Below, piece after piece: positions 1 through 64,000 of a stretch of 64,000 nt of DNA. Source of the stretch: Candidatus Acetatifactor stercoripullorum. Its GTDB lineage: Bacteria > Bacillota > Clostridia > Lachnospirales > Lachnospiraceae. Made by a program: the position numbers and the translations under genes. The DNA lies in NCBI GenBank assembly GCA_019114005.1, contig DXGH01000050.1:23119-87118 (forward strand), in the 5' to 3' direction. Under the pieces are notes generated by a model, which had not been told where the DNA came from, searched no databases, and saw only the letters and a program-made list of their open reading frames with translations. Each line of letters opens with the position of its first letter. Positions within the stretch are counted from its first letter, which is position 1.

Positions 1-123
1 AATGTCCGGTACATCGAAAGCTATCATTATACCTCCATTACCATGCAGAATGGGAAACAGCTTAATATCAGCAAGGCCAGGCTTGACAGCATAAGAGAGT
101 ATTATAGGAATCAGCTGCTGTGA
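1..123 (+). CDS. LytTR-family response regulator, C-terminal end (partial)
   Basis: The window opens inside a gene; frame 1 gives the last 40 residues and a TGA at 121-123. The visible residues (NVRYIESYHYTSITMQNG, then an SKARLDSIREYY helix) look like the final strands and helix of a LytTR DNA-binding domain, the output domain of AgrA/VirR-type regulators. The receiver domain lies outside the window, so the full architecture is inferred. The GHKL sensor kinase begins 38 bp downstream on the same strand, the usual regulator-kinase pairing of peptide-quorum or bacteriocin-type systems. No AgrD/AgrB-like gene is visible inside the window. Confidence 0.75.
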   Translation, partial: NVRYIESYHYTSITMQNGKQLNISKARLDSIREYYRNQLL

Positions 124-161
124 GAAGCAGGCGGATACCAGAAGATCGGGGGTAGAGGCTT

Positions 162-1439
162 ATGGAAATGGCGTCACTGCTTTTTCTTGAAATTTTTACT
201 ACCATTGTATATAAGTTAAGCTGTGATAAGCTTTTGGAAAAGCGAAAGATGAGCTGTGTAAAGCAGACATTGGTCTGGTGCGCTTTCTTTTGTCTTTGCA
301 ACGGTCTTACCTATGGCGGGGGTCTGCCCCCGGCGGTAAATGGGCTTATATTTATGGCAACGCTTTTGGCGGCGCTGGAGCTGCTCTATCAGGCATCCCA
401 CAGGCAAAAGCTGCTTCTTACGGCAGTATTTTATCTGCTGGGAGTAGGGGCGGAGGGAATCGCCTTCGCTGTGACAGCGTTACTTCTGCCCGAAAATGGC
501 AGTGCAATGACATCCCTTTTGGTGTCAAAGCTGTTGTGGTTTGCGGCGGTAAGGGCAGTGCCTTTCCTCTGGAAAGGCTCAAGGGCTGCAGAACAGGTCA
601 GTATGGCAGACTGGCTGGAAACCCTGATGATTCCCCTGTTCAGTGCAGTGATTGCAGTGTCTGTACTGGGAGAAGGAACAGAATATGGAAAGTGGGCTTA
701 TCTGCTTTCTATGATGCTATTGGTGGGAATCAATTTGCTTTCCTTTCTTTTGTATGAGAGAGTGCGGGAAAATTCGGGCAGGCAGGCCAGAATGGATTAT
801 CTGGAAAAGACGGTAGAGCAGTATTTGAGCATGTCAAAGGAGATGGGAAGCTATTATGAGGAGCTGCGGTATTTCAAGCATGATCTGAAGCAGCGCTATC
901 TTTTGGAGCAGACATATCTGGAAGAGAAAAATTACGGGAAGCTGCAGGAGAGCTATCAGGAAAGCCTGCAGATTTTAAATCAGGAAAAGCTGCTTTCAAG
1001 AACGGGGAATCCTTATATAGATAATATAGTAAACTATAAGGCTCTTTTGGCCCGAAAGGAAAATGTGAAGATGGAGGCAGAAATGTCTGTTGCCAGTGAC
1101 GCAGCGTTTTCAGAGGCGGATGTATGCTTTCTTTTGGGAAATCTGATTGACAATGCCATTGAAGCGGCTGTAAAATCTCAGGATAAATCTGTGAGAATTT
1201 GTGTAAGGATGAAGGACGGCAATTTGTTCATAGACATAGAAAATACAAAAGAACCTTTAAGGAACGAGACGGCGGAGAAAAAGAGGACGCCGACTACCAA
1301 AGATAATCCTCGAGAGCATGGCATGGGACTTGCAATTATTCACAATATTGTAGAGAAATATCACGGAGAGCTGCAGATAAGGGAAGAAGAGCAGCGTTTT
1401 CGGGTTCAGATATGGCTTTTTGACATAGAGACGGCATAA
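162..1439 (+). CDS. GHKL-domain sensor histidine kinase (AgrC/VirS type)
   Basis: A 425-residue membrane sensor kinase. Roughly residues 1-200 form several hydrophobic segments, followed by a helical dimerisation region with the probable phosphoacceptor His240 (RYFKHDLKQRY). The ATPase domain has an N box near residues 327-335 (NLIDNAIEAA) and a G box near 390-400 (HGMGLAIIHNI). This is the HATPase_c_5 arrangement of AgrC-like kinases, which sense extracellular peptides and phosphorylate LytTR regulators. The partner regulator ends just upstream. The ATG at 162 follows a GGGGGTAGAGG stretch. The ligand cannot be read from the sequence; no signal-peptide precursor gene is visible nearby. Confidence 0.85.
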   Translation: MEMASLLFLEIFTTIVYKLSCDKLLEKRKMSCVKQTLVWCAFFCLCNGLTYGGGLPPAVNGLIFMATLLAALELLYQASHRQKLLLTAVFYLLGVGAEGIAFAVTALLLPENGSAMTSLLVSKLLWFAAVRAVPFLWKGSRAAEQVSMADWLETLMIPLFSAVIAVSVLGEGTEYGKWAYLLSMMLLVGINLLSFLLYERVRENSGRQARMDYLEKTVEQYLSMSKEMGSYYEELRYFKHDLKQRYLLEQTYLEEKNYGKLQESYQESLQILNQEKLLSRTGNPYIDNIVNYKALLARKENVKMEAEMSVASDAAFSEADVCFLLGNLIDNAIEAAVKSQDKSVRICVRMKDGNLFIDIENTKEPLRNETAEKKRTPTTKDNPREHGMGLAIIHNIVEKYHGELQIREEEQRFRVQIWLFDIETA

Positions 1440-1481
1440 GTCAAGGGAAACCAAAAGTGACAAGGAAACAGTCTTTTTCTT

Positions 1482-1511
1482 ACAAAAAGGGAAAACAGGC
1501 GTCCTTTTTGT
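1482..1511 (+). terminator. Hairpin after the sensor kinase gene
   Basis: ACAAAAAGG (1482-1490) pairs with CCTTTTTGT (1503-1511) around a 12-nt loop. The position between the kinase stop codon and the next gene fits a terminator or attenuator, but only a short T run lies inside the arm and none follows it. Confidence 0.35.
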
Positions 1512-1554
1512 GATAAGATTTCTGTATCTACAGAGATAAGAAGGAGAGGGAAAA

Positions 1555-2160
1555 ATGTTGTTACCATTTCATTATAAGGTTTACGAGAGCGCGCCCCTTG
1601 CAACCTTTGTGAATATTTTTTTGAAAATCATAGGAGCAGCGCTTTTAGTGGCGGGGATTCCCCTGTTATTTGAGGCGGATGGGCCTATCGCCATTGTGCT
1701 GGTGGCTGTGGGTGTGTGTTTTCTGATTTTGGGAAATGTGCTGGGAAATGTACTTGCCAGAAGAAAGGTAAAAAAGCTGTACGGGAAGGATGGAAGCAAG
1801 CTGAAAAAGCTGATACCCATGAAGGAGACGGTGACAGAGGAAAATGGTGTGAAAACGACCAAGACTGTTCCGGATATTGTGGAGGGGATGTTGAATCCGC
1901 CGGCAAAAATTACGATCTGCCGGGATAAGGGGCATTATGCAATGGCAGTGAAGATTGAATATTTTGTGAATCAGAAGCCGGTGGGCAAGCTTCGTATGAG
2001 AGAGACGGCCACGATACAAACCATGCAGGCGGTGAATACGGTCAGCGCGGTGCTGGGATCCGGAGATCTGGGAAAGCAGCTGGAATTTGTGGTGCGCCCA
2101 GGTGAGGAGGTTATCATTCATTATTCTGCCTACACCTTTATGGACATTGAAAGACACTAA
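1555..2160 (+). CDS. Hypothetical protein with two N-terminal membrane helices
   Basis: A 201-residue protein I do not recognise as a named family. Two hydrophobic stretches (about residues 20-40 and 45-68) look like a membrane hairpin, followed by a basic segment (ARRKVKKLYGKD) and a soluble, mostly beta-like C-terminal region of about 120 residues ending in an acidic and aromatic tail. The ATG at 1555 is preceded by AAGGAG at a good distance. It could belong to the operon of the upstream kinase or be independent; a hairpin at 1482-1511 separates them. A strong palindrome lies directly downstream. Function unknown. Confidence 0.7.
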   Translation: MLLPFHYKVYESAPLATFVNIFLKIIGAALLVAGIPLLFEADGPIAIVLVAVGVCFLILGNVLGNVLARRKVKKLYGKDGSKLKKLIPMKETVTEENGVKTTKTVPDIVEGMLNPPAKITICRDKGHYAMAVKIEYFVNQKPVGKLRMRETATIQTMQAVNTVSAVLGSGDLGKQLEFVVRPGEEVIIHYSAYTFMDIERH

Positions 2161-2192
2161 AAGGGAACGCAGAATATTACTGCGGTCGGCAC

Positions 2193-2267
2193 AGTATTTC
2201 AGAATAAAAAACAGCCTGACAGGAAACGGAGGATTTCCTGTCAGGCTGTTTTTTATTCTGAAATACT
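2193..2267. repeat. Perfect 34-bp inverted repeat, 7-nt loop
   Basis: Positions 2193-2226 are the exact reverse complement of 2234-2267, with the loop CGGAGGA between them. The inner stem is GC-rich (ACAGCCTGACAGGAAA arm) and its right arm runs into TTTTTT, so it can act as a bidirectional terminator for the upstream gene. The outer 18 bp are AT-rich and also perfect, which is longer than a terminator needs and suggests a palindromic element. Confidence 0.8.
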
Positions 2268-2350
2268 ATTTAATTGCAGTCCGTTGATTTATATGCTATG
2301 CTAATTAAGCACACAATTTTAAAATAGTGCGTGCAGAAAGTTGGTGCATC

Positions 2351-2956
2351 TTGAATAAGATAGAAATTGTTCAAAATATAATTCAAAAATCAGGAGGAAT
2401 TGCAAAAACTTCTGATTTTATTTTGGCAGGGCTTAAAAATTATGATGTGGCAAAACTTTGTAAGGAAGGAGTTATAGAACGTATAAGACATGGTTATTAT
2501 CAACTTCCAAAAAGTAAAGATATAACCGATGAACAACTAATTGCAACACTGCTTCCACAGGGGGTTATTTGTGTCGAATCTGCATTGTTTCATTATGGCT
2601 ATAGTGACTTTGCTCCCCGTGAATGGTCCATTGCAATCCCTCGATCTATGTCAAGAACAGTAAGGCGGATGCAGGAAATTTCAATGAAAGCTTATTATAT
2701 TCAAAAAGAATATATGGAACTTGGAAAAACAGTTGAAAATTTTAATGGCGTAGCTCTTCCGGTATATGACAGAGAACGCACCATATGCGACTGTTTTAAA
2801 TATCGCACAAAGCTAGACAATGAGCTGTTTAATAAAGCGCTTAACGCTTATGCCTCTGATGAAAAGAAGAATTTAAGCAACCTTTCAAAGTATGCAAAAA
2901 GAATGCGGCTGTATGCAAAAGTCATGAATGTAATGGAGGTGTTGTTAAATGGTTGA
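2351..2956 (+). CDS. AbiEi-type antitoxin (type IV toxin-antitoxin family)
   Basis: About 200 residues. The N-terminal third looks like the winged-helix AbiEi antitoxin domain (IVQNIIQKSGGIAKTSDFILAG, then a GVIERIRHGYYQL wing), followed by the conserved ALFHYGYSDFAP region. AbiEi proteins are DNA-binding repressors that neutralise the AbiEii nucleotidyltransferase toxin. The TTG at 2351 gives the family-like start MNKIE; a GTG at 2327 in the same frame is the alternative, and neither has a strong ribosome binding site. The gene overlaps the start of a severely shortened toxin remnant, so it is probably an orphan antitoxin. AT-rich codon use sets it apart from the core genes. Confidence 0.8.
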   Translation: MNKIEIVQNIIQKSGGIAKTSDFILAGLKNYDVAKLCKEGVIERIRHGYYQLPKSKDITDEQLIATLLPQGVICVESALFHYGYSDFAPREWSIAIPRSMSRTVRRMQEISMKAYYIQKEYMELGKTVENFNGVALPVYDRERTICDCFKYRTKLDNELFNKALNAYASDEKKNLSNLSKYAKRMRLYAKVMNVMEVLLNG

Positions 2957-3074
2957 TATGGGAGCATCCGTGCTAAAAACAATAAAAACCTTTTTGACAA
3001 AACCGTTTATGGCAGTAGTAAATGAAAAAGAGTTTGTTGGGAAATGGTCTGCTATTAACAGCGAGTGGATGTAA
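2949..3074 (+). pseudogene. Remnant of an AbiEii nucleotidyltransferase toxin
   Basis: A 41-residue frame starts at ATG 2949, overlapping the last codons of the antitoxin in the normal AbiEi/AbiEii coupling. Its first nine residues (MVDMGASVL) match how AbiEii toxins of this group begin, from memory of the family. Typical toxins are 250-300 residues with a GG[ST]-type nucleotidyltransferase core; none of that is present. The rest (ending VGKWSAINSEWM) may be the toxin's extreme C-terminus, which would mean a large in-frame internal deletion. That last point is inference. Confidence 0.55.
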
Positions 3075-3154
3075 AGAAAGTGCAGGAGAAGTATTGTCTT
3101 TTTAGCGACCATACATCTTTTTCCCCGGATACGGTACAATAAATACAAATAAAA

Positions 3155-3206
3155 GCAAAAAAGCAAGATGCAACAGTTTACACAAATTGTTGCATCTTGT
3201 TTTTTA
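3155..3206. terminator. Strong bidirectional terminator containing the left inverted repeat
   Basis: CAAGATGCAACA (3164-3175) pairs perfectly with TGTTGCATCTTG (3188-3199). On the plus strand it is followed by a run of seven T (3200-3206); on the minus strand it is followed by CTTTTTTGCTTTT. On the minus strand it lies about 15 nt beyond the sigma-28 promoter at 3241-3215, so transcription from that promoter in the present orientation should stop here. Confidence 0.75.
3168..3196 (+). repeat. Left inverted repeat of the putative invertible segment
   Basis: The reverse complement of this 29-bp site matches 4062-4090 at 26 positions, including the asymmetric core TTTGTGTAAA. Read in direct orientation the match is only 23 of 29, so the pair is best described as inverted. 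Each copy is itself an imperfect palindrome with ATGCAACA-like arms around the core, as expected for a tyrosine-recombinase crossover site. Confidence 0.75.
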
Positions 3207-3214
3207 CATTAAGT

Positions 3215-3241
3215 ATATCGGTAAGTATCTATAAAACTTTA
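3215..3241 (-). promoter_or_regulatory. Sigma-28 (SigD/FliA) promoter, pointing left
   Basis: On the minus strand the -35 element TAAAGTTT (3241-3234) is followed by 11 nt and the -10 element ACCGATAT (3222-3215). The flagellar sigma-28 consensus is TAAAGTTT-N11-GCCGATAA, so only the two outer -10 positions differ. It lies between the end of the recombinase gene and the left inverted repeat. No csrA or flagellin gene lies downstream in this orientation. Confidence 0.8.
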
Positions 3242-3359
3242 GTCTTTTTTAAATTTTCTTTTTTCTAATGGCTCTATTATTTTTTCCCATGTTAAAAGAC
3301 CGCCGACAGAAAGACCGCGGTAAAAAGACAATATTTATATGGACAAAGGACGAAGGTTC

Positions 3360-3947
3360 CTACAAGGTGGTTTCCCGCAGCACGGCGTCCTTGTCGTCCT
3401 GTTCCAGGCAGAGATAGCGTTTTGTGATATTTAGAGAAGAATGATTAAACAGCACCATGATGACAATAGGATCCTTCCCTTGTTTCCAGGCATGGTAGCC
3501 GAAGGTTTTGCGCAGGGAGTGACAGCTGACAGTATCCTCAATGCCGACTCCATCCGCTGCCGCACTGATAATGCGGTATGCCTGAAAACGGGAAAGCGGC
3601 TGTCCTTCAGAGCGTGGACTGGGGAACAGATACGGATTTCCGGACTTATACATCCTTGTTTTGATCAGGACCTTACGGTATGCGGCAAGCATCTGACGGA
3701 CACGGTCATTGAGAAAAATACGGTTTTCCTTGCCTGTTTTCCGCTCCCTGATTGTAATATGGGTCCTTACTTTTTTCCCGTTGTAGACGTTTTCGAGGGT
3801 AAGATGCAGGATATCGCTGATACGCAGTGCAGTGTTTAATCCCAGTATAATCAATGCGTAATTACGATAATCAGGTCTTTTGGTTTTGTAGTATTCCTTG
3901 AACTGCTCTAATTGCTTTCTGTCTCTGATTGGCTGTGTTGTACTCAT
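3360..3947 (-). CDS. Small tyrosine recombinase (FimB/FimE-sized), probable DNA invertase
   Basis: A 195-residue tyrosine recombinase that is essentially only the catalytic domain. The full set of active-site residues is visible: Arg42 (ALRISD), Lys70 (RERKTGK), His143 and Arg146 (CHSLRKTFG), His169 (FNHSS) and the nucleophile Tyr178 (KRYLCLE). The usual N-terminal SAM-like domain of phage integrases is reduced to about 30 residues, as in the fimbrial invertases. The ATG at 3947 is chosen over upstream in-frame codons because it follows AAGGGGAAAAG and gives the compact family start. It lies within the repeat-bounded segment, transcribed away from csrA. Nothing else of a prophage or integrative element is nearby. 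Confidence 0.88.
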   Translation of the reverse strand: MSTTQPIRDRKQLEQFKEYYKTKRPDYRNYALIILGLNTALRISDILHLTLENVYNGKKVRTHITIRERKTGKENRIFLNDRVRQMLAAYRKVLIKTRMYKSGNPYLFPSPRSEGQPLSRFQAYRIISAAADGVGIEDTVSCHSLRKTFGYHAWKQGKDPIVIMVLFNHSSLNITKRYLCLEQDDKDAVLRETTL

Positions 3948-4061
3948 ATTTCTTTTCCCCTTCCCTGAATCCGGCATGAGTGCCGCTCCTTCGGCTCCGA
4001 AGCACCCGGACCAAAGCCCGTGAAATGTGCTTATCTTGAGAGTAATAGAAGCCGGGGGCAA

Positions 4062-4090
4062 ATGCAACAGTTTGTGTAAAGTGTTGTATC
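4062..4090 (+). repeat. Right inverted repeat of the putative invertible segment
   Basis: Partner of 3168-3196 (26 of 29 identical when one copy is reversed). Its right arm is degenerate (TGTTGTATCCCG in place of TGTTGCATCTTG) and lacks a following T run, so it does not form a terminator. It ends 75 bp before the csrA start codon. Confidence 0.75.
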
Positions 4091-4165
4091 CCGGGCAGGA
4101 GCGAAAAGGTATTGTCCTGCTGGAACGAAAGACCTGCAGGCACCGAAAACAGGGAGGTTTGGGAC

Positions 4166-4339
4166 ATGTTGCGGCTTACAATGGCACAGGAAGAGTATCT
4201 GATGATCGGAGAAAACGTGAAAATCGTATTTCTGGGGGGAACCGGAAGGCATATGCGGGTGATGATAGACGCCCCCAAGGAGATTAATATCGTCAGAAGC
4301 AATGTACTTGAGAAAAATAAAAAGCAGTCTCAAGAGTGA
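4166..4339 (+). CDS. csrA: Carbon storage regulator CsrA
   Basis: A 57-residue protein with the CsrA pattern: MLRLTMAQEEYLMIGENV, a central VFLGGTGRHMRVMIDAPKEI and the RNA-binding Arg44 in NIVRSNV. CsrA dimers bind GGA motifs in mRNA leaders; in Bacillus they block flagellin translation and are antagonised by FliW. The ATG at 4166 is supported by AGGGAGG eight bases upstream; a longer in-frame extension upstream has no family similarity. It sits 135 bp before the flagellin start on the same strand, the classic csrA-hag neighbourhood, but no fliW is seen. No convincing promoter lies between the right inverted repeat and the gene, so it may depend on the invertible promoter. Confidence 0.92.
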   Translation: MLRLTMAQEEYLMIGENVKIVFLGGTGRHMRVMIDAPKEINIVRSNVLEKNKKQSQE

Positions 4340-4349
4340 ATCAGGTAAT

Positions 4350-4406
4350 AACCGGATGAGAAGGCAAGGCGGTCAGGGCCCGGCGGCGGAGCGGACACAT
4401 CCGGTT
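4350..4406 (+). promoter_or_regulatory. Leader stem-loop upstream of flagellin
   Basis: AACCGGATG (4350-4358) pairs with CATCCGGTT (4398-4406), enclosing a GC-rich 39-nt loop containing GGCGG, GGGCC and a GGA. It lies in the csrA-flagellin intergenic region and may be a processing site, attenuator or auxiliary CsrA contact; the sequence alone does not decide. Confidence 0.45.
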
Positions 4407-4429
4407 GCTACATAAAACAAGCAGCCATA

Positions 4430-4466
4430 GGCGCAAACGGATTTGCGCCAGGTAAAACCAAGGAGG
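4430..4466 (+). promoter_or_regulatory. CsrA-binding hairpin plus Shine-Dalgarno of flagellin
   Basis: GGCGCAA (4430-4436) pairs with TTGCGCC (4443-4449), presenting the hexaloop ACGGAU with GGA at the top. The Shine-Dalgarno AAGGAGG (4460-4466) supplies a second GGA about 20 nt downstream, before ATG 4475. One GGA in a hairpin loop and one in the ribosome binding site is the known two-site layout for CsrA repression of hag in Bacillus. Binding is inferred. Confidence 0.75.
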
Positions 4467-4474
4467 TAAATTTT

Positions 4475-5965
4475 ATGGTAGTACAACACAATTTAACAGC
4501 GATGAATTCCAACAGAATGCTGGGGCTGACAATGTCATCTCAGGCAAAATCCACCGAGAAGCTCTCTTCCGGCTATAAGATCAACCGTGCGGCAGACGAC
4601 GCGGCAGGACTTTCCATTTCCGAGAAGATGAGAAAGCAGATCAGAGGTCTGACTCAGGCTTCCCTGAATGCACAGGATGGCATTTCCGCAGTGCAGACCG
4701 CAGAGGGCGCGCTGACAGAAGTGCACGACATGCTTCAGAGAATGAACGAGCTGGCAGTGAAGGCGGCAAACGGCACCAACAGCGAGGATGACAGACAGTA
4801 TATTCAGGATGAGATTAATCAGCTGATTACAGAGATTGACCGCGTGGCGGAAACCACCAAATTCAATGAGACCTATCTTCTCAAGGGTAATGGCTCTTCG
4901 GTAGGAGATGAGATTACTCCCACTATCAAGAATGCCGGAGCATTGACAGCATTGACACCAACGTTGGTACAAGCAGAAGCAGACGTTTATACCACCGGAG
5001 CATTGGCAGGTACAATAACTGCCGGAGATGCAGTATATACAGTGGAGTATATGGATAAGAACGGCAATGTGAAGACCAAGGATATTGCCTTCACAACCAC
5101 AACTGCAGCAAATACTACGGCAGATGCTTTCATTGCTGCCGCAAATGGAGACGCTGACCTGGGAGCACTTTTTGATGTGGATGGTGATAATACCGGAATT
5201 ACATTTACCGCCAGAACAGCAGGCGCAGATCAGGGACGTGTACTGAGCGTAACTGTGAAAAGTGGTTCAGGTTCTACTCTCGATCCAGGCACCAGAACCA
5301 CGACGGGAGCAGACGCTTATAACACATATGATTTATCCGATGCTGTAGATGGAGACGGAGATACCATTACTATCGGTGATAAGACTTATACTTGGGGAAA
5401 CGTTGCCCATGCCAGCAATGGAGTTTATAATGACTTTGCTACTTTACAGGAGTTAGCAGCGGCAGATGGTTATATCATTAGCGGTACTGAAGATGCAGCG
5501 ACCATCCGTACCGAATCCTCTGCATTGGATTTGAGCCTTCATGTAGGAGCGGACAGTACGGATGAGAATCAGATTTCTCTGCAGATTGACGCGATGGATG
5601 CTACCAGCCTTGGTCTGAAGACGGGCAGCATGGAGATTGACGGCGAGTCTGTGAAGACCCTCTTAGTAAATGGAAGCGATGATGCCAATGCAAGGGCAGC
5701 CATCGACACCATTTCCGCAGCGATCCAGAAGGTATCTACCCAGCGTTCCGCTCTCGGTGCAGTACAGAACCGTCTGGAGCACACCATCAACAACCTTGAC
5801 AACGTTGTGGAAAATACCACTGCAGCAGAGAGCCAGATTCGTGATACGGATATGGCTACCGAGATGGTGAAATACTCCAACAACCAGATTCTTGCACAGG
5901 CAGGCCAGGCAATGCTGGCACAGGCAAATCAGGCAAACCAGGGCGTTCTGTCGCTGTTAAGCTAA
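4475..5965 (+). CDS. hag: Flagellin
   Basis: A 496-residue flagellin, the filament subunit exported by the flagellar type III apparatus. The conserved N-terminal D0/D1 coiled-coil covers about residues 1-140 (MVVQHNLTAMNSNRML, KLSSGYKINRAADDAAG, QDGISAVQTAEGAL) and the C-terminal D1/D0 about 405-496 (RLEHTINNLDNVVENTTAAE, ending GVLSLLS). The middle 250 residues are Thr/Ala/Asp-rich and variable, the surface-exposed part. The start follows a strong AAGGAGG. It is preceded by csrA and a CsrA-type leader hairpin and followed by a hairpin terminator. No other flagellar genes are in the window. Transcription is probably set by the invertible sigma-28 promoter upstream. Confidence 0.96.
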   Translation: MVVQHNLTAMNSNRMLGLTMSSQAKSTEKLSSGYKINRAADDAAGLSISEKMRKQIRGLTQASLNAQDGISAVQTAEGALTEVHDMLQRMNELAVKAANGTNSEDDRQYIQDEINQLITEIDRVAETTKFNETYLLKGNGSSVGDEITPTIKNAGALTALTPTLVQAEADVYTTGALAGTITAGDAVYTVEYMDKNGNVKTKDIAFTTTTAANTTADAFIAAANGDADLGALFDVDGDNTGITFTARTAGADQGRVLSVTVKSGSGSTLDPGTRTTTGADAYNTYDLSDAVDGDGDTITIGDKTYTWGNVAHASNGVYNDFATLQELAAADGYIISGTEDAATIRTESSALDLSLHVGADSTDENQISLQIDAMDATSLGLKTGSMEIDGESVKTLLVNGSDDANARAAIDTISAAIQKVSTQRSALGAVQNRLEHTINNLDNVVENTTAAESQIRDTDMATEMVKYSNNQILAQAGQAMLAQANQANQGVLSLLS

Positions 5966-5998
5966 TGTGGGCATGAAAATTTAACAAAATAAAATGGA

Positions 5999-6026
5999 CA
6001 AAGGGCGGCTTTCGGGCGGCCCTTTG
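5999..6026 (+). terminator. Hairpin downstream of flagellin
   Basis: CAAAGGGC (5999-6006) pairs with GCCCTTTG (6019-6026) 34 bp after the flagellin stop. The T tract after it is poor, so it may work with a factor or as a 3' stabilising stem. Confidence 0.5.
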
Positions 6027-6143
6027 CCAGTTTATGAAGCAAATTAAATGAGACAGATGCAAAAGATAACTGCTTTATTTTATGACATTTGGTATAATAT
6101 TTGATAAAGACCACTTTTCTTATTATTTTTGCAGGTGATGAAT

Positions 6144-6680
6144 ATGAAGCATATAATACACATTTATGGGGCGTCCGGCTCAGGAACATCTACGCTGGGC
6201 AGAAAAATCAGTGAAGAATTAGGTTATAAGTTTATGGATACCGACGATTATTTCTGGCTGCCTACCAATCCGCAGTATACGACGAAAAGAAGCAAGGAGG
6301 AACGTCTTGCCTTAATGAAAAAGGATATTTACGAAGCCGATAATGTAGTAATTTCCGGTTCTTTGACAGATTGGGGGGACGAATTGATTCCGTTATTTAC
6401 ACTGGCGGTCAGGCTGGTTACAGACACTGAAACAAGAATTGATAGATTAAAGCGCAGAGAGAAGCAAAAATTTGGAGAACGAATCATGCCTGGCGGTGAT
6501 ATGTATACAAATCATATGGAATTTCTTGATTGGGCGGGAAAATATGATACTGGAAGTGTCAATATGAGAAGCAAGGCAAAGCATGATGAATGGCAGAAAC
6601 TGCTGCTTTGCAGACAGATTGTTTTGAATGGTGCCGATGCGTTAGAAGAAAATTTTAAGAAGGTACAAGCAGAAATATGA
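6144..6680 (+). CDS. P-loop NTPase, adenylate-kinase-like
   Basis: A 178-residue protein with a clear Walker A motif at its N-terminus (YGASGSGTST) followed by a DTDDYFW segment resembling the substrate region of small nucleoside-kinase-like P-loop proteins. Such proteins are usually annotated as AAA-family ATPase or adenylate kinase-like; the substrate is unknown. ATG 6144 is chosen because the P-loop begins eight residues later and AGGTG precedes it; ATG 6138 is in frame two codons earlier. It overlaps the next gene by four bases. The AT-rich codon use suggests acquired DNA. Confidence 0.7.
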   Translation: MKHIIHIYGASGSGTSTLGRKISEELGYKFMDTDDYFWLPTNPQYTTKRSKEERLALMKKDIYEADNVVISGSLTDWGDELIPLFTLAVRLVTDTETRIDRLKRREKQKFGERIMPGGDMYTNHMEFLDWAGKYDTGSVNMRSKAKHDEWQKLLLCRQIVLNGADALEENFKKVQAEI

Positions 6681-7139
6681 AATTATTATATGGAACAAGT
6701 AATCAGGCAAAATTATCCGTAATGAAAAGCAGGCTTGAAAAACTAGGCGTAGAGCTGATTGGCTTGAGTGATTTAAAGGCAGAAGGAATTACAATTCCGG
6801 AAGTGCCGGAGAAGGGAAATACACCGCTTGAAAATGCGAGGCAGAAAGCGACCGCCTATTATAAGGCCTTTCAAATGCCGGTGTTTTCCTGTGATTCGGG
6901 ACTGTATTTTGATAATGTTCCAGACGGGGTTCAGCCAGGGGTGCATGTGCGCAACGTGAATGGAAAATGTTTATCCGATGCAGAAATGATAGAATATTAT
7001 GCAGGTCTTGTAAGACAGTATGGCAACCTTGCTGCACGGTATAAAAATGCAATTTGCTTTACCCCATAGTGCAGTAAGAAAAAAGGGATTTCCGCTGGAC
7101 AGTATGTCGATTGATAGAAAATTTTTGAGAAGGTTTTAG
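6677..7139 (+). pseudogene. Ham1/RdgB-like nucleotide pyrophosphatase, broken by an internal deletion
   Basis: The first 128 residues are a good N-terminal two-thirds of a non-canonical purine NTP pyrophosphatase (YGTSNQAKLSVMKSRL, PLENARQKATAYYKA, FSCDSGLYFD, QPGVHVRNVNGK). The frame stops at 7069. In a shifted frame from about 7062 the family's C-terminal motif appears (PHSAVRKKGFPLDSMSI) and ends at TAG 7137-7139. Roughly 40 codons between the two blocks are missing, so this is an internal deletion with a frameshift. These enzymes hydrolyse dITP and XTP to keep them out of DNA. ATG 6677 overlaps the upstream gene (ATGA). Confidence 0.8.
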
Positions 7140-7162
7140 ATTTGAGCTTGGAGTGTGGTTGT

Positions 7163-7609
7163 GTGGAAGTGCAATTTGGAAAAAATAGTGATATAGATGA
7201 GTGGATGAAGCTTGTTACAGAAATCAGCTGGAATTTTCCGGGATTAGAGACGAAAGAAAAAATAGAGGAACATCGGGAAACTGTTTTACGCTTTATAAGC
7301 AAAGAACAGGCTTTGTGTGTGAAAGACGGTGCAAAAATAATAGGGGTTCTTTTGTTTTCAAGAGAACATAATATGATTTGCTGTTTAGGTGTTTCACCCC
7401 GCTGCAGAAGAAGAGGAATCGCTTCCGGTTTATTAGTAAAGGCATTAGATAATCTGGATAGAACAAAAGACATTACAGTATCAACTTTTCGAGAAGAAGA
7501 TGAAAAAGGGCTTGCTCCAAGGGCTTTCTACAAAAAATATGGTTTTGTGGAAGATGAACCAATGGAAGAATTTGGATATCCCAGTCAAAAGTTTATACTA
7601 CACCCATAA
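7163..7609 (+). CDS. GNAT-family N-acetyltransferase
   Basis: About 148 residues with a GNAT fold: acidic N-terminal helices, then the acetyl-CoA loop in LGVSPRCRRRGIASGLL (R/Q-x-x-G-x-G/A motif) and the C-terminal FYKKYGFVEDE. The substrate is unknown. GTG 7163 is chosen because GGAG lies ten bases upstream and the protein then begins MEVQFGKNSDIDEW; an upstream TTG at 7142 is possible. It follows the Ham1 pseudogene closely and precedes a second GNAT gene that is not closely similar. AT-rich like the rest of this accessory stretch. Confidence 0.8.
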   Translation: MEVQFGKNSDIDEWMKLVTEISWNFPGLETKEKIEEHRETVLRFISKEQALCVKDGAKIIGVLLFSREHNMICCLGVSPRCRRRGIASGLLVKALDNLDRTKDITVSTFREEDEKGLAPRAFYKKYGFVEDEPMEEFGYPSQKFILHP

Positions 7610-7692
7610 ATTCTAAAAACAGCTGAACACAGGCAGGAGTATTTGGCTGAATTTGTGGCGGAGTGGGAAGGAGCAAGGTGATATTATTGGAG

Positions 7693-8166
7693 ATGATGAA
7701 AAAATATGAGTATAGAAAAGCGACACAGGCAGATATTGAAGAATTGGTAAAAACAAGAATGATTGTCCTCCGTGCGGCGAATAAGCTGTCAGATGCTGTG
7801 GATATGTCCGAGGTGGAACAGGAATCTTATGTATATTATAAACGGGCGTTGGAAACTGGCGGGCACATAGCATATCTGGTATATGATAATGGAAAATTTA
7901 TTGGTGCAGGGGGTGTGAGCTTTTATCAGGTTATGCCAACCTATCATAATCCCAGTGGGAAAAAGGCTTATATTATGAATATGTATACTGCACCGGAATA
8001 TCGAAGACAAGGAATTGCATTTTGCACATTGGATTTATTAGTGAAAGACGTGAAGGAACAGGGCGTCACACAGATTGCGTTAGAGGCAACGGATATGGGG
8101 CGGCCATTGTATGAGAAATACGGATTTGTAAAAATGGAAGAGGAAATGTTTTTCCCCGGTCCCTAA
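7693..8166 (+). CDS. GNAT-family N-acetyltransferase
   Basis: About 157 residues: GNAT acetyltransferase with the acetyl-CoA signature in MYTAPEYRRQGIAFCTLDLL and the terminal PLYEKYGFVKMEEEMFF. The start is uncertain between ATG 7693, ATG 7696 and an upstream GTG at 7663. The 50 bp upstream read as open protein (AEHRQEYLAEFVAEWEGAR) in another frame, possibly the tail of a deleted gene. The stop codon lies inside the first copy of a 23-bp direct repeat that reappears 1.5 kb downstream. Substrate unknown. Confidence 0.8.
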   Translation: MMKKYEYRKATQADIEELVKTRMIVLRAANKLSDAVDMSEVEQESYVYYKRALETGGHIAYLVYDNGKFIGAGGVSFYQVMPTYHNPSGKKAYIMNMYTAPEYRRQGIAFCTLDLLVKDVKEQGVTQIALEATDMGRPLYEKYGFVKMEEEMFFPGP

Positions 8167-8183
8167 ATTTCTACAGAACATTT
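8161..8183 (+). repeat. 23-bp direct repeat, left copy
   Basis: Identical over 23 bp (CCCTAAATTTCTACAG then AACATTT) to 9702-9724, in the same orientation, with no similarity outside. The left copy overlaps the stop codon of the acetyltransferase gene. The pair bounds a 1.5 kb cassette and could be attachment-type or recombination repeats. Confidence 0.85.
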
Positions 8184-8258
8184 ACAAGTAACCCCAATAA
8201 TGCTATTATGCAATCAGAAAAGGAACAACGGCCCACAAGGGGTTGCCCGATTATCAGA

Positions 8259-8307
8259 ATAGCAAAGCCACCCTTAACCGTCCAAAGTATCAGGGTGGTT
8301 TTGCTAT
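8259..8307. terminator. Hairpin downstream of the acetyltransferase
   Basis: ATAGCAAAGCCACCCT (8259-8274) pairs with AGGGTGGTTTTGCTAT (8292-8307) with one G-U pair and a 17-nt loop. The T tract is weak. It is probably a terminator or part of the cassette's left border. Confidence 0.5.
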
Positions 8308-8335
8308 GTAAGGCTGCTTATAAAACGTAATACGA

Positions 8336-8578
8336 ATGCAGGCAATGCCAAGAGGAAAAGACCAATTTACGCAAGGAGAGAAGTTTCATGAGGCAACCGA
8401 TTTTTATGCGTGGAAAGGCTATGATTTCGATATACTGAACGAGCTGGATGATGCGGACTATATCCGGCAAGGAAATCATCCATCCCGTTCCAGGTCGGTA
8501 TATATTACGGAAAGCGGCATTGGGCAGGCGAAAGAGCTTTTAGCCAAGTACGGTATAAACGATTGGAAACAGGGGTGA
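8336..8578 (+). CDS. DUF6429-like small protein, possibly N-terminally altered
   Basis: An 80-residue protein whose C-terminal half resembles small winged-helix-like proteins I recall as DUF6429 (AWKGYDFDILNELDDADYI, SVYITESGIGQAKELL, KYGINDW). Family members usually begin with a longer helix before AWKGYDFD; here the first 25 residues look unrelated, suggesting a remodelled or truncated N-terminus. It lies first inside the 1.5 kb repeat-bounded cassette. No function is known to me. The ATG start has no clear ribosome binding site. Confidence 0.5.
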   Translation: MQAMPRGKDQFTQGEKFHEATDFYAWKGYDFDILNELDDADYIRQGNHPSRSRSVYITESGIGQAKELLAKYGINDWKQG

Positions 8579-8620
8579 GAAAAGGATTGTTCACTATCTA
8601 CTGGAGAAAGGTGGAAAAAT

Positions 8621-9271
8621 ATGTTATTGTATCATGGTTCAAAAAGTGGAATACAAGGAGACATTAAGCCTGAAAGCAGGATGTCATGTGACTTCGGCTG
8701 CGGATTTTATATGGGAGATAAGCCAGACCAGCCAAAGGGCTTGATTGCATCATATGAAAATAACAAGTTTTACGAGATAGAGTACAATTCAGATGGATTA
8801 AAAATAAAAACATTTGAAGATAATTATGTAGATCAGATCGATTGGGCACTATTCATTGCATACAATAGACAACCAGAAAAATTAGCAGAATACGACCAGC
8901 TATGCAAGAGGTATAAGGCATATAATGAATTATATGATATGATTGTTGGCGTAATTGCAGATGATAAAATGACACAGGTAATGCAATTATTTTTTAATGG
9001 ACAGATGTGTGACAAGGCATTTATTGAGGCAATGAGGTATGTAAAGTTAGGCAGGCAGTATGTATTAAAAACATATGAAGCATACAGTAAATGGCGTTTT
9101 AATGTCATAAAAGAATATAAACTCACAGATGCTGATAAAAAATTAATCATATCACAGAATATAAATAGAACGAACCAGTTAAGTACTATGATAAACCAAA
9201 TTCAGACTAAATATAGACGAGCGCAAGATGTGAAATTCTTCGATGAAATAATAGAGGAGTGGAATAAATAA
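8621..9271 (+). CDS. DUF3990-family protein (toxin-like ADP-ribosyltransferase-related fold suspected)
   Basis: A 216-residue protein. The N-terminus (LLYHGSKSGIQGDIKPESR, then CDFGCGFYMGDKPDQ) matches the family I know as DUF3990, whose YHGS...FG.GFY pattern resembles the NAD-binding strands of ADP-ribosyltransferases; the family is often found with small partner genes in toxin-antitoxin-like pairs. DWALFIAYNR and IVGVIADDKM are further family-like blocks. ATG 8621 has AAAGGTGG upstream. The stop overlaps the next start as TAATG, implying translational coupling. Catalysis and toxicity are inferred. Very AT-rich relative to the core genome. Confidence 0.65.
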   Translation: MLLYHGSKSGIQGDIKPESRMSCDFGCGFYMGDKPDQPKGLIASYENNKFYEIEYNSDGLKIKTFEDNYVDQIDWALFIAYNRQPEKLAEYDQLCKRYKAYNELYDMIVGVIADDKMTQVMQLFFNGQMCDKAFIEAMRYVKLGRQYVLKTYEAYSKWRFNVIKEYKLTDADKKLIISQNINRTNQLSTMINQIQTKYRRAQDVKFFDEIIEEWNK

Positions 9272-9693
9272 TGGATGCAACAACTTTTAACATTGGGATA
9301 TGCGAAATGTCAGCAGATTTATTTGTACTGTCTGTTAAAAGAGGTTACGATTCAAAGGATTTTATAGAAAAATTAATGAAATCAGAGACTGCAACACATT
9401 TATATAATAAGACGGATACGCAGATGTGGTTAGGCTCAAATTATATAATGGAAACCCTGGAACAAGAGGTACAGATTAAAAAAGGAGAGATATATCCAGA
9501 AGATTTAATGTCATGGATAGGATATTTATTTGCCTGCTGGAATTTCACATATGCTGACGATACACCAAAAGATATGATAAAACAGGCGCCAGTAGAAGTC
9601 TTGATACTGGCATATCAAGGGCTGCACGTGTTATCATTTGAAGATGCAATCAGGGAGTTGAAAAACATATACAAAGAAAAGCGGAAAAAATAA
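9271..9693 (+). CDS. Unknown protein coupled to the DUF3990 gene (candidate partner)
   Basis: A 140-residue protein of no family I can name with confidence. Its first half (ICEMSADLFVLSVKRGYDSKDFIEKLMKSE) recalls the small DUF3791-type proteins that accompany DUF3990 genes; the second half (EDLMSWIGYLFACWNFTY, then an ILAYQGLHVLSFEDAIREL helix) is predicted helical, ending in a basic tail. The start codon shares one base with the upstream stop, so the two are translated together. By position it is the antitoxin or partner of the DUF3990 protein. It ends nine bases before the right copy of the 23-bp repeat. Confidence 0.5.
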   Translation: MDATTFNIGICEMSADLFVLSVKRGYDSKDFIEKLMKSETATHLYNKTDTQMWLGSNYIMETLEQEVQIKKGEIYPEDLMSWIGYLFACWNFTYADDTPKDMIKQAPVEVLILAYQGLHVLSFEDAIRELKNIYKEKRKK

Positions 9694-9701
9694 TCGTTCA
9701 G

Positions 9702-9724
9702 CCCTAAATTTCTACAGAACATTT
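9702..9724 (+). repeat. 23-bp direct repeat, right copy
   Basis: Exact copy of 8161-8183. Downstream of it the core gene gdpP begins after a normal promoter-like stretch (TTGACA at 9731-9736, TATAAT at 9770-9775), so the repeat marks the border between the accessory cassette and core DNA. Confidence 0.85.
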
Positions 9725-9806
9725 CCCCTTTTGACAAATTAAATTGTAGCATACTGTTACGATATTTGATATAATGTTCGGTAAGGGCGTGGCAAGGAGC
9801 AAATGA

Positions 9807-11858
9807 ATGAAGAAACGAATCAAACTGAAAGGGAGAATCAAAAGCTACATACTGTTTGGCATATACCTGGGTATTCTGCTGTTTATTGTGGCTGGCGCCG
9901 TATTTATGATAGATTACCGGGCTGGAATTTTGCTGGGAGCCTTTACGGTATTTTATTTTGTGGTCACCCTGACGCTTTATTTTTATAACAAGCCCGTTAT
10001 TATGAACGAGCTGATCAGCTTCGCCACAGAATACGGACAGATACAAAAAAAGCTTCTGCGGGACCTGGATTTGCCCTACGCCCTGCTGGACGATGCAGGC
10101 AGAGTGATTTGGACTAACATTGCCTTTGAAAATGTGATTCACCAGCCCAAAGGGTATAGCAAGTCCATCACCTCTCTTTTTCCCACGATTACAAGGGACA
10201 GGCTTCCGGACGATACAGGAGTGGACGAAGCCCAGTATGAGCTGGAGTACGAGGGCAGTGAATATGTGGCCAAGTTTAAGAAAATTTCTCTGAAGGATAT
10301 GGCGGAAAACAGCGACATGATAGAGGCTAAGGGCTATAATGGATACCTGATCGCCGTTTATCTTTTCGATGAAACCGCTTTGCACATTGCGCTGCAGGAG
10401 GTGGATGACCAGAGCCTTTCAGTGGGCATGATTTATCTGGATAACTATGAGGAGGCCCTTGAGAGTGTGGAGGAGGTGCGCCGTTCTCTGCTCATTGCAC
10501 TGATTGACAGGAAGGTCAACAAATATATCTCTTCTCTGGACGGCATCAGCAAAAAGCTGGAAAAAGACAAATACCTGGTGATTCTCCGCAAAAAAACAAT
10601 TGCCCAGCTGCAGGAAAGCCGTTTTGATCTGCTGGAGGAGGTAAAAACCGTTAACATCGGGAACGAGATGGCAGTGACCATCAGCATCGGTATTGGATTG
10701 GATGGTCTGACCTACGCACAGAATTATGAGTTTGCCAGAAACGCCATTGATCTTGCGCTGGGAAGAGGCGGCGATCAGGCGGTGATCAAGACCCCTGAAA
10801 GCATCACCTACTATGGAGGAAAGAGCCAGCAGGTGGAGAAAAATACAAGGGTGAAGGCCCGGGTAAAGGCTCACGCGCTGCGGGAGATTATTACCGGCAA
10901 GGACAAGGTGCTGGTAATGGGGCACCGTATGCCGGATGTGGACAGCTTTGGCGCCGCAGTGGGCATCTACCGGATCGCCCAGACACTGGGGCGCAAAACC
11001 CATATTGTGCTGAATGATGTGACCAGCGCCATTCAGCCCATGGTGGATCTGTTTAGAAACAATCCTGAGTATGATGAGGATATGATCATAGACAGCCAGC
11101 AGGCCATTGAGGCGGCGGGAAGCAATGCGGTGCTGGTGGTGGTGGATGTAAACAAGCCCTCCATTACCGAATGCCCCGATCTGCTGCGGTTTTGTAAGTC
11201 GGTGGTGGTGCTGGACCATCACAGACAGGGCACGGAAACCATAGAAAACGCCACACTTTCTTATGTAGAGCCCTATGCCTCCTCTGCCTGCGAGATGGTT
11301 TCAGAGATTCTTCAATATACCTATGATAACATTAAGATACGCACAGAAGAAGCAGACTGTATGTATTCCGGCATTATGATCGACACCAATAATTTCATGA
11401 CCAAGACCGGTGTACGGACCTTTGAGGCGGCTGCATTTCTGCGGCGAAACGGGGCGGATGTGACCCGGGTGAGAAAGCTTTTCCGGGAAGATGCCGCAGA
11501 ATACAAGGCGAAGGCGGATGCGGTCAGTCAGGCAGAAATCTACAAGCAGTACTTTGCAATTTCCGTCTGCACTGCGGACGAGCTGCCAAGCCCCACCATT
11601 ATTGGCGCCCAGGCAGCCAATGAGCTGTTAAATATCAAGGGAATCAAGGCAAGCTTTGTGCTCACGGATTATCAGGGAAAGATTTATGTGAGCGCTCGTT
11701 CCATAGATGAGGTGAATGTACAGATCATTATGGAGAGAATGGGAGGCGGCGGCCATATGAACACCGCAGCCTGTCAGCTGGAGGGCACGGGGCTTGCAGA
11801 GGCCATCGGCATTTTAAAGCGCACTATCGACAGTATGCTGGAAAATGGTGAAATATAA
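9807..11858 (+). CDS. gdpP: Cyclic-di-AMP phosphodiesterase GdpP
   Basis: A 683-residue membrane phosphodiesterase that hydrolyses c-di-AMP. Order: two N-terminal membrane helices (about 10-55), a PAS-like region, a degenerate GGDEF domain (about 200-340), then a DHH phosphoesterase domain with its metal ligands in VMGHRMPDVDSFG, DVNKP, VLDHHRQG and IDTNN, and a C-terminal DHHA1 domain with GGGGHMNTAA. The length matches the YybT/GdpP family. ATG 9807 follows AAGGAG. It heads the gdpP-rplI-dnaB cluster that is conserved in many Firmicutes. Confidence 0.95.
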   Translation: MKKRIKLKGRIKSYILFGIYLGILLFIVAGAVFMIDYRAGILLGAFTVFYFVVTLTLYFYNKPVIMNELISFATEYGQIQKKLLRDLDLPYALLDDAGRVIWTNIAFENVIHQPKGYSKSITSLFPTITRDRLPDDTGVDEAQYELEYEGSEYVAKFKKISLKDMAENSDMIEAKGYNGYLIAVYLFDETALHIALQEVDDQSLSVGMIYLDNYEEALESVEEVRRSLLIALIDRKVNKYISSLDGISKKLEKDKYLVILRKKTIAQLQESRFDLLEEVKTVNIGNEMAVTISIGIGLDGLTYAQNYEFARNAIDLALGRGGDQAVIKTPESITYYGGKSQQVEKNTRVKARVKAHALREIITGKDKVLVMGHRMPDVDSFGAAVGIYRIAQTLGRKTHIVLNDVTSAIQPMVDLFRNNPEYDEDMIIDSQQAIEAAGSNAVLVVVDVNKPSITECPDLLRFCKSVVVLDHHRQGTETIENATLSYVEPYASSACEMVSEILQYTYDNIKIRTEEADCMYSGIMIDTNNFMTKTGVRTFEAAAFLRRNGADVTRVRKLFREDAAEYKAKADAVSQAEIYKQYFAISVCTADELPSPTIIGAQAANELLNIKGIKASFVLTDYQGKIYVSARSIDEVNVQIIMERMGGGGHMNTAACQLEGTGLAEAIGILKRTIDSMLENGEI

Positions 11859-11899
11859 GATGGAGGAAGCGCAGAGGGAAGCGCAGAAATGAGGAGAAA

Positions 11900-12346
11900 A
11901 TGAAGATAATTTTATTACAGGACGAGAAGAAGCTGGGAAAAAAGGGCGACATTGTGGAGGTCAGCGAGGGCTACGCAAGAAATTATATTATCCCTAAAAA
12001 AATCGGCGTGGAGGCAACGGCGCAAAACAGAAATGACCTGAAGCTGCAGAAGGCACATCAGGAAAAGCTGGCAAAGGAGCAGCTGGATGCTGCAAAAGCG
12101 CTGGCAGCAGAGATTGAGTCAAAGCAGGTGATTGTAAAAATGAAGGCCGGGGAGGGAGGAAGAACCTTCGGTTCCATCTCCTCCAAGGAAATTGCGGCAG
12201 CCTGCAAGGAACAGAATGGAATCGAGCTGGATAAGAAAAAAATCCAGCTTCAGGAAAACCTTAAGAGCTTCGGCTCCTATGAGGTGACAGTAAAGCTGCA
12301 TCCCCAGGTGAGTGCAAAGCTTGCGGTAAAGGTAGTGGAGGCGTAG
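11900..12346 (+). CDS. rplI: 50S ribosomal protein L9
   Basis: A 148-residue L9: N-terminal beta domain (MKIILLQDEKKLGKKGDIVEV, VSEGYARNYIIPKK), long connecting helix rich in Lys/Ala/Glu (about 45-75), and a C-terminal domain with GEGGRTFGSISSKEIA. L9 binds 23S rRNA at the base of the L1 stalk and supports reading-frame fidelity. Full family length. It lies 41 bp after gdpP and 25 bp before dnaB, in one probable operon; GAGGAG upstream of the ATG gives the start. Confidence 0.97.
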   Translation: MKIILLQDEKKLGKKGDIVEVSEGYARNYIIPKKIGVEATAQNRNDLKLQKAHQEKLAKEQLDAAKALAAEIESKQVIVKMKAGEGGRTFGSISSKEIAAACKEQNGIELDKKKIQLQENLKSFGSYEVTVKLHPQVSAKLAVKVVEA

Positions 12347-12371
12347 GCAGAGCAGAAAGGTAGCAGTTGGA

Positions 12372-13721
12372 ATGCCCACGATGGAAGAAAATGTATTAAA
12401 AAGAATATTACCTCACAGCGTGGAGGCGGAGCAGTCCGTTATCGGTTCCATGATCATGGACCGCGAGGCTATCATAGTGGCCTCTGAGCTGATTACGGGA
12501 GAGGACTTCTACAATAAACAGTACGGCATTTTGTTTGAGGCTATGGTGGAGCTGAACGAGGAGGGAAGCCCTGTGGATCTGGTCACCCTGCAGAACAGGC
12601 TGCGGGAGAAGGACGTGCCTCCCGAGGTCAGCAGCCTGGAGTTTGTCCGGGAGCTGATTACAGTGGTTCCCACCTCTGCCAACATTAAGTATTACGCAAA
12701 CATTGTTGCGGAAAAGTCCACGCTGCGCAAGCTGATCCGCCTGAATGAGGAGATCGCCAACACCTGCTATGCGGGGAAGGAAAGCCTGGAATTTATCCTG
12801 GAGGATACGGAAAAGAGGGTTTTCCAGCTGGTGCAGAAGCGTAATCTGGGTGACTTTGTTCCTATCCGGCAGATTGTAATGAATGCCATGGACAGGATTG
12901 AGATTGCTTCCAAAAACAAGGGAAGCGTTACGGGGATTCCCACAGGCTTTACGGATTTGGATTACCGGACTGCGGGTATGCAGCCCTCGGATCTTGTGCT
13001 GATTGCGGCCCGTCCGTCCATGGGAAAAACAGCTTTTGTGCTGAATATCGCACAGTATGTAGCCTTTAAGAAAAAGCTGACGGTGGCTATTTTCAGTCTG
13101 GAGATGAGCAAGGAACAGCTGGTGAACCGTATGTTTTCCCTGGAATCCAGTGTGGACGCCCAGAAGCTGAGAACAGGGCAGCTAAACGATCAGGAGTGGG
13201 AACGGTTGATTGAAAGCGCAGGAGTGATTGGCCGGTCCAATCTGATTATTGATGATACGCCGGGCATCAGCGTTTCAGAGCTGCGCTCCAAATGCCGGAA
13301 ATTTAAGCTGGAGCATGATTTGTCCATGATCATCATTGACTATCTGCAGTTGATGAGCGGCAGCGGAAGAACCGATTCCAGGCAGCAGGAGATTTCCGAT
13401 ATTTCCAGATCGCTGAAATCCTTAGCCAGGGAGCTGGGAGTGCCGGTGCTTGCCTTATCCCAGCTGAGCCGCGCGGTGGAGCAGCGGCCGGATCACCGTC
13501 CCATGCTCTCAGATCTCCGGGAATCCGGGGCAATAGAGCAGGATGCGGACGTGGTTATGTTCCTTTACCGGGACGATTATTATAATCATGATTCTGAGAA
13601 AAAGGGAGTGTCTGAGGTAATCATTGCCAAGCAGAGAAATGGTCCCATTGGAACCGTGGAGCTGGCCTGGCTGCCGGAGTACACAAAATTTGCCAATCTG
13701 GAACGTTCCGGAAGGGATTAA
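12372..13721 (+). CDS. dnaB: Replicative DNA helicase DnaB
   Basis: A 449-residue hexameric helicase that unwinds the replication fork (DnaC in Bacillus naming). N-terminal DnaB domain (LPHSVEAEQSVIGSMI), linker helix, then the RecA-like ATPase with Walker A (ARPSMGKTAFVLN), Walker B (MIIIDYLQLMSG) and the DLRESGAIEQDADVVMFLYR motif. An ATG at 12381 is a possible alternative start. It follows gdpP and rplI and is closed by a terminator at 13741. Its loader is encoded elsewhere in the window (DnaD and a DnaI/DnaC-like ATPase at 44.5-46.6 kb). Confidence 0.97.
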   Translation: MPTMEENVLKRILPHSVEAEQSVIGSMIMDREAIIVASELITGEDFYNKQYGILFEAMVELNEEGSPVDLVTLQNRLREKDVPPEVSSLEFVRELITVVPTSANIKYYANIVAEKSTLRKLIRLNEEIANTCYAGKESLEFILEDTEKRVFQLVQKRNLGDFVPIRQIVMNAMDRIEIASKNKGSVTGIPTGFTDLDYRTAGMQPSDLVLIAARPSMGKTAFVLNIAQYVAFKKKLTVAIFSLEMSKEQLVNRMFSLESSVDAQKLRTGQLNDQEWERLIESAGVIGRSNLIIDDTPGISVSELRSKCRKFKLEHDLSMIIIDYLQLMSGSGRTDSRQQEISDISRSLKSLARELGVPVLALSQLSRAVEQRPDHRPMLSDLRESGAIEQDADVVMFLYRDDYYNHDSEKKGVSEVIIAKQRNGPIGTVELAWLPEYTKFANLERSGRD

Positions 13722-13740
13722 AAAGCATAAATCAGTTACG

Positions 13741-13776
13741 AAAGAGAACAGCATAAACAGGCAGTTCTCTTTTTTG
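13741..13776 (+). terminator. Rho-independent terminator of the gdpP-rplI-dnaB operon
   Basis: AAAGAGAAC (13741-13749) pairs with GTTCTCTTT (13764-13772), followed by T residues. Confidence 0.8.
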
Positions 13777-13826
13777 TTAAAAAATCATAGGTAACTGCGA
13801 AACTCGATTAGAAAGGGGAAGAGAAT

Positions 13827-14552
13827 ATGGGCCAATATTTATTGATTTCTGACGCTGCAAAAGAAGTAAAGGTGGAAAGTCATGTGCTGCGCTACTGGGA
13901 GGAGGAGCTGCATCTGCCCATCAAGCGCAATGAGCTTGGACACCGCTATTACACAAGCGAGGATGTGGAACGGTTTAAACAGATTAAGAGTATGAAGGAA
14001 AGGGGATTGCAATTGAAGGCGATAAAGATGATTTTGAGGGATGGAAAGCTGAATGTACTGCCCCAGGAGGATGAGGAGAAGGAAAAGAAGGAGTCCCAGC
14101 CCGGTATGGCCATTGACATTATTGACAGCAGAGAGCCTGTGCCTGAGAGGGACGATAGAGAAATGGTAAAGGAGAGCCGGGAGGAGAAGTCCAGGAGACT
14201 GCAGTGGCTTTTGCAGCAGCTGATTCGGGAAACCCTTCGGGAAAACAATCAAGAGCTGTGCAGAGAGATCAGAGAGAGCGTAGTAAAGGAGCTGGATTAT
14301 CAATTCAGGATGCAGGAAGAGCGGGAAGAGGTCAGAGACCGGGTCAATGCACAGCGCAATGAGGAATATTACCAGCGGATGGACGACCTTCTCCGTAAGA
14401 AAAGTAGAAAGCTTTTGCGGGGAAAAAAGGAAAACGCCAGCTTGAATGATAGTCTGAACCAAGGCGGTGGAAGCGGTTCAGAGCAGAAGCAGCCTTTTGG
14501 GGAACAGCGGCCGGAAAAGAAGGCAAAAAAGAAGAGGCATTCTATTTTTTGA
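13827..14552 (+). CDS. MerR-type helix-turn-helix regulator
   Basis: A 241-residue protein with an N-terminal MerR-like winged helix (LLISDAAKEVKVESHVLRYWEEEL, GHRYYTSEDVERFKQIKSMKERG, LKAIKMIL), then a long, highly charged coiled-coil region and a basic C-terminus (KKAKKKRHSIF). This architecture resembles MerR-like chromosome-associated proteins of Firmicutes and not metal sensors: no Cys ligands are present. AAAGGGGAAGAG precedes the ATG. The stop codon lies within a bidirectional terminator shared with the ferredoxin gene. Target unknown. Confidence 0.8.
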   Translation: MGQYLLISDAAKEVKVESHVLRYWEEELHLPIKRNELGHRYYTSEDVERFKQIKSMKERGLQLKAIKMILRDGKLNVLPQEDEEKEKKESQPGMAIDIIDSREPVPERDDREMVKESREEKSRRLQWLLQQLIRETLRENNQELCREIRESVVKELDYQFRMQEEREEVRDRVNAQRNEEYYQRMDDLLRKKSRKLLRGKKENASLNDSLNQGGGSGSEQKQPFGEQRPEKKAKKKRHSIF

Positions 14553-14561
14553 ATGCCTCTT
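14532..14561. terminator. Bidirectional terminator between the MerR gene and the ferredoxin gene
   Basis: AAGAGGCATTC (14532-14542) pairs with GAATGCCTCTT (14551-14561) around TATTTTTT. The MerR-type gene's stop codon is inside the right arm, and the convergent ferredoxin gene ends 12 bp beyond. Confidence 0.8.
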
Positions 14562-14572
14562 TCCGCGGAAAA

Positions 14573-14746
14573 TTATTCTCCTTCGGAAATAGCGCCTACG
14601 GGACACTGTCCTGCGCAGGAGCCGCAGTCAATACATTTGTCGGCATCAATTTCAAATTTGCCGTCTCCCATGCTGATAGCGCCTACAGGGCACTGTGCCT
14701 CACATGCACCACAAGCCACACAAGAATCACCAATTACGTATGCCAT
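14573..14746 (-). CDS. 2x[4Fe-4S] ferredoxin
   Basis: A 57-residue clostridial-type ferredoxin. Two CxxCxxCxxxCP clusters are visible (CVACGACEAQCP and CIDCGSCAGQCP) in the tandem arrangement MAYVIGDSC...VGAISMGDGKFEIDADKC...VGAISEGE. It carries low-potential electrons for enzymes such as pyruvate:ferredoxin oxidoreductase or hydrogenase. The ATG at 14746 follows AAGGAGG. Monocistronic by appearance: a terminator follows, and the gene downstream of its promoter region is pflA on the same strand. Proximity to the formate-lyase locus fits fermentative redox metabolism. Confidence 0.95.
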   Translation of the reverse strand: MAYVIGDSCVACGACEAQCPVGAISMGDGKFEIDADKCIDCGSCAGQCPVGAISEGE

Positions 14747-14869
14747 GCTTTTAATCCTCCTTCAATGAACCCAATCACATTTGATATTTTATTATCAATT
14801 ACATACTCTATTTTAATATAAACCCATGGGGAATACAAGGGAAATGTGCGATAATTTTAGCTGATTATT

Positions 14870-15622
14870 TTATTCCTTTTCTTCTCTGCGCTTTCTGATT
14901 CCATTGAGAATCACTTCCTTTTTCTCCACTACCTTGTTTTTGTCCATGGCGGGAACACCGGCAAGCTTATAGGGAATCCCCAGCTTCTTGTATTTTGCCT
15001 CGCCCATGGTGTGGTAGGGAAGCACGTCCAGCGCTTTGAGGTTGGAGAACTGTCCGATAAAATACCCAAGCTCAAACAGATATTTATCGTCATCTGTCAG
15101 GCCGGGCACTACTACGTGGCGAATCCACATATCTACGTGCTTTTCGTCCAGATATTTGGCAAAGGCCAGAATTCCGTCGTTGGGCTGCTGCGTCAGCTCC
15201 AAATGCTTTTGGGGATCGATATGCTTGATGTCCAGCATGACAAGATCGGTGAGCTCCATAAGACGGTCCAGCTTTTCAATAAAGGCTTTGTTGTCCGGCT
15301 TATAGGCAATTCCTGAGGTGTCAATGCAGGTATGCACGTTGTCGCGCTTTGCCAGAGTGAACAGGTCGATCAAAAAATCTACCTGCATCAGAGGCTCGCC
15401 TCCTGTTACGGTAATGCCGCCATTTTTGTAAAAATCCTTATTTCTGTTGTATTGTTCGTAAATTTCCTCCGGTTCCATCATTGTGCCGCCGGTCATGGGC
15501 CAGGTGTCGGGATTGTGACAGTAGGCACAGCGCATGGGACAGCCCTGTACAAATACCACAAACCGTGTACCGGGTCCGTCCACGGTTCCAAAGCTTTCCA
15601 GTGAATGTATTCTGCCTTGCAT
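14870..15622 (-). CDS. pflA: Pyruvate formate-lyase activating enzyme
   Basis: A 250-residue radical SAM enzyme that abstracts a hydrogen from the glycine of pyruvate formate-lyase to form the glycyl radical. The CxxxCxxC cluster motif is in GCPMRCAYCHNPDTW, preceded by SLESFGTVDGPGTRFVVF; the SAM-binding glycine-rich stretch is GGITVTGGEPLMQ. ATG 15622 with GGAG upstream gives the family start MQGRIHSLESFG; an in-frame extension of five residues is unlikely. It is downstream of, and co-oriented with, the split formate-lyase genes, separated by a terminator, and should activate the stand-alone glycyl-radical protein. Confidence 0.96.
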   Translation of the reverse strand: MQGRIHSLESFGTVDGPGTRFVVFVQGCPMRCAYCHNPDTWPMTGGTMMEPEEIYEQYNRNKDFYKNGGITVTGGEPLMQVDFLIDLFTLAKRDNVHTCIDTSGIAYKPDNKAFIEKLDRLMELTDLVMLDIKHIDPQKHLELTQQPNDGILAFAKYLDEKHVDMWIRHVVVPGLTDDDKYLFELGYFIGQFSNLKALDVLPYHTMGEAKYKKLGIPYKLAGVPAMDKNKVVEKKEVILNGIRKRREEKE

Positions 15623-15666
15623 AGCTTCTCCTTTCAAATGGATATATAATAGTACTGCTAAAGGAA

Positions 15667-15699
15667 AAAGGAGTCGGAAAAGGTAAGTCCGGCTCCTTT
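15667..15699 (-). terminator. Terminator after the glycyl-radical domain gene
   Basis: AAAGGAGTCGGA (15667-15678) pairs with TCCGGCTCCTTT (15688-15699) with one G-U pair; on the minus strand it is followed by a T-rich tract. It separates the formate-lyase cluster from pflA. Confidence 0.8.
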
Positions 15700-15738
15700 G
15701 TGTTTCGGTTTTATTCTATTTCCCGGCTTTTAAATAAA

Positions 15739-15981
15739 TTAAATGCTCTCATGGAAGGTACGGGAAATAACGTCAGCCTGCTGTTCAGGAGTTAACTTGA
15801 TAAAGTTAACAGCGTATCCTGATACACGGATTGTAAGCTGAGGATAATTCTCAGGATGCTTCTGAGCGTCCAATAAGGTGTCTCTGTTTAATACGTTAAC
15901 ATTCAAATGATGTCCGCCTTTGGTTGCGTAACCATCCAATAATGAAACCAGGTTGTCTACCTGTGCTGCACTTGCTGCCAT
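15739..15981 (-). CDS. Stand-alone glycyl-radical domain of pyruvate formate-lyase (GrcA-like)
   Basis: An 80-residue protein equal to the C-terminal domain of pyruvate formate-lyase: [32 protein letters not shown] and the radical-bearing glycine in RVSGYAVNF, ending [11 protein letters not shown]. In E. coli the similar GrcA is a spare part for oxygen-damaged enzyme. Here the main formate-lyase polypeptide lacks this domain, so this protein is probably an obligatory subunit. ATG 15981 has AAGGAGG upstream. It is third in the order large subunit, 67-residue protein, radical domain, on one strand. Confidence 0.92.
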
Positions 15982-16033
15982 AATTTTTTCCTCCTTAATC
16001 AATTATCAATATAATAGGGCTGGGAAAGGACGA

Positions 16034-16237
16034 TTAGTGATAATCGTCCAGTCCCTGCTCAAGAGTGGGGACACTGCAGGCCAGCGGTGTTCTGGAACAG
16101 TCCGTGCAGCCCATTGTCTGAACGTTCTTGGACGCTTCTTCTGCCTGGTCATAATTCACGTTTACATGTCCCACACCTTCGGTCATTCCCGAATCCAGCA
16201 TTTTTATCAGATCGTCAATCATTGCCTTTTCGTCCAT
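16034..16237 (-). CDS. 67-residue protein resembling a degenerate glycyl-radical domain with a Cys-rich tail
   Basis: The first 40 residues (MIDDLIKMLDSGMTEGVGHVNVNYDQAEEASKNVQ) align by eye with the start of the neighbouring glycyl-radical domain ([35 protein letters not shown]): same LxxLLD, G-H-x-NVN pattern and length. The second half is different: the glycyl loop RVSGY is absent and replaced by a C44-x2-C47-x6-C54 motif, then LEQGLDDYH. ATG 16237 has GAGGTG upstream. It lies between the two formate-lyase pieces. I do not know a described function; an accessory, assembly or redox-sensing role is speculation. Confidence 0.75.
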   Translation of the reverse strand: MDEKAMIDDLIKMLDSGMTEGVGHVNVNYDQAEEASKNVQTMGCTDCSRTPLACSVPTLEQGLDDYH

Positions 16238-16277
16238 TTGTGTCACCTCACTGTATCATTTTTTGTTTCAGGGTTGC

Positions 16278-18317
16278 TTATTTGTTCAAATCCAGCTCGA
16301 TATCGCCGGCAAATACCTGATCCTCTTTGCCCAGTGCTCCAGGAATGATGGTGAAGGTATTGGAGATACCATCCTGTGCATCATTGAAAGGAAGCTTGGA
16401 TACAGAGGACAGGGATGCTACTGCACCATGAGTATCGCGTCCGTGCATCGGGTTAGCACCAGGAGCGAAAGGCTGTCCCTTCTTACGTCCGTCAGGAGTA
16501 TTACCAGTAGCCTTGCCGTAGGTTACGTTGGAGGTAATGGTCAGGATGGAAGTGGTGGGAACACCGTTTCTGTAGGTATGGTGTCTTCTTACTGCCGTCA
16601 TGAACTTGTGTACAACATCCTGTGCAATGTCGTCAACACGGTCATCGTCGTTGCCGTATTTCGGGAATTCGCCGGTGGTCTTGAAGTCAACGATAACACC
16701 GTCCTCGTCACGCACAACCTCAACCTTTGCATACTTGATAGCGGACAGGGAGTCAGCTACGATGGACAGACCTGCAATACCGGTTGCGAAATAACGCTTT
16801 ACGTCTCTGTCATGAAGAGCCATCTCTGCTCTCTCGTAGCAGTATTTGTCGTGCATATAGTGGATAATGTTCAGGGTGTTTACATAAACATCTGCCTGCC
16901 ACTCCATCATATCAATGAATTTTGCATATACATCATCGTAGTCAAGCACATCGCCTTCCACAGGACGATACTTAGGTCCAACCTGCTTCTTGGTAACCTC
17001 GTCTACACCGCCGTTCAAAGCGTACAGCAGACATTTAGCCAGGTTTGCACGAGCGCCGAAGAACTGCATTTCCTTACCGATTACCATGGAGGATACGCAG
17101 CATGCAATGCCGTAGTCATCGCCGTGGGTCACTCTCATAAGGTCATCGTTCTCGTACTGGATGGAAGAGGTCTGGATAGACATCTTAGCGCAGTACTTTT
17201 TCCAATTCTGAGGAAGTCTGGTGGACCACAGAACTGTCAGGTTGGGCTCGGGAGCAGATCCAAGGTTTGTCAGGGTGTGCAGATAACGGAAGCTCATCTT
17301 GGTAACCATGTGTCTGCCGTCAACGCCAACACCGCCCAGAGACTCGGTAACCCATACGGGATCGCCTGCGAAAATCTGGTTGTACTCGGGAGTACGTGCA
17401 AATTTGATACATCTTAACTTCATAATGAAGTGATCAACAAACTCCTGAATCTCCTGCTCGGTGAAGGTTCCGTTTGCAAGGTCTCTCTCTGCGTAGCAGT
17501 CAAGGAAGGTGGAGGTACGTCCCAGGGACATAGCAGCGCCGTTCTGCTCCTTTACTGCGCACAGATAACCGAAGTAGGTCCACTGAATTGCTTCCTTTAC
17601 GTTGGAAGCGGGCTTGGAAATATCAAATCCGTAGGAAGCTGCCATCTCCTTCATCATCTTAAGAGCCAGCATCTGCTCGGAAAGCTCCTCGCGGAGACGG
17701 ATCACGTCATCGGTCATTACACGGCCGGTAGAATCCTTCTGTGCCTGCTTGTCTTCGATCAGTCTGTCGATACCGTACAGAGCAACACGTCTGTAGTCGC
17801 CGATAATACGTCCACGTCCGTAAGCGTCCGGGAGACCTGTGATAATATGAGAAGAACGGCAGGCTCTCATTTCCTGATTGTAAGCATCAAAGCAGCCTGC
17901 ATTGTGTGTTTTTCTGTGAATGGTGAAAAACTCACTGATCTCAGGATCAACCTCATAACCGTTGTCGGCACATGCCTTCTCTGCCATACGGATACCGCCG
18001 TAAGGCTGCAGGGAACGCTTGAAAGGCTTGTCAGTCTGGAAGCCTACAATGGTTTCCTTGCTCTTATCAAGATATCCGGGGCCGTGAGAAGTGATGGTAG
18101 AAATAACCCTGGTATCCATATCAAGGACACCGCCGGCCTCTCTCTCCTGCTTCTGCAGATCAAGTACCTGCGCCCACAGATCCTTGGTGTTCTGTGTAGC
18201 CTCAGCCAGAAAGCTCTCATCACCATCGTAGGGATGATAGTTTTTCTGGATGAAGTCGCGGACATTGACTTCTTTGTCCCATTTGCCGCCTACAAAATCT
18301 TTCCACTCTGGTCTCAT
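16278..18317 (-). CDS. pflB: Pyruvate formate-lyase large subunit lacking the glycyl-radical domain
   Basis: A 679-residue formate C-acetyltransferase body converting pyruvate and CoA to acetyl-CoA and formate. The catalytic adjacent cysteines Cys406-Cys407 are in [11 protein letters not shown]. Blocks typical of PFL are present to [15 protein letters not shown], where the protein ends (ELDLNK). Canonical PFL is about 740-760 residues and continues into the radical domain with RVSGY; that part is encoded separately 300 bp downstream. The start follows a purine-rich AGGAGG-like site. The clean ending and intact small genes argue for a real split and not a sequencing frameshift. Confidence 0.95.
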
Positions 18318-18407
18318 TTTGAAATAGCCTCCTATAAAAAAATTAAATTATTGGGTACATCTAATCCTTAGTTTCATTATATGAAAAAGCAGTTGGACAG
18401 TCAAGCA

Positions 18408-18438
18408 GCGGCGTGTACTTTTTTTGGTACAAAGCCGC
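18408..18438. promoter_or_regulatory. Dyad upstream of the formate-lyase gene
   Basis: TGTAC (18414-18418) and GTACA (18427-18431) are separated by 8 bp and flanked by GCGGC/GCCGC arms (18408-18412 and 18434-18438). The site is about 90-120 bp upstream of the formate-lyase start, suggesting an operator or an upstream terminator. No specific regulator can be named. Confidence 0.35.
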
Positions 18439-18566
18439 ATATTTTCTGGATTCTTTATAAGAATTACAGATTCTTTTCAGAGAGATTTTATATTTGTGAA
18501 TGACTTGCAAGATTGTGGGGAAAGTATTATACTAAAAGGGCCGAAAACGGCGGAAAGGAGAACACT

Positions 18567-18758
18567 ATGAGTGGAATTACGAAAGAAATGACCATTGGCG
18601 AAATTCTTCGCACCAACCCTGATGTGGCGCCCGTCCTTATGGATGCCGGAATGCACTGTCTCGGCTGCCCTTCGGCCCAGGCAGAATCCCTGGAGGAAGC
18701 TGCGATGGTACATGGAATTGACATAGATGCCCTTATGGCAGCTATTGAGGCAGTTTAA
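18567..18758 (+). CDS. DUF1858-domain protein
   Basis: A 63-residue protein matching the small DUF1858 family: [49 protein letters not shown]. The paired cysteines in HCLGC are the family hallmark and suggest redox or metal chemistry; the exact role is unknown. ATG 18567 with GGAAAGGAG upstream sets the start. It is divergent from the formate-lyase gene and followed by a strong terminator. Family members often lie near anaerobic redox or hybrid-cluster genes, which fits this neighbourhood. Confidence 0.85.
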
Positions 18759-18794
18759 CCGCAGCAGCCGCTTTTATGAATGCAGAGGGATAAA

Positions 18795-18837
18795 CACAGC
18801 CGCCTGAGCTTACTGGCTCAGGCGGCTGTGCCTTTTT
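18795..18837 (+). terminator. Rho-independent terminator
   Basis: A perfect 15-bp stem, CACAGCCGCCTGAGC (18795-18809) with its complement at 18816-18830, loop TTACTG, followed by CCTTTTT. It ends the DUF1858 gene. Confidence 0.92.
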
Positions 18838-18842
18838 CCTGC

Positions 18843-18860
18843 GTGCGCCTGATGGCGCAC
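18843..18860. repeat. GTGCGCC-N4-GGCGCAC mini-palindrome, copy 1
   Basis: A 7-bp perfect stem with a 4-nt loop directly beyond the mecA stop. A second copy with a different loop is at 22448-22465, also directly beyond a minus-strand stop codon. Confidence 0.6.
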
Positions 18861-18863
18861 ACT

Positions 18864-19589
18864 TCACATATTTCCCAAAGCGCCCACGGCATCCTTTTCC
18901 ACCAGGGCATCATAATGCTCTGCCAGGAAAGTACGGCTGCCGGAAAGAGAGCGCTGCAGCGCGCCATACTCGGAGACAATGTTGCAGGCCCTGTCAAAAA
19001 CCTCCTTTGAGGCCTTGCCCTGGGTCAGCGCGAGCAGATATCGGCCGGTGCGGTCATCCTTATACAGCGTGCTTTCTCCGGTGTAATGCCGGGAAATCAC
19101 CTGGGAAGCTCTGATTACCTGCTGGAGGGATTCCATAAGAAAGATATGGGTGGGTGCTGCTTCGTTTTGATTGGAAGCGGCCGCTTTGCCCTCCTGGCCC
19201 TCAGCGTTTGCCTTGCGGTTTGTCTGGAGCCTGCGAAACAAATCAAGCACCTCGTCAGAGGGAGATTCATAATATTCGTCGTCGTTATTTTCCTCGGTGA
19301 CAGATGGGGCAAATCTGGAGAAACGGGTATCCAGTTCCTCGGGATCCTCCACCTTTGTGATAATCAGAACAATACATTCCGCATTCAGGGGAATTGCTTC
19401 TATCATCAGGGGAATGTCTTCCGCCTCAAAGCCAAATTCAAAATTTGCCTGCTGCATCATGTCCCGAAAGAGAGTCTTAGCCTTTTCAGTGCCATAGGCA
19501 AGCTCGCTGATTTTCAGCTCACGGCTTGCCAGATCTTCTCTGGTCAAAGTACAGCGTATCTGGTTTTCATTTACTTTTTCTATTTTCAT
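18864..19589 (-). CDS. mecA: Adaptor protein MecA
   Basis: A 241-residue MecA. The N-terminal substrate-binding domain begins MKIEKVNENQIRCTLTREDL, and the C-terminal ClpC-binding domain contains SLQQVIRASQVI, ESTLYKDDRTGRYLLAL and a FLAEHYDALVEKDAV ending. The middle (about 100-145) is a low-complexity acidic/Ala linker. MecA delivers substrates to ClpCP and in Bacillus restrains competence. GAAAGGAAGGG lies upstream of the ATG. Monocistronic by appearance, between a converging DUF1858 gene and the candidate structured RNA region upstream. Confidence 0.92.
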   Translation of the reverse strand: MKIEKVNENQIRCTLTREDLASRELKISELAYGTEKAKTLFRDMMQQANFEFGFEAEDIPLMIEAIPLNAECIVLIITKVEDPEELDTRFSRFAPSVTEENNDDEYYESPSDEVLDLFRRLQTNRKANAEGQEGKAAASNQNEAAPTHIFLMESLQQVIRASQVISRHYTGESTLYKDDRTGRYLLALTQGKASKEVFDRACNIVSEYGALQRSLSGSRTFLAEHYDALVEKDAVGALGNM

Positions 19590-19749
19590 ACGGCAACCCT
19601 TCCTTTCTGCATCCCGGGGGATGCTGAGTAGCGTGCAAAAATCCTATCTTATAAGTGTGTTTTGATTAAAAGTATATTATACTTTCGCCCGCTTTAAGTC
19701 AATAGCCGGAAATGACTTTAAGAATATTTAATAATTTTAATAAAAGCTA

Positions 19750-19778
19750 TTGCAAAAAAATTCCATATAAGATATAAT
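19750..19778 (+). promoter_or_regulatory. Strong sigma-A promoter of the candidate RNA
   Basis: TTGCAA (19750-19755), a 17-bp spacer, and a perfect TATAAT (19773-19778). Transcription would start near 19785, just ahead of the closing stem of the structured region. Between mecA (ends upstream at 19589) and this promoter I see only AT-rich sequence. Confidence 0.75.
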
Positions 19779-19784
19779 TCACTG

Positions 19785-20101
19785 CATAAGTGCCTTCAGT
19801 ACTCTGGTACGGAAAGGAGGCAGCAGTCTGAATTCTATTTCTGGTTGACTTTGACATGGGAACGAGTCGTTCCGCTTTCATCCTTTTTACTATATCTATT
19901 ATACCATATTATATGACAGAGGTGTAGCCGCTGACATATATTTAAGGATGTCTTACAGGCATGGTGCAAGGGAGCATAGCCGCTTAAAACCGCCTGTTCA
20001 TAGTGATTCAACTACTAATTTTCACCTTTATAATTCATTTTAAACATTAGAAGCATTAGCAAATTTTAACTAATGCAGAATCATGTACTGCTGAAGGCAC
20101 T
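19785..20101 (+). ncRNA. Candidate structured non-coding RNA, about 317 nt
   Basis: No coding frame fits this interval. The ends pair over 11 bp: AGTGCCTTCAG (19789-19799) with CTGAAGGCACT (20091-20101). Inside are many small helices: GTAC-TCTG-GTAC (about 19798-19809), GGAAC-GAGTC-GTTCC (19859-19873), GACAT/ATGTC (19934-19953), ACAGGC/GCCTGT (19955-19997) and GCATTAG/CTAATGC (20053-20076). TAGCCGCT occurs twice (19925-19932, 19978-19985). A strong promoter precedes it. I could not assign it to 6S, SRP, RNase P or tmRNA; a raiA-type RNA or a long leader of the next gene remains possible. Confidence 0.6.
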
Positions 20102-20106
20102 GAAAA

Positions 20107-20181
20107 AAGCTTCCGCTAAAATCAATGTATCACAGGGCAAGAGGGAAAAGCCTTTGGCCCCTGCTTTTGGTCCGGAAGCTT
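20107..20181 (+). promoter_or_regulatory. Leader stem-loop before the 71-residue protein
   Basis: AAGCTTCCG (20107-20115) pairs with CGGAAGCTT (20173-20181). A second stem lies inside (CAGGGCAAG with TTGGCCCCTG). The ribosome binding site AGGAGG follows 6-10 nt later, so the structure could control translation of the small gene or terminate the upstream RNA. Confidence 0.5.
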
Positions 20182-20200
20182 GGAAACAGGAGGAATTCCA

Positions 20201-20416
20201 ATGAAAGAACCTGATGCTGCCGAAAGGAGTATGATTGATTCCCTGGAGCAGATGCAGAAGGCAGGCGCAAAATTTTTTGTGGATGGAGAGCCGGTTTCCT
20301 TTGATGAGGCGCTGAAACGCACCGTCAGGGAGGAGCATGCTTACATGGCGGATTATATTGTAAGTCCTGCGGGCAAAGTGGAGCAGGTGCGCTTTGACAA
20401 GGTGGATCTGCCGTAA
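20201..20416 (+). CDS. Hypothetical 71-residue protein
   Basis: A small, mostly acidic protein, MKEPDAAERSMIDSLEQM at the start, with a hydrophilic helix-strand pattern (FFVDGEPVSFDEALKRTV) and no membrane segment or Cys motif. ATG 20201 has AGGAGG seven bases upstream; a longer frame from 20180 lacks support. I do not recognise the family. It lies behind the candidate structured RNA and a leader hairpin, which suggests regulated expression. Function unknown. Confidence 0.65.
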   Translation: MKEPDAAERSMIDSLEQMQKAGAKFFVDGEPVSFDEALKRTVREEHAYMADYIVSPAGKVEQVRFDKVDLP

Positions 20417-20585
20417 AATGTCAGTACGATTTCTGACAAAATGCCGCTTTTGATGTAAGGCAGCAGAAAGCGTGATTTGGATGCTTTTTACTGCCGGCAT
20501 AAGGATTGCCTCTCATGCTGAAGGACTGCGCATATCAGCTGCGCAGATTAATAGAAAAAGTGGCAATTTGTCATATTGTGTGATA

Positions 20586-20643
20586 GAATATAACTGTTCT
20601 GCCCCACGGCCGGTATTGGCGGGCGGCATGGACAGTTATATTC
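20586..20643 (+). promoter_or_regulatory. Leader hairpin upstream of the GH18 gene
   Basis: A perfect 12-bp stem, GAATATAACTGT (20586-20597) with ACAGTTATATTC (20632-20643), around a GC-rich 34-nt interior that can fold further. It ends 34 bp before the GH18 start codon. Terminator of the preceding gene, or 5' leader control, are both possible. The rest of 20417-20585 holds no recognisable gene. Confidence 0.45.
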
Positions 20644-20676
20644 AGGAACACGAATTATTTTTCAGAAAGGTACATT

Positions 20677-22377
20677 ATGAAAAGGAAAATTTTACCGGTT
20701 ATCGTAGCTCTGCTTTTAATTGCTGTGATCGGAGGCGTCTGGCTTGGCGGCAGGCTGTATGACAGATATTCTTACAGCAGGGAGCGGGCTGATCTGGACG
20801 CGTATTTTCAGGTATCGGGGGAACAGGCGGCAATCATCCTGCAGGATGAAATGGTGGAGGAAAAAGCCATAGTCAGGGATGGCATCTGCTACTTTGACCT
20901 GGCAACGGTGCATAAATACTTCAATGAAATCTTTTATGCAGACCGCAGTGAAAACCTGCTTTTGTATACAACGGCGGTGGAAACCTACCGGTCAGGAATT
21001 GGAGAGAGCAGCTATTCTTCCAATACGGACAGCCAGGATTACGGCTATGCCATCAGCTTTATAGAGAACGACACGGTGTATATAGCGGCGGATTATGTGA
21101 AAAAATTTACCAATCTCTCCTACGAGATTTATGACAGGCATGTGCAGGTCTATACTCAGTGGGGAGAAAAGCGGGTGGCCGATGTGAATAAGGATACCTG
21201 GGTGAGAGAGCTGGGAGGGGTAAAGAGCCCCATTCTGCGTGACCTTTCCGAGGGTGAACAGGTAGAGATACTGGAGGAGATGGATACCTGGAGCAAGGTA
21301 AAGACAGCGGATTCCATCATCGGATACGTGGAGAATAAACGGCTTGCCAATGAGAGCACCGTACAGGAGACGCCGGTGACGGATTACACAGCGCCGGAAT
21401 ATACGTCCATAGCCATGGAAGGGAAGGTCAGTCTGGGATGGCATTCTATCGGAGGTGCAGCCGGAAATGATACCCTGGAGAGCATGGTGTCCGGGACGAA
21501 GGACATGAATGTAATTGCTCCCACCTGGTTTAGCTTAAATGATAACGAAGGGAATTTCAGGAGCTTTGCAAGCTCGGAATATATACAAAGGGCTCATGCC
21601 ATGGGACTTCAGGTATGGGGCGTGTGGGACAATTTTAATTACCGCAATGAGACAGGAGAGCAGGTGGATGAGTATCAGGTGCTGTCGGTTACCTCAAAGC
21701 GCCAGAAGCTAGTCCAGGGAATCGTGGATACGGCGCTGAGCCTTGGCCTTGACGGAATTAATATTGACTTTGAACAGCTGGGCGTGGACAGCGGAACGCA
21801 TTTTGTACAGTTTTTGAGAGAGCTTTCTGTTTTGTGCCGCGCTAATGGCCTGGTGCTCTCGGTGGACAACTATGTGCCCTTCAATTTTAATGATCATTAT
21901 CGTCTGGATATTCAGGGACAGGTGGTGGATTATGTGATCATTATGGGTTATGACGAGCACTGGCACGGAAGCGGGGATCCGGGAAGCGTTGCAAGCATTG
22001 ACTATGTAAGCAATGGAATTGCCAAGACGCTGGAGGAGGTGCCTGCCGGGAAGGTGGTAAATGCCTTGCCCCTGTATACCATTCTCTGGAAAACAGAAGG
22101 GACAACCGTGACGGATGAATATATCACCATACGGAACACAGAAGAATTTTTAACACGCATGAATGTTACGCCTCAGTGGGATGAGGAAACCTGCCAGAAT
22201 TATGCAGAATGGTCGGATGGAACGGCAACCTATCAGATATGGATTGAGGATGAGGACTCCATCAGTGTGAAGCTGAATGTGATGAGCGCCCAGGGAATCG
22301 GAGGCGTTGCCGTGTGGAGACTGGGATATGGAACAGAAGGGGTTTGGGAGCTGATTTCAGCTTATGTAAATTCCTAG
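20677..22377 (+). CDS. Glycoside hydrolase family 18 protein with SH3-like domain
   Basis: A 566-residue extracytoplasmic protein. Residues 5-25 form an uncleaved-looking signal anchor; a copper-amine-oxidase-like/SH3 region follows, with the SH3-like part near 170-225 (LGGVKSPILRDLSEGEQVEIL, VKTADSIIGYVENKRL). The GH18 barrel starts near 250 and carries the catalytic motif DGINIDFE with Glu366. Residue Asn362 replaces the third aspartate of the usual DxxDxDxE. Family members cleave GlcNAc-type glycans; spore- or wall-associated YdhD/SleL-like roles are the nearest guess. A terminator follows. Confidence 0.88.
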   Translation: MKRKILPVIVALLLIAVIGGVWLGGRLYDRYSYSRERADLDAYFQVSGEQAAIILQDEMVEEKAIVRDGICYFDLATVHKYFNEIFYADRSENLLLYTTAVETYRSGIGESSYSSNTDSQDYGYAISFIENDTVYIAADYVKKFTNLSYEIYDRHVQVYTQWGEKRVADVNKDTWVRELGGVKSPILRDLSEGEQVEILEEMDTWSKVKTADSIIGYVENKRLANESTVQETPVTDYTAPEYTSIAMEGKVSLGWHSIGGAAGNDTLESMVSGTKDMNVIAPTWFSLNDNEGNFRSFASSEYIQRAHAMGLQVWGVWDNFNYRNETGEQVDEYQVLSVTSKRQKLVQGIVDTALSLGLDGINIDFEQLGVDSGTHFVQFLRELSVLCRANGLVLSVDNYVPFNFNDHYRLDIQGQVVDYVIIMGYDEHWHGSGDPGSVASIDYVSNGIAKTLEEVPAGKVVNALPLYTILWKTEGTTVTDEYITIRNTEEFLTRMNVTPQWDEETCQNYAEWSDGTATYQIWIEDEDSISVKLNVMSAQGIGGVAVWRLGYGTEGVWELISAYVNS

Positions 22378-22408
22378 AAGCTCCTGCAGTCAGCGTGTAT
22401 GAAATACA

Positions 22409-22441
22409 GAGGCCGGAAACCTGTTAAGGGTTTCCGGCCTC
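22409..22441 (+). terminator. Terminator after the GH18 gene
   Basis: A perfect 13-bp stem, GAGGCCGGAAACC (22409-22421) with GGTTTCCGGCCTC (22429-22441). The T tract is short, so efficiency is uncertain. Confidence 0.75.
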
Positions 22442-22447
22442 TCATTA

Positions 22448-22465
22448 GTGCGCCTGGCGGCGCAC
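22448..22465. repeat. GTGCGCC-N4-GGCGCAC mini-palindrome, copy 2
   Basis: Same 7-bp arms as 18843-18860 with a different loop, located just past the stop of the surface-protein gene. Confidence 0.6.
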
Positions 22466-22467
22466 GT

Positions 22468-23307
22468 TTATTTTGCTGACCGTTTCAGGCCATAGCTTCC
22501 TCCAAGGCAAATTACAGCTGCAGCAGCAAGCCACAGAATAAGATTGCTTTCCCCTGTTTTGGGAACATCGTCATACTCGTCTGCATCAGAGGACTGTGAA
22601 GCTTGAGTGGTCTGGGCAGAAGTTTGTGAGCTGGACTCCTGTGCCGGTGCGGTGCTCTGCTGCGCGGTGCCGGAAGCAGTATCGGAAGGAGTGGTGCTGT
22701 AATCCGACTCCTCTGTTTTTACGGTACCGTTTGAAATCACCAGTTTTCCTGCCGCTACATTATAAAAATCATAATAGGTGGTGGTGTTATCCTTTCCGAT
22801 CAGATGCCCTACGGTGCCCGCAACGGTTACGTTAGCGTTGATATCGGAGGAACCCAGAATCTGCAGAGTGGAAATACTGTTGTTAAAGGTAACGCTGGAG
22901 GTGTCATATACATAAGCGTTTGTGATATCTCCGTTAACAGCCGCAACACTGCTTCCCAGCACATAGCAGCTGTCGATTCCGTTTGTGGTCACTACCACAG
23001 TGGATGCGTTGTTCAGGGTCAGATTGCCCAGGCGCGCATTGAGTGTGACATTGAGCGTACCTGTGCCGTCGATGACCACCGTATCTCCATCCTTGATATC
23101 CTGCTGCATATAGTAGAGCTCCCGATGCTCTGCATTGTCATCCCAGGAAGAACCTCTCTGGAATCTCCATTCGTTGTCGCCGGCCACGTACCTTACATAG
23201 TAGGCTGCAGGCTCCTCCGCAGAAGCGGTAAGCACATTGCCGCCGGGAACCATCACAAGCAGGGCTGCAGCAGCCACAAGAGAAATAAATTTTTTCAGTT
23301 TTTTCAT
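22468..23307 (-). CDS. Sortase-anchored surface protein
   Basis: A 279-residue secreted wall protein. Signal peptide at 1-31 (MKKLKKFISLVAAAALLVMV, cleavage after ASA). The middle (about 60-195) is made of short beta-rich, Asn/Thr/Val repeats (LNARLGNLTLNN, VLGSSVAAVNGDI, LQILGSSDINANV) that suggest a beta-helix. A Ser/Thr/Gln-rich spacer precedes a sorting signal: VPKTGE, a hydrophobic helix (LILWLAAAAVICLGGSYGL) and a basic tail. ATG 23307 replaces an upstream start because it begins the signal peptide. It lies directly downstream of a class B-type sortase on the same strand, its likely anchoring enzyme. Confidence 0.88.
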   Translation of the reverse strand: MKKLKKFISLVAAAALLVMVPGGNVLTASAEEPAAYYVRYVAGDNEWRFQRGSSWDDNAEHRELYYMQQDIKDGDTVVIDGTGTLNVTLNARLGNLTLNNASTVVVTTNGIDSCYVLGSSVAAVNGDITNAYVYDTSSVTFNNSISTLQILGSSDINANVTVAGTVGHLIGKDNTTTYYDFYNVAAGKLVISNGTVKTEESDYSTTPSDTASGTAQQSTAPAQESSSQTSAQTTQASQSSDADEYDDVPKTGESNLILWLAAAAVICLGGSYGLKRSAK

Positions 23308-23357
23308 AGTTTGTCCTCCTGACACAAAAATTGTTTTTTATTTTGAACCTTTTGGGT

Positions 23358-24263
23358 CTATTGGGTCAAAGGCAGATAGCTGTCTCCCTGTGCCGTTTCC
23401 TTGGCCACGACCACGAACCGCCCCTGCTCCACATGATAGACGCATGTGGAGAGCGTCAGGAAACGGTCGCCGAACTGGGCGCTGACCCCGGTGTCATACA
23501 GTGATAATGCCATAATGTTTTCATAAAAGTCATCAAATTCTTCCTGGGTGTCGGCCTGGAAAAACTGATAAAACTTAAATACCTGATCCGTCTTTTTATA
23601 GACCTGTGAACGAAACACGGCGATGACCTCATAGATACGTTCACAGTCCTCTGTATACAAAAGAATCTGGCTGTGCTCTTTACAGTAGTCGGGGTCCTCG
23701 TAATCTGTCAGGTTGCCGAACATTTCGCCGGAGCGCATATTGTGGCCGTGTATGATCAGATTTGTGGTCAATGGATCCAGGCTGCTGTCAGTGTCCAGAA
23801 TCAGACTGCCGTTTTGATTGTCATTTCCCTCAAAATCCCGGTAGAGATAATAATTTTCGTCCCGGGGTGTCCACATTACCGGATAATCTATATTGGTGCC
23901 AGGTATCTGCAGCCACGCAGCCATATCCTCATTTGCGAGAAAGCTGTCGCGGTAGGGATTCACAACGGCTGCCGGAGCCTCCGTGGCGTCCCCGGAAGCA
24001 TTTTCCTGTGCGGCTGTCTGCGTCTCCTCGGGCAGAACATCTTCATCGGAGGCGCTTTCATTCTGGGATGGGGCATCGTCCGGGCTGCTCTCTTCCCTGC
24101 TCCCATCCTCTATGGCCTGGGCCGAGAGGCGGTAGGCCTCCAGCGTATCCCTGGCCTGCTTGTCCGAAATGGCATTTCCCACAAGGAGCACACAGACCGC
24201 TGTCAGGCATCCGGCCCCGATTACGCCCAGTAAAAGGGCAAAAATTCGTCTTGGTGTTTTCAT
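23358..24263 (-). CDS. Class B sortase
   Basis: A 301-residue membrane transpeptidase that links surface proteins to peptidoglycan. An N-terminal membrane helix (MKTPRRIFALLLGVIGAGC...) is followed by an acidic linker and the sortase fold. The active-site residues are visible: His in IIHGHNM, Cys in TLSTCVYH and Arg in GRFVVVAKE. The spacing and the TLSTC motif fit the class B family. It sits upstream of a gene for a protein with a VPKTG signal, and divergently from cwlD with a 91-bp shared promoter region. ATG 24263 is chosen as the start of the membrane anchor. Confidence 0.92.
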   Translation of the reverse strand: MKTPRRIFALLLGVIGAGCLTAVCVLLVGNAISDKQARDTLEAYRLSAQAIEDGSREESSPDDAPSQNESASDEDVLPEETQTAAQENASGDATEAPAAVVNPYRDSFLANEDMAAWLQIPGTNIDYPVMWTPRDENYYLYRDFEGNDNQNGSLILDTDSSLDPLTTNLIIHGHNMRSGEMFGNLTDYEDPDYCKEHSQILLYTEDCERIYEVIAVFRSQVYKKTDQVFKFYQFFQADTQEEFDDFYENIMALSLYDTGVSAQFGDRFLTLSTCVYHVEQGRFVVVAKETAQGDSYLPLTQ

Positions 24264-24354
24264 GCTCTTATTATACGCTAAAAAATATGGGGAATGCAAC
24301 TGTTTTACTGAAAAACGGCATATATATGGTACAAAAGAATTGGGAAGAAAATCT

Positions 24355-25059
24355 ATGAGTGATTTTCAAAATAAGCTTTTATCACTGATCATGGGGGTTA
24401 TGCTTTTGGTGTCTATGCTTTTTGTGGGAAGGGAGGCGGCCCGGTATGTGACAGGACAAAATGTAAAGGTGCAAAAAGATGGGCCCTGTGTGGTGATCGA
24501 CGCCGGACATGGGGGAGACGATCCGGGCAAGGTTGGGATCAACGGGGCTCAGGAAAAGGACATCAATCTGCAGATTGCCTTGCTTGTAAAGACATTTTTG
24601 GAGCAAAACGGCGTAAATGTGGTGATGACCAGGGAGGACGAGGATGGACTCTACGACCGCAGTGCATCCAATAAGAAGGTTCAGGACATGAAAAACAGAA
24701 TTGCCCTGATCGAGGAGACTGCTCCGGATATTGTGGTGAGCATCCACCAAAACAGTTACCCGGAGGAATACGTTCACGGGGCTCAGGTATTTTATTATGA
24801 TGGGAGCAGCCAGGGAAAGGAGCTGGCCGAAGTTTTGCAAAGGCAGCTGATTGAAAGGGCGGACCCGGACAATACCAGGCAGGTCAAGGCAAATGACAGC
24901 TATTATCTCTTAAAAAAGACATCTGTGCCCATCGTGATTGTAGAGTGCGGTTTTTTGTCCAATCAAGCGGAGGCCGAAAAGCTGTGCACGCCGGAGTATC
25001 AGGAGCGGATCGCCTGGGCCGTCCATATGGGGATATTGGAGTACTTAAACGGGATCTGA
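24355..25059 (+). CDS. cwlD: N-acetylmuramoyl-L-alanine amidase CwlD
   Basis: A 234-residue amidase. Signal anchor at 8-30, then the Amidase_3 domain with zinc ligands and catalytic residues in VIDAGHGGDDPG, EKDINLQIALL, VSIHQNS and VIVECGFLSN. In sporulating Firmicutes CwlD removes the stem peptide to start muramic lactam formation in the spore cortex. ATG 24355 lies after GGAAGAAAA. Family length and the single membrane anchor match. It is divergent from the sortase gene and followed by tsaC. Confidence 0.9.
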   Translation: MSDFQNKLLSLIMGVMLLVSMLFVGREAARYVTGQNVKVQKDGPCVVIDAGHGGDDPGKVGINGAQEKDINLQIALLVKTFLEQNGVNVVMTREDEDGLYDRSASNKKVQDMKNRIALIEETAPDIVVSIHQNSYPEEYVHGAQVFYYDGSSQGKELAEVLQRQLIERADPDNTRQVKANDSYYLLKKTSVPIVIVECGFLSNQAEAEKLCTPEYQERIAWAVHMGILEYLNGI

Positions 25060-25159
25060 CCTGAAAAACAGATAGGTTTGTCAAACATTTCTTTTCCTTT
25101 TCTGTAATCTGTGATATACTACCCTTGAATATGTGATTTTTCCGGAAAAGAGTCATAAG

Positions 25160-26245
25160 ATGGAGACAAAAATTGTAAAACTGGAATGTGGGGACGGCAT
25201 TTTGTCCCCGGAGGACAAGGCGGCGCTGAAAGAGGCCGGAGAGGTGCTGAAAAAGGGCGGTCTGGTGGCTTTTCCCACGGAGACGGTATACGGTCTTGGA
25301 GGGGATGCGTTCAATAAGGCATCCTCTCAAAAGATATATGCGGCCAAGGGCAGGCCCTCGGACAACCCGTTGATCGTGCATATCTGCAGGTTTGAGGATA
25401 TTTATCAGATCGCTTCTTGGGTGCCCGGGGAGGCGGAGAGGATTGCAAGGGCTTTCTGGCCGGGGCCTTTGACCATGATACTTCCCAAGTCTGATCTGGT
25501 GCCCAGGGAGACCACGGGGGGATTGGATACGGTGGCTGTGCGTATGCCTTCCCATCCGGCGGCCAGAGAGCTGATCGCCTGTGCCGGAGGATTTGTGGCG
25601 GCACCCAGCGCCAACACATCGGGAAAGCCAAGTCCTGCTGCGGCGCAGTACGTTGTGGAGGATATGCTGGGGAAAATAGATATGATTGTGGACGGCGGCC
25701 AGGTTGGAATCGGTCTGGAATCCACGATAATCGACCTGACGGTTTCACCGCCCCAGATACTCCGACCGGGATACGTGACCAGGGAAATGCTGGAAAAGGT
25801 ATTGGGAACGGTGGAGGAGGACGCCGTCTTGCTGTCTGGGGACAGCAAAAAGCCTCCAAGAGCGCCCGGGATGAAATATCGGCATTATGCGCCAAGGGGC
25901 GAGCTGACCATTGTGCAAGGGCCTCAGGAAGAGGTGGTGCGCTACATCAATTCCCGGGCGGCCAAAGAGAAGGCAGAGGGAGAGAAGGTAGGAGTGATTG
26001 CAACGAAAGAAGCTCTTTCCCTTTACCGGGCAGATGTGGTCAAAAGTGTGGGCAGCAGAAGGGATGAGGAGGAAATTGCCAGACATCTCTACAATATACT
26101 GCGGGAATTTGACAGGGAAGCGGTTACTAAAATTTATTCCGAGGGCTTTTCCAGCCGGGGATTTGGACAAGCTATTATGAACCGGCTTTTGAAGGCGGCA
26201 GGCTACAGAGTGGTAGAGTTAAAGGAGGGTACGGAAAACATATGA
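25160..26245 (+). CDS. tsaC: L-threonylcarbamoyladenylate synthase
   Basis: A 361-residue enzyme that makes threonylcarbamoyl-AMP from threonine, bicarbonate and ATP for t6A modification of ANN-decoding tRNAs. It is the long Sua5/YwlC form: YrdC domain at 20-210 (FPTETVYGLG, KGRPSDNPLIVH, RMPSHPAARELI, APSANTSGKPSP) plus the C-terminal Sua5 domain (PGMKYRHYAP...). ATG 25160 is chosen over an upstream in-frame ATT-region start. The stop overlaps the rpiB start by four bases, so the two are coupled. Next in the chain are upp and dCMP deaminase, a nucleotide and tRNA housekeeping group. Confidence 0.94.
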   Translation: METKIVKLECGDGILSPEDKAALKEAGEVLKKGGLVAFPTETVYGLGGDAFNKASSQKIYAAKGRPSDNPLIVHICRFEDIYQIASWVPGEAERIARAFWPGPLTMILPKSDLVPRETTGGLDTVAVRMPSHPAARELIACAGGFVAAPSANTSGKPSPAAAQYVVEDMLGKIDMIVDGGQVGIGLESTIIDLTVSPPQILRPGYVTREMLEKVLGTVEEDAVLLSGDSKKPPRAPGMKYRHYAPRGELTIVQGPQEEVVRYINSRAAKEKAEGEKVGVIATKEALSLYRADVVKSVGSRRDEEEIARHLYNILREFDREAVTKIYSEGFSSRGFGQAIMNRLLKAAGYRVVELKEGTENI

Positions 26246-26673
26246 TCGCACTGGGAAGTGACCATGGTGGGTATGAATTGAAGCAAAAGGTGATTCGATA
26301 TCTGGAAGAGCATAACATTCCTTATCAGGATATGGGATGCGGCAGCAGTGAAAGCTGCGATTATCCGGTGTTCGGGCATGCGGCGGCAAAGGCGGTGGCC
26401 TCCGGGCAGTGCGATAAGGGCATTGTAATCTGCACTACGGGCATCGGTATCAGCATTTCCGCCAATAAGGTGAAGGGGATTCGCTGCGCATTGTGTGCGG
26501 ACAGTCTCTCAGCAAAGCTTACGCGGCTGCACAATGATGCAAATATGCTTGCCATGGGCGCGGGCATTGTGGGAGAGAACCTTGCGCTGGAAATTGTAGA
26601 TACATTTTTAAACACACCCTTTTCCGGTGAAGAAAGGCATCGAAGAAGAGTGGAACAGATCGAAAAAATTTAA
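26242..26673 (+). CDS. rpiB: Ribose-5-phosphate isomerase B
   Basis: A 143-residue RpiB/LacAB-family isomerase interconverting ribose 5-phosphate and ribulose 5-phosphate in the pentose phosphate pathway. Motifs: MIALGSDHGGYELKQ, CGSSESCDYPVF, the active Cys in ICTTGIGISI, and ANMLAMGAGIVGEN. Full family length. ATG 26242 overlaps the end of tsaC (ATGA). It supplies ribose phosphate for nucleotide synthesis, matching its upp and dCMP deaminase neighbours. Confidence 0.96.
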   Translation: MIALGSDHGGYELKQKVIRYLEEHNIPYQDMGCGSSESCDYPVFGHAAAKAVASGQCDKGIVICTTGIGISISANKVKGIRCALCADSLSAKLTRLHNDANMLAMGAGIVGENLALEIVDTFLNTPFSGEERHRRRVEQIEKI

Positions 26674-26725
26674 CAAAGAGAAAATTGATTACAAAGCCGC
26701 TTGCGCGGCAGAATGAGAGGGAAAA

Positions 26726-27355
26726 ATGGGTAACGTAATTATCATGGATCATCCGCTGATTCAGCACAAGATCGGGCTGATTCGCAGAAAGGAAACGGGA
26801 ACCAAGGATTTCAGGCAGACCATCGGCGAGATTGCCATGCTGATCTGTTATGAAGCCACCAGAAATCTGCAGCTGGATGATGTGGAGATAGAGACTCCCA
26901 TCTGCAAAACAAGGGTTAAGGCTTTAAAAGGAAAGAAAATGGCCATTGTGCCCATCCTGAGAGCGGGGCTTGGCATGGTGGACGGAATGCTTCAGATGAT
27001 TCCGGCGGCAAAGGTGGGGCATATCGGTCTTTACAGAGATCCACAGACCCTTAAGCCTGTAGAATATTACTGCAAGCTTCCTGCGGACTGCGCAGAGAGA
27101 GAGGTTTTTGTTGTGGATCCCATGCTGGCTACCGGCGGTTCCTCCGTGGCTGCAATTCAGATGCTGAAGGACAGAGGCTGCAGGAATATTCATTTTATGT
27201 GTATTATTGCAGCGCCTGAGGGTGTGAAGGCTATGCGGGAGGCCCACCCTGATGTGGATATTTATATCGGAGCCATGGATGAGAAATTGAACGATCACGG
27301 CTATATTGTTCCCGGACTTGGAGATGCCGGTGACAGAATTTTCGGCACCAAATAA
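26726..27355 (+). CDS. upp: Uracil phosphoribosyltransferase
   Basis: A 209-residue enzyme converting uracil and PRPP to UMP in pyrimidine salvage. Typical start ([18 protein letters not shown]), PRPP loop [16 protein letters not shown] and the C-terminal uracil-binding region [15 protein letters not shown]. The length is normal. It lies 52 bp after rpiB with GAGAGGGAAAA upstream of the ATG and 13 bp before the dCMP deaminase gene. No PyrR attenuator is visible in the short gap. Confidence 0.97.
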
Positions 27356-27368
27356 CAGAGGAAGGCAT

Positions 27369-27854
27369 ATGAGCGCAAAAAGAAAAGATTATATTACCTG
27401 GGACGAGTATTTTATGGGTGTTGCGCATCTTTCGGGCATGCGCTCAAAGGACCCCAACACCCAGGTGGGCGCCTGTATCGTCAGCAGCGATAACAAAATA
27501 TTGTCCATGGGCTATAACGGATTTCCGTCTGGCTGCTCGGATGATGATTTTCCCTGGGAGCGGGAGGGGGAGGAGCTGGATACGAAGTATCCTTTTGTGA
27601 CCCACAGCGAGCTGAACGCCATATTAAATTACAGGGGCGGCTCCCTTGAGGGGACAAAGCTGTACGTATCCTTGTTTCCCTGTAACGAATGCGCAAAGGC
27701 TATTATCCAGGCGGGCATAAAGACGGTTGTCTATGACAGTGACAAGTATGAGGGAAGCCCTTCCAACAGGGCGTCCAAGCGGATGTTCGACGCTGCGGGG
27801 GTTGCTTATTATCCGTATCATAAATCAGGAAGACAGATTCATATTGAAGTATAG
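27369..27854 (+). CDS. dCMP deaminase
   Basis: A 161-residue zinc deaminase converting dCMP to dUMP (ComEB type). Zinc-site motifs: THSELNAIL with the ligand His and proton-shuttle Glu, and SLFPCNECAKAII with the two Cys ligands. A further Cys/His-bearing loop is in GFPSGCSDDDFPW. ATG 27369 has GAGGAAGG upstream; a longer upstream frame has no similarity. It follows upp closely, forming a pyrimidine salvage pair. Confidence 0.93.
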   Translation: MSAKRKDYITWDEYFMGVAHLSGMRSKDPNTQVGACIVSSDNKILSMGYNGFPSGCSDDDFPWEREGEELDTKYPFVTHSELNAILNYRGGSLEGTKLYVSLFPCNECAKAIIQAGIKTVVYDSDKYEGSPSNRASKRMFDAAGVAYYPYHKSGRQIHIEV

Positions 27855-27875
27855 AAAGGCGAGGTTACCAAAGAA

Positions 27876-29042
27876 TTGAAGGGCTTTAGAAGGCTTGCTG
27901 CGATCCTGGTAATTGTGCTGCTGGCACAGACCTTTCGCGCCGATGGGGACGGGGCCATGGTGAGCGCGTCCACCACACAGCAGCAGATACAGCAGAAGGA
28001 AGAGGAAAAGGAAGCGCTGGAGAATGAACTGAATCAGACCCAGCAGGATCTTGAGGGCTTGCGGGAGGAGCACAGCTCTCTTCAGGGAGAGCTGAACAAT
28101 CTGAATACACAGCTGTCTGAAGTCAGCCAGAATCTGGAAGAGCTGGAAAGCCAGATTTCAGAGAAGGAGCAGGATATTTTGGAGGCACAGGAGGCGCTTG
28201 CACAGGCGCAGGAGAAGGAAGCCTGGCAGTATGAACTTATGGTGACCCGTATCCGCTATACCTATGAGCACAATGAAACGGATATACTCAATGCCATCCT
28301 GCGCATGGGAAGCTTTGCGGATATGCTCAATGCGGCCGGCTACTTTGAGAAAATAGCGGCCTATGATCAGGACCTCATGGCGGAATATACCCAGAACCGC
28401 CAGCTCATTGAAGAGGAGGAGGCAAGGCTTCAGTCTGACCGGGCCGAGCTTGAGAATCTGAAAACCCAGGCAGAGGCGGAGAAAAGCAAGGTTTCCGGCC
28501 TGATCAGCCAGACCTCCAATTCCATTACCCAGTATGCGGATCAGATATCCGACGCAGAAGCAGCGGCGCTGGCCTATGAGGCGGAAATCAAGCAGAGGGA
28601 AGAGGACCTGGACTACTTAAGAAAGAAGCTTCAGGAAGAGCTGGCCATGTCACAGGCTGCTGCAAATGCTACCTGGCGGGATATATCGGAGGTAACCTTT
28701 GAGGAGGGGGACAGATATCTTCTTGCAAACCTGATCTACTGCGAAGCGGGAGGAGAGCCCTACGAGGGACAGCTTGCGGTGGGAAGCGTGGTGGTAAACA
28801 GAGTGCTGAGCGCTCTGTATCCGGATACCATTGTAGGAGTGATCTACCAGAGCGGACAATTTTCTCCGGTAGCCAGCGGACGTCTTGAGCTTGCCCTTGC
28901 CTCCAACAAGGCCACCGAGAGCTGCTACCGGGCTGCCGACGAGGCCATGTCCGGTGTGACCAATGTGGGAAACTGTGTGTACTTTCGGACGCCGGTGGAA
29001 GGCTTAAGCGGCATTAATATAGGCGGGCATGTGTTTTATTAA
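27876..29042 (+). CDS. Secreted cell-wall hydrolase with coiled-coil domain (SleB-type)
   Basis: A 388-residue exported protein. A signal peptide begins [17 protein letters not shown]; the start appears to be TTG 27876 with AGGCGAGG upstream. Residues about 35-260 form a long PcsB-like coiled coil (Gln/Glu/Leu-rich). The C-terminal 120 residues are a hydrolase_2/SleB-type domain: [30 protein letters not shown] with the catalytic Glu, and [13 protein letters not shown]. SleB-like enzymes are lytic transglycosylases acting on cortex or vegetative peptidoglycan. A terminator follows 48 bp downstream. Confidence 0.88.
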
Positions 29043-29090
29043 GGGCCGGCAGGTGTGATCCAGCTTCGCCGGACATACGGCATAAAAAAT

Positions 29091-29114
29091 GGGACTGTAA
29101 GAAATTACAGTCCC
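29091..29114. terminator. Bidirectional terminator, cell-wall hydrolase and DUF402 gene
   Basis: GGGACTGTAA (29091-29100) pairs with TTACAGTCCC (29105-29114) around GAAA. A run of A lies on the left, T on the minus strand. The stop codon of the converging DUF402 gene is within the right arm. Confidence 0.85.
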
Positions 29115-29584
29115 AAATCATTGAAAGCGCTCTGCAGACGGTCAAATTTATCCCTGTAAATCAGGGAGAGAAGATAATGAAGCCTTCTTAAGCAGCAGGA
29201 CATAAGCCCGGGGGTGATCAGCCCCTTGTCCAAAGCATCCGCCAGCTCGTCCAGATCCGCTACCTGCATTTCTCCGCCGGGGTGAAGAATCACATCGGCC
29301 AGCAGATCCGTCACTGTGAGCGTGTTTTTTTCCCGGTCAAATTCATAATCCACGATGTCACAATACCAGTAGTGCAGGGAATTGTCCTCTCTGTAGAATT
29401 TGCTGACCTTGACGCCCTTTTTCAGATAATAGCAGGAACAGCCGTGGCTGAAGCCTGTCTTGGGCTTTAAGGTGTTCCATTTTGTGACAATTATGTCATC
29501 GTCAGCCTTGACGATGACATCGTCCTTTAAAAGCACAATTTCCTGTGGGATAATTCGTTTCCGATAAATTTTTAAAGGTTCCAT
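29105..29584 (-). CDS. DUF402-domain protein
   Basis: A 159-residue protein of the DUF402 family, which shares its fold with FomD-type nucleoside diphosphate-binding proteins; many members are annotated as nucleoside phosphate hydrolases. Visible blocks: NTLKPKTGFSHGCSCYYLKKG, YCDIVDYEFDREKNTLTVTDLLADVILHPGG with conserved acidic metal ligands. ATG 29584 is the first sensible start, four to five bases from a GGA stretch. It follows the acetyltransferase gene on the same strand by 13 bp. Substrate unknown. Confidence 0.78.
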   Translation of the reverse strand: MEPLKIYRKRIIPQEIVLLKDDVIVKADDDIIVTKWNTLKPKTGFSHGCSCYYLKKGVKVSKFYREDNSLHYWYCDIVDYEFDREKNTLTVTDLLADVILHPGGEMQVADLDELADALDKGLITPGLMSCCLRRLHYLLSLIYRDKFDRLQSAFNDLGL

Positions 29585-29597
29585 TTGTCGTATCCTT

Positions 29598-30134
29598 TCA
29601 TAGCTGGGAGAAGGGAAGAAAGGGCTTAGGAGGAATCTGTCTGGGGAACAGCTCCTTTTCCATCCACACCATGTCCTGCCATTTTCCTGCCTTGTAGCCG
29701 GAGGCGGTAAAATGCGCAGCCATATGATATCCAAAGCTTTCGTGGAAGGCAATGCTTTCCGGGTGGGGGTAGGAGATGCAGGCGCAGAGGTTACAGACAT
29801 GCTGGGCAAAGAGCAGTCTTTCCAATTCTGTATACAGCGCCCGGCCAACTCCATTTCTTCGGTAGTTTTGCCGTACGTAGATGGAGGTTTCTGCAGACCA
29901 GGCGTAAGCAGCCCGGTCCTTGAAGGCGGAGGCATAAGCGTACCCGAGCAGCCTGCCGTCGGCTTCTGCCACCAGATAAGGGTAATTTTCCAAAGTACGG
30001 CAGATCCGCTCTTTGAATTCCCCGGGGGAGGGAACCTGGTATTCAAAGGTAATCATAGTGTTTTCCACATAGGGTGCATAAATTTCCAATAACCCGGGAG
30101 CATCCTCGGCACAGGCGGTGCGGATATGCAGCAT
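29598..30134 (-). CDS. GNAT N-acetyltransferase, phosphinothricin-acetyltransferase-like
   Basis: A 178-residue enzyme resembling the PAT/YwnH group that acetylates methionine sulfone, phosphinothricin or related amino acid analogues: IRTACAEDAPGLLEIYAPYVENTMITFEY at the start, SIYVRQNYRRNGVGRALYTEL as the acetyl-CoA loop, and FHESFGYHMAAHF near the end. Real substrate unknown. The ATG at 30134 follows AAGGAGTAAT. It precedes the DUF402 gene by 13 bp and is divergent from the ATP synthase operon. Confidence 0.88.
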   Translation of the reverse strand: MLHIRTACAEDAPGLLEIYAPYVENTMITFEYQVPSPGEFKERICRTLENYPYLVAEADGRLLGYAYASAFKDRAAYAWSAETSIYVRQNYRRNGVGRALYTELERLLFAQHVCNLCACISYPHPESIAFHESFGYHMAAHFTASGYKAGKWQDMVWMEKELFPRQIPPKPFLPFSQL

Positions 30135-30309
30135 GATATTACTCCTTTTGCGTTTGTCGTAATCTCTTACATTGCTTTGTACAAATCTTACTTCCTGAAA
30201 ACAGGAAAGTCAACGAGAAACTGATTATTTTTTTAATTCTCATCCCTTTGCTGGACTTTTTCGGAAAAATTGGGTATAATTTACTATAGATTTTGCTTTG
30301 GGGGCCCCT

Positions 30310-30582
30310 ATGAAACCAAAAAGGCATTACAATAAAAGCGTATATCGTTCTCTCGCCCTCGTGATGCAGCTGGGATTTGATATGCTGGTTCCCATCTGCC
30401 TGATGACGGCCTTTGGGATTTTTCTGGACAGAAAGCTCGGAACCTCATTTCTTGTGATTCTGCTGTTCTTTGCAGGAGCCCTGGCAGGAGCCCAGAATAT
30501 ATACCGGCTGGCAAGAAAGATCATGGAGACGGATGAGAACCATGAAAAAAAGGAGCGGGAAAAGAAAGATGAAGATAAATAG
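30310..30582 (+). CDS. AtpZ/AtpI-like small membrane protein
   Basis: A 90-residue protein with two membrane helices (YRSLALVMQLGFDMLVPICLMTAFGIFLD and SFLVILLFFAGALAGAQNIYRL) and a charged C-terminal tail, the layout of AtpZ/AtpI-type proteins that precede F-ATPase operons and are implicated in c-ring assembly or cation handling. ATG 30310 with an upstream GGGGG. It overlaps the next gene by 14 bp and is the first gene of the ATP synthase operon. Confidence 0.8.
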   Translation: MKPKRHYNKSVYRSLALVMQLGFDMLVPICLMTAFGIFLDRKLGTSFLVILLFFAGALAGAQNIYRLARKIMETDENHEKKEREKKDEDK

Positions 30583-30964
30583 AACCCTTGCGGAAATGCT
30601 GGCCGGCATTTTCTTTCTTGGAATCGTCTGCCAGATCATAGGAGCCTTTGTGGTGTCAGATCAGCTGCTTTATGCAAAAAGCCTGTGGTTTGGGATACTG
30701 CTTGCGGGGGCCAGCGCCGTTCATATGTATCGTTCTCTGGATCGGGCGCTGGATTTAGGCAAAGACGCGTCAAAGATAATTTTCCGGGCCTATCTTATCC
30801 GGTATGTATTAATCTTTGCGATTCTGCTTATCATTATGACAACGGGGGTGCTGCAGCCTCTGGTGGTCTTTATGGCTTATATGAGTTTGAAGGTAGCGGC
30901 CTTTTTACAGCCGGTTACTCATAAATTATGGTGTAAGCTGGAGAGTTTGAAAAAGGGGAGGTGA
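30569..30964 (+). CDS. ATP synthase subunit I-like protein
   Basis: About 131 residues with four predicted membrane helices (LAEMLAGIFFLGIVCQIIGAF, SLWFGILLAGASAVHMY, RYVLIFAILLIIMTTG, LVVFMAYMSLKVAAFL), resembling AtpI, the c-ring assembly factor. ATG 30569 overlaps the previous gene; an in-frame ATG at 30542 is an alternative. It ends four bases before atpB. Sequence conservation in this family is low, so the assignment relies on topology and position. Confidence 0.75.
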   Translation: MKINRTLAEMLAGIFFLGIVCQIIGAFVVSDQLLYAKSLWFGILLAGASAVHMYRSLDRALDLGKDASKIIFRAYLIRYVLIFAILLIIMTTGVLQPLVVFMAYMSLKVAAFLQPVTHKLWCKLESLKKGR

Positions 30965-30968
30965 GAAT

Positions 30969-31700
30969 ATGAGATATGGAATTCTGTTGTCCGGCGGCTC
31001 TGATATTGACTTTATGATACACGGAGTATTTCAGTATTCCTTTTTTGGGCACCAGGTGTGGATTACCACCACTCATGTGTGCCTTTTGATTGTAATACTT
31101 CTTATTCTGGGATTTGCCATTGCGGCAAACCGGGCGATGGCAAAGGCGAAGGAGATTCCCGATGGTTTTCAGAATGTGGTGGAGCTGATTGTGGAAAAGC
31201 TGGACGGTGTTGTGGATGGCCCTCTTGGGAAAAGCGCGCCAAAATTTTATAATTATATCGGTACTGTCTTTATTTTTATTCTGATCAGCAATTTCTCGGG
31301 TCTGCTGGGCCTAAGACCGCCCACTGCGGATTACGGGGTCACGCTTCCCCTCGCTCTTTTGTCCTTTGTGATCATTCGATACAATCAATTCACATGCCAG
31401 TCTCCAAAGGAAATATGGGATGGGCTATGCTACCCGCTGCCCCGCTGGCTGCCCTTGTGGATGCCCATCAATTTGATCGGCATTATCGCCGTGCCGATCT
31501 CTTTGTCGCTGCGTCTGTTTGCCAACATTCTTTCCGGCACCGTTATGATGGCGCTGGTTTATGGGCTGCTTGGCTGGATTGCAACTGCCTGGCCGGCGGC
31601 GCTGCATGTATATTTTGATCTGTTTTCCGGTTCTATTCAAACCTACGTTTTCTGTATGCTTACAATGACATATATTGCAGATGCAAGGGGAGAAAGCTGA
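30969..31700 (+). CDS. atpB: ATP synthase F0 subunit a
   Basis: A 243-residue, multi-helix membrane subunit that forms the ion half-channels with the c ring. The key segment is near the C-terminus: ISLSLRLFANILSGTVMM with the essential Arg in LRLFANI. It lacks any signal peptide and has six or so hydrophobic stretches. GGGGAGGTGAG precedes ATG 30969. Operon order a-c-b-delta-alpha-gamma-beta-epsilon is standard. Confidence 0.96.
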   Translation: MRYGILLSGGSDIDFMIHGVFQYSFFGHQVWITTTHVCLLIVILLILGFAIAANRAMAKAKEIPDGFQNVVELIVEKLDGVVDGPLGKSAPKFYNYIGTVFIFILISNFSGLLGLRPPTADYGVTLPLALLSFVIIRYNQFTCQSPKEIWDGLCYPLPRWLPLWMPINLIGIIAVPISLSLRLFANILSGTVMMALVYGLLGWIATAWPAALHVYFDLFSGSIQTYVFCMLTMTYIADARGES

Positions 31701-31707
31701 TCATTAA

Positions 31708-31998
<291 letters not shown>

Positions 31999-32048
31999 AA
32001 GCCCCGTGAATAAAGGTCTATTGCTTCAATAGAAGAAAGGAGGCAAAC

Positions 32049-32564
32049 ATGGAGAGGCTGTTTGACCTGGACTGGCAGCTTCTGGCGGATTCTTGCCTTT
32101 CGATTATTGCGGTCTTTTTTCTGTTTCTGGCATTGAGCTATCTTTTGTTTAATCCCGCCAGAAAAATGCTGAATAACCGTAAGGAAAAGATAAAAGGAGA
32201 GCTGGACGAAGCCCAAAGGAGCATGGAGGATGCTGGCAGGCTGAAGGCGGAATACGAGGAAAGGCTGAAAAATATTGACAGGGAGGCGGAGGAAATTTTA
32301 AGCTCTGCCCGCAAAAAGGCGCTGGCAAATGAGAGCCAGATTCTTTCCCAGGCAAAGGAGGAGGCTGCCCGCATTCTGGAGAGAGCCCGCATGGAGGCTG
32401 AGCTGGAAAAACAGAAAATGGCTGACAATATGAAAAAGGAAATGATTTCCATAGCGTCCCTGATGGCTGGCAAGGTGGTGTCTGCCACTGTTGACACTGC
32501 TGTGCAGAACCGTCTTATTGAGGAGACTCTGCAGGAAATAGGTGAGAGCACATGGCAAAGTTAG
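32049..32564 (+). CDS. atpF: ATP synthase F0 subunit b
   Basis: A 171-residue stator subunit: one N-terminal membrane helix (LSIIAVFFLFLALSYLLF), then a long amphipathic, Lys/Glu/Ala-rich helix that forms the peripheral stalk. Family length. AGAAAGGAGG precedes ATG 32049, and the gene overlaps atpH by 13 bp. Confidence 0.94.
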   Translation: MERLFDLDWQLLADSCLSIIAVFFLFLALSYLLFNPARKMLNNRKEKIKGELDEAQRSMEDAGRLKAEYEERLKNIDREAEEILSSARKKALANESQILSQAKEEAARILERARMEAELEKQKMADNMKKEMISIASLMAGKVVSATVDTAVQNRLIEETLQEIGESTWQS

Positions 32565-33100
32565 TTTCAAGAATCTACGCAGAAGCCCTGCTGGAGACGG
32601 CGGCTGAGACCGGAAAGGGCCAGGAGATGCTGGAAGAAATCGAAACAGTGAGTGAAATCCTGGAACAGAATCTGGAATTTGACACACTGATGAAGCATCC
32701 GGGTATTCCAAAGCAGGAAAAGGCTGCGGTTGTGGAGCGTGTCTTTCGGGGGCGCGTGTGCGATGAGATTACCGGTTTCTTAAAGCTGGTGGTGGAAAAG
32801 GAGCGCTATAGTCAGCTGCCTGCAATTTTCCGGCATTTTACAGACCAGATGAAAAAGCTGCAGAAAATAGGCGTGGCGTATGTCACTACAGCCTTTGAGC
32901 TGACCAAGACCCAGAAGGAGCAGGTAGAAAAGCGGCTTTTGGAGACCACAGGCTATGTAAAGCTGGAGCTTTATTATGATATTGATCCGCTTTTGATCGG
33001 CGGAATGGTGATCCGCATAGATGACAGAGTGGTGGACAGCAGCGTCCGCACAAAGCTGGATCACTTGACAAAACAATTATTAAATATCCAACTGGGTTAA
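32552..33100 (+). CDS. atpH: ATP synthase F1 subunit delta
   Basis: A 182-residue subunit linking the b stalk to the top of the alpha3beta3 head. N-terminal helical bundle (VSRIYAEALLETAAETGKG, MLEEIETVSEIL) and C-terminal conserved part (DIDPLLIGGMVIRIDDRVVDSSVRTKLDHL) fit OSCP/delta. ATG 32552 overlaps the end of atpF. Confidence 0.94.
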   Translation: MAKLVSRIYAEALLETAAETGKGQEMLEEIETVSEILEQNLEFDTLMKHPGIPKQEKAAVVERVFRGRVCDEITGFLKLVVEKERYSQLPAIFRHFTDQMKKLQKIGVAYVTTAFELTKTQKEQVEKRLLETTGYVKLELYYDIDPLLIGGMVIRIDDRVVDSSVRTKLDHLTKQLLNIQLG

Positions 33101-33128
33101 GCCGTTGGAAGAAAGGTGAGACATCTCC

Positions 33129-34631
33129 ATGAATTTAAAACCGGAAGAGATAAGTTCTGTGATTAAGGAACAGATTATGAGATATGCGGCAGATCTGGAA
33201 GTGTCCGATGTAGGGACAGTCATTCAGGTTGCCGACGGTATTGCCCGGGTACATGGGCTGGAAAAGGCCATGCAGGGCGAGCTGCTTGCATTTTCTGGCG
33301 ATGTATACGGTATGGTGCTCAACCTGGAAGAGGACAATGTGGGCGTAGTGCTTCTTGGAAACGCTGAAAATGTCAATGAAGGAGATACCGTGAAAACCAC
33401 GGGACGGGTGGTGGAGGTTCCGGTGGGCGACGCTCTTTTAGGACGCGTTGTGAATGCGCTGGGACAGCCAGTGGACGGACGGGGCCCTGTGCTTTCCAAC
33501 CAGTTCCGGAGAATTGAGAGGGTGGCAAGCGGCGTTATTACCAGAAAAAGCGTAGACACACCGCTGCAGACGGGGATCAAGGCCATTGACTCCATGGTGC
33601 CCATCGGACGGGGGCAGAGAGAGCTGATTATCGGAGACCGGCAGACGGGAAAGACTGCCATAGCCATTGATACCATAATCAATCAAAAGGGACAGAATGT
33701 AAAATGTATTTATGTAGCCATAGGGCAGAAGGCCTCCACTGTGGCAAACATTGTAAAAACGCTGGAGGAGCACGGAGCCATGACCTATACCACTGTGGTG
33801 ATATCCACAGCCAGTGAGCCGGCTCCCATGCAGTACATCGCGCCCTATTCGGGCTGCGCCATTGGTGAGGAATGGATGGAGAAGGGGGAGGACGTGCTGG
33901 TGGTTTATGACGATTTAAGCAAGCACGCCGCCGCCTACCGCACCCTTTCTCTGCTGCTGCGCCGTCCCCCCGGACGCGAAGCATATCCCGGCGATGTGTT
34001 TTATCTTCACTCAAGACTTTTGGAGCGCGCCGCCAGAATGAGCGAGGAATACGGAGGAGGCTCTCTTACGGCCCTTCCCATTATAGAGACCCAGGCAGGG
34101 GATGTGTCTGCCTATATTCCCACCAACGTGATTTCCATTACCGACGGACAAATTTATCTGGAGACGGAAATGTTTAACTCCGGTTTCCGCCCTGCGGTAA
34201 ATGCGGGACTTTCTGTTTCCCGGGTGGGAGGAGCGGCCCAGATCAAGGCGATGAAAAAGATAGCCGCTCCCATTCGTACAGAGCTTGCCCAGTACCGGGA
34301 GCTGGCTGCTTTTTCCCAATTTGGCTCCGAGCTGGATGCGGACACCAGAGAAAAGCTGGCCCAGGGCGAAAGAATCAAGGAGGTATTAAAGCAGCCTCAG
34401 TATCAGCCCATGCCGGTGGAATATCAGGTTATCATTATCTATGCGGTGACACGGAAGCATCTTCTCGATGTGCCTGTGGAGGAGATTACAGCTTTTGAGC
34501 AGGGATTGTTTGAATTTTTGGACACCAGATATCCGGAGGTGCCGGGGAAAATCAGAGAGGAAAAAGAGATTTCGCAGGAGACGGAGACGCTGCTGGAGAA
34601 GGCTATCCGTGAATTTAAGACTTCCAGATAA
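33129..34631 (+). CDS. atpA: ATP synthase F1 subunit alpha
   Basis: A 500-residue nucleotide-binding, mainly regulatory subunit. P-loop [15 protein letters not shown], then the conserved arginine finger region near [35 protein letters not shown]-terminal beta barrel and C-terminal helical bundle are complete. Preceded by GAAAGGTGAG. Length as for the family; full-length and intact. Confidence 0.97.
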
Positions 34632-34672
34632 TCTGCAGGATCTAAATTTGTATTGGAAAGAGAGGATAGAAT

Positions 34673-36971
<2,299 letters not shown>

Positions 36972-36992
36972 CGCGGAAGGAGAGACAGCATT

Positions 36993-37397
36993 ATGACAGT
37001 GGACAAAAGCTTTCACCTGCGCATTATCACGCCCGACCGGGTGTTTTATGAGGGCGAGGCAAATATGGTGGAATTCAATACCACAGAGGGGCAGATAGGA
37101 GTGCTGCCCGGGCACATTCCGCTGACTGTGATTATAAAACCGGGGATATTGTACATTTATGAACCGGAGGGAGAAAGGCGTGCCGCCCTTCATGCGGGCT
37201 TTGTGGAAATTCTTCCCGATCAAGTGACTATTTTGGCGGAAATTATTGAGTGGCCGGAGGAGATTGACGCTGAGCGGGCGGCTGCTGCGCTGCAGAGGGC
37301 CCAGAAGCGTCTGGAAAGCCCTACGCCGGAAACGGATATAGCGAGGGCGGAGACGGCGCTGTATCGGGCTATGGCCCGCATCCAGGCGCTGAAATAG
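36993..37397 (+). CDS. atpC: ATP synthase F1 subunit epsilon
   Basis: A 134-residue subunit at the foot of the rotor. N-terminal beta sandwich (FHLRIITPDRVFYEGEANMVEFNTTEGQIGVLPGHIPLTVII) and a C-terminal helical hairpin rich in Ala/Glu that can inhibit ATP hydrolysis. AAGGAGAG upstream. Last canonical gene of the operon. Confidence 0.95.
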   Translation: MTVDKSFHLRIITPDRVFYEGEANMVEFNTTEGQIGVLPGHIPLTVIIKPGILYIYEPEGERRAALHAGFVEILPDQVTILAEIIEWPEEIDAERAAAALQRAQKRLESPTPETDIARAETALYRAMARIQALK

Positions 37398-37475
37398 AGA
37401 TTTCCATCCCCTAAACATCGTAACAGGAAGGGTTTTTCTGCATATGCTATGAAAAAGAGATAAGAGGCACTGGGT

Positions 37476-37877
37476 ATGGATATTGAGCAGAGAATGAAAA
37501 AGCCCCTTCCCTTTTACATGACGCATCCCGGTTATTTTGGCCCCGGGAAGGAAAATACCGTACTGCGGGACCTGGAATATCTGCAGCAGACCTATCCCCT
37601 TGAAGTAAGAAAATACCAGCGCAGGGTAGCGGAAATATTGGACAAAATGGATTATGAGGGAAGCATGATATACGACGAGTATCCTGACCGGTACAGTCTG
37701 CTTCATATGACAAAAACCATTCTGAAGATATTGCAGAATGAAGAAATGGAAGCAATGGAGGAATCCGATTCATCCGGCGAGAAATGGCACTGGATGGAGA
37801 ACATGATACAAGTGCTTTTGTGCAATGAGATTTATAAGCGCCGGCATGGCGGAAAAAGAGGATTTTTTGCTTTTTAG
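37476..37877 (+). CDS. Hypothetical protein following atpC
   Basis: A 133-residue, acidic, Tyr/Met-rich protein with no signal peptide or membrane helix: PLPFYMTHPGYF, then helices (EYLQQTYPLEVRKYQRRVAEILDKMDYEGSMIYDEYPDRYSLLHMTKTI) and a basic tail. I cannot assign a family. It starts 78 bp after atpC and precedes the strong terminator at 37914, so it is probably co-transcribed with the ATP synthase. Function unknown. Confidence 0.75.
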   Translation: MDIEQRMKKPLPFYMTHPGYFGPGKENTVLRDLEYLQQTYPLEVRKYQRRVAEILDKMDYEGSMIYDEYPDRYSLLHMTKTILKILQNEEMEAMEESDSSGEKWHWMENMIQVLLCNEIYKRRHGGKRGFFAF

Positions 37878-37913
37878 GGGAACCGAAAATTTTAGTTGTG
37901 ATTTTAAGGCAAA

Positions 37914-37965
37914 GTTATTACAATATAGTCATGGCATGGCCGGACTATGTTGTAGTAACTTTTTT
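37914..37965 (+). terminator. Rho-independent terminator of the ATP synthase operon
   Basis: A 17-bp stem: GTTATTACAATATAGTC (37914-37930) with GACTATGTTGTAGTAAC (37943-37959), two G-U pairs, followed by T6 (37960-37965). Confidence 0.9.
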
Positions 37966-37980
37966 GCGCGACTGAGCAGA

Positions 37981-38043
37981 GTCATAATCTCCTTCGGACA
38001 AGCGCCTTGCTTGCAAAAGCGCCTGTCTGAAGGAGATTATGAC
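37981..38043. repeat. 25-bp imperfect palindrome overlapping the next leader
   Basis: Positions 37981-38005 are the reverse complement of 38019-38043 except for two positions, around a 13-nt loop. The right arm contains AAGGAG-ATT-ATG, an upstream ribosome-binding site and start codon in frame with the methyltransferase gene. It could be an attenuator, a second terminator or a dispersed palindromic element. Confidence 0.7.
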
Positions 38044-38098
38044 GAGCAACGCGAATGCAAGCCTGAAAGGGGTTGCATCTGCTAAGAAGGAAAGAAGA

Positions 38099-39289
38099 AT
38101 GGAAGAATTAGAACAGCTGCTGGATCAGACACTGAACCAGGATTTGATACAGATCATTTTAAGCAATTCCCGGGATGCAAAGCAGGCGATGAAGAGTAAG
38201 GTCCGCCCGGTGCTTTTGAAGGGAGCCCTGCTGTTTCAGGAAACCCTGTACCGGGGAAATCAGGTGTTTCATACCAATTATACAAAGGAAGAGATGAAGG
38301 CAAAAATTCTGAAGGATATGGGTGAGCTGTTTGGTCAGGCCCAGCTTAAGGGCATCTCTTTGGAGGCGTCTGTCCTTGTGAGCAAAAAGGGAAAGGTGAC
38401 GGTGAAAAAAAGACGGCTGTCCCAACAGGAGGGACAAAAGACAGGGAATGCCCCCTTATCCCGGGATTTGTCCCATGACCGCAGTAAGCGCTATATCCTG
38501 CAGGAAGGAATTCCTGTGGATTTTCTGGTGGGGCTTGGCGTGCAGACTCCCGAAGGGAAAATTGTCCGGGCAAAGTACGATAAGTTTCGCCAGATCAACC
38601 GATATCTGGAATTTATTGAGGATGTATTGGACGCCCTTCCAAAGGACCGCTGTATCCGTATTATAGATTTTGGATGTGGAAAATCCTACCTGACCTTTGC
38701 CATGTACTATTATCTTCACCAGCTGAAAAAAAGAGAGATTCAGGTAACGGGGCTGGATTTGAAGGAAGAGGTCATTGAGCGCTGCAGCCTGCTTGCAAAG
38801 TCTCTGCACTATGACGGACTGCAGTTTGAAAAGGGAGATATCAGCACCTACCAGGGGGAGCAGAAGATTGACATGGTGGTTTCCCTCCACGCCTGTGATA
38901 CGGCTACGGATTATGCCCTGGAAAAGGCTGTGAAATGGGGAGCGGAGGTGATTATGGCGGTTCCCTGCTGCCAGCATGAGGTCAACGGGCAGATTCATTG
39001 TGATGTTCTGGAGCCTGTGCTGAAATATGGGGTAATCAAGGAGAGAATGTCTGCGTTAATCACCGATGCCCTGCGGGCGGATTTCCTGGAGCAGAAAGGG
39101 TATCATACACAGATTCTTGAGTTTATTGACATGGAGCATACGCCGAAGAATCTTCTGATACGCGCCGTGAAAACAAAGAAAATGCAGCCTGGGAAGGGAA
39201 AAGGGACTGTTTCTGGAGACACGAAGCTTCAGAGCATCATGGAATTTCTGCATATAGAGCCTACGCTGCAGAAGCTTTTGAAGGAATAG
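38099..39289 (+). CDS. SAM-dependent methyltransferase
   Basis: About 396 residues. The N-terminal part is a helical domain beginning MEELEQLLDQTLNQDLIQIILSN; the C-terminal part is a Rossmann-like methyltransferase with IIDFGCGKSYLTFAMYY as motif I, VTGLDLKEEVIERC as motif II and VVSLHACDTATDYAL as motif IV. The HACDTATD stretch resembles the Methyltransf_32 family (METTL25/GSTCD-like). Substrate unknown. ATG 38099 fits the family N-terminus; an upstream in-frame ATG at 38039 has AAGGAG but lies inside a palindrome. It runs 10 bp ahead of the next gene. Confidence 0.82.
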   Translation: MEELEQLLDQTLNQDLIQIILSNSRDAKQAMKSKVRPVLLKGALLFQETLYRGNQVFHTNYTKEEMKAKILKDMGELFGQAQLKGISLEASVLVSKKGKVTVKKRRLSQQEGQKTGNAPLSRDLSHDRSKRYILQEGIPVDFLVGLGVQTPEGKIVRAKYDKFRQINRYLEFIEDVLDALPKDRCIRIIDFGCGKSYLTFAMYYYLHQLKKREIQVTGLDLKEEVIERCSLLAKSLHYDGLQFEKGDISTYQGEQKIDMVVSLHACDTATDYALEKAVKWGAEVIMAVPCCQHEVNGQIHCDVLEPVLKYGVIKERMSALITDALRADFLEQKGYHTQILEFIDMEHTPKNLLIRAVKTKKMQPGKGKGTVSGDTKLQSIMEFLHIEPTLQKLLKE

Positions 39290-39299
39290 GAAGTAGAGC

Positions 39300-41828
39300 A
39301 TGAAGAAAACCATAATAAAATTATCTGTCTTTCTGGCAGTATTTATTGTGTCCCTGATTGTAGCGGGCAGAATTATGAATCAAGGACATGATAATCTCAC
39401 CATGGAGCTTGCAGAGGCAACCTATCCTATTGTCACCATGGAGAGAAATGGAATTGCATATAATCAGCTCCATGGGTATAGGGAGGCCATGGAGACAGCC
39501 TTCCAAAGGGACACGGTGACGGTTTTGAATGAAAGCCGCAGCACCGATTTTACTGTGGATACCTATGGACGCAATATTACAGGAATTTCCATAGAGGTCA
39601 GGAGCACGGACGGCAAGCGTCTCATAGAGGATACGCCTGTGACAGATTATGAGACAGACGGGGAGCGGATTTATGGGACCATTTCCCTGAAGGATTTGAT
39701 TGAGAAGGACACGGAATATTCTCTGGCTGTGGTGCTTGAGGCGGATGAGGATACGCAGCTGCGGTACTATACGCGGGCCGTGTGGAGCGACAGCTCTTAT
39801 GTGGATGAAAAGCTTGCCTTTGTAACGGACTTTCATCAGCGTCTGTACGATAGAACGGCTGCGGAGGAGCTGACCAAGTATCTTGAAACAGATTCCTCCT
39901 TAGAGGACAACAGCTCCTTTCACAAGGTAAATATACACAGCAGCTTCAGGCAGATCACATGGGGAGACCTGCCGGTGGAAGAGGTGGGAGAGCCTGTGGT
40001 ATCCTTAAAGGAGATTGCAAGCCAGACCGCTTCCATACTTATCAATTATATGGTCTGTACTTCCGGGGAAGAGGAAACGGTGTATTACCAGGTGGAAGAA
40101 TACTATCGGGTGCGTTACACCACAGACAGAATGTATCTTCTGGACTATGAGAGAACCATGACCCAGATACCGGATGTACAGAATATGTATGCAAACAACA
40201 AGATACTGCTGGGAATTACAGATGAAAATGTGCCCATGGTGGAGAGCGAGGATGGAAATGTAGTTGTATTTTTGGCGGCAAACCAGCTTTTCAGCTATAA
40301 TGTGACCAACAACAAGCTCACGGTGATTTTCAGCTTTTATGATGAGCATAATATGGATGCCAGGACACTGTATGGAGAGCATTCCATTAAAATACTGGAC
40401 GTGGATGAAGGGGGGAACGTAGCCTTTGCAGTGTACGGCTATATGAACCGGGGACGGCATGAGGGACAGGTAGGAATCCAGATTTATAATTATGACAATT
40501 CCCTGAATACCATTGAGGAATTGATTTATATACCTTATCAAAATTCATACGCTGTGCTTGCGGCGGAGATGGAGCGGCTTTTGTATTTAAGCCGGGATCA
40601 GAAGCTGTATCTTTCCCTGGACAATATCGTGTATGAAATTAATCTGGAGGAAAAAACCTATTCCCAGCTTGTGCACATCTCCCAGGATGACAGTATGCAG
40701 GTCTCCGAGAATCATAAGATCATCGTGTGGATGGAGGGAGAGGATTTCTATCACGGAAGCAGGCTGTATATCAAAAACCTGGGAAACGGTACTGAGAGTG
40801 AAATTGCCGCAGAGGCGGGGGACGCCATCCTTCCCCTTGGGTTTATGGGAGAAGATGTGATTTATGGAATCGCGCGAAGGGAGGATGTGACGGAGGACAG
40901 CTCCGGAAGTGTCTTTTTCCCTATGTACTGTGTGCGGATCTGTAATTCCCAGGGCGAGCTTTTGATGGAATATGCCCAGGACAATATTTATGTGACCGGA
41001 TGTGTGGTGCGGGACAACCAGATCACGCTGGACAGAGTGACAAGGCTGGAAAATGGAGCCTACGAGACGGCCGCCCAGGATCAGATCATGAATAATGTGG
41101 AAACAGAACAGGGAAAAAACGTGGTGGTTGCGGCGGATATCGACATCTATGAAAGATATGTGCAGATACAGACCAGAAATACCATCGACAGCAGTACGAT
41201 CCAGATACTGACGCCCAAGGAGATGGTATTTGAAGGGGGACGGGAGCTTGCGCTGTCCTCCGAACAGGAAACTGCCAGATATTATGTTTATGGACATTAC
41301 GGAGTGGAAGGCATTTACAGCCTTCCCGCCAGAGCCGTGAACCTGGCCTATGATATGGCGGGCGTTGTGGTGGACAACAGCGGAAGCACTGTTTGGCTTC
41401 GGGGAAACCGTGTGACGAGAAACCAGATCATGGCCATTACAGAGGAAAGTGCCACAGAGGAAAGGGGAAGCCTGGCGGTATGTCTGGACACTATGCTGGA
41501 ATATGAGGGCATTATCCGAAACGCCGAGTATCTGCTTGGCCAGGGACAGACGGCGCTGGACATTCTGCAGGAAAACCTGCCGGATGCCCAGATTCTGGAT
41601 TTGACAGGCTGCAGTCTGGATGCGGTGCTCTATTATGTAAATCAGGATATCCCCGTACTGGCCATGCTGGAAAATGGGGAGGCGGTTCTGATCACCGGAT
41701 TTAATGAGTATAATGTAGTGATCATGGAACCGTCTACCGGACGGCTTTACCAGAATGGAATGAACGACACCACACAGTGGCTTAGTGAAAACGGAAACCG
41801 CTTTATCACTTATATGAGAGTGGAGTAG
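39300..41828 (+). CDS. Large membrane-anchored protein with degenerate C39-like peptidase domain
   Basis: An 842-residue protein: signal anchor at 5-25 (IIKLSVFLAVFIVSLIVAGRI), a long extracytoplasmic region with many short beta-repeats and Asp/Glu-rich loops (possible beta-propeller, about 290-640), and a C-terminal segment with papain-like C39 features. A Cys lies in SLAVCLDTMLEYEG, and VLITGFNEYNVVIMEPSTG has the usual strand but no His, so the domain is probably inactive. The role is unknown; a scaffold or binding function is inferred. It overlaps the converging queT gene by 23 bp. Confidence 0.75.
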   Translation: MKKTIIKLSVFLAVFIVSLIVAGRIMNQGHDNLTMELAEATYPIVTMERNGIAYNQLHGYREAMETAFQRDTVTVLNESRSTDFTVDTYGRNITGISIEVRSTDGKRLIEDTPVTDYETDGERIYGTISLKDLIEKDTEYSLAVVLEADEDTQLRYYTRAVWSDSSYVDEKLAFVTDFHQRLYDRTAAEELTKYLETDSSLEDNSSFHKVNIHSSFRQITWGDLPVEEVGEPVVSLKEIASQTASILINYMVCTSGEEETVYYQVEEYYRVRYTTDRMYLLDYERTMTQIPDVQNMYANNKILLGITDENVPMVESEDGNVVVFLAANQLFSYNVTNNKLTVIFSFYDEHNMDARTLYGEHSIKILDVDEGGNVAFAVYGYMNRGRHEGQVGIQIYNYDNSLNTIEELIYIPYQNSYAVLAAEMERLLYLSRDQKLYLSLDNIVYEINLEEKTYSQLVHISQDDSMQVSENHKIIVWMEGEDFYHGSRLYIKNLGNGTESEIAAEAGDAILPLGFMGEDVIYGIARREDVTEDSSGSVFFPMYCVRICNSQGELLMEYAQDNIYVTGCVVRDNQITLDRVTRLENGAYETAAQDQIMNNVETEQGKNVVVAADIDIYERYVQIQTRNTIDSSTIQILTPKEMVFEGGRELALSSEQETARYYVYGHYGVEGIYSLPARAVNLAYDMAGVVVDNSGSTVWLRGNRVTRNQIMAITEESATEERGSLAVCLDTMLEYEGIIRNAEYLLGQGQTALDILQENLPDAQILDLTGCSLDAVLYYVNQDIPVLAMLENGEAVLITGFNEYNVVIMEPSTGRLYQNGMNDTTQWLSENGNRFITYMRVE

Positions 41829-42312
41829 GAAACAGATATTTCCGGTAGCGCTTCAGGATGCTGTACAAAAGCATTCCAAGAACGCCGCAGGAAATCACCT
41901 CTCCGATGCCTACGGTGAACATGAAATAAGGGATGGAGCCTTCAAAACGGTACACATAGGCAAGCACAAAGGGAACGATCAGAACGTTTGCCAGAATGGG
42001 GGGCAGCACTGCCGGCCACTTTACTCTGAGGTCTCGAAGCAGATAGGTTCCAAAGGCGCCAATCAATGTGGCGGCGCTTCCCAGCACAATATCCCAGGGC
42101 AGGCATCCAGTCATAAAATTGGCCAGGATACAGCCTGCAAACAGGCCTGGTATGGCGGCTGGCGTAAAAAGGGGAAGAATGGTCAGGGCTTCTGAAAAGC
42201 GGACCTGAATGGCGTAATTTGCCAATCCCAGAGCGTTGGCTGCCAGAGTGAGCACAACGTAAAGAGCAGCGATAACCGCTGCGTGGACGATAAATAATAC
42301 CTTTTTGTTCAT
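41806..42312 (-). CDS. queT: QueT-family transporter (queuosine precursor)
   Basis: A 168-residue, six-helix substrate-binding (S) subunit of an ECF-type transporter: AAVIAALYVVLTLAANALGLANYAIQVRFSEALTILPLF is the family's start. QueT proteins import queuosine precursors such as preQ1 or queuine. ATG 42312 has AAAGGAG upstream. The leader contains a probable preQ1 riboswitch, which supports the assignment. Its 3' end overlaps the opposing 842-residue protein gene by 23 bp. Confidence 0.9.
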   Translation of the reverse strand: MNKKVLFIVHAAVIAALYVVLTLAANALGLANYAIQVRFSEALTILPLFTPAAIPGLFAGCILANFMTGCLPWDIVLGSAATLIGAFGTYLLRDLRVKWPAVLPPILANVLIVPFVLAYVYRFEGSIPYFMFTVGIGEVISCGVLGMLLYSILKRYRKYLFPTPLSYK

Positions 42313-42321
42313 TTGTTTTCT

Positions 42322-42400
42322 CCTTTAGTTTTGTTTTTTTGCCGTCAGAGGACGGGTTGGTGAGGAAGGTTTCGAACTCACCGGGGTTTTGGCTGAAATG
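42322..42400 (-). promoter_or_regulatory. Probable preQ1 riboswitch of queT
   Basis: On the minus strand a GGTGAG/CTCACC hairpin is followed by a CCGTC/GACGG hairpin and an A-rich tail (CAAAAAAACAAAACTAAAGG) that runs into the Shine-Dalgarno. A stem-loop plus an A-rich 3' tail that pairs with the loop and blocks the ribosome site is the preQ1 riboswitch plan. The extra hairpin suggests class III, known ahead of queT in clostridia, but class I cannot be excluded. Confidence 0.7.
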
Positions 42401-42481
42401 TTTCGGATGGGAAAATTCAGCCCTTTTAGTATAGCAGGAAAAAGGAGAATGTCAAGATTTTCAGGGGGATATTATACGAGC

Positions 42482-43051
42482 TTATATGAGACCCGCTTTT
42501 TGCAGCCGTCTGCGCAGCTGCAGGCCGATGGACAGGGCAAGCACAAGCTTTACCAGGTCTCCCGGAAGAAAGGGAATCACGCCGGCCGCCAAAGCCTGGG
42601 CAAAGGTGAGGGAGGCCTGATAGGAAAGCCATGCAGTGCCGAAAAGATAGCAGCAGGCTGTGCCAAGGAGCATTCCCGGAAAAAGAAACAGGACCTTATC
42701 GGAAAAACGGTCCACAAAAAAACCACAGATAAAAGCCATAAAAAGAAAGCCTATGATATACCCTCCTGTGGGGCCAAACAGCTTTCCGGCGCCGCCGCTG
42801 AAGCCCGAGAACACAGGAAGCCCTGCAAACCCCAGAAGCATATAAATGATCACGCTGATGGTTCCACGCTTCATGCCAAGAACGGAAACCACAAAATAGA
42901 CCGCCATAGAGCCAAGAGAGATAGGAACGGGACTTATGGGGATTGCAAGGGAAATGGGGCCCAGAATACAGATTACCGCAGCCATCAGGCCCACCAGGGC
43001 CATCTGCTTTGCGTTTGGTTTCAAGGTGATGGTGGAGGTTTTTTGATTCAT
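42482..43051 (-). CDS. bioY: BioY biotin transporter substrate-binding subunit
   Basis: A 189-residue, six-helix S component of an ECF transporter: NAKQMALVGLMAAVICILGPISLAIPISPVPISLGSMAVYFV, then the BioY hallmark GLPVFSGFSGGAGKLFGPTGGYIIGF. BioY binds biotin. The A1/A2/T energy-coupling genes are not in the window. AAAGGAAC is upstream of the ATG. A BirA-type operator lies about 100 bp upstream, indicating repression by biotinyl-AMP-bound BirA. Confidence 0.94.
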   Translation of the reverse strand: MNQKTSTITLKPNAKQMALVGLMAAVICILGPISLAIPISPVPISLGSMAVYFVVSVLGMKRGTISVIIYMLLGFAGLPVFSGFSGGAGKLFGPTGGYIIGFLFMAFICGFFVDRFSDKVLFLFPGMLLGTACCYLFGTAWLSYQASLTFAQALAAGVIPFLPGDLVKLVLALSIGLQLRRRLQKAGLI

Positions 43052-43151
43052 GATAAGTTCCTTTCAATGTAAAATTAGCTCGTCACCGTTATTTTGGTTA
43101 TTACGCCCAGCTTCTGATACTAGGAGTCGAGTTCACAGTCACTCATATCAA

Positions 43152-43182
43152 TGTTAACTAGAATAATGAATATAGGTTAACA
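43152..43182 (-). promoter_or_regulatory. BirA (biotin) operator
   Basis: TGTTAAC (43152-43158) and GTTAACA (43176-43182) form a dyad with a 17-bp spacer, matching the TTGTTAACC-N15-GGTTAACAA consensus of biotin operators. It lies 100 bp upstream of bioY in the right place to cover its promoter. Confidence 0.88.
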
Positions 43183-43234
43183 ATTAAGAATTATATAGCA
43201 GAGGCTAGCTATTGTCAAGTACCTGAAAATAGAA

Positions 43235-43278
43235 AGGCTGCCGCCTTGACAGGTTTTTGATTGTCAAAGCAGCAGCCT
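43235..43278 (-). terminator. Terminator of the PRPP synthetase-like gene
   Basis: AGGCTGCCGCCTTGACA (43235-43251) pairs with TGTCAAAGCAGCAGCCT (43262-43278) with two G-U pairs; on the minus strand TTTCTATTTT follows. Confidence 0.82.
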
Positions 43279-43287
43279 CTTGGGTAT

Positions 43288-44472
43288 TTAAAGCTCTCCC
43301 TTTTTGTACCGTGCTACAATATTCTGAATCCTCTCGTTGGGGTTTAACAGATCGCTGATGGAGGAATCGTGGTTTAAGGTGTCGATAATATAGGCGATGT
43401 ATTTGCTCAGGTCGCAGTTAATGTACCACTCCCGCTGCAGAAGTTCAGGGGTCTGATAAATCAGGTTGGTGGTCAATACCTTATCGATAATGCCGTTTTC
43501 GTAGGCCTTGTCAAATTTGTCCAGTCCGCTGGTAAACAGACCGAAGGTGGCAAATACAAATATTTTGCTGGCCTTGCGCTGTTTTAAGGCGGCGGCCACT
43601 TCCAAAACGCTTTCCCCGGAGGAGATCATGTCGTCTATGATAATCATGTCCTTTCCCTCCACGCTGGTGCCCAGAAATTCATGGGCTACAATGGGATTGC
43701 GTCCGTTCACCACCCGGGTGTAATCCCGGCGCTTGTAGAACATTCCCATGTCAAGTCCCAAGACGTTTGCAATGTAGATAGCCCGTCCCATACCGCCCTC
43801 GTCGGGGCTGATTACCATCATGTGATCGGAATCGATCTGCAGTTCTTTTACGTTGCGCAAAAGCCCCTTGATAAACTGGTAAGCAGGCTGGACGGTCTCA
43901 AAGCCGTGGAGAGGAATGGCATTCTGCACTCTGGGATCGTGGGCATCAAAGGTGATAATATTGTCAACACCCATGCGCACAAGCTCCTGCAGCGCCAGGG
44001 CGCAGTCAAGGGATTCCCGAGAGGTGCGCTTGTGCTGGCGGCTCTCGTAAAGAAAAGGCATGATTACGGTAATGCGCCGCGCCTTTCCGCCCACTGCAGC
44101 AATGATACGCTTTAAATCCTGATAGTGATCGTCCGGTGACATATGATTTTCATGGCCGCAAAGAGAGTAGGTCATGGAGTAATTGCACACATCCACCAGA
44201 ATATACAAATCCGTGCCTCTTACGGATTCCAGAATCATTCCCTTGGCTTCCCCTGAACCAAAACGGGGAACCTTTGCGCTTAGCAGATAGGAGTTTCTCT
44301 GATAGCCGGAAAAGGCCAGGGATTCCTTGTGCTCGCTTTCACGCTCCGCTCTCCATTTTACAAGAAATTTGTCTACTTTTTCTCCCAGGGGCCTGCAGCC
44401 CTCCAGAGGAATGATACCCAGAGAACCAACGGGGATGGTCTCCAAATTGCGCTTTTCTTCGCGGTTTGCCAT
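43288..44472 (-). CDS. Ribose-phosphate pyrophosphokinase-like protein (divergent)
   Basis: A 394-residue member of the PRPP synthetase family, about 80 residues longer than the usual Prs. The PRPP-binding loop DMIIIDDMISSGESV is intact, and ITFDAHDPRVQNAI matches the D-H-x-x-Q region. The normal RYARQDRK loop is replaced by MPFLYESRQHKRTS. The N-terminal 40 residues have no Prs counterpart. It probably makes PRPP from ribose 5-phosphate and ATP, but a specialised role is possible. It leads the minus-strand block that includes the helicase loader. Confidence 0.82.
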   Translation of the reverse strand: MANREEKRNLETIPVGSLGIIPLEGCRPLGEKVDKFLVKWRAERESEHKESLAFSGYQRNSYLLSAKVPRFGSGEAKGMILESVRGTDLYILVDVCNYSMTYSLCGHENHMSPDDHYQDLKRIIAAVGGKARRITVIMPFLYESRQHKRTSRESLDCALALQELVRMGVDNIITFDAHDPRVQNAIPLHGFETVQPAYQFIKGLLRNVKELQIDSDHMMVISPDEGGMGRAIYIANVLGLDMGMFYKRRDYTRVVNGRNPIVAHEFLGTSVEGKDMIIIDDMISSGESVLEVAAALKQRKASKIFVFATFGLFTSGLDKFDKAYENGIIDKVLTTNLIYQTPELLQREWYINCDLSKYIAYIIDTLNHDSSISDLLNPNERIQNIVARYKKGEL

Positions 44473-44488
44473 GAAATATCCTCACTTT

Positions 44489-45481
44489 CTATAGGTTTGG
44501 CGAATTTGCCATGCGTTTCTTATAGATTCTTATGTCAGGTCCAGTCAGCTTGCAGATCGTGTAATTACTGGTGATTCTGGAGAAAATGCGGTCTGAATAG
44601 CGGTCACGCAGCTCCTCTAAGCTGAGATTGGTGGAAATAATAGTGGCTTTTTGGCGCAGATGCCTCTCGTTCAGGCAGGAAAAAAGCTGGGAAGTGACAA
44701 ACGTATTTGTCATTTCCGTGCCAAGGTCATCAATAATGATCAGATCGCAGTGATATAAATCCTGATAAAAGCCATAAAGAGATTCCTTCGCTTTTGCGTC
44801 AAAGGAATAACGTGCAAGCAGATCAAACAGCTCCGATGCGCTGAAATAGATGACAGAATATCCCTCCCCCAGCAGCTCGTTGGCAACGCAGCCGGACAAA
44901 AAGCTTTTTCCTGTTCCTACTGTACCATAGAAAAAAAGATTGTGATAGTCCTGTTTGAAATTTTGTACAAAATTTCGGCAGATTTCTACTGCGGCTTCAA
45001 ACCTTTTGCGGTCGTCGCCGGTGTAATATTCATAAGATAAGGTGGAAAAATTCTCTTTGGAAATCACATTCTGAATGTTGGACTGCTCATACAAAAGAGT
45101 GATCTCCTGCAGACGAAAGCAGCGGCATTTTTCCTTTCTTCCGTAAGGAGTCTCCACATAGCCGGTATCCCTGCAGAGACTGCAATGATATATGGGCTCC
45201 AGATAATCCTCCGGAAAACCGGCGTCGGTCAGAAGCTTTTTTTTACGCAGGGAAAGCTCCTTTAGAGAGGCGTGGATATCCTCTTTCGTCTGTCCGGAAC
45301 CGGAAAGCATTTCCTTCACCATGGAAACGGATAGAGCGCTTACGGAATCCTCCAGCCTGCGGTAGTCTGGAACCTTGCTGTAGACCTGCTCCCTGCGCCT
45401 GGCCGCCTCTCTGCGGCTTTGGTCCTGCTTTTGTTCATAGCCTCTCATAATAGATTCGTACTGTTGGTTGCCTAACGCCAC
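44489..45481 (-). CDS. Helicase loader ATPase (DnaC/DnaI-like)
   Basis: A 330-residue AAA+ ATPase. N-terminal helicase-binding region with a Cys4-type zinc motif (YHCSLCRDTGYV, EKCRCFRLQ), then Walker A (FFYGTVGTGKSFLSGCVA), Walker B (LIIIDDLGTEM) and the sensor region (ISTNLSLEELRDRYSDRIFSRI). It loads DnaB onto DNA. It is followed in transcription order by the PRPP gene and preceded by dnaD, with a 54-bp gap, as in other clostridia. Named DnaI in Bacillus and DnaC elsewhere. Confidence 0.92.
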   Translation of the reverse strand: MALGNQQYESIMRGYEQKQDQSRREAARRREQVYSKVPDYRRLEDSVSALSVSMVKEMLSGSGQTKEDIHASLKELSLRKKKLLTDAGFPEDYLEPIYHCSLCRDTGYVETPYGRKEKCRCFRLQEITLLYEQSNIQNVISKENFSTLSYEYYTGDDRKRFEAAVEICRNFVQNFKQDYHNLFFYGTVGTGKSFLSGCVANELLGEGYSVIYFSASELFDLLARYSFDAKAKESLYGFYQDLYHCDLIIIDDLGTEMTNTFVTSQLFSCLNERHLRQKATIISTNLSLEELRDRYSDRIFSRITSNYTICKLTGPDIRIYKKRMANSPNL

Positions 45482-45535
45482 GGATATTCTCCTTCTTGCA
45501 GAGCGTGGAAAAAGGGGACGGGCTCCTCTGGCGGA

Positions 45536-46591
45536 TTAATTGCTCAGAATTTCCTTTTCCAGCGCGTCAAAATCATAACTGTTTTGTGTAAACTGGTTGA
45601 ATTTATTGGAAGTGGTCTTAGGAGCGCTCTTCCGTTTCTGAAACTGATCGTCTATCCTTCGGATATCCGATTTGTGGTGGACATCCGCCTGCTTCCAGCT
45701 GCTCAAAATACCTTCCGTATATTCAAAGCGGTGCTTGTCGGTTGCCAGCACCGTCCTCTGGCAGGCCTCCAGAATAATATCAAGGGTAAAGCCGTATTCC
45801 CTGATCCAGCGGGTGATATATTCTACCTCCCTGGCGGTAGGGGAAGCGCTTTTGCCCAGCTCGTTCATGATGGCATAAACGTTCTTATCATATTTGGAGG
45901 AAAACTTCTGGGCCTGCTTTGGCGTGGTGATTCCCTCCTGTGCCCAGTTTACCGCAACTTTTTCTATGTACCGGAAATCTTTTTTCCCGCGGTCCACACA
46001 ATACTGCAGCAGATAGTCAATTAAATCATCCGAAAAATGAAGCACATCCGTGAAAAAGAGGATGGTTTTCATCTCGGAGGGAGTCAAAGGACGGCCAATG
46101 TAGGACTCTGCAATAAAAAGAAGCTGGGCGGCTTCTTCGCTGTCCTTAAACTGCCTGAGCCTGTCCGCCGAATAAACCGGCTTTGCAAAAGGAGAAGCCC
46201 CGGCTGCGGAGGCGTCCTGGGAGGAAAGCGGAGAAGAAACAGGAGCCTGTTTGGAAAATGTACCGGGGCTTTCGTCTGACTTTTGGGTGCCGGTTCCTTT
46301 TAGCTCCCGCATATGTATGCCGGTCAGATTTTTGTCCTCATCGTAATCCAGATCCAGAAGCTTTTGCTTCTCCCAATATTTCAATGCACGAATGACATCC
46401 TTCTCCGTGTGATTAAACTTATCTGCAATATCGGACACACTGGTAGCCAGATTGGCGTTCAGCATACGCACAAGGTACAGGTAGACCTTCAGCTGAGCGT
46501 CGTTGGCATCCTTCATATATTCATCGATAAAGCGGTTGGACACGGCGGTAGAATCTGCATAATCGTCCTTGTAAATTGTCAATCGTGCCAT
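45536..46591 (-). CDS. dnaD: DnaD-domain primosome protein
   Basis: About 351 residues. The winged-helix N-terminal DDBH1-type region (VYLYLVRMLNANLATSVSDIADKFNHTEKDVIRALKYWEKQKLL) and a C-terminal DnaD domain (GKSASPTAREVEYITRWIREYGFTLDIILEACQRT, GILSSWKQADVHHKSDI) are clear. DnaD remodels DNA and recruits the loader. ATG 46591 replaces an upstream in-frame start as MARLTIYKDDYADST is the family start. The DnaA-box cluster lies in its promoter region. Confidence 0.9.
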   Translation of the reverse strand: MARLTIYKDDYADSTAVSNRFIDEYMKDANDAQLKVYLYLVRMLNANLATSVSDIADKFNHTEKDVIRALKYWEKQKLLDLDYDEDKNLTGIHMRELKGTGTQKSDESPGTFSKQAPVSSPLSSQDASAAGASPFAKPVYSADRLRQFKDSEEAAQLLFIAESYIGRPLTPSEMKTILFFTDVLHFSDDLIDYLLQYCVDRGKKDFRYIEKVAVNWAQEGITTPKQAQKFSSKYDKNVYAIMNELGKSASPTAREVEYITRWIREYGFTLDIILEACQRTVLATDKHRFEYTEGILSSWKQADVHHKSDIRRIDDQFQKRKSAPKTTSNKFNQFTQNSYDFDALEKEILSN

Positions 46592-46713
46592 AACAACAAT
46601 ATCCTTTCCCTTACCCGTCACTTTAAAAGCAAATCACAGTATAGCATAAGGCTTTTGAAAAAGAAATAGTCAATTTCCTGAAACCCCTGTAAACGCTGCA
46701 CCCAGGGGAAAAA

Positions 46714-46862
46714 TGTGGATAATGTGGACAATGTGGATAATTTCATTTTTCAAAAGAGAAAGTGCGGAAAACGGCACCGGAACTGTCCACAAAAAGGCGA
46801 AAGCTTATCCACAGACCAAGGGGAATGTTATCTGCCGCCCGGACTGTGGATAATGTGGACAA
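46714..46862. promoter_or_regulatory. DnaA-box cluster upstream of dnaD
   Basis: Four perfect TTATCCACA boxes: reverse orientation at 46714-46722, 46732-46740 and 46845-46853, forward at 46805-46813. Near-matches with TGTGGACAA lie at 46723-46731 and 46854-46862 and TGTCCACAA at 46784-46792. All are between the murC stop and the dnaD start, within 150 bp. No dnaA or dnaN lies near, so it is read as a regulatory or titration cluster and not as the origin. Confidence 0.88.
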
Positions 46863-48260
46863 CTACATTCCAAGAAGAGTTTCGCCTATTTTATGCACGT
46901 CTCCGGCCCCCATAGTTATCAACAGGTCTCCGGTTGTGCAATTTTCCAAAAGAAAATTTTCAATCTCATCAAAGGAGGGAAAGTAAAAGCATTCATGTCC
47001 CAGGGCTTCGATTTCCTTCTTTAATGTATCGGAGCTGATCCCCAGCGTATCTGTTTCCCTGGCTGCATAGATATCTGCCAGCACCACCTTGTCGGCAAGA
47101 CACAAAGCCTGTGCAAAGTCCTTTAAAAAGGCCCTGGTGCGGGAATAGGTGTGGGGCTGAAAAACGCACCAGAGGGTGTTGTGGGAAATATTTTCAGCAG
47201 CCTTTAAGGTTGCAGTAATTTCTGTGGGATGATGTGCATAATCATCTATTATGGTGACCCCGCCAATTTTGCCCTTGTACTCAAAACGCCTGTCGGTGCC
47301 CAAGAAGCCAAGGAGAGCCTTCGCGGTAACGGCGCTGTCAATGCCAAGCAGATCAGCCAGGGCTGCAGCCGCAATGGCATTGCTTACATTGTGGTCACCT
47401 GGCACCTGAAGGCGGAATTCTCGCACGCAGCTGCCGGGGCTGTGAAGCTGAAAGGAGGGATGCCCCCATTCATCGTGTTCTATCCGGGAAGGATAGTAAT
47501 CCATAGGACCACCGTCCGCGCCTGTACTGTGTGCGCCGAAGGTTATCACGCGGCAGGACAACCCCTGGATGATTTCCCCAAGACGGGGAATGTCGCCGTT
47601 TATAATCAGAGCGCCGTCTGCAGGCAAAAGCCTGGCAAAACGGTGAAAGGAGAGACGGATTTCCTCGATATCCTTAAAAAAGTCCAAATGATCTTCTTCT
47701 ATATTTAATATGATTCCAATTTTTGGAAAAAAGCTTAAAAAGCTGTTGGTGTACTCACAGGCCTCCGTGACAAACAGGCCGGATTTTCCCACGCGTATAT
47801 TGCCGCCTATGGTTTTGAGCATGCCGCCGATGGACAAGGTGGGGTCCTTGTCTGCACACAGGAGAATTTCGCTGATCATGGAGGTTGTGGTGGTTTTCCC
47901 GTGAGTGCCGCTGACTGCTATGGGAGTACTGTAATTTTTCATAATCTGTCCCAGAAGCTCAGCCCGGGTCAGACAGGGTATGTTCTTTTCATGTGCGGCG
48001 ATGTATTCAGGATTATCTTTGTGTATGGCGCTGGTAAAGACCACGCAGTCAATGTCGTCTGTGATATTTTCCCGGCGCTGCCCGTAAAACACGGAAATGC
48101 CCCTGGCTTCCAGCGTCTGGGTCAGGGAGCTTTTTACTCTGTCGGAGCCGGACACCTGAAAACCTGCGTCGGCCAGAATTTCAGCCAGACCGCTCATGCT
48201 GATGCCGCCGATTCCGGCAAAATAAACACGGGAGGGATGCGAAAAATCTATTTGATACAT
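46863..48260 (-). CDS. murC: UDP-N-acetylmuramate-L-alanine ligase
   Basis: A 465-residue Mur ligase adding L-Ala to UDP-MurNAc. N-terminal Rossmann domain (YFAGIGGISMSGLAEIL), ATP-binding loop GTHGKTTTTSMI, central DYAHHPTEI region with the Mg2+/substrate residues, and C-terminal domain. Length as in the family. Start ATG 48260. The promoter region is shared with the divergent glgC gene. Confidence 0.96.
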   Translation of the reverse strand: MYQIDFSHPSRVYFAGIGGISMSGLAEILADAGFQVSGSDRVKSSLTQTLEARGISVFYGQRRENITDDIDCVVFTSAIHKDNPEYIAAHEKNIPCLTRAELLGQIMKNYSTPIAVSGTHGKTTTTSMISEILLCADKDPTLSIGGMLKTIGGNIRVGKSGLFVTEACEYTNSFLSFFPKIGIILNIEEDHLDFFKDIEEIRLSFHRFARLLPADGALIINGDIPRLGEIIQGLSCRVITFGAHSTGADGGPMDYYPSRIEHDEWGHPSFQLHSPGSCVREFRLQVPGDHNVSNAIAAAALADLLGIDSAVTAKALLGFLGTDRRFEYKGKIGGVTIIDDYAHHPTEITATLKAAENISHNTLWCVFQPHTYSRTRAFLKDFAQALCLADKVVLADIYAARETDTLGISSDTLKKEIEALGHECFYFPSFDEIENFLLENCTTGDLLITMGAGDVHKIGETLLGM

Positions 48261-48474
48261 GATTGCACTTCCTTTTATTTATTGTACCTATATTATATAC
48301 ACCTGGGACACAAAAAACAAATGGAAAACGAAAATGTTTAAAATGACGGGATAAAAAAGAACATAATACAAGTTGTATTGGAGAAAATAAACAAATAAAT
48401 ACAAGTAAATTTTTAAAAAATGTAAAAAATACATATTAAAAATGTAAAAAATCAAAAAATTTAAGGAATAAATA

Positions 48475-48503
48475 TTCACTTTCTTTGGTGGATATGCTAT
48501 AAT
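48475..48503 (+). promoter_or_regulatory. Sigma-A promoter of glgC
   Basis: TTCACT (48475-48480), 17-bp spacer, perfect TATAAT (48498-48503), 45 bp ahead of the glgC start. The rest of the 48261-48547 gap is AT-rich with two copies of an AAAATGTAAAAAAT stretch (about 48415-48452) and no gene. Confidence 0.75.
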
Positions 48504-48547
48504 AAGTCCATCAATAAATTGGTAAAAGGCTAGATAGAGGTGAGGAC

Positions 48548-49816
48548 ATGATTAAGAAAGAAATGATTGCCATGTTGTTGGCAGGCGGACAGGGCAGCCG
48601 TCTGGGAGTATTAACCTCCAAGGTCGCGAAGCCCGCCGTAGCATTCGGGGGAAAATATCGTATTATTGACTTTCCTCTTTCCAACTGTATCAACTCCGGA
48701 GTGGATACAGTTGGTGTATTGACCCAGTATCAGCCCTTGCGGCTGAACACACACATTGGAATCGGTATTCCGTGGGATCTGGACCGTAACATCGGAGGCG
48801 TGACGGTTCTGCCGCCCTATGAAAAAAGCTCCAACAGCGAGTGGTATACGGGAACGGCAAACGCCATTTATCAGAACCTGGAATACATGGAGAGCTTCAA
48901 TCCTGATTATGTGCTGATTCTTTCCGGAGATCACATATACAAGATGGATTATGAGGTGATGCTGGATTTCCATAAGGCCAACGGAGCCGAGGTTACCATA
49001 GCGGTCATGCCTGTTCCCATTGAGGAGGCAAGCCGTTTCGGCATTATGATTACCGATGAAAACAAGAAGATAGTAGAGTTTGAGGAGAAGCCTGAGCATC
49101 CCAGAAGCAATCTGGCAAGCATGGGTATCTACATCTTTAACTGGAAAACCTTAAAGGAAGCGCTGATTGCCATGAATGAGCAGCCTGCTTTGGATTTCGG
49201 CAAGCATGTCATTCCCTACTGCCATGAAAAAGGAGCGCCTCTCTATGCCTTTGAATTTACCGGCTACTGGAAGGACGTTGGAACATTGAATTCCTATTGG
49301 GAAGCCAATATGGAGCTGATTGATATTGTTCCGGAATTCAACCTGTATGAAGAGTATTGGAAAATTTACACGAAGAGCGAGATCCTGCCGCCCCAGTACA
49401 TTGCCGATACCAGTGTGGTGGAGAGAAGCATTATCGGAGAAGGCTCTGACATTGCAGGTGAGGTGTACAACTCCGTGATCGGATGCGGCGTTACCATCGG
49501 CAAAGGAACCGTGGTCCGGGATTCCATCATCATGAACCAGACGGTGATCGGCGAGGACTGTGAGCTGAATAAGGCTATTGTGGCGGAAAACGTGCAGATC
49601 GGCAGCCGGGTGAAGCTTGGCGTTGGGGAAGAGGCCGAAAACGAGACGGCGCCTCATATTTATAATCATGGAATTGTAACCGTGGGAGAAAAGAGTGTAA
49701 TTCCAAACGATATCAGCGTGGGCAAAAATTCCGTGGTATTCGGAACCACCACGGCGGAGGATTACGAGAACTCCCGGCTGGAAAGCGGCAAAACATTGAT
49801 TAAGGCAGGTGAATAG
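48548..49816 (+). CDS. glgC: Glucose-1-phosphate adenylyltransferase GlgC
   Basis: A 422-residue catalytic subunit making ADP-glucose from glucose 1-phosphate and ATP. The nucleotide loop [13 protein letters not shown], the sugar region and active Asp in [14 protein letters not shown], and the C-terminal left-handed beta-helix (hexapeptide repeats near 290-400) are complete. AGGTGAGG precedes ATG 48548. It forms a pair with glgD two bases downstream, as in Bacillus where GlgCD forms heteromers. Confidence 0.96.
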
Positions 49817-49818
49817 TA

Positions 49819-50937
49819 GTGAGAGCAATTGGAGTTATTTTAGCAGGCGGCAACAACCATAGAATGCGGGAACTGTCACAGAAAAGAGCGATCTGCGCAA
49901 TGCCGATTGCAGGCAGCTACCGAAGCATCGACTTTACTTTGAGCAATATGTCCAACTCACATATCCAGAAGGTTGCAGTTTTCACGCAGTACAATGCGAG
50001 AAGCCTGAATGAGCATTTAAGCTCCTCTAAGTGGTGGGACTTTGGACGTAAACAGGGCGGTCTCTACGTTTTTACCCCGGCGGTGACGGCGGACAACAGC
50101 AACTGGTACAGAGGAACGGCGGACGCTATCTACCAAAACTTAAGCTTCTTAAAAAACAGTCATGAACCCTATGTGGTCATCTCTTCCGGAGACGGCGTTT
50201 ACAAGATGGATTTCAACAAGGTGCTGGAATACCATATTGATAAAAAGGCGGATATCACGGTGGTGTGCCGGGATATGGAGCCGGGCTCGGACATAGAGCG
50301 CTTTGGCACGGTGCGCATGAATGAGGAGAGCCGCATCGAGGAGTTTGAGGAGAAGCCCTTAAAGGCAAAGACAAGCACAATCTCCTGCGGAATTTACGTG
50401 ATACGCCGCAGACTTTTGATAGAAATGATCGAGAAGTGTGCGGAGGAGGATCGGTATGATTTTGTGAGGGATATCCTGATCCGCTATAAGGATATCAAGA
50501 GAATCTACGGATACAAGATGCGGGATTATTGGAGAAATATCGCGTCGGTAGAGGACTATTACAACACTAACATGGACTTTTTAAAAGCCGATGTGCGGGA
50601 TTACTTCTTCAAGCAGTATCCTGATATTTATTCTAAAGTGGATGATCTGCCGCCTGCAAAGTACAATGTGGGAGCACATATCAAAAACAGCCTGATTTCC
50701 AGCGGATGTATTATCAACGGAACTGTTGAGAATTCCGTAATCTTTAAGGAAAGCTACGTGGGCAATAATTGTGTAATTAAGAACAGCATCATTTTAAATG
50801 ATGTCTATATCGGGGACAACACCTACATTGAAAATTGTATCGTGGAAAGCCGGGATACCATACGCGCAAACTCTCATTATGTGGGCGAGGGTGAAATTAA
50901 GATTGTTGTGGAGCGCAATGAAAGGTATGTCATTTAG
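49819..50937 (+). CDS. glgD: Glucose-1-phosphate adenylyltransferase subunit GlgD
   Basis: A 372-residue GlgC paralogue. The start is GTG 49819 (VRAIGVILAGGNNHRMREL); the loop GGNNHRMREL has lost the canonical GxGxRL signature, as is typical of GlgD, a regulatory subunit that supports GlgC. The beta-helix is present (NVGAHIKNSLISSGCIINGTVENSVI). The glgC-glgD gap is two bases. No glycogen synthase gene is seen nearby. Confidence 0.94.
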   Translation: MRAIGVILAGGNNHRMRELSQKRAICAMPIAGSYRSIDFTLSNMSNSHIQKVAVFTQYNARSLNEHLSSSKWWDFGRKQGGLYVFTPAVTADNSNWYRGTADAIYQNLSFLKNSHEPYVVISSGDGVYKMDFNKVLEYHIDKKADITVVCRDMEPGSDIERFGTVRMNEESRIEEFEEKPLKAKTSTISCGIYVIRRRLLIEMIEKCAEEDRYDFVRDILIRYKDIKRIYGYKMRDYWRNIASVEDYYNTNMDFLKADVRDYFFKQYPDIYSKVDDLPPAKYNVGAHIKNSLISSGCIINGTVENSVIFKESYVGNNCVIKNSIILNDVYIGDNTYIENCIVESRDTIRANSHYVGEGEIKIVVERNERYVI

Positions 50938-50967
50938 CAAAAGATTAACAGACCAGGGGGATGCCTT

Positions 50968-51246
50968 ATGCAGATAACAGATGTTCGTGTTCGCAAAATA
51001 ACAAAAGAAGGAAAAATGAAGGCTATTGTATCTATCACCTTAGACGATGAATTCGTGGTGCATGATATCAAGGTGATTGAGGGGGAAAAAGGATTGTTTA
51101 TTGCAATGCCAAGTAAAAAGGCAACGGATGGAGAATATCGTGATATCGCACATCCAATCAATTCCACTACCAGGGAAGCCATTCAAAGTATTGTGATTGA
51201 GAGGTATGAAAGAGCCTTGGAGGAGCCTGACAGGGAGTATGAGTAA
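50968..51246 (+). CDS. spoVG: SpoVG RNA/DNA-binding regulator
   Basis: A 92-residue Spo[53 protein letters not shown] is the family core and the C-terminal helix ([17 protein letters not shown]) is complete. SpoVG binds nucleic acids and affects sporulation and septation. GGGGGA lies upstream of the ATG. It is 30 bp after glgD and is followed by a terminator. Confidence 0.96.
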
Positions 51247-51272
51247 ATAGGTATTCTGGAGAGTAAGGGGGG

Positions 51273-51322
51273 GGCTGTGCTGCCGGCTGAAATTTGAAGC
51301 TGGCGCACAGCCTCTCCTTTTT
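51273..51322 (+). terminator. Terminator after spoVG
   Basis: GGCTGTGC (51273-51280) pairs with GCACAGCC (51305-51312), with an inner GCCGGCT/AGCTGGC stem, followed by CTCTCCTTTTT. Confidence 0.85.
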
Positions 51323-51409
51323 GTGCTGCTTTTTCCAAGGCACTTGTATTTTTTGCAAAAAAATGAGACAATACCAATGCACGTAAAAATGCAGAAAGCG
51401 GGTGTATCG

Positions 51410-52006
51410 GTGTATATTATAGTGGGACTGGGAAATCCCGGAAAAACCTATGAAAATACAAGACATAATATTGGATTTGACGTGATAGACGTTTTGGCTG
51501 AGCAGGAAAAGATCGGCGTCCTGGAGAAGAAGCACAAGGCTGTGATCGGCAAGGGCTATGTGGAGGGACAAAAATGTATCCTGGCAAAGCCCCAGACCTT
51601 TATGAATCTGAGCGGAGACAGCGTAAAGGAGCTTGTGGATTATTACAAAGTGGATGAGACCAGTGAGCTGATCGTCATATCGGATGACATCAGCCTTAAG
51701 CCGGGACAGATACGGATTCGCAAAAAGGGAAGCGCCGGGGGACATAATGGACTGAAAAACATCATTGCACGCCTGGGCACGGAAGAATTTATCCGGGTGA
51801 AAATGGGAGTGGGCGAAAAGCCAAAGGGATATGACCTGGCGGATTATGTGCTGGGACATTTTACCGATAAAGAGCGCGGCGTCATGGACAAGGCGGCGTT
51901 AAGAGCGGCAGAGGCCATACGGATGGTAATCACCCGGGATGCGGACGCCGCTATGAATGCGTTTAATCAAAAGGCCGGAGATTTAGAGGAATCTTCGGCT
52001 GTGTGA
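51410..52006 (+). CDS. pth: Peptidyl-tRNA hydrolase
   Basis: A 198-residue Pth. YIIVGLGNPGKTYENTRHNIGFDVIDVLA carries the catalytic His, PQTFMNLSGDSV and the active Asp in VISDDISL are present, with LGTEEFIRVKMGVG near the end. Pth releases peptidyl-tRNA from stalled translation. The start is best at GTG 51410 because the family begins immediately with the nucleotide-like strand; ATGs at 51377 and 51389 would add an extension. Directly followed by mfd, as in many Firmicutes. Confidence 0.92.
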   Translation: MYIIVGLGNPGKTYENTRHNIGFDVIDVLAEQEKIGVLEKKHKAVIGKGYVEGQKCILAKPQTFMNLSGDSVKELVDYYKVDETSELIVISDDISLKPGQIRIRKKGSAGGHNGLKNIIARLGTEEFIRVKMGVGEKPKGYDLADYVLGHFTDKERGVMDKAALRAAEAIRMVITRDADAAMNAFNQKAGDLEESSAV

Positions 52007-52025
52007 GGTGGATGGGAGGCAGGAT

Positions 52026-55000
52026 ATGCAGGCATTACTTGCGCCGCTTGCGGAATTGGCGGAATATCAGGAGACGAAGCAGATGCTTGGGAGAGGAGCC
52101 GGCGTCATAGCTCTGACCGGGTGTGTGGATTCCCAAAAGCTTCATATGATCTATGGTTTGAGCGATGGCCTGAAGTATAAGGTCATCGTTACTTATAATG
52201 ACTTAAAGGCCAGGGAAATTTATGAGGAGTACAAATTTTATGACCGGAATGCCATGCTGTATCCGGCCAAGGATCTGATCTTTTTTCAGGCGGATATCCA
52301 TGGCAATCAGCTGATCAGAGAGCGGATACGCACGCTGCGGCGGCTGATGGAGAAAAAGCCGGTGACCATCGTCACCACCTATGCCGCGCTGATGACGCCC
52401 CAGGTTTTTTGGGAGGAGGGCGACCGGATTTCGGTGGGGCGCGGAGGGACCCTGGATGAGGCCTGGCTTGCAGCACGTCTGGTGGAGATGGGGTATGAGA
52501 AGACCTATCAGGTGGAAAGCCCCGGTCAGTTTTCTGTCAGAGGCGGCATTGTGGACATTTTTGACCTGACAGAGGAAAATCCCTATCGAATTGAGCTGTG
52601 GGGAGACGAGGTGGAGTCCATCCGCAGCTTTGATATTTTAAGCCAGCGCTCTATCGAAAAGCTGGAGGATATCTGTATTTATCCGGCTACAGAGTTTGTG
52701 CTGTCAAAGGAACGCATAAAAGAAGGTCTTTCCAGACTGGAAAAGGAAGCGCTCAGGCAGGAAAAAATTTTCCGGGACGCCCATCAGCCCGAGGCGGCTC
52801 ACAGAATTGCCTCCCAGACGGCACAGCTTAGAGAGGAGCTTCTGGAAGTTCAAAACCTGGCCAACGTGGAGGGATACGTCCGCTACTTTTATGAGGATAC
52901 GGTGACGCTGCCGGAGCTGCTTTTGAAAATGGTGAAGGAGCGGCCTGTCTTTTTCCTGGATGAGCCTGCCAGGCTTAAGGAGCAGGCGGACGCTGTGGAG
53001 CTGGAGTTTCGGGAGAGCATGGAGCAGAGGGCCGGGAAGGGGTATGCGCTTCCGGGCCAGATGAACATTTTGTACAGCGGCGAGCAGGTGGCGGCAGGCT
53101 TACAGAAGGGCTGCGTAGTCACAATCTCCACCATGGACGGCAGAAGCGCTTATTTCAAGCCGGAGAAGAAGCTGGATGTAAACGCCAGGAATCTGGCTCC
53201 CTATAACAACAGCTTTGAAGCCCTTGTGCGGGATTTGAAGCAGTACCGCAAAAAGGGCTATCGGGTACTGCTTTTATCAGGCTCCCGCACCAGAGCCAGG
53301 CGTCTGGCGGAGGATTTAAGAGATCAGGAGATTCCCGCCATCTATACGGAGGACCCCATGCGGGAGGTGATTCCCGGGGAGGTCATGACCTATTATGGTC
53401 ATGTGAACAAGGGCTTTGAATATCCCATGCTGAAATTTGTGGTTCTTTCGGAGACGGATATTTTCGGGGCGGAAAAAAAGAAGAAAAAGAAAAAAAGGCT
53501 GTATCAGGGACAGAAGATCAATGATTTCAACGAGCTTAAGGTGGGAGACTATGTGGTTCATGAAACCCACGGTCTGGGGATTTACCGCGGTATTGAAAAA
53601 GTGGAAATGTCCAATGTGGTGAAGGATTACATCAAGATTGAGTATCGTGACGGCGGAAACCTTTACATTCTTGCAACGGGGCTTGACGTAATCCAGAAAT
53701 ATGCCTCAGCCGACGCCAAAAAGCCGAAGCTAAACAAGCTTGGCACCAAGGAGTGGGAGCGCACCAAGACAAAGGTAAGGGGCGCTGTGAATGAGGTGGC
53801 AAAGGATCTGGTGGAGCTTTATGCGCTGCGCCAGCAGAGCGAGGGCTATCAGTATGGAAAGGATACTGTGTGGCAGCGGGAGTTTGAGGAGATGTTCCCC
53901 TTTGAGGAGACGGAGGATCAGCTTGCGGCCATCGCGGATACTAAGGCGGATATGGAGAGCAAAAAGATTATGGACCGCCTGATCTGCGGAGATGTGGGCT
54001 ACGGTAAGACTGAGATTGCCATCCGGGCCGCCTTTAAGGCGGTGCAGGAGGGAAAGCAGGTGGCCTATCTGGTGCCCACTACCATATTGGCCCAGCAGCA
54101 TTATAATACCTTTGTGCAGAGAATGAAGGATTTCCCTGTCCGTATTGATCTGATGAGCCGTTTCCGGACGCCTGCAGAGCAGAAAAAGACGCTGACAGAC
54201 CTGCAGAAGGGCCTGGTGGATATTGTGATCGGCACCCACAGAATTCTGTCCGAAGATGTAAAATTTAAGGACTTGGGGCTTTTGATCATCGATGAGGAGC
54301 AGCGTTTCGGGGTGGCCCACAAGGAGAAAATCAAAAAGCTGAAGGAGAATGTGGATGTGCTTACCCTGACGGCAACCCCCATTCCCAGAACCCTGCATAT
54401 GAGCCTGATCGGTATCCGTGACATGAGTGTGCTGGAGGAGGCGCCGGGAGACCGGCTTCCCATACAGACCTTTTGTATGGAATACAACGAGGAGATGGTC
54501 AGGGAGGCCATTGTGCGTGAGATGGCCAGAGGAGGCCAGGTGTATTATGTCTACAACAGAGTCAACAACATTGCGGATGTGGCCGCAGCCATTGCAAAGC
54601 TGGTGCCTGAGGCAAATGTAGCCTTTGCCCACGGGCAGATGAGAGAGCATGAGCTGGAACGCATTATGGTTGACTTTATCGGCGGAGAGATTGACGTTCT
54701 GGTTTCCACCACCATCATAGAGACGGGGCTTGATATCTCTAATGTGAATACCATGATCATTCACGACTCCGACCAGCTGGGGCTGTCCCAGCTTTACCAG
54801 CTCAGAGGCCGGGTGGGGCGCTCCAACCGCACCGCTTACGCCTTTTTAATGTACAAACGGGATAAGCTTTTAAAGGAGGTGGCGGAAAAGCGGCTGGCTG
54901 CCATCAGGGAGTTTACGGATTTGGGCAGCGGTTTTAAGATCGCCATGCGTGATCTGGAAATCAGAGGGGCCGGTAATCTGTTAGGGGTGAAGCAGCATGG

Positions 55001-55556
55001 ACACATGGAGGCTGTAGGGTATGATCTGTACTGCAAGATGCTTAACGATGCGGTAAAGAATTTAAAAGGAATATCTACTACCGCCGATTTTTCCACGGTC
55101 ATCGATCTGGATGTGGACGCTTTTATTCCCCCCTCCTATATTGTCAATGAGGTGCAGAAGCTGGATATCTATAAGCGGATTGCGGGGATTGAGAATGAAA
55201 AGGAGCGGGACGACATGAAGGATGAGCTTTTAGACCGCTTTGGAGAAATTCCAAAATCCGTGGACAATCTGCTGCGCATCGCTTTGATCCGCGTGGGAGC
55301 CCATGGGCTTTCCATGACGGAGATAAAGGGGAAAAATGAAAGAATTACCTTTACCTTTCGGCCGGATGCGGGCATAAATCCTGCAGGCATTCCCGATCTT
55401 CTGAAAAAGATTGGAAAGGATTTGACCTTTACCGCATATGGGAATCCCTTTTTTACCTACAAATATAAGAGGACAGGGCTTGTGGAAACCGACGCGGAGC
55501 TTCTCTTGGAAAAAACGGAAAAGCTGCTGGAAGAAATGAAAGTCCTGCTTGATTGA
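52026..55556 (+). CDS. mfd: Transcription-repair coupling factor Mfd
   Basis: A 1176-residue translocase that removes stalled RNA polymerase and recruits UvrA. The N-terminal UvrB-like domain (about 10-350), an RNA polymerase-interacting domain (KVGDYVVHETHGLGIYRG), and the helicase core with Walker A GDVGYGKTEIAIRAAF and DEEQ box are all seen; the TRCF C-terminal domain closes it. A run of lysines near residue 485 is the normal basic linker. ATG 52026 has GGGAGG upstream. The gap to pth is 19 bp. Confidence 0.96.
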   Translation: MQALLAPLAELAEYQETKQMLGRGAGVIALTGCVDSQKLHMIYGLSDGLKYKVIVTYNDLKAREIYEEYKFYDRNAMLYPAKDLIFFQADIHGNQLIRERIRTLRRLMEKKPVTIVTTYAALMTPQVFWEEGDRISVGRGGTLDEAWLAARLVEMGYEKTYQVESPGQFSVRGGIVDIFDLTEENPYRIELWGDEVESIRSFDILSQRSIEKLEDICIYPATEFVLSKERIKEGLSRLEKEALRQEKIFRDAHQPEAAHRIASQTAQLREELLEVQNLANVEGYVRYFYEDTVTLPELLLKMVKERPVFFLDEPARLKEQADAVELEFRESMEQRAGKGYALPGQMNILYSGEQVAAGLQKGCVVTISTMDGRSAYFKPEKKLDVNARNLAPYNNSFEALVRDLKQYRKKGYRVLLLSGSRTRARRLAEDLRDQEIPAIYTEDPMREVIPGEVMTYYGHVNKGFEYPMLKFVVLSETDIFGAEKKKKKKKRLYQGQKINDFNELKVGDYVVHETHGLGIYRGIEKVEMSNVVKDYIKIEYRDGGNLYILATGLDVIQKYASADAKKPKLNKLGTKEWERTKTKVRGAVNEVAKDLVELYALRQQSEGYQYGKDTVWQREFEEMFPFEETEDQLAAIADTKADMESKKIMDRLICGDVGYGKTEIAIRAAFKAVQEGKQVAYLVPTTILAQQHYNTFVQRMKDFPVRIDLMSRFRTPAEQKKTLTDLQKGLVDIVIGTHRILSEDVKFKDLGLLIIDEEQRFGVAHKEKIKKLKENVDVLTLTATPIPRTLHMSLIGIRDMSVLEEAPGDRLPIQTFCMEYNEEMVREAIVREMARGGQVYYVYNRVNNIADVAAAIAKLVPEANVAFAHGQMREHELERIMVDFIGGEIDVLVSTTIIETGLDISNVNTMIIHDSDQLGLSQLYQLRGRVGRSNRTAYAFLMYKRDKLLKEVAEKRLAAIREFTDLGSGFKIAMRDLEIRGAGNLLGVKQHGHMEAVGYDLYCKMLNDAVKNLKGISTTADFSTVIDLDVDAFIPPSYIVNEVQKLDIYKRIAGIENEKERDDMKDELLDRFGEIPKSVDNLLRIALIRVGAHGLSMTEIKGKNERITFTFRPDAGINPAGIPDLLKKIGKDLTFTAYGNPFFTYKYKRTGLVETDAELLLEKTEKLLEEMKVLLD

Positions 55557-55582
55557 GTACGGATTATAGGACTCAAAATATG

Positions 55583-55630
55583 ATACCTTCTTTTCAGAAC
55601 AAGAAAACACAGATTCTGAAAGGAAGGTAT
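55583..55630 (+). promoter_or_regulatory. Hairpin that includes the ribosome binding site of the microprotein gene
   Basis: ATACCTTCTTTTCAGAA (55583-55599) pairs with TTCTGAAAGGAAGGTAT (55614-55630), one G-U pair. The right arm contains the AGGAAGG site of the ATG at 55635. It may serve as the mfd terminator and may also block translation of the microprotein until opened. Confidence 0.7.
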
Positions 55631-55634
55631 TATT

Positions 55635-55739
55635 ATGAAAGGATACGTTACAGCAAGCGGATACATGGGATACGTGGCGGGAAGCTACATTTTGTTTGCC
55701 AGCGAGCAGGAGTATAGAGAATACGTGGAAGAAAACTAA
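55635..55739 (+). CDS. 34-residue microprotein after mfd
   Basis: MKGYVTASGYMGYVAGSYI then LFASEQEYREYVEEN. Beta-like first part with repeated GY, and an acidic helical tail. AGGAAGG at a good distance from the ATG. I recall similar short proteins of the same pattern (MKGY...GYMG...YILF) in other Lachnospiraceae, so it is probably real, but this is memory and not a search. Function unknown. Its leader is a 17-bp hairpin covering the ribosome binding site. Confidence 0.6.
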   Translation: MKGYVTASGYMGYVAGSYILFASEQEYREYVEEN

Positions 55740-55871
55740 GGCCGGACAAACCGCAGTGTTAATTTTTTAACTACTGCCCCATATCTTTACCTTGCGGCGG
55801 AGAATGTGATATAGTTAATATGAAAATGCAGAGCGAATCTGCACGGAATAGCACAAGGGAGGATTTGGAAA

Positions 55872-56894
55872 ATGAAGAGAGAATTTGATCTGCTTTCTCT
55901 GGGAGAAATTATGCTGAGGCTGTCTCCCCCCGATAACGAGAGACTGACCAGGGGAGATACCTTCAGCAAGCAGGCCGGGGGAGCGGAGCTGAATGCCATT
56001 ACCGGTGCGGCTATGCTGGGGCTTCGGTGCGGAATTATCTCCAAGCTGCCTGCAAACGATCTCGGTATGTATATTAAGAACCGTGTGCGTCTCTGCGGAG
56101 TCAGCGACGATTATCTGGTATATGACGATGACAAGGACGCGCGTCTGGGTGTCTATTATTACGAGAACGGAGCATATCCCCGCAAGCCCCGTATTGTTTA
56201 CGACAGGAAAAATACCTCTGTCAATAAAATTTCCATAGACGATTACGATGAGAAGCTGTTTTCTGCGGCCCGCTGCTTTCACACCAGCGGAATTACCCTG
56301 GCTCTCGGCGCCCAGTGCAGGGAGACGGCCATCGAAATGATGAAGCGCTTTAAGGCCCAGGGGGCGGTGATCTCCTTTGATGTGAATTTCAGGGGGAATC
56401 TGTGGACCGGGGCGGAGGCGAAGGAATGTATTGAATCCATCCTTCCCTATGTGGATATTTTCTTCTGCTCTGAGGATACGGCCCGTCTGACCTTCTTAAA
56501 GGAGGGGGATGCAAAAAGCATTATGAAGAGCTTTACAAAAGAGTACCCCATCTCCATCGTGGCCTCCACCCAGCGTATTGTGCACAGCCCCAAGCGTCAT
56601 ACCTTTGGCTCCATCATTTACAGCGCAAAGGATGACACCTATTATGAGGAGGCTCCTTACTCGGATATTGAGGTGGTGGACCGCATCGGAAGCGGCGACG
56701 CTTACATATCCGGCGTTCTCTATGGCCTTCTGGCCCATGAGGGTCAGTATCAGAAGGCGCTGGAGTACGGCAATGCCATCAGCGCACTGAAAAACACCAT
56801 TCCCGGAGACCTTTTGTGTACGGATTTAAAGGAGATCGAGGGTATTATCAAGGAGCACAAGTCCACAGGCCGCATTGCCGAAATGGATCGATAG
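55872..56894 (+). CDS. kdgK: PfkB-family sugar kinase, 2-dehydro-3-deoxygluconokinase-like
   Basis: A 340-residue ribokinase-fold enzyme. Substrate part: LSLGEIMLRLSPPDNERL and QAGGAELNAITGAAMLGL (the PfkB first signature), and the catalytic-base loop VVDRIGSGDAYISG near the C-terminus. The best-known family with this start phosphorylates 2-keto-3-deoxygluconate in uronic acid breakdown, but sugar specificity is not readable. GGGAGG upstream. It converges with the glycosyltransferase gene with only 7 bp between. Confidence 0.85.
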   Translation: MKREFDLLSLGEIMLRLSPPDNERLTRGDTFSKQAGGAELNAITGAAMLGLRCGIISKLPANDLGMYIKNRVRLCGVSDDYLVYDDDKDARLGVYYYENGAYPRKPRIVYDRKNTSVNKISIDDYDEKLFSAARCFHTSGITLALGAQCRETAIEMMKRFKAQGAVISFDVNFRGNLWTGAEAKECIESILPYVDIFFCSEDTARLTFLKEGDAKSIMKSFTKEYPISIVASTQRIVHSPKRHTFGSIIYSAKDDTYYEEAPYSDIEVVDRIGSGDAYISGVLYGLLAHEGQYQKALEYGNAISALKNTIPGDLLCTDLKEIEGIIKEHKSTGRIAEMDR

Positions 56895-56901
56895 TGCACC
56901 G

Positions 56902-58497
56902 TCATGCTTTGGGCACGGCCACATACCAGTCGTAGAACTGTGTCAGGGTAAAGTCCTCTTCAAAGACGGGTACATCGGTATAATAAATGATGTAGATGCT
57001 GTGGCTGTTTATGGCGTCATAGTTGATACGGGTGTTCACATGGATGCCGTGGGTTTCAAAGGAAGCGGGAGCGGGGGGCGTATCGTACACCACATTCTCC
57101 AGATATTCTGAGGGCAGTGTATTTGTGTAGAGCAAAAGCCGGGGCCATTGAGCGCCCTTCTCGACTGTAATGGTGTCAATGCCCTTTTCCTCACACTGCT
57201 CTAAGGCGTAAGCCACACATTCCTCTATGCCAATGGCAAAATAAGCGTTCACGGTATCTTTATAGTCAGTATAATAGTCTCGCTGGAACAGAACCAGACA
57301 GACCAGGTAAAGGGCGGCGACGGCTGAGGTGAAAACCCGGCCGATGACTGCCCTTTTCTTCAGCAGAAATGCTGCGGTATTCCAAAGTCCGTAGGCTTCG
57401 CACAGAACCAGAGGAATAAACAGGGCGTTGACCTGGTGAAGTCTGGCGGTGACTAACAGGCACACAATGCCGCCGCCCAAAAGCTGGACGAACAGAAAAT
57501 ATTCCCATGCGAATTCTCTGCGCAGAAAGGACTTTACAAGCTTTACCAGCAGCAGAACCGCACCGACTGCTATAAAAATTCTTCCGATATCGTAAAAGAG
57601 TCCCCAGGGAAGCAGGATATCGTAGGGGCTGCCTGTGTTCTGGAACAGCAAAAGGCGCAGGGCAGTCTTTAGGTTGCTCCACATCTCGCTGGGGAGAAGG
57701 GCGATTTCGGAACCCCTGTAGCCGCTGGCCCTTGGGATGGTCAGAAAGGGAAGGGTAACTTCAGGAATGAGACCGGAGTTTACCATCACATAAAGCAGAA
57801 GGGGCAGGGCCATCAAAAACAAAAGCAGCGCAGACAAAAGCCCCCATTTGTCGATGGAAAGCCTTTTATGGCGCAGGCTGTATACAATCTGCAAAAGCAG
57901 CATGATGGGCACAATGGGCCAGATCACTGCATAGCAGTATAGGCTCAGGCCATAGAAAAAGGCGGACACAAGAAGGAAGGGCTTTTTGTCCAGGCCTTTG
58001 ATAAAAAAGGTCAGTCCAAAAATCAGAAAGCCGGGAGCCAGATTGGCATCCAGGCCCCATCTGGACATCATAATATGCCAGGGGCATATGGCCAGAGAAA
58101 AAAGAGCCCATAATCCGGCATTTTTTCCAAACATCCGCTTGATCAGCCAGTAGACGCTCCACAGGGTGAAAACGGAAACGGCTGCCTGTGGAAGCCTGGC
58201 CAGGAAAAGATTGAAGCTTCCGCCGTTTAAGGCAAAGAGGGGAATCAAAAGCCAGGAATAGAGGGCGCTCTGTCCGTCACCCCAGTCGGACAAATAAACG
58301 GGCATAACTCTTCCGGCTGTATCTGTGCCTTCATGCAAAAGGCCCAGTGCGTTTAAAACAGAAAAGCTTTCATCCTGATGGATGCCGCCAGGCACAACGC
58401 CTAAGCAGGCAAAGCGCAAAAGGGCACCAAGCCCTATGAGAATGAGTGGCAAAAGTCTATAGAGCAAAATGGAATAATTTGCTTTTTTCTGATTCAT
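56902..58497 (-). CDS. GT39-like membrane glycosyltransferase
   Basis: A 531-residue integral membrane protein with 10-12 predicted helices and a C-terminal soluble part of about 100 residues. The first loop has HQDESFS, the Asp-Glu motif of the GT-C/ArnT-PMT superfamily that uses lipid-linked sugars. Function is inferred only to fold: transfer of a sugar from a polyprenol carrier to a wall or surface glycan. ATG 58497 has GGAGGA upstream. It converges on the sugar kinase gene. No other glycan genes are near. Confidence 0.82.
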   Translation of the reverse strand: MNQKKANYSILLYRLLPLILIGLGALLRFACLGVVPGGIHQDESFSVLNALGLLHEGTDTAGRVMPVYLSDWGDGQSALYSWLLIPLFALNGGSFNLFLARLPQAAVSVFTLWSVYWLIKRMFGKNAGLWALFSLAICPWHIMMSRWGLDANLAPGFLIFGLTFFIKGLDKKPFLLVSAFFYGLSLYCYAVIWPIVPIMLLLQIVYSLRHKRLSIDKWGLLSALLLFLMALPLLLYVMVNSGLIPEVTLPFLTIPRASGYRGSEIALLPSEMWSNLKTALRLLLFQNTGSPYDILLPWGLFYDIGRIFIAVGAVLLLVKLVKSFLRREFAWEYFLFVQLLGGGIVCLLVTARLHQVNALFIPLVLCEAYGLWNTAAFLLKKRAVIGRVFTSAVAALYLVCLVLFQRDYYTDYKDTVNAYFAIGIEECVAYALEQCEEKGIDTITVEKGAQWPRLLLYTNTLPSEYLENVVYDTPPAPASFETHGIHVNTRINYDAINSHSIYIIYYTDVPVFEEDFTLTQFYDWYVAVPKA

Positions 58498-58645
58498 AAT
58501 CGTCCTCCGGATGCAGATTTTATTTATTCATTATACTACAAAACCTGGCAAGCGAAAGAATAATATTTCTTCATTTACAGATAATAGTTGCAGAGCAAAT
58601 TTTTACTAATCAATACTATTAGAGTAAATGGAGGTTTATTTTTAT

Positions 58646-59191
58646 ATGAAAGCTACGGGAATCGTCAGGCGGATTGATGACTTGGGCAGAATTGTGATTC
58701 CAAAGGAAATTCGCAGAACACTGCATATCAGGGAGAGCGATCCCCTGGAGATTTTTACAGACAGAGAGGGCCAGATTATTTTAAAAAAGTATTCGCCCAT
58801 TGGAGAGATGTCCACCTTTGCAAAACAGTATGCGGAAAGCCTGGCCCAGGTATCGGGGCATGCGGCGCTGATTGCAGACAGGGATCAGTTTATTGCGGCG
58901 GCAGGCGGCTATAAGCAGCTTGTGGGAAAGAGCCTTGGCAGACAGCTGGAGGAGAAGGTCAACCACCGCGAAATGCTGGTGGCGTCAAGAGGCGACAGAA
59001 ATTTTATCGGTATTTGCGATGAGGCGGGCGAGGAGTATCAGCATCAGGCAATCGCTCCCATTATCTGTGAGGGAGATGTGATTGGAAGCGTGATGCTTTT
59101 GGAAAATGACAACAAGGGGAAGATGGGAGAGGTGGAACAAAAGCTTGTGCTTTCAGCTGCCGGCTTTCTGGGCAGGCAGATGGAGCAGTAA
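58646..59191 (+). CDS. spoVT: Stage V sporulation protein T
   Basis: A 181-residue AbrB-family regulator: N-terminal swapped-hairpin DNA-binding domain MKATGIVRRIDDLGRIVIPKEIRRTLHIRESDPLEIF and a C-terminal GAF-like domain (EEYQHQAIAPIICEGDVIGSVMLLE). SpoVT modulates forespore, sigma-G-dependent genes. ATG 58646 fits the family start; GGAGG lies 11 bases upstream and also within an alternative start at 58628. A terminator follows. Confidence 0.92.
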   Translation: MKATGIVRRIDDLGRIVIPKEIRRTLHIRESDPLEIFTDREGQIILKKYSPIGEMSTFAKQYAESLAQVSGHAALIADRDQFIAAAGGYKQLVGKSLGRQLEEKVNHREMLVASRGDRNFIGICDEAGEEYQHQAIAPIICEGDVIGSVMLLENDNKGKMGEVEQKLVLSAAGFLGRQMEQ

Positions 59192-59232
59192 GCAGATAAA
59201 AGATAAAACGGCAAATAAAGCAGCAAGTAATA

Positions 59233-59285
59233 GCAGCAGTTATTTCCGGCAAAATCTGCCTGTGCCGGGATGGCTGCTGCTTTTA
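59233..59285 (+). terminator. Terminator after spoVT
   Basis: GCAGCAG (59233-59239) pairs with CTGCTGC (59274-59280), with an inner CCGGC/GCCGG stem, followed by TTTTAT. Confidence 0.7.
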
Positions 59286-59411
59286 TATAAAATAATAAAA
59301 TTTTAGGTTTTTTATATTTTTTTTGTAAGTTTTCCCTTTGACTTTCAGTTGCATAAAATAATTGCTATAATGATTGATACAGAAACGAATTCTCAGAGAC
59401 AGAGGTAAAAT

Positions 59412-60953
59412 ATGGTCAGGGTATTGATTGTAGATGATGAATACATCATGAGACAGGGTCTGAAGTACATGATTGACTGGGAGCAGGAAGGCTATGAGAT
59501 TGTGGGAGAGGCTACCAATGGAAATGAAGCGTTGAAACTGATTGATGCCTTGCAGCCCCATATCATTATCTGTGATATTGTTATGCCTCTGATGGATGGC
59601 GTTGATTTTTCTGAGGTGCTGCATAAAATGTATCCGCAGATTCAGATCATTATACTGAGCGGATATGACAACTTTGAATATGTCAAGCGCACGCTGATGA
59701 ACGGAGCGGCAGATTATATTTTAAAGCCTGCGTTGAATCAGGATGAATTGATCAGGATTCTGCATAAGGTGTCGGAACGGATTCCCGGCTATAAGCTGCA
59801 GGCGAACAGGGGAAGCATCAGCTATGAAAGAATCATAGAAAGATATCTTCTGGGTCATGACAAGGAGCTGAATCTGGAAGAGCTTTCCCATTGCTTTACA
59901 CTGCCCTATTTTCGAATATATGCCGTGAATATAAAGATCACAAATGAAAATGGCTGGGATATGTCGGATATTCTCTATAAAAAGGTAGAAAGAGAGCTCC
60001 TTGGATTTGAGAACGTACAGAAAGTCAGGGTTATGCTGCGGGAAGAAATGCTGTGCATCATTTTTTGCTATGAGCTGTCTGCCCAAAAAAGCCTGCTTCA
60101 GATGGTGGAAAAGATGAATGGACAGCTGGCAGTTTTATGTGATCGTATTTTGGGGGTTTACAGCAGATCTTTTGCAAGGCTTGATGAACTGTATGAGGTT
60201 TATCAGAAAGATATCATGAAAAATGTAGACAAGGCCTTTTACTATCAGGGAACGAATTTTCTGGCCGTGGACGGCACAAGGGAGCGCTCTGGCAATACGG
60301 AAACGGTAAAATTTGATTTTTTCAGGTACAATCAGCTGTTATCAGGAAAGCAGTATGGAGAAGCTTTATATCTGCTGCAGAAGTACAATGACGCTGCCCT
60401 TGATGTGCAGATGGATGTATATGGTTTAAAGAACCAGATAAAAAACATGATATATCATTATATGGACTTTTTGCAGCTTTCCGATGAGGAAAAGGATAAT
60501 TACCGATACGAATGTTTTAAGAAAATTAATCAGGCGGCATATGAGGGGGATTACCGACAGGCTATGGAGACGGTTTTAAACGGGCTGAGGGAAATGTCAG
60601 GACGAAGCGCCGTTTCCAATGATGAGAGAATAGAAAAAATGCTGCAGTACATATCCAGAAACTATCAGGAGGATTTAAAATTAGAAGATTTGGCAGAAGA
60701 GTTTAATTTCAATTACCATTATCTGTCGGCGTATTTCAATCAGCAGATGAAGGAGGGCTTCAGCGACTACTTAAATCGTCTGAGGATAGAAAAGGCCTGC
60801 AGACTGCTGGAGGAAAGCGATCTTTCGATTTCTCAGGTGAGCAGCGAGGTGGGATATTCAGAGCACAGCTATTTCTGCCGGGTATTTAAGAGGGTCACAG
60901 GAAAAACTCCATCCTTATGGAGAAGGAGCCGCTATTATGAAGAAAAATTTTAA
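59412..60953 (+). CDS. YesN-type response regulator, AraC output
   Basis: A 513-residue regulator: receiver domain at 1-120 (VRVLIVDDEYIMRQGLKYMI, phosphoacceptor Asp in IICDIVMPLMDG, then ILSGYDNFEYVKRTL and the Lys in DYILKPALNQDEL), a long linker, and a C-terminal AraC-type HTH pair (NYQEDLKLEDLAEEFNFNYHYLS and DLSISQVSSEVGYSEHSYFCRVF). Such regulators control carbohydrate transport. It overlaps the next gene by 17 bp. The start ATG 59412 follows AGAGGT. Confidence 0.94.
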   Translation: MVRVLIVDDEYIMRQGLKYMIDWEQEGYEIVGEATNGNEALKLIDALQPHIIICDIVMPLMDGVDFSEVLHKMYPQIQIIILSGYDNFEYVKRTLMNGAADYILKPALNQDELIRILHKVSERIPGYKLQANRGSISYERIIERYLLGHDKELNLEELSHCFTLPYFRIYAVNIKITNENGWDMSDILYKKVERELLGFENVQKVRVMLREEMLCIIFCYELSAQKSLLQMVEKMNGQLAVLCDRILGVYSRSFARLDELYEVYQKDIMKNVDKAFYYQGTNFLAVDGTRERSGNTETVKFDFFRYNQLLSGKQYGEALYLLQKYNDAALDVQMDVYGLKNQIKNMIYHYMDFLQLSDEEKDNYRYECFKKINQAAYEGDYRQAMETVLNGLREMSGRSAVSNDERIEKMLQYISRNYQEDLKLEDLAEEFNFNYHYLSAYFNQQMKEGFSDYLNRLRIEKACRLLEESDLSISQVSSEVGYSEHSYFCRVFKRVTGKTPSLWRRSRYYEEKF

Positions 60954-62706
60954 GAACTGTGCCAACAGCTTTCAGGGCCGCATCGTATTCATGGTTATGC
61001 TGGGAATTTTTTTGATTGCGGTAACCGTAAGCACAGTAGTGCTTGCCATGTCTCAGGATGCTTTTACAGAAACTTATGGAAAATCCCAGGAAAAGGTGTT
61101 TGAGCAGGTGGAAAAGGAATTAAACGATCTTCATGAGAGTCTGCAGGATATGATGAGTGCGATTGATTCCAGCTGGGCGTTTCGTCTCTATCTGAATGGG
61201 GAGGAGGATTTGGACAATGTGCAGACCTTTCAGAATATCTATCAGATGGAAAAGGATTTGGAGCAAAAGAAACCCGCGGATATGGAGCGTCCCAGCATTC
61301 TGGTGCTTGGCATGAACGGAAAGCATTATTTATCCAGGACAGAAACCATTTCCATGAGCGATGCAGATATTCTGCAAAGTGATATTGTCAGGCTGACCAT
61401 AGAGGAACCGGAAAGAATGCACTATACCTTTTCTCACGGCGCATTTACCGCCACAGCGATGGATTCCGATGTGATTATTGTGTCAAAGGCATTGTATTTT
61501 CAGGAAAGTAAGGAAATATATGCAGTGGTTCTCCTTACATTGACCCTGGATGACATGAAAAAATATTACGACTATTTTACAACGGATTATACCTCCTTGT
61601 ACTTGGTGGACAGCCAGGGGATTGTAATATGCTCAGATGACAGGAAAGCAGTGGGATCCAGGCTGGAAACACAGTGGTACCGTCAGGCTGAAGATAGGGG
61701 GCAGAATCGATTTGTTGTGAACACAGATGAGGGAAATTATACTGTTATGCACCGGGAGCTATCTTATTTAGACTGCAGCTTGTACGGAGTGACGGATAAT
61801 AATCTGGCGCTGGACCAGCTGTATAATATGCCCTTGCTTGTAATGATATGTGTGTGCATCGGTATATTGATTCTGACGGTCTGCCTAATCTTTACGCGCC
61901 AGACCATCAGACCCTTGTCAAAGCTGGTGCAGAAAATGTCCATGATCCGGAAAGGAAATTTTGCGGAGTATATGACGGTGGAAGGGACGAATGAGGTGCA
62001 GGAGCTGGCCGCCACCTACAATTATATGCTGGATGATATAAAGAACTATATAGAAGAACTTTTAAAAACCCAGAAGGAGCAAAGGAAATCAGAAATCAAA
62101 GCGCTGCAGATGCAGATTAACCCACATTATATCTATAATACCCTGGCCAGCATCAAATGGCTGGTATACCAGAATAATACGGAAAAAACCATTCAAATGA
62201 TGGACGCGTTCATTAGTCTGCTGCGAAATACAATCAGTAATGCAGATGAGTTTATCACCATTTCTCAGGAAGTAGAAAATCTGAAAAATTATATTTTGAT
62301 CAATCACACCAGATACGGGGAGGCGGTCAAGGTGGAATTTTATGTGTCGCAAAACTGTTATGACTGTCTGATTCCCAAGATGATTTTGCAGCCCTTTATT
62401 GAAAATTCCTTTTTTCATGCCTTTCCCTCGGGAAGAATAGGAACCATACAAATTCTCATGGGACAAAAGGGGAAGGATCTGGAAATCTGTATTGAAGATG
62501 ACGGAATTGGGATGGATCAGAATAAGGCAGAGCAGGTAGTGAGGCAGGAAACAAAAAAAGAACATTTTTCCGGAATCGGAATTCACAATGTACAGGACAG
62601 GCTCAGGCTTTTATATGGCGGAGACTACGGCATCAGAATTGAAAGCATAAAACAGGCGGGGACCAAGGTTGTCATTACTCTGCCGGTCAGAAGACAGGAG
62701 GCGTAA
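60937..62706 (+). CDS. YesM-type sensor histidine kinase
   Basis: A 589-residue kinase: membrane helix at 15-38, a Cache/dCache-like extracellular region (about 45-290), a second helix (PLLVMICVCIGILILTVCLIF), a HAMP, the His_kinase domain with the phosphoacceptor His in LQMQINPHYIYNTL, and the ATPase with G box FSGIGIHNVQDRL. It is the partner of the YesN-type regulator. It precedes a sugar-binding lipoprotein by 46 bp, so ABC sugar uptake is the likely output. Confidence 0.94.
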   Translation: MKKNFKNCANSFQGRIVFMVMLGIFLIAVTVSTVVLAMSQDAFTETYGKSQEKVFEQVEKELNDLHESLQDMMSAIDSSWAFRLYLNGEEDLDNVQTFQNIYQMEKDLEQKKPADMERPSILVLGMNGKHYLSRTETISMSDADILQSDIVRLTIEEPERMHYTFSHGAFTATAMDSDVIIVSKALYFQESKEIYAVVLLTLTLDDMKKYYDYFTTDYTSLYLVDSQGIVICSDDRKAVGSRLETQWYRQAEDRGQNRFVVNTDEGNYTVMHRELSYLDCSLYGVTDNNLALDQLYNMPLLVMICVCIGILILTVCLIFTRQTIRPLSKLVQKMSMIRKGNFAEYMTVEGTNEVQELAATYNYMLDDIKNYIEELLKTQKEQRKSEIKALQMQINPHYIYNTLASIKWLVYQNNTEKTIQMMDAFISLLRNTISNADEFITISQEVENLKNYILINHTRYGEAVKVEFYVSQNCYDCLIPKMILQPFIENSFFHAFPSGRIGTIQILMGQKGKDLEICIEDDGIGMDQNKAEQVVRQETKKEHFSGIGIHNVQDRLRLLYGGDYGIRIESIKQAGTKVVITLPVRRQEA

Positions 62707-62752
62707 AAGCGGAAGCGTAAAGGGCGCTGTCTGCATGAATGGAGTGAAAAAG

Positions 62753-64000
62753 ATGAAGAGGATACATAAACTTGTCTTGCTTTGGATATCTGTGTGGATG
62801 TTTTCTCTGTCAGGATGCGGCGGTGAAGCGGTGCCCCAGGAACAGGAAAGCAAAGCCCAGGAAATCGTTATCTGGGCCTGGGACGATACCTTTAATATAA
62901 AAGCGGCACGGATGGCGGCAGCAGAATACCAAAAAGAGAATGAGGACGTACAGATTCTGATAGAGACTAAGGAAAGGGAGGAAATCCTTGCACAGACCCA
63001 GAATATTTTGTCAGCCGGACTATATGAAAATCTGCCGGATATCATTATGATTGAGGACTATGATGTTCAGCAGGTGTTGGTGCTGTATGAGGATGAATTT
63101 GTGGATTTGACGGATGAGATTGACTATGACAAATTTGCAGATTTCAAGGTGAAGCTGTGTTCCAGAAATGGTCGGATGTATGGAATTCCCTTTGACAGCG
63201 GAACCGCCGCTCTTTTTTACAGGATAGATATTATAAAAAAGGCAGGATATACCGAAGCGGATATGCAGGATTTGACCTGGGATGAGTATATGGAAATTGG
63301 GAGGAACGTTTATGCGGAAACGGGAATTCCCATGCTTACATTAGACCCCACGGATTTCCCTCTGGTGCGGCTTATTATGCAGAGCAATGGAAGCTGGTAT
63401 GTAAAGCAGGACGGCCGCACTGTAGATGTTCAAGAAAATGAAGCATTAAAACAGTCTCTGGAGATTTACCGGGAACTGCTGTCATGTAATATCGGAAAAA
63501 GCGTAAATGGATGGAATGAATTCATATCGGCCTTTCAAAAGGGGGAGGTCGCCACTGTTTTAAGCGGCGGATGGATTATTTCCAGTATTAAGGAAAATCA
63601 GGAACAGGCGGGATTGTGGCGGGTGGCGCCGATTCCCATTGTAGCGCAGAATGAGAATGCGGCTGCCGCCTCTAACGTGGGCGGCAGTGCTTGGTACATA
63701 CTAAAAAACTCTCGAAACAGTCAGGCGGCCACGGAGTTTATGGTTTCTATGTTTGGTGAAAATGATGAATTTACAGACAGGCTGATCAGCGAGATCGGCA
63801 TTGTGCCGGCAGTAAAGAATCCCTCTGTTTTTACCAACTATGAAGCGGAGGACCCTTTCTTTGGGAATCAGCAGGTGACAAAACTGCTTACAGGGATGGC
63901 CGATGAAATCCAAACGGTAAATTACGGCAGTAAAACCTATGAAATTGAAGATATTTTGGAGGAAGAATTTCAGGAGGCCCTGATTGACGGAAATTTGGAG
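62753..64000 (+). CDS. Extracellular solute-binding lipoprotein (partial, cut by window end)
   Basis: An open frame of 416 codons to the end of the window. A lipoprotein signal peptide with lipobox LSGC (MKRIHKLVLLWISVWMFSLSGC) is followed by a type 1 sugar-binding fold: EIVIWAWDDTFN, LPDIIMIEDYDVQQ, YGIPFDSGTAALFY and VATVLSGGWIIS. It belongs to the ABC sugar-binding family 1. ATG 62753 has GGAG eight bases upstream; an in-frame ATG at 62735 would add six residues. The end is missing. The permease genes would lie outside the window. Confidence 0.9.
   Translation, partial: MKRIHKLVLLWISVWMFSLSGCGGEAVPQEQESKAQEIVIWAWDDTFNIKAARMAAAEYQKENEDVQILIETKEREEILAQTQNILSAGLYENLPDIIMIEDYDVQQVLVLYEDEFVDLTDEIDYDKFADFKVKLCSRNGRMYGIPFDSGTAALFYRIDIIKKAGYTEADMQDLTWDEYMEIGRNVYAETGIPMLTLDPTDFPLVRLIMQSNGSWYVKQDGRTVDVQENEALKQSLEIYRELLSCNIGKSVNGWNEFISAFQKGEVATVLSGGWIISSIKENQEQAGLWRVAPIPIVAQNENAAAASNVGGSAWYILKNSRNSQAATEFMVSMFGENDEFTDRLISEIGIVPAVKNPSVFTNYEAEDPFFGNQQVTKLLTGMADEIQTVNYGSKTYEIEDILEEEFQEALIDGNLE

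What the first reader, a model, noticed from the sequence alone, without database searches (positions are those of the whole stretch)
3168..4090. Putative recombinase-carried invertible switch in front of csrA-flagellin
Seen: two 29-bp sites in inverted orientation (26/29 identical when one is reversed, 23/29 direct) bound a 0.9 kb segment with one 195-residue tyrosine recombinase carrying all catalytic residues and little else. csrA and flagellin start just outside. Known: FimB/FimE-like enzymes of this size invert promoter segments, and flagellar phase variation by DNA inversion is known in other clostridia. Inference: this is a self-contained flagellin phase switch. The asymmetric core TTTGTGTAAA at each site would fix orientation.
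Basis: partly seen in the sequence, partly recalled or inferred. Interest (0 to 1): 0.95.

Follow-up and report, generated by a model that had tools for sequence, protein, structure and literature searches.

The report
Self-flipping SigD promoter cassette for flagellin
A gut bacterium of the Lachnospiraceae carries, just in front of a flagellin operon, a 0.9-kb DNA cassette that holds its own recombinase gene and a SigD-type promoter sequence between two inverted recombination-like sites; it likely flips to turn that flagellin on or off, and relatives carry the same cassette in both orientations.

Summary
The two sites (3167-3195, 4062-4090) match 26/29 inverted; 100 shuffles reach at most 22. 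Each is a palindrome around an asymmetric centre. The segment also carries a SigD (sigma-28) type promoter, 19 nt inside the csrA-distal site and pointing away from csrA-flagellin. As assembled the switch is predicted OFF, the promoter facing a hairpin plus U-tract.

Of 147 distinct related recombinase units, 117 have such a site pair, and 115 of these have an outward SigD-type site at one end. Site centres match better inverted in 104 of 105 pairs chosen on arms alone. Of 110 single-flagellin units 106 are OFF and 4 ON; against their two nearest OFF relatives the ON units show a collinear csrA-side flank and a reversed segment. Three units sit between two divergent flagellins. The host genome has a second switch and a flagellin with a fixed promoter.

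Flipping within this strain was not tested. The OFF excess is unexplained. Invertible promoters are known; this flagellin-level, self-contained, family-wide form was not found in ten literature searches.

The parts
3167..4090 (.). invertible segment, outer edges of the two recombination sites
   Evidence: inverted repeat pair I1; shuffle control; conserved arrangement in relatives
3167..3195 (.). csrA-distal recombination site, palindromic (GATGCAACA..TGTTGCATC around GTTTACACAAA)
4062..4090 (.). csrA-proximal recombination site, palindromic, same centre inverted
3215..3242 (-). SigD (sigma-28) type promoter, TAAA at 3241-3238, 16-nt spacer, CCGATAT at 3221-3215; points away from csrA-flagellin, so predicted OFF as assembled
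   Evidence: sequence; regex; PWM 25.4; consensus as printed in PMC3720852, general TAAA (N15) CCGATAT, Butyrivibrio fibrisolvens TAAA (N16-17) MCGATAa
3154..3206 (-). hairpin plus U-tract read from the SigD-type promoter in the OFF orientation; predicted intrinsic terminator
   Evidence: fold -19.9 kcal/mol, z -5.66; distal T-tract in 91 of 110 units; not flagged by the simple terminator scan
3360..3947 (-). 195-aa tyrosine recombinase, catalytic domain only (stop codon included)
   Evidence: Pfam PF00589; conserved residues; model pLDDT 91.8, best match XerA
4166..4339 (+). csrA, first gene of the switched operon
   Evidence: Pfam PF02599
4475..5965 (+). flagellin, 496 aa, switched gene
   Evidence: Pfam PF00669 and PF00700

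Best explanation
The 3167-4090 segment likely works as a self-contained on/off switch: its own tyrosine recombinase is predicted to invert it at two palindromic sites, so that the SigD-type promoter sequence inside would point either at csrA-flagellin (ON) or, as in this assembly, away from it into a predicted terminator (OFF). Shown by sequence: the sites, the recombinase gene, the outward promoter-like sequence, the hairpin with T-tract, the lack of such a sequence in the fixed flank, and both orientations among related genomes. Inferred: that this recombinase acts on these sites, that SigD uses the promoter, that the hairpin ends transcription, and that flipping occurs within a strain. On this model the matched spacer makes inversion the outcome and keeps each switch specific to its own site pair. 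At least one other flagellin of this genome (contig C59) has a fixed SigD-type promoter, so OFF would change filament composition rather than abolish the filament.
For: Site pair beyond chance. Of 147 distinct recombinase units, 117 have a palindromic inverted pair. PWM: outward SigD-type site at one end in 115 of 117 units, against 4 of 234 inward windows. Consensus TAAA-N15/16-CCGATA alone, without the PWM: outward in 68 of 117 units, inward in 0 of 234 windows. Fixed flank from site to csrA: 0 of 110; csrA to flagellin: 3 of 102, weak. Spacer test on all 147 units with sites chosen by arms only: 105 pairs, inverted better in 104, tie 1, direct better 0; 87 distinct centres. Between-unit control identity 0.46 against 0.94 within a unit. 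Natural inversion: ON units L083, L100, L122 and L222, each aligned with its two nearest OFF units, show the csrA-side flank plus and the segment minus; for L222 against L049 segment 78% minus, csrA flank 81% plus, distal flank 94% plus over 49 bp. Four changes on the recombinase tree. Distal site followed outward by at least 5 T in 8 in 91 of 110 units, proximal site in 9 of 110. SigD/FliA factor in the genome at 258.9 bits, cut-off 189.6. Fixed-promoter control flagellin in the same genome, L239: site scoring 26.3, 185 nt upstream, no recombinase found in the fetched stretch.
Against: 106 OFF against 4 ON is far from an even mix, so flipping may be rare or strongly biased. No two genomes of one species were available in both orientations. 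In one search the distal flank aligned clearly only for L083 and L222; for L122 only about the site itself, for L100 not at all. Contig ends, which a mixed population might place at the sites, are not enriched there: 1 of 36 contig ends within 2.5 kb of a recombinase lies within 100 nt of a site (loci L140-L168 not included); three contigs (L043; L251 and L267) do end within 50 nt of one. The simple terminator scan found nothing in 2900-4500. In 36 of 102 units the nearest distal ORF runs in the direction of the OFF promoter, 27 of them within 200 nt, so OFF need not be silent there. 30 of 147 units had no good site pair, some cut by contig ends, some distant homologues without flagellin. The 147 units are not all independent species, and the PWM was trained on the outward windows; one search is the untrained control.
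Confidence: 0.88

Rival explanations
1. The cassette is a former switch, now locked OFF: the recombinase family once inverted it, but here the flagellin is silent or driven by an unseen promoter.
For: 106 of 110 single-flagellin units are OFF. The two sites of the window differ at 3 of 29 positions.
Against: Recombinase residues conserved; the protein cluster 99% identical to it (which may include the window's own protein) stands for 22 member sequences and 8 contigs; spacer centre matches 10 of 10 inverted; csrA and flagellin frames intact.
Confidence: 0.08
2. It is a small mobile element: a solitary tyrosine recombinase with terminal inverted repeats inserted upstream of csrA-flagellin, with no regulatory role.
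For: Terminal inverted repeats flank a lone recombinase; 4 of 117 units with sites had no csrA or flagellin within 1 kb in the DNA held; the window's left flank holds an AbiEi-like gene and what looks like debris.
Against: 113 of 117 units with sites lie within 1 kb of csrA or flagellin. A SigD-type site sits at one end in 115 of 117. Site centres differ between units but match within a unit, unlike ends that mark one mobile family. Only two strong copies in this genome, both before csrA-flagellin.
Confidence: 0.03
3. The outward promoter makes a short SigD-dependent RNA ended by the hairpin, or serves a distal gene, and that is its product; the few reversed cases are accidents.
For: The -10 element is 18-20 nt from the site in 69 of 112 units and a T-tract follows in 91 of 110, so a roughly 50-nt RNA is predicted in OFF. 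In 36 of 102 units the nearest distal ORF runs the same way.
Against: The csrA-flagellin operon is left without a SigD-type site in its fixed flank (0 of 110), whereas 9 of 15 flagellin loci with neither recombinase nor csrA score 12 or more for one at 132-201 nt. Distal neighbours are not conserved (64 singletons of 101). Four reversals on the tree with the segment reversed against the csrA flank.
Confidence: 0.03

Closest known systems
Clostridioides difficile flagellar switch with RecV (PMC5386303)
   Same: Clostridial flagellar phase variation by inversion at imperfect inverted repeats, catalysed by a tyrosine recombinase.
   Different: There: 154-bp element with 21-bp repeats upstream of the early flgB operon, so sigD itself varies (passages); the recombinase also acts on other switches such as cwpV and is not inside the element. 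Here: a SigD-type promoter flips at one flagellin operon, the recombinase lies inside the segment, and another flagellin keeps a fixed promoter.
Salmonella Hin / fljBA switch
   Same: Recombinase gene inside the invertible segment, promoter flips, flagellin identity changes (recalled; start of the abstract of PMC9368917 seen).
   Different: Hin is a serine recombinase (start of abstract of PMC3798978). Here a tyrosine recombinase; no repressor gene seen next to flagellin; two-headed forms place one promoter between two divergent flagellins.
FimB/FimE fim switch of E. coli
   Same: About 200-aa tyrosine recombinase inverting a promoter segment (recalled).
   Different: Recombinase genes outside the segment there (recalled); this protein is far below the invertase model cut-offs (42.6 and 43.5 against 221 and 222 bits).
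Gut invertons (survey PMC11892184)
   Same: Invertible elements flanked by repeats; inverton group 139, 32 of 33 from Clostridia, linked to a nearby tyrosine recombinase group (section 8).
   Different: That paper's main text has no 'flagell' and no 'Lachnospir'. Whether group 139 is this system could not be checked.

Membership tests
Tyrosine recombinase superfamily | Phage_integrase domain with R-K-H-R-H-Y | tested here: met
   PF00589 90.2 bits, cut-off 27.1; residues invariant in 21 aligned sequences; model matches XerA and Cre structures
FimB/FimE-type DNA invertases (NCBIfam PRK09870, PRK09871) | score over curated cut-off | tested here: not met
   42.6 and 43.5 bits against 221 and 222
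Invertible promoter (inverton) | inverted repeats bounding a segment with a promoter sequence | tested here: met
Invertible promoter (inverton) | both orientations found among related genomes | tested here: met
   106 OFF and 4 ON; reversed segment against collinear csrA-side flank
Invertible promoter (inverton) | both orientations within one strain, in reads | not testable with these tools
   no reads held; one genome per species
C. difficile RecV flg switch | 154-bp segment upstream of flgB, recombinase not inside it | tested here: not met
   0.9 kb, upstream of csrA-flagellin, recombinase inside; comparison from passages
Hin-type switch | serine recombinase | tested here: not met
   tyrosine recombinase domain

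The most novel reading that the evidence does not exclude
Lachnospiraceae flagellins are wired as a modular antigen-switching system: csrA-linked flagellins each carry a private self-flipping SigD promoter cassette with its own spacer, so switches in one genome flip independently (four found in one genome, one ON and three OFF), two-headed versions swap one flagellin for another, and a fixed-promoter flagellin keeps the filament present. Most cells in gut and culture would hold the variable flagellins OFF.
Probability: 0.6. Interest if true: 0.85.

Novelty: new variant of a known kind. Interest (0 to 1): 0.74.

Why it matters
Lachnospiraceae flagellins are major gut antigens and TLR5 ligands (recalled). 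If csrA-linked flagellins often sit behind invertible SigD promoters, the flagellin repertoire read from genomes overstates what cells express, and assembly orientation gives a direct prediction of state that metagenomic reads can test. It may also bear on flagellin genes for which no upstream promoter could be found (reported for three Roseburia and Eubacterium genes in PMC3720852, passages), though those genes were not examined here. The matched spacers offer a natural set of mutually distinct recombination sites.

Tried and rejected
Contig-end test: I expected assembly breaks at the sites; 1 of 36 contig ends near a recombinase lay within 100 nt of a site (which left out loci L140-L168), so I do not use it as support. 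A conserved target on the distal side: nearest distal ORFs are 64 singletons of 101, largest cluster 8 (one member read by eye as ribosomal protein L17), facing the switch; 65 of 102 nearest ORFs face it, 36 read away, 1 flank had none. Sigma-70 promoter in the region: 0 found in 2900-4500. Inverted pair 3089-3107 / 3318-3336: left as probable chance, not tested. The first site finder missed the window's own pair because of a fixed width of 27; widths 26-28 were used afterwards. In one search unit L046 is counted as without promoter because the finder picked flagellin leader repeats; its promoter (26.3) is seen. The 117 units were chosen by inverted identity, so the spacer test was repeated on all 147. 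In 15 of the 117 units the promoter lies at the upstream end of the recombinase instead of the downstream end, so recombinase direction alone does not give the state; these 15 are not a clean clade.

Literature: ten searches gave no description of this switch in Lachnospiraceae; the library lacks most subscription papers and bioRxiv preprints. Jiang et al. 2019 is not held.

Full report
Observation. The two 29-nt arms at 3167-3195 and 4062-4090 match 26/29 when one is reversed, and the stretch matches 23/29 direct. The best inverted pair in 100 dinucleotide shuffles of 2500-5200 reaches 22. Each arm is also palindromic, about 9 bp each side of an asymmetric centre (TTTACACAAA left, TTTGTGTAAA right). 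That is the usual form of a tyrosine-recombinase core site (recalled knowledge). Between them lies a 195-aa recombinase on the minus strand (3363-3947), Pfam PF00589. Its R42, K70, H143, R146, H169 and Y178 are invariant in 21 aligned sequences. A model with pLDDT 91.8 matches XerA, other Xer, integron and Cre structures. It has a catalytic domain only and does not reach the cut-off of the two DNA invertase models it touches.

Just inside the left site, on the minus strand, stands CTAAAG-N14-ACCGATAT (3215-3242), that is TAAA-N16-CCGATAT. The sigma-28 consensus printed in PMC3720852 (passages seen) is TAAA (N15) CCGATAT in general and TAAA (N16-17) MCGATAa for Butyrivibrio fibrisolvens. The sequence points left, away from csrA (4166-4339) and flagellin (4475-5965), so the window is predicted to be in the OFF state. 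Leftward transcription would meet the left site as a hairpin of -19.9 kcal/mol (z -5.66) followed by U's; the simple terminator scan did not flag it. On inversion the promoter would lie about 124 nt upstream of the csrA start (coordinate arithmetic; no sequence was built). The genome encodes a SigD/FliA factor (258.9 bits, cut-off 189.6).

Relatives. The recombinase occurs in 44 of 138 genomes of the genus (E 1e-50 or better) and in 38 of 397 sampled genomes of the family (E 1e-40 or better). From 170 loci I took 147 distinct recombinase units; short or weak hits and exact duplicates were dropped. Of these, 117 had a good site pair. The other 30 include units cut by contig ends and distant homologues with no flagellin nearby.

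Promoter test. With a matrix trained on regex seeds, 115 of 117 units have an outward site at one end (right 100, left 15), against 4 of 234 inward windows. With the consensus TAAA-N15/16-CCGATA alone, 68 of 117 units have one outward and 0 of 234 inward windows do. The distance from the -10 element to the site is 18-20 nt in 69 of 112 units. The fixed stretch from site to csrA has none in 110 units, and csrA to flagellin 3 weak ones in 102. By contrast the flagellin on contig C59 of the same genome has a site scoring 26.3, 185 nt upstream, and no recombinase in the fetched stretch; two further flagellin-domain genes of this genome (contigs C13 and C32) had no clear site (0.6 and 0.7). In 8 other genomes of the genus there were 43 flagellin matches, and 30 were examined. 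The 11 with both recombinase and csrA have no fixed SigD-type site (best 1.3). Of 15 with neither, 9 score 12 or more, at 132-201 nt, and 6 score 10.2 or less. One has a recombinase nearby but no csrA (22.9). Three have csrA but no recombinase in the DNA held: L263 (below) and L251 and L267, whose contigs end at the site. A fixed-promoter flagellin was seen in 7 of the 8 genomes; in the eighth (G502) 4 of 9 matches were examined and none had one.

Spacer test. Choosing sites by their arms alone in all 147 units gave 105 pairs. The centres match better inverted in 104, tie in 1, and never better direct; mean identity is 0.94 against 0.47, with 87 distinct centres. Between units the identity is 0.46. 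Centres that differ from unit to unit yet agree within a unit are what recombination needing spacer identity would leave. Direct orientation would give excision; inverted gives inversion.

Orientation. Of 110 units with csrA or flagellin on one side, 106 are OFF and 4 ON (L083, L100, L122, L222); with the consensus only, 63 and 4. Each ON unit was aligned with its two nearest OFF units: the csrA-side flank aligns plus and the segment minus. For L222 against L049 the segment is 78% minus, the csrA flank 81% plus and the distal flank 94% plus over 49 bp, and the alignments change direction in the sites. The distal flank also aligned plus for L083 (70% over 94 bp), only around the site for L122, and not at all for L100. 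Parsimony needs four changes on the recombinase tree. In the genome of L222 (G499) four units were found, one ON and three OFF. These are between-species comparisons; no same-species pair was available.

Terminator. Outside the distal site at least 5 of 8 bases are T, read outward, in 91 of 110 units, against 9 of 110 outside the proximal site. The distal neighbours are not conserved (64 singletons of 101), and 65 of 102 nearest distal ORFs face the switch; 36 read away from it, 27 of these within 200 nt. So OFF looks like a dead end in most units, but the OFF promoter could reach a neighbour in some if termination leaks.

Variants. L133 (E. xylanophilum), L046 and L042 lie between two divergent flagellins that agree 87-91% at the N end and 89-91% at the C end but only 33-69% in the middle; there the same flip would swap flagellins. 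L263 (G502) is a 260-bp segment with two sites (26/29 inverted) and an outward promoter (26.3) but no recombinase in the DNA held, so it would need one acting from elsewhere. L123 has the cassette between two exported-looking proteins rather than flagellins (read by eye). The window's genome holds a second switch on contig C47 (L039; recombinase 59% identical), also OFF, with a different spacer; the two switched flagellins are 89% alike at the N end and 28% in the middle.

Reading. The best account is a self-contained phase switch for a csrA-flagellin operon. Shown: anatomy, conservation, spacer matching, both orientations among relatives. Inferred: catalysis by the resident enzyme, SigD use, termination, and live flipping in this strain. 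Against it stand the 106:4 skew, the absence of any within-strain evidence, and contig ends that are not enriched at the sites (1 of 36 within 100 nt). A biased recombinase, or selection against these flagellins in gut and culture, would give the skew; neither was tested.

Known systems. C. difficile flips a 154-bp element upstream of flgB with RecV (PMC5386303, passages). Salmonella Hin is a serine recombinase (start of an abstract). A 2025 survey of gut invertons links a Clostridia inverton group to a nearby tyrosine recombinase (PMC11892184, passages and section 8) without the word stem 'flagell' in its main text. Ten searches found no description of this system (listed under Tried and rejected). 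I rate it a new variant of a known kind.

Noticed in passing
L039 6064-8616 (G000 contig C47): Second flagellin switch in the same genome, 2.5 kb, OFF, with a different spacer and an extra 326-aa open frame (6762-7742) inside the segment.
   Followed up: partly
the 110 single-flagellin units: Strong excess of OFF orientation, 106 to 4, unexplained.
   Followed up: partly
L263 2489-2748: 260-bp switch with sites and SigD-type promoter but no recombinase in the DNA held, upstream of csrA-flagellin.
   Followed up: partly
L123 5894-6683: The same cassette between two divergent exported-looking, repeat-bearing proteins (759 and 582 aa) instead of flagellins.
   Followed up: partly
G457 contig C2, 241668-273572 (L090, L203): Eleven flagellin N-domain matches in about 32 kb, with three recombinase switches of different spacers and some fixed-promoter copies.
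   Followed up: partly
L239 3064-3885 (G000 contig C59): A 275-aa flagellin with a short middle region and a fixed SigD-type promoter; short fixed flagellins (269-274 aa) also occur in G006, G015 and G517.
   Followed up: partly
L251 and L267 csrA-side contig ends: Two csrA-flagellin contigs end at or within a few bases of the recombination site, as a mixed population might cause; not a general trend.
   Followed up: yes
window 2327-2956 and 2950-3074: AbiEi-type antitoxin-like gene followed by what looks like a truncated partner frame, facing the switch.
   Followed up: no
window 8336-9693: DUF3990 gene (8621-9271) between two small open frames, possibly a small gene pair or trio of unknown role.
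   Followed up: no
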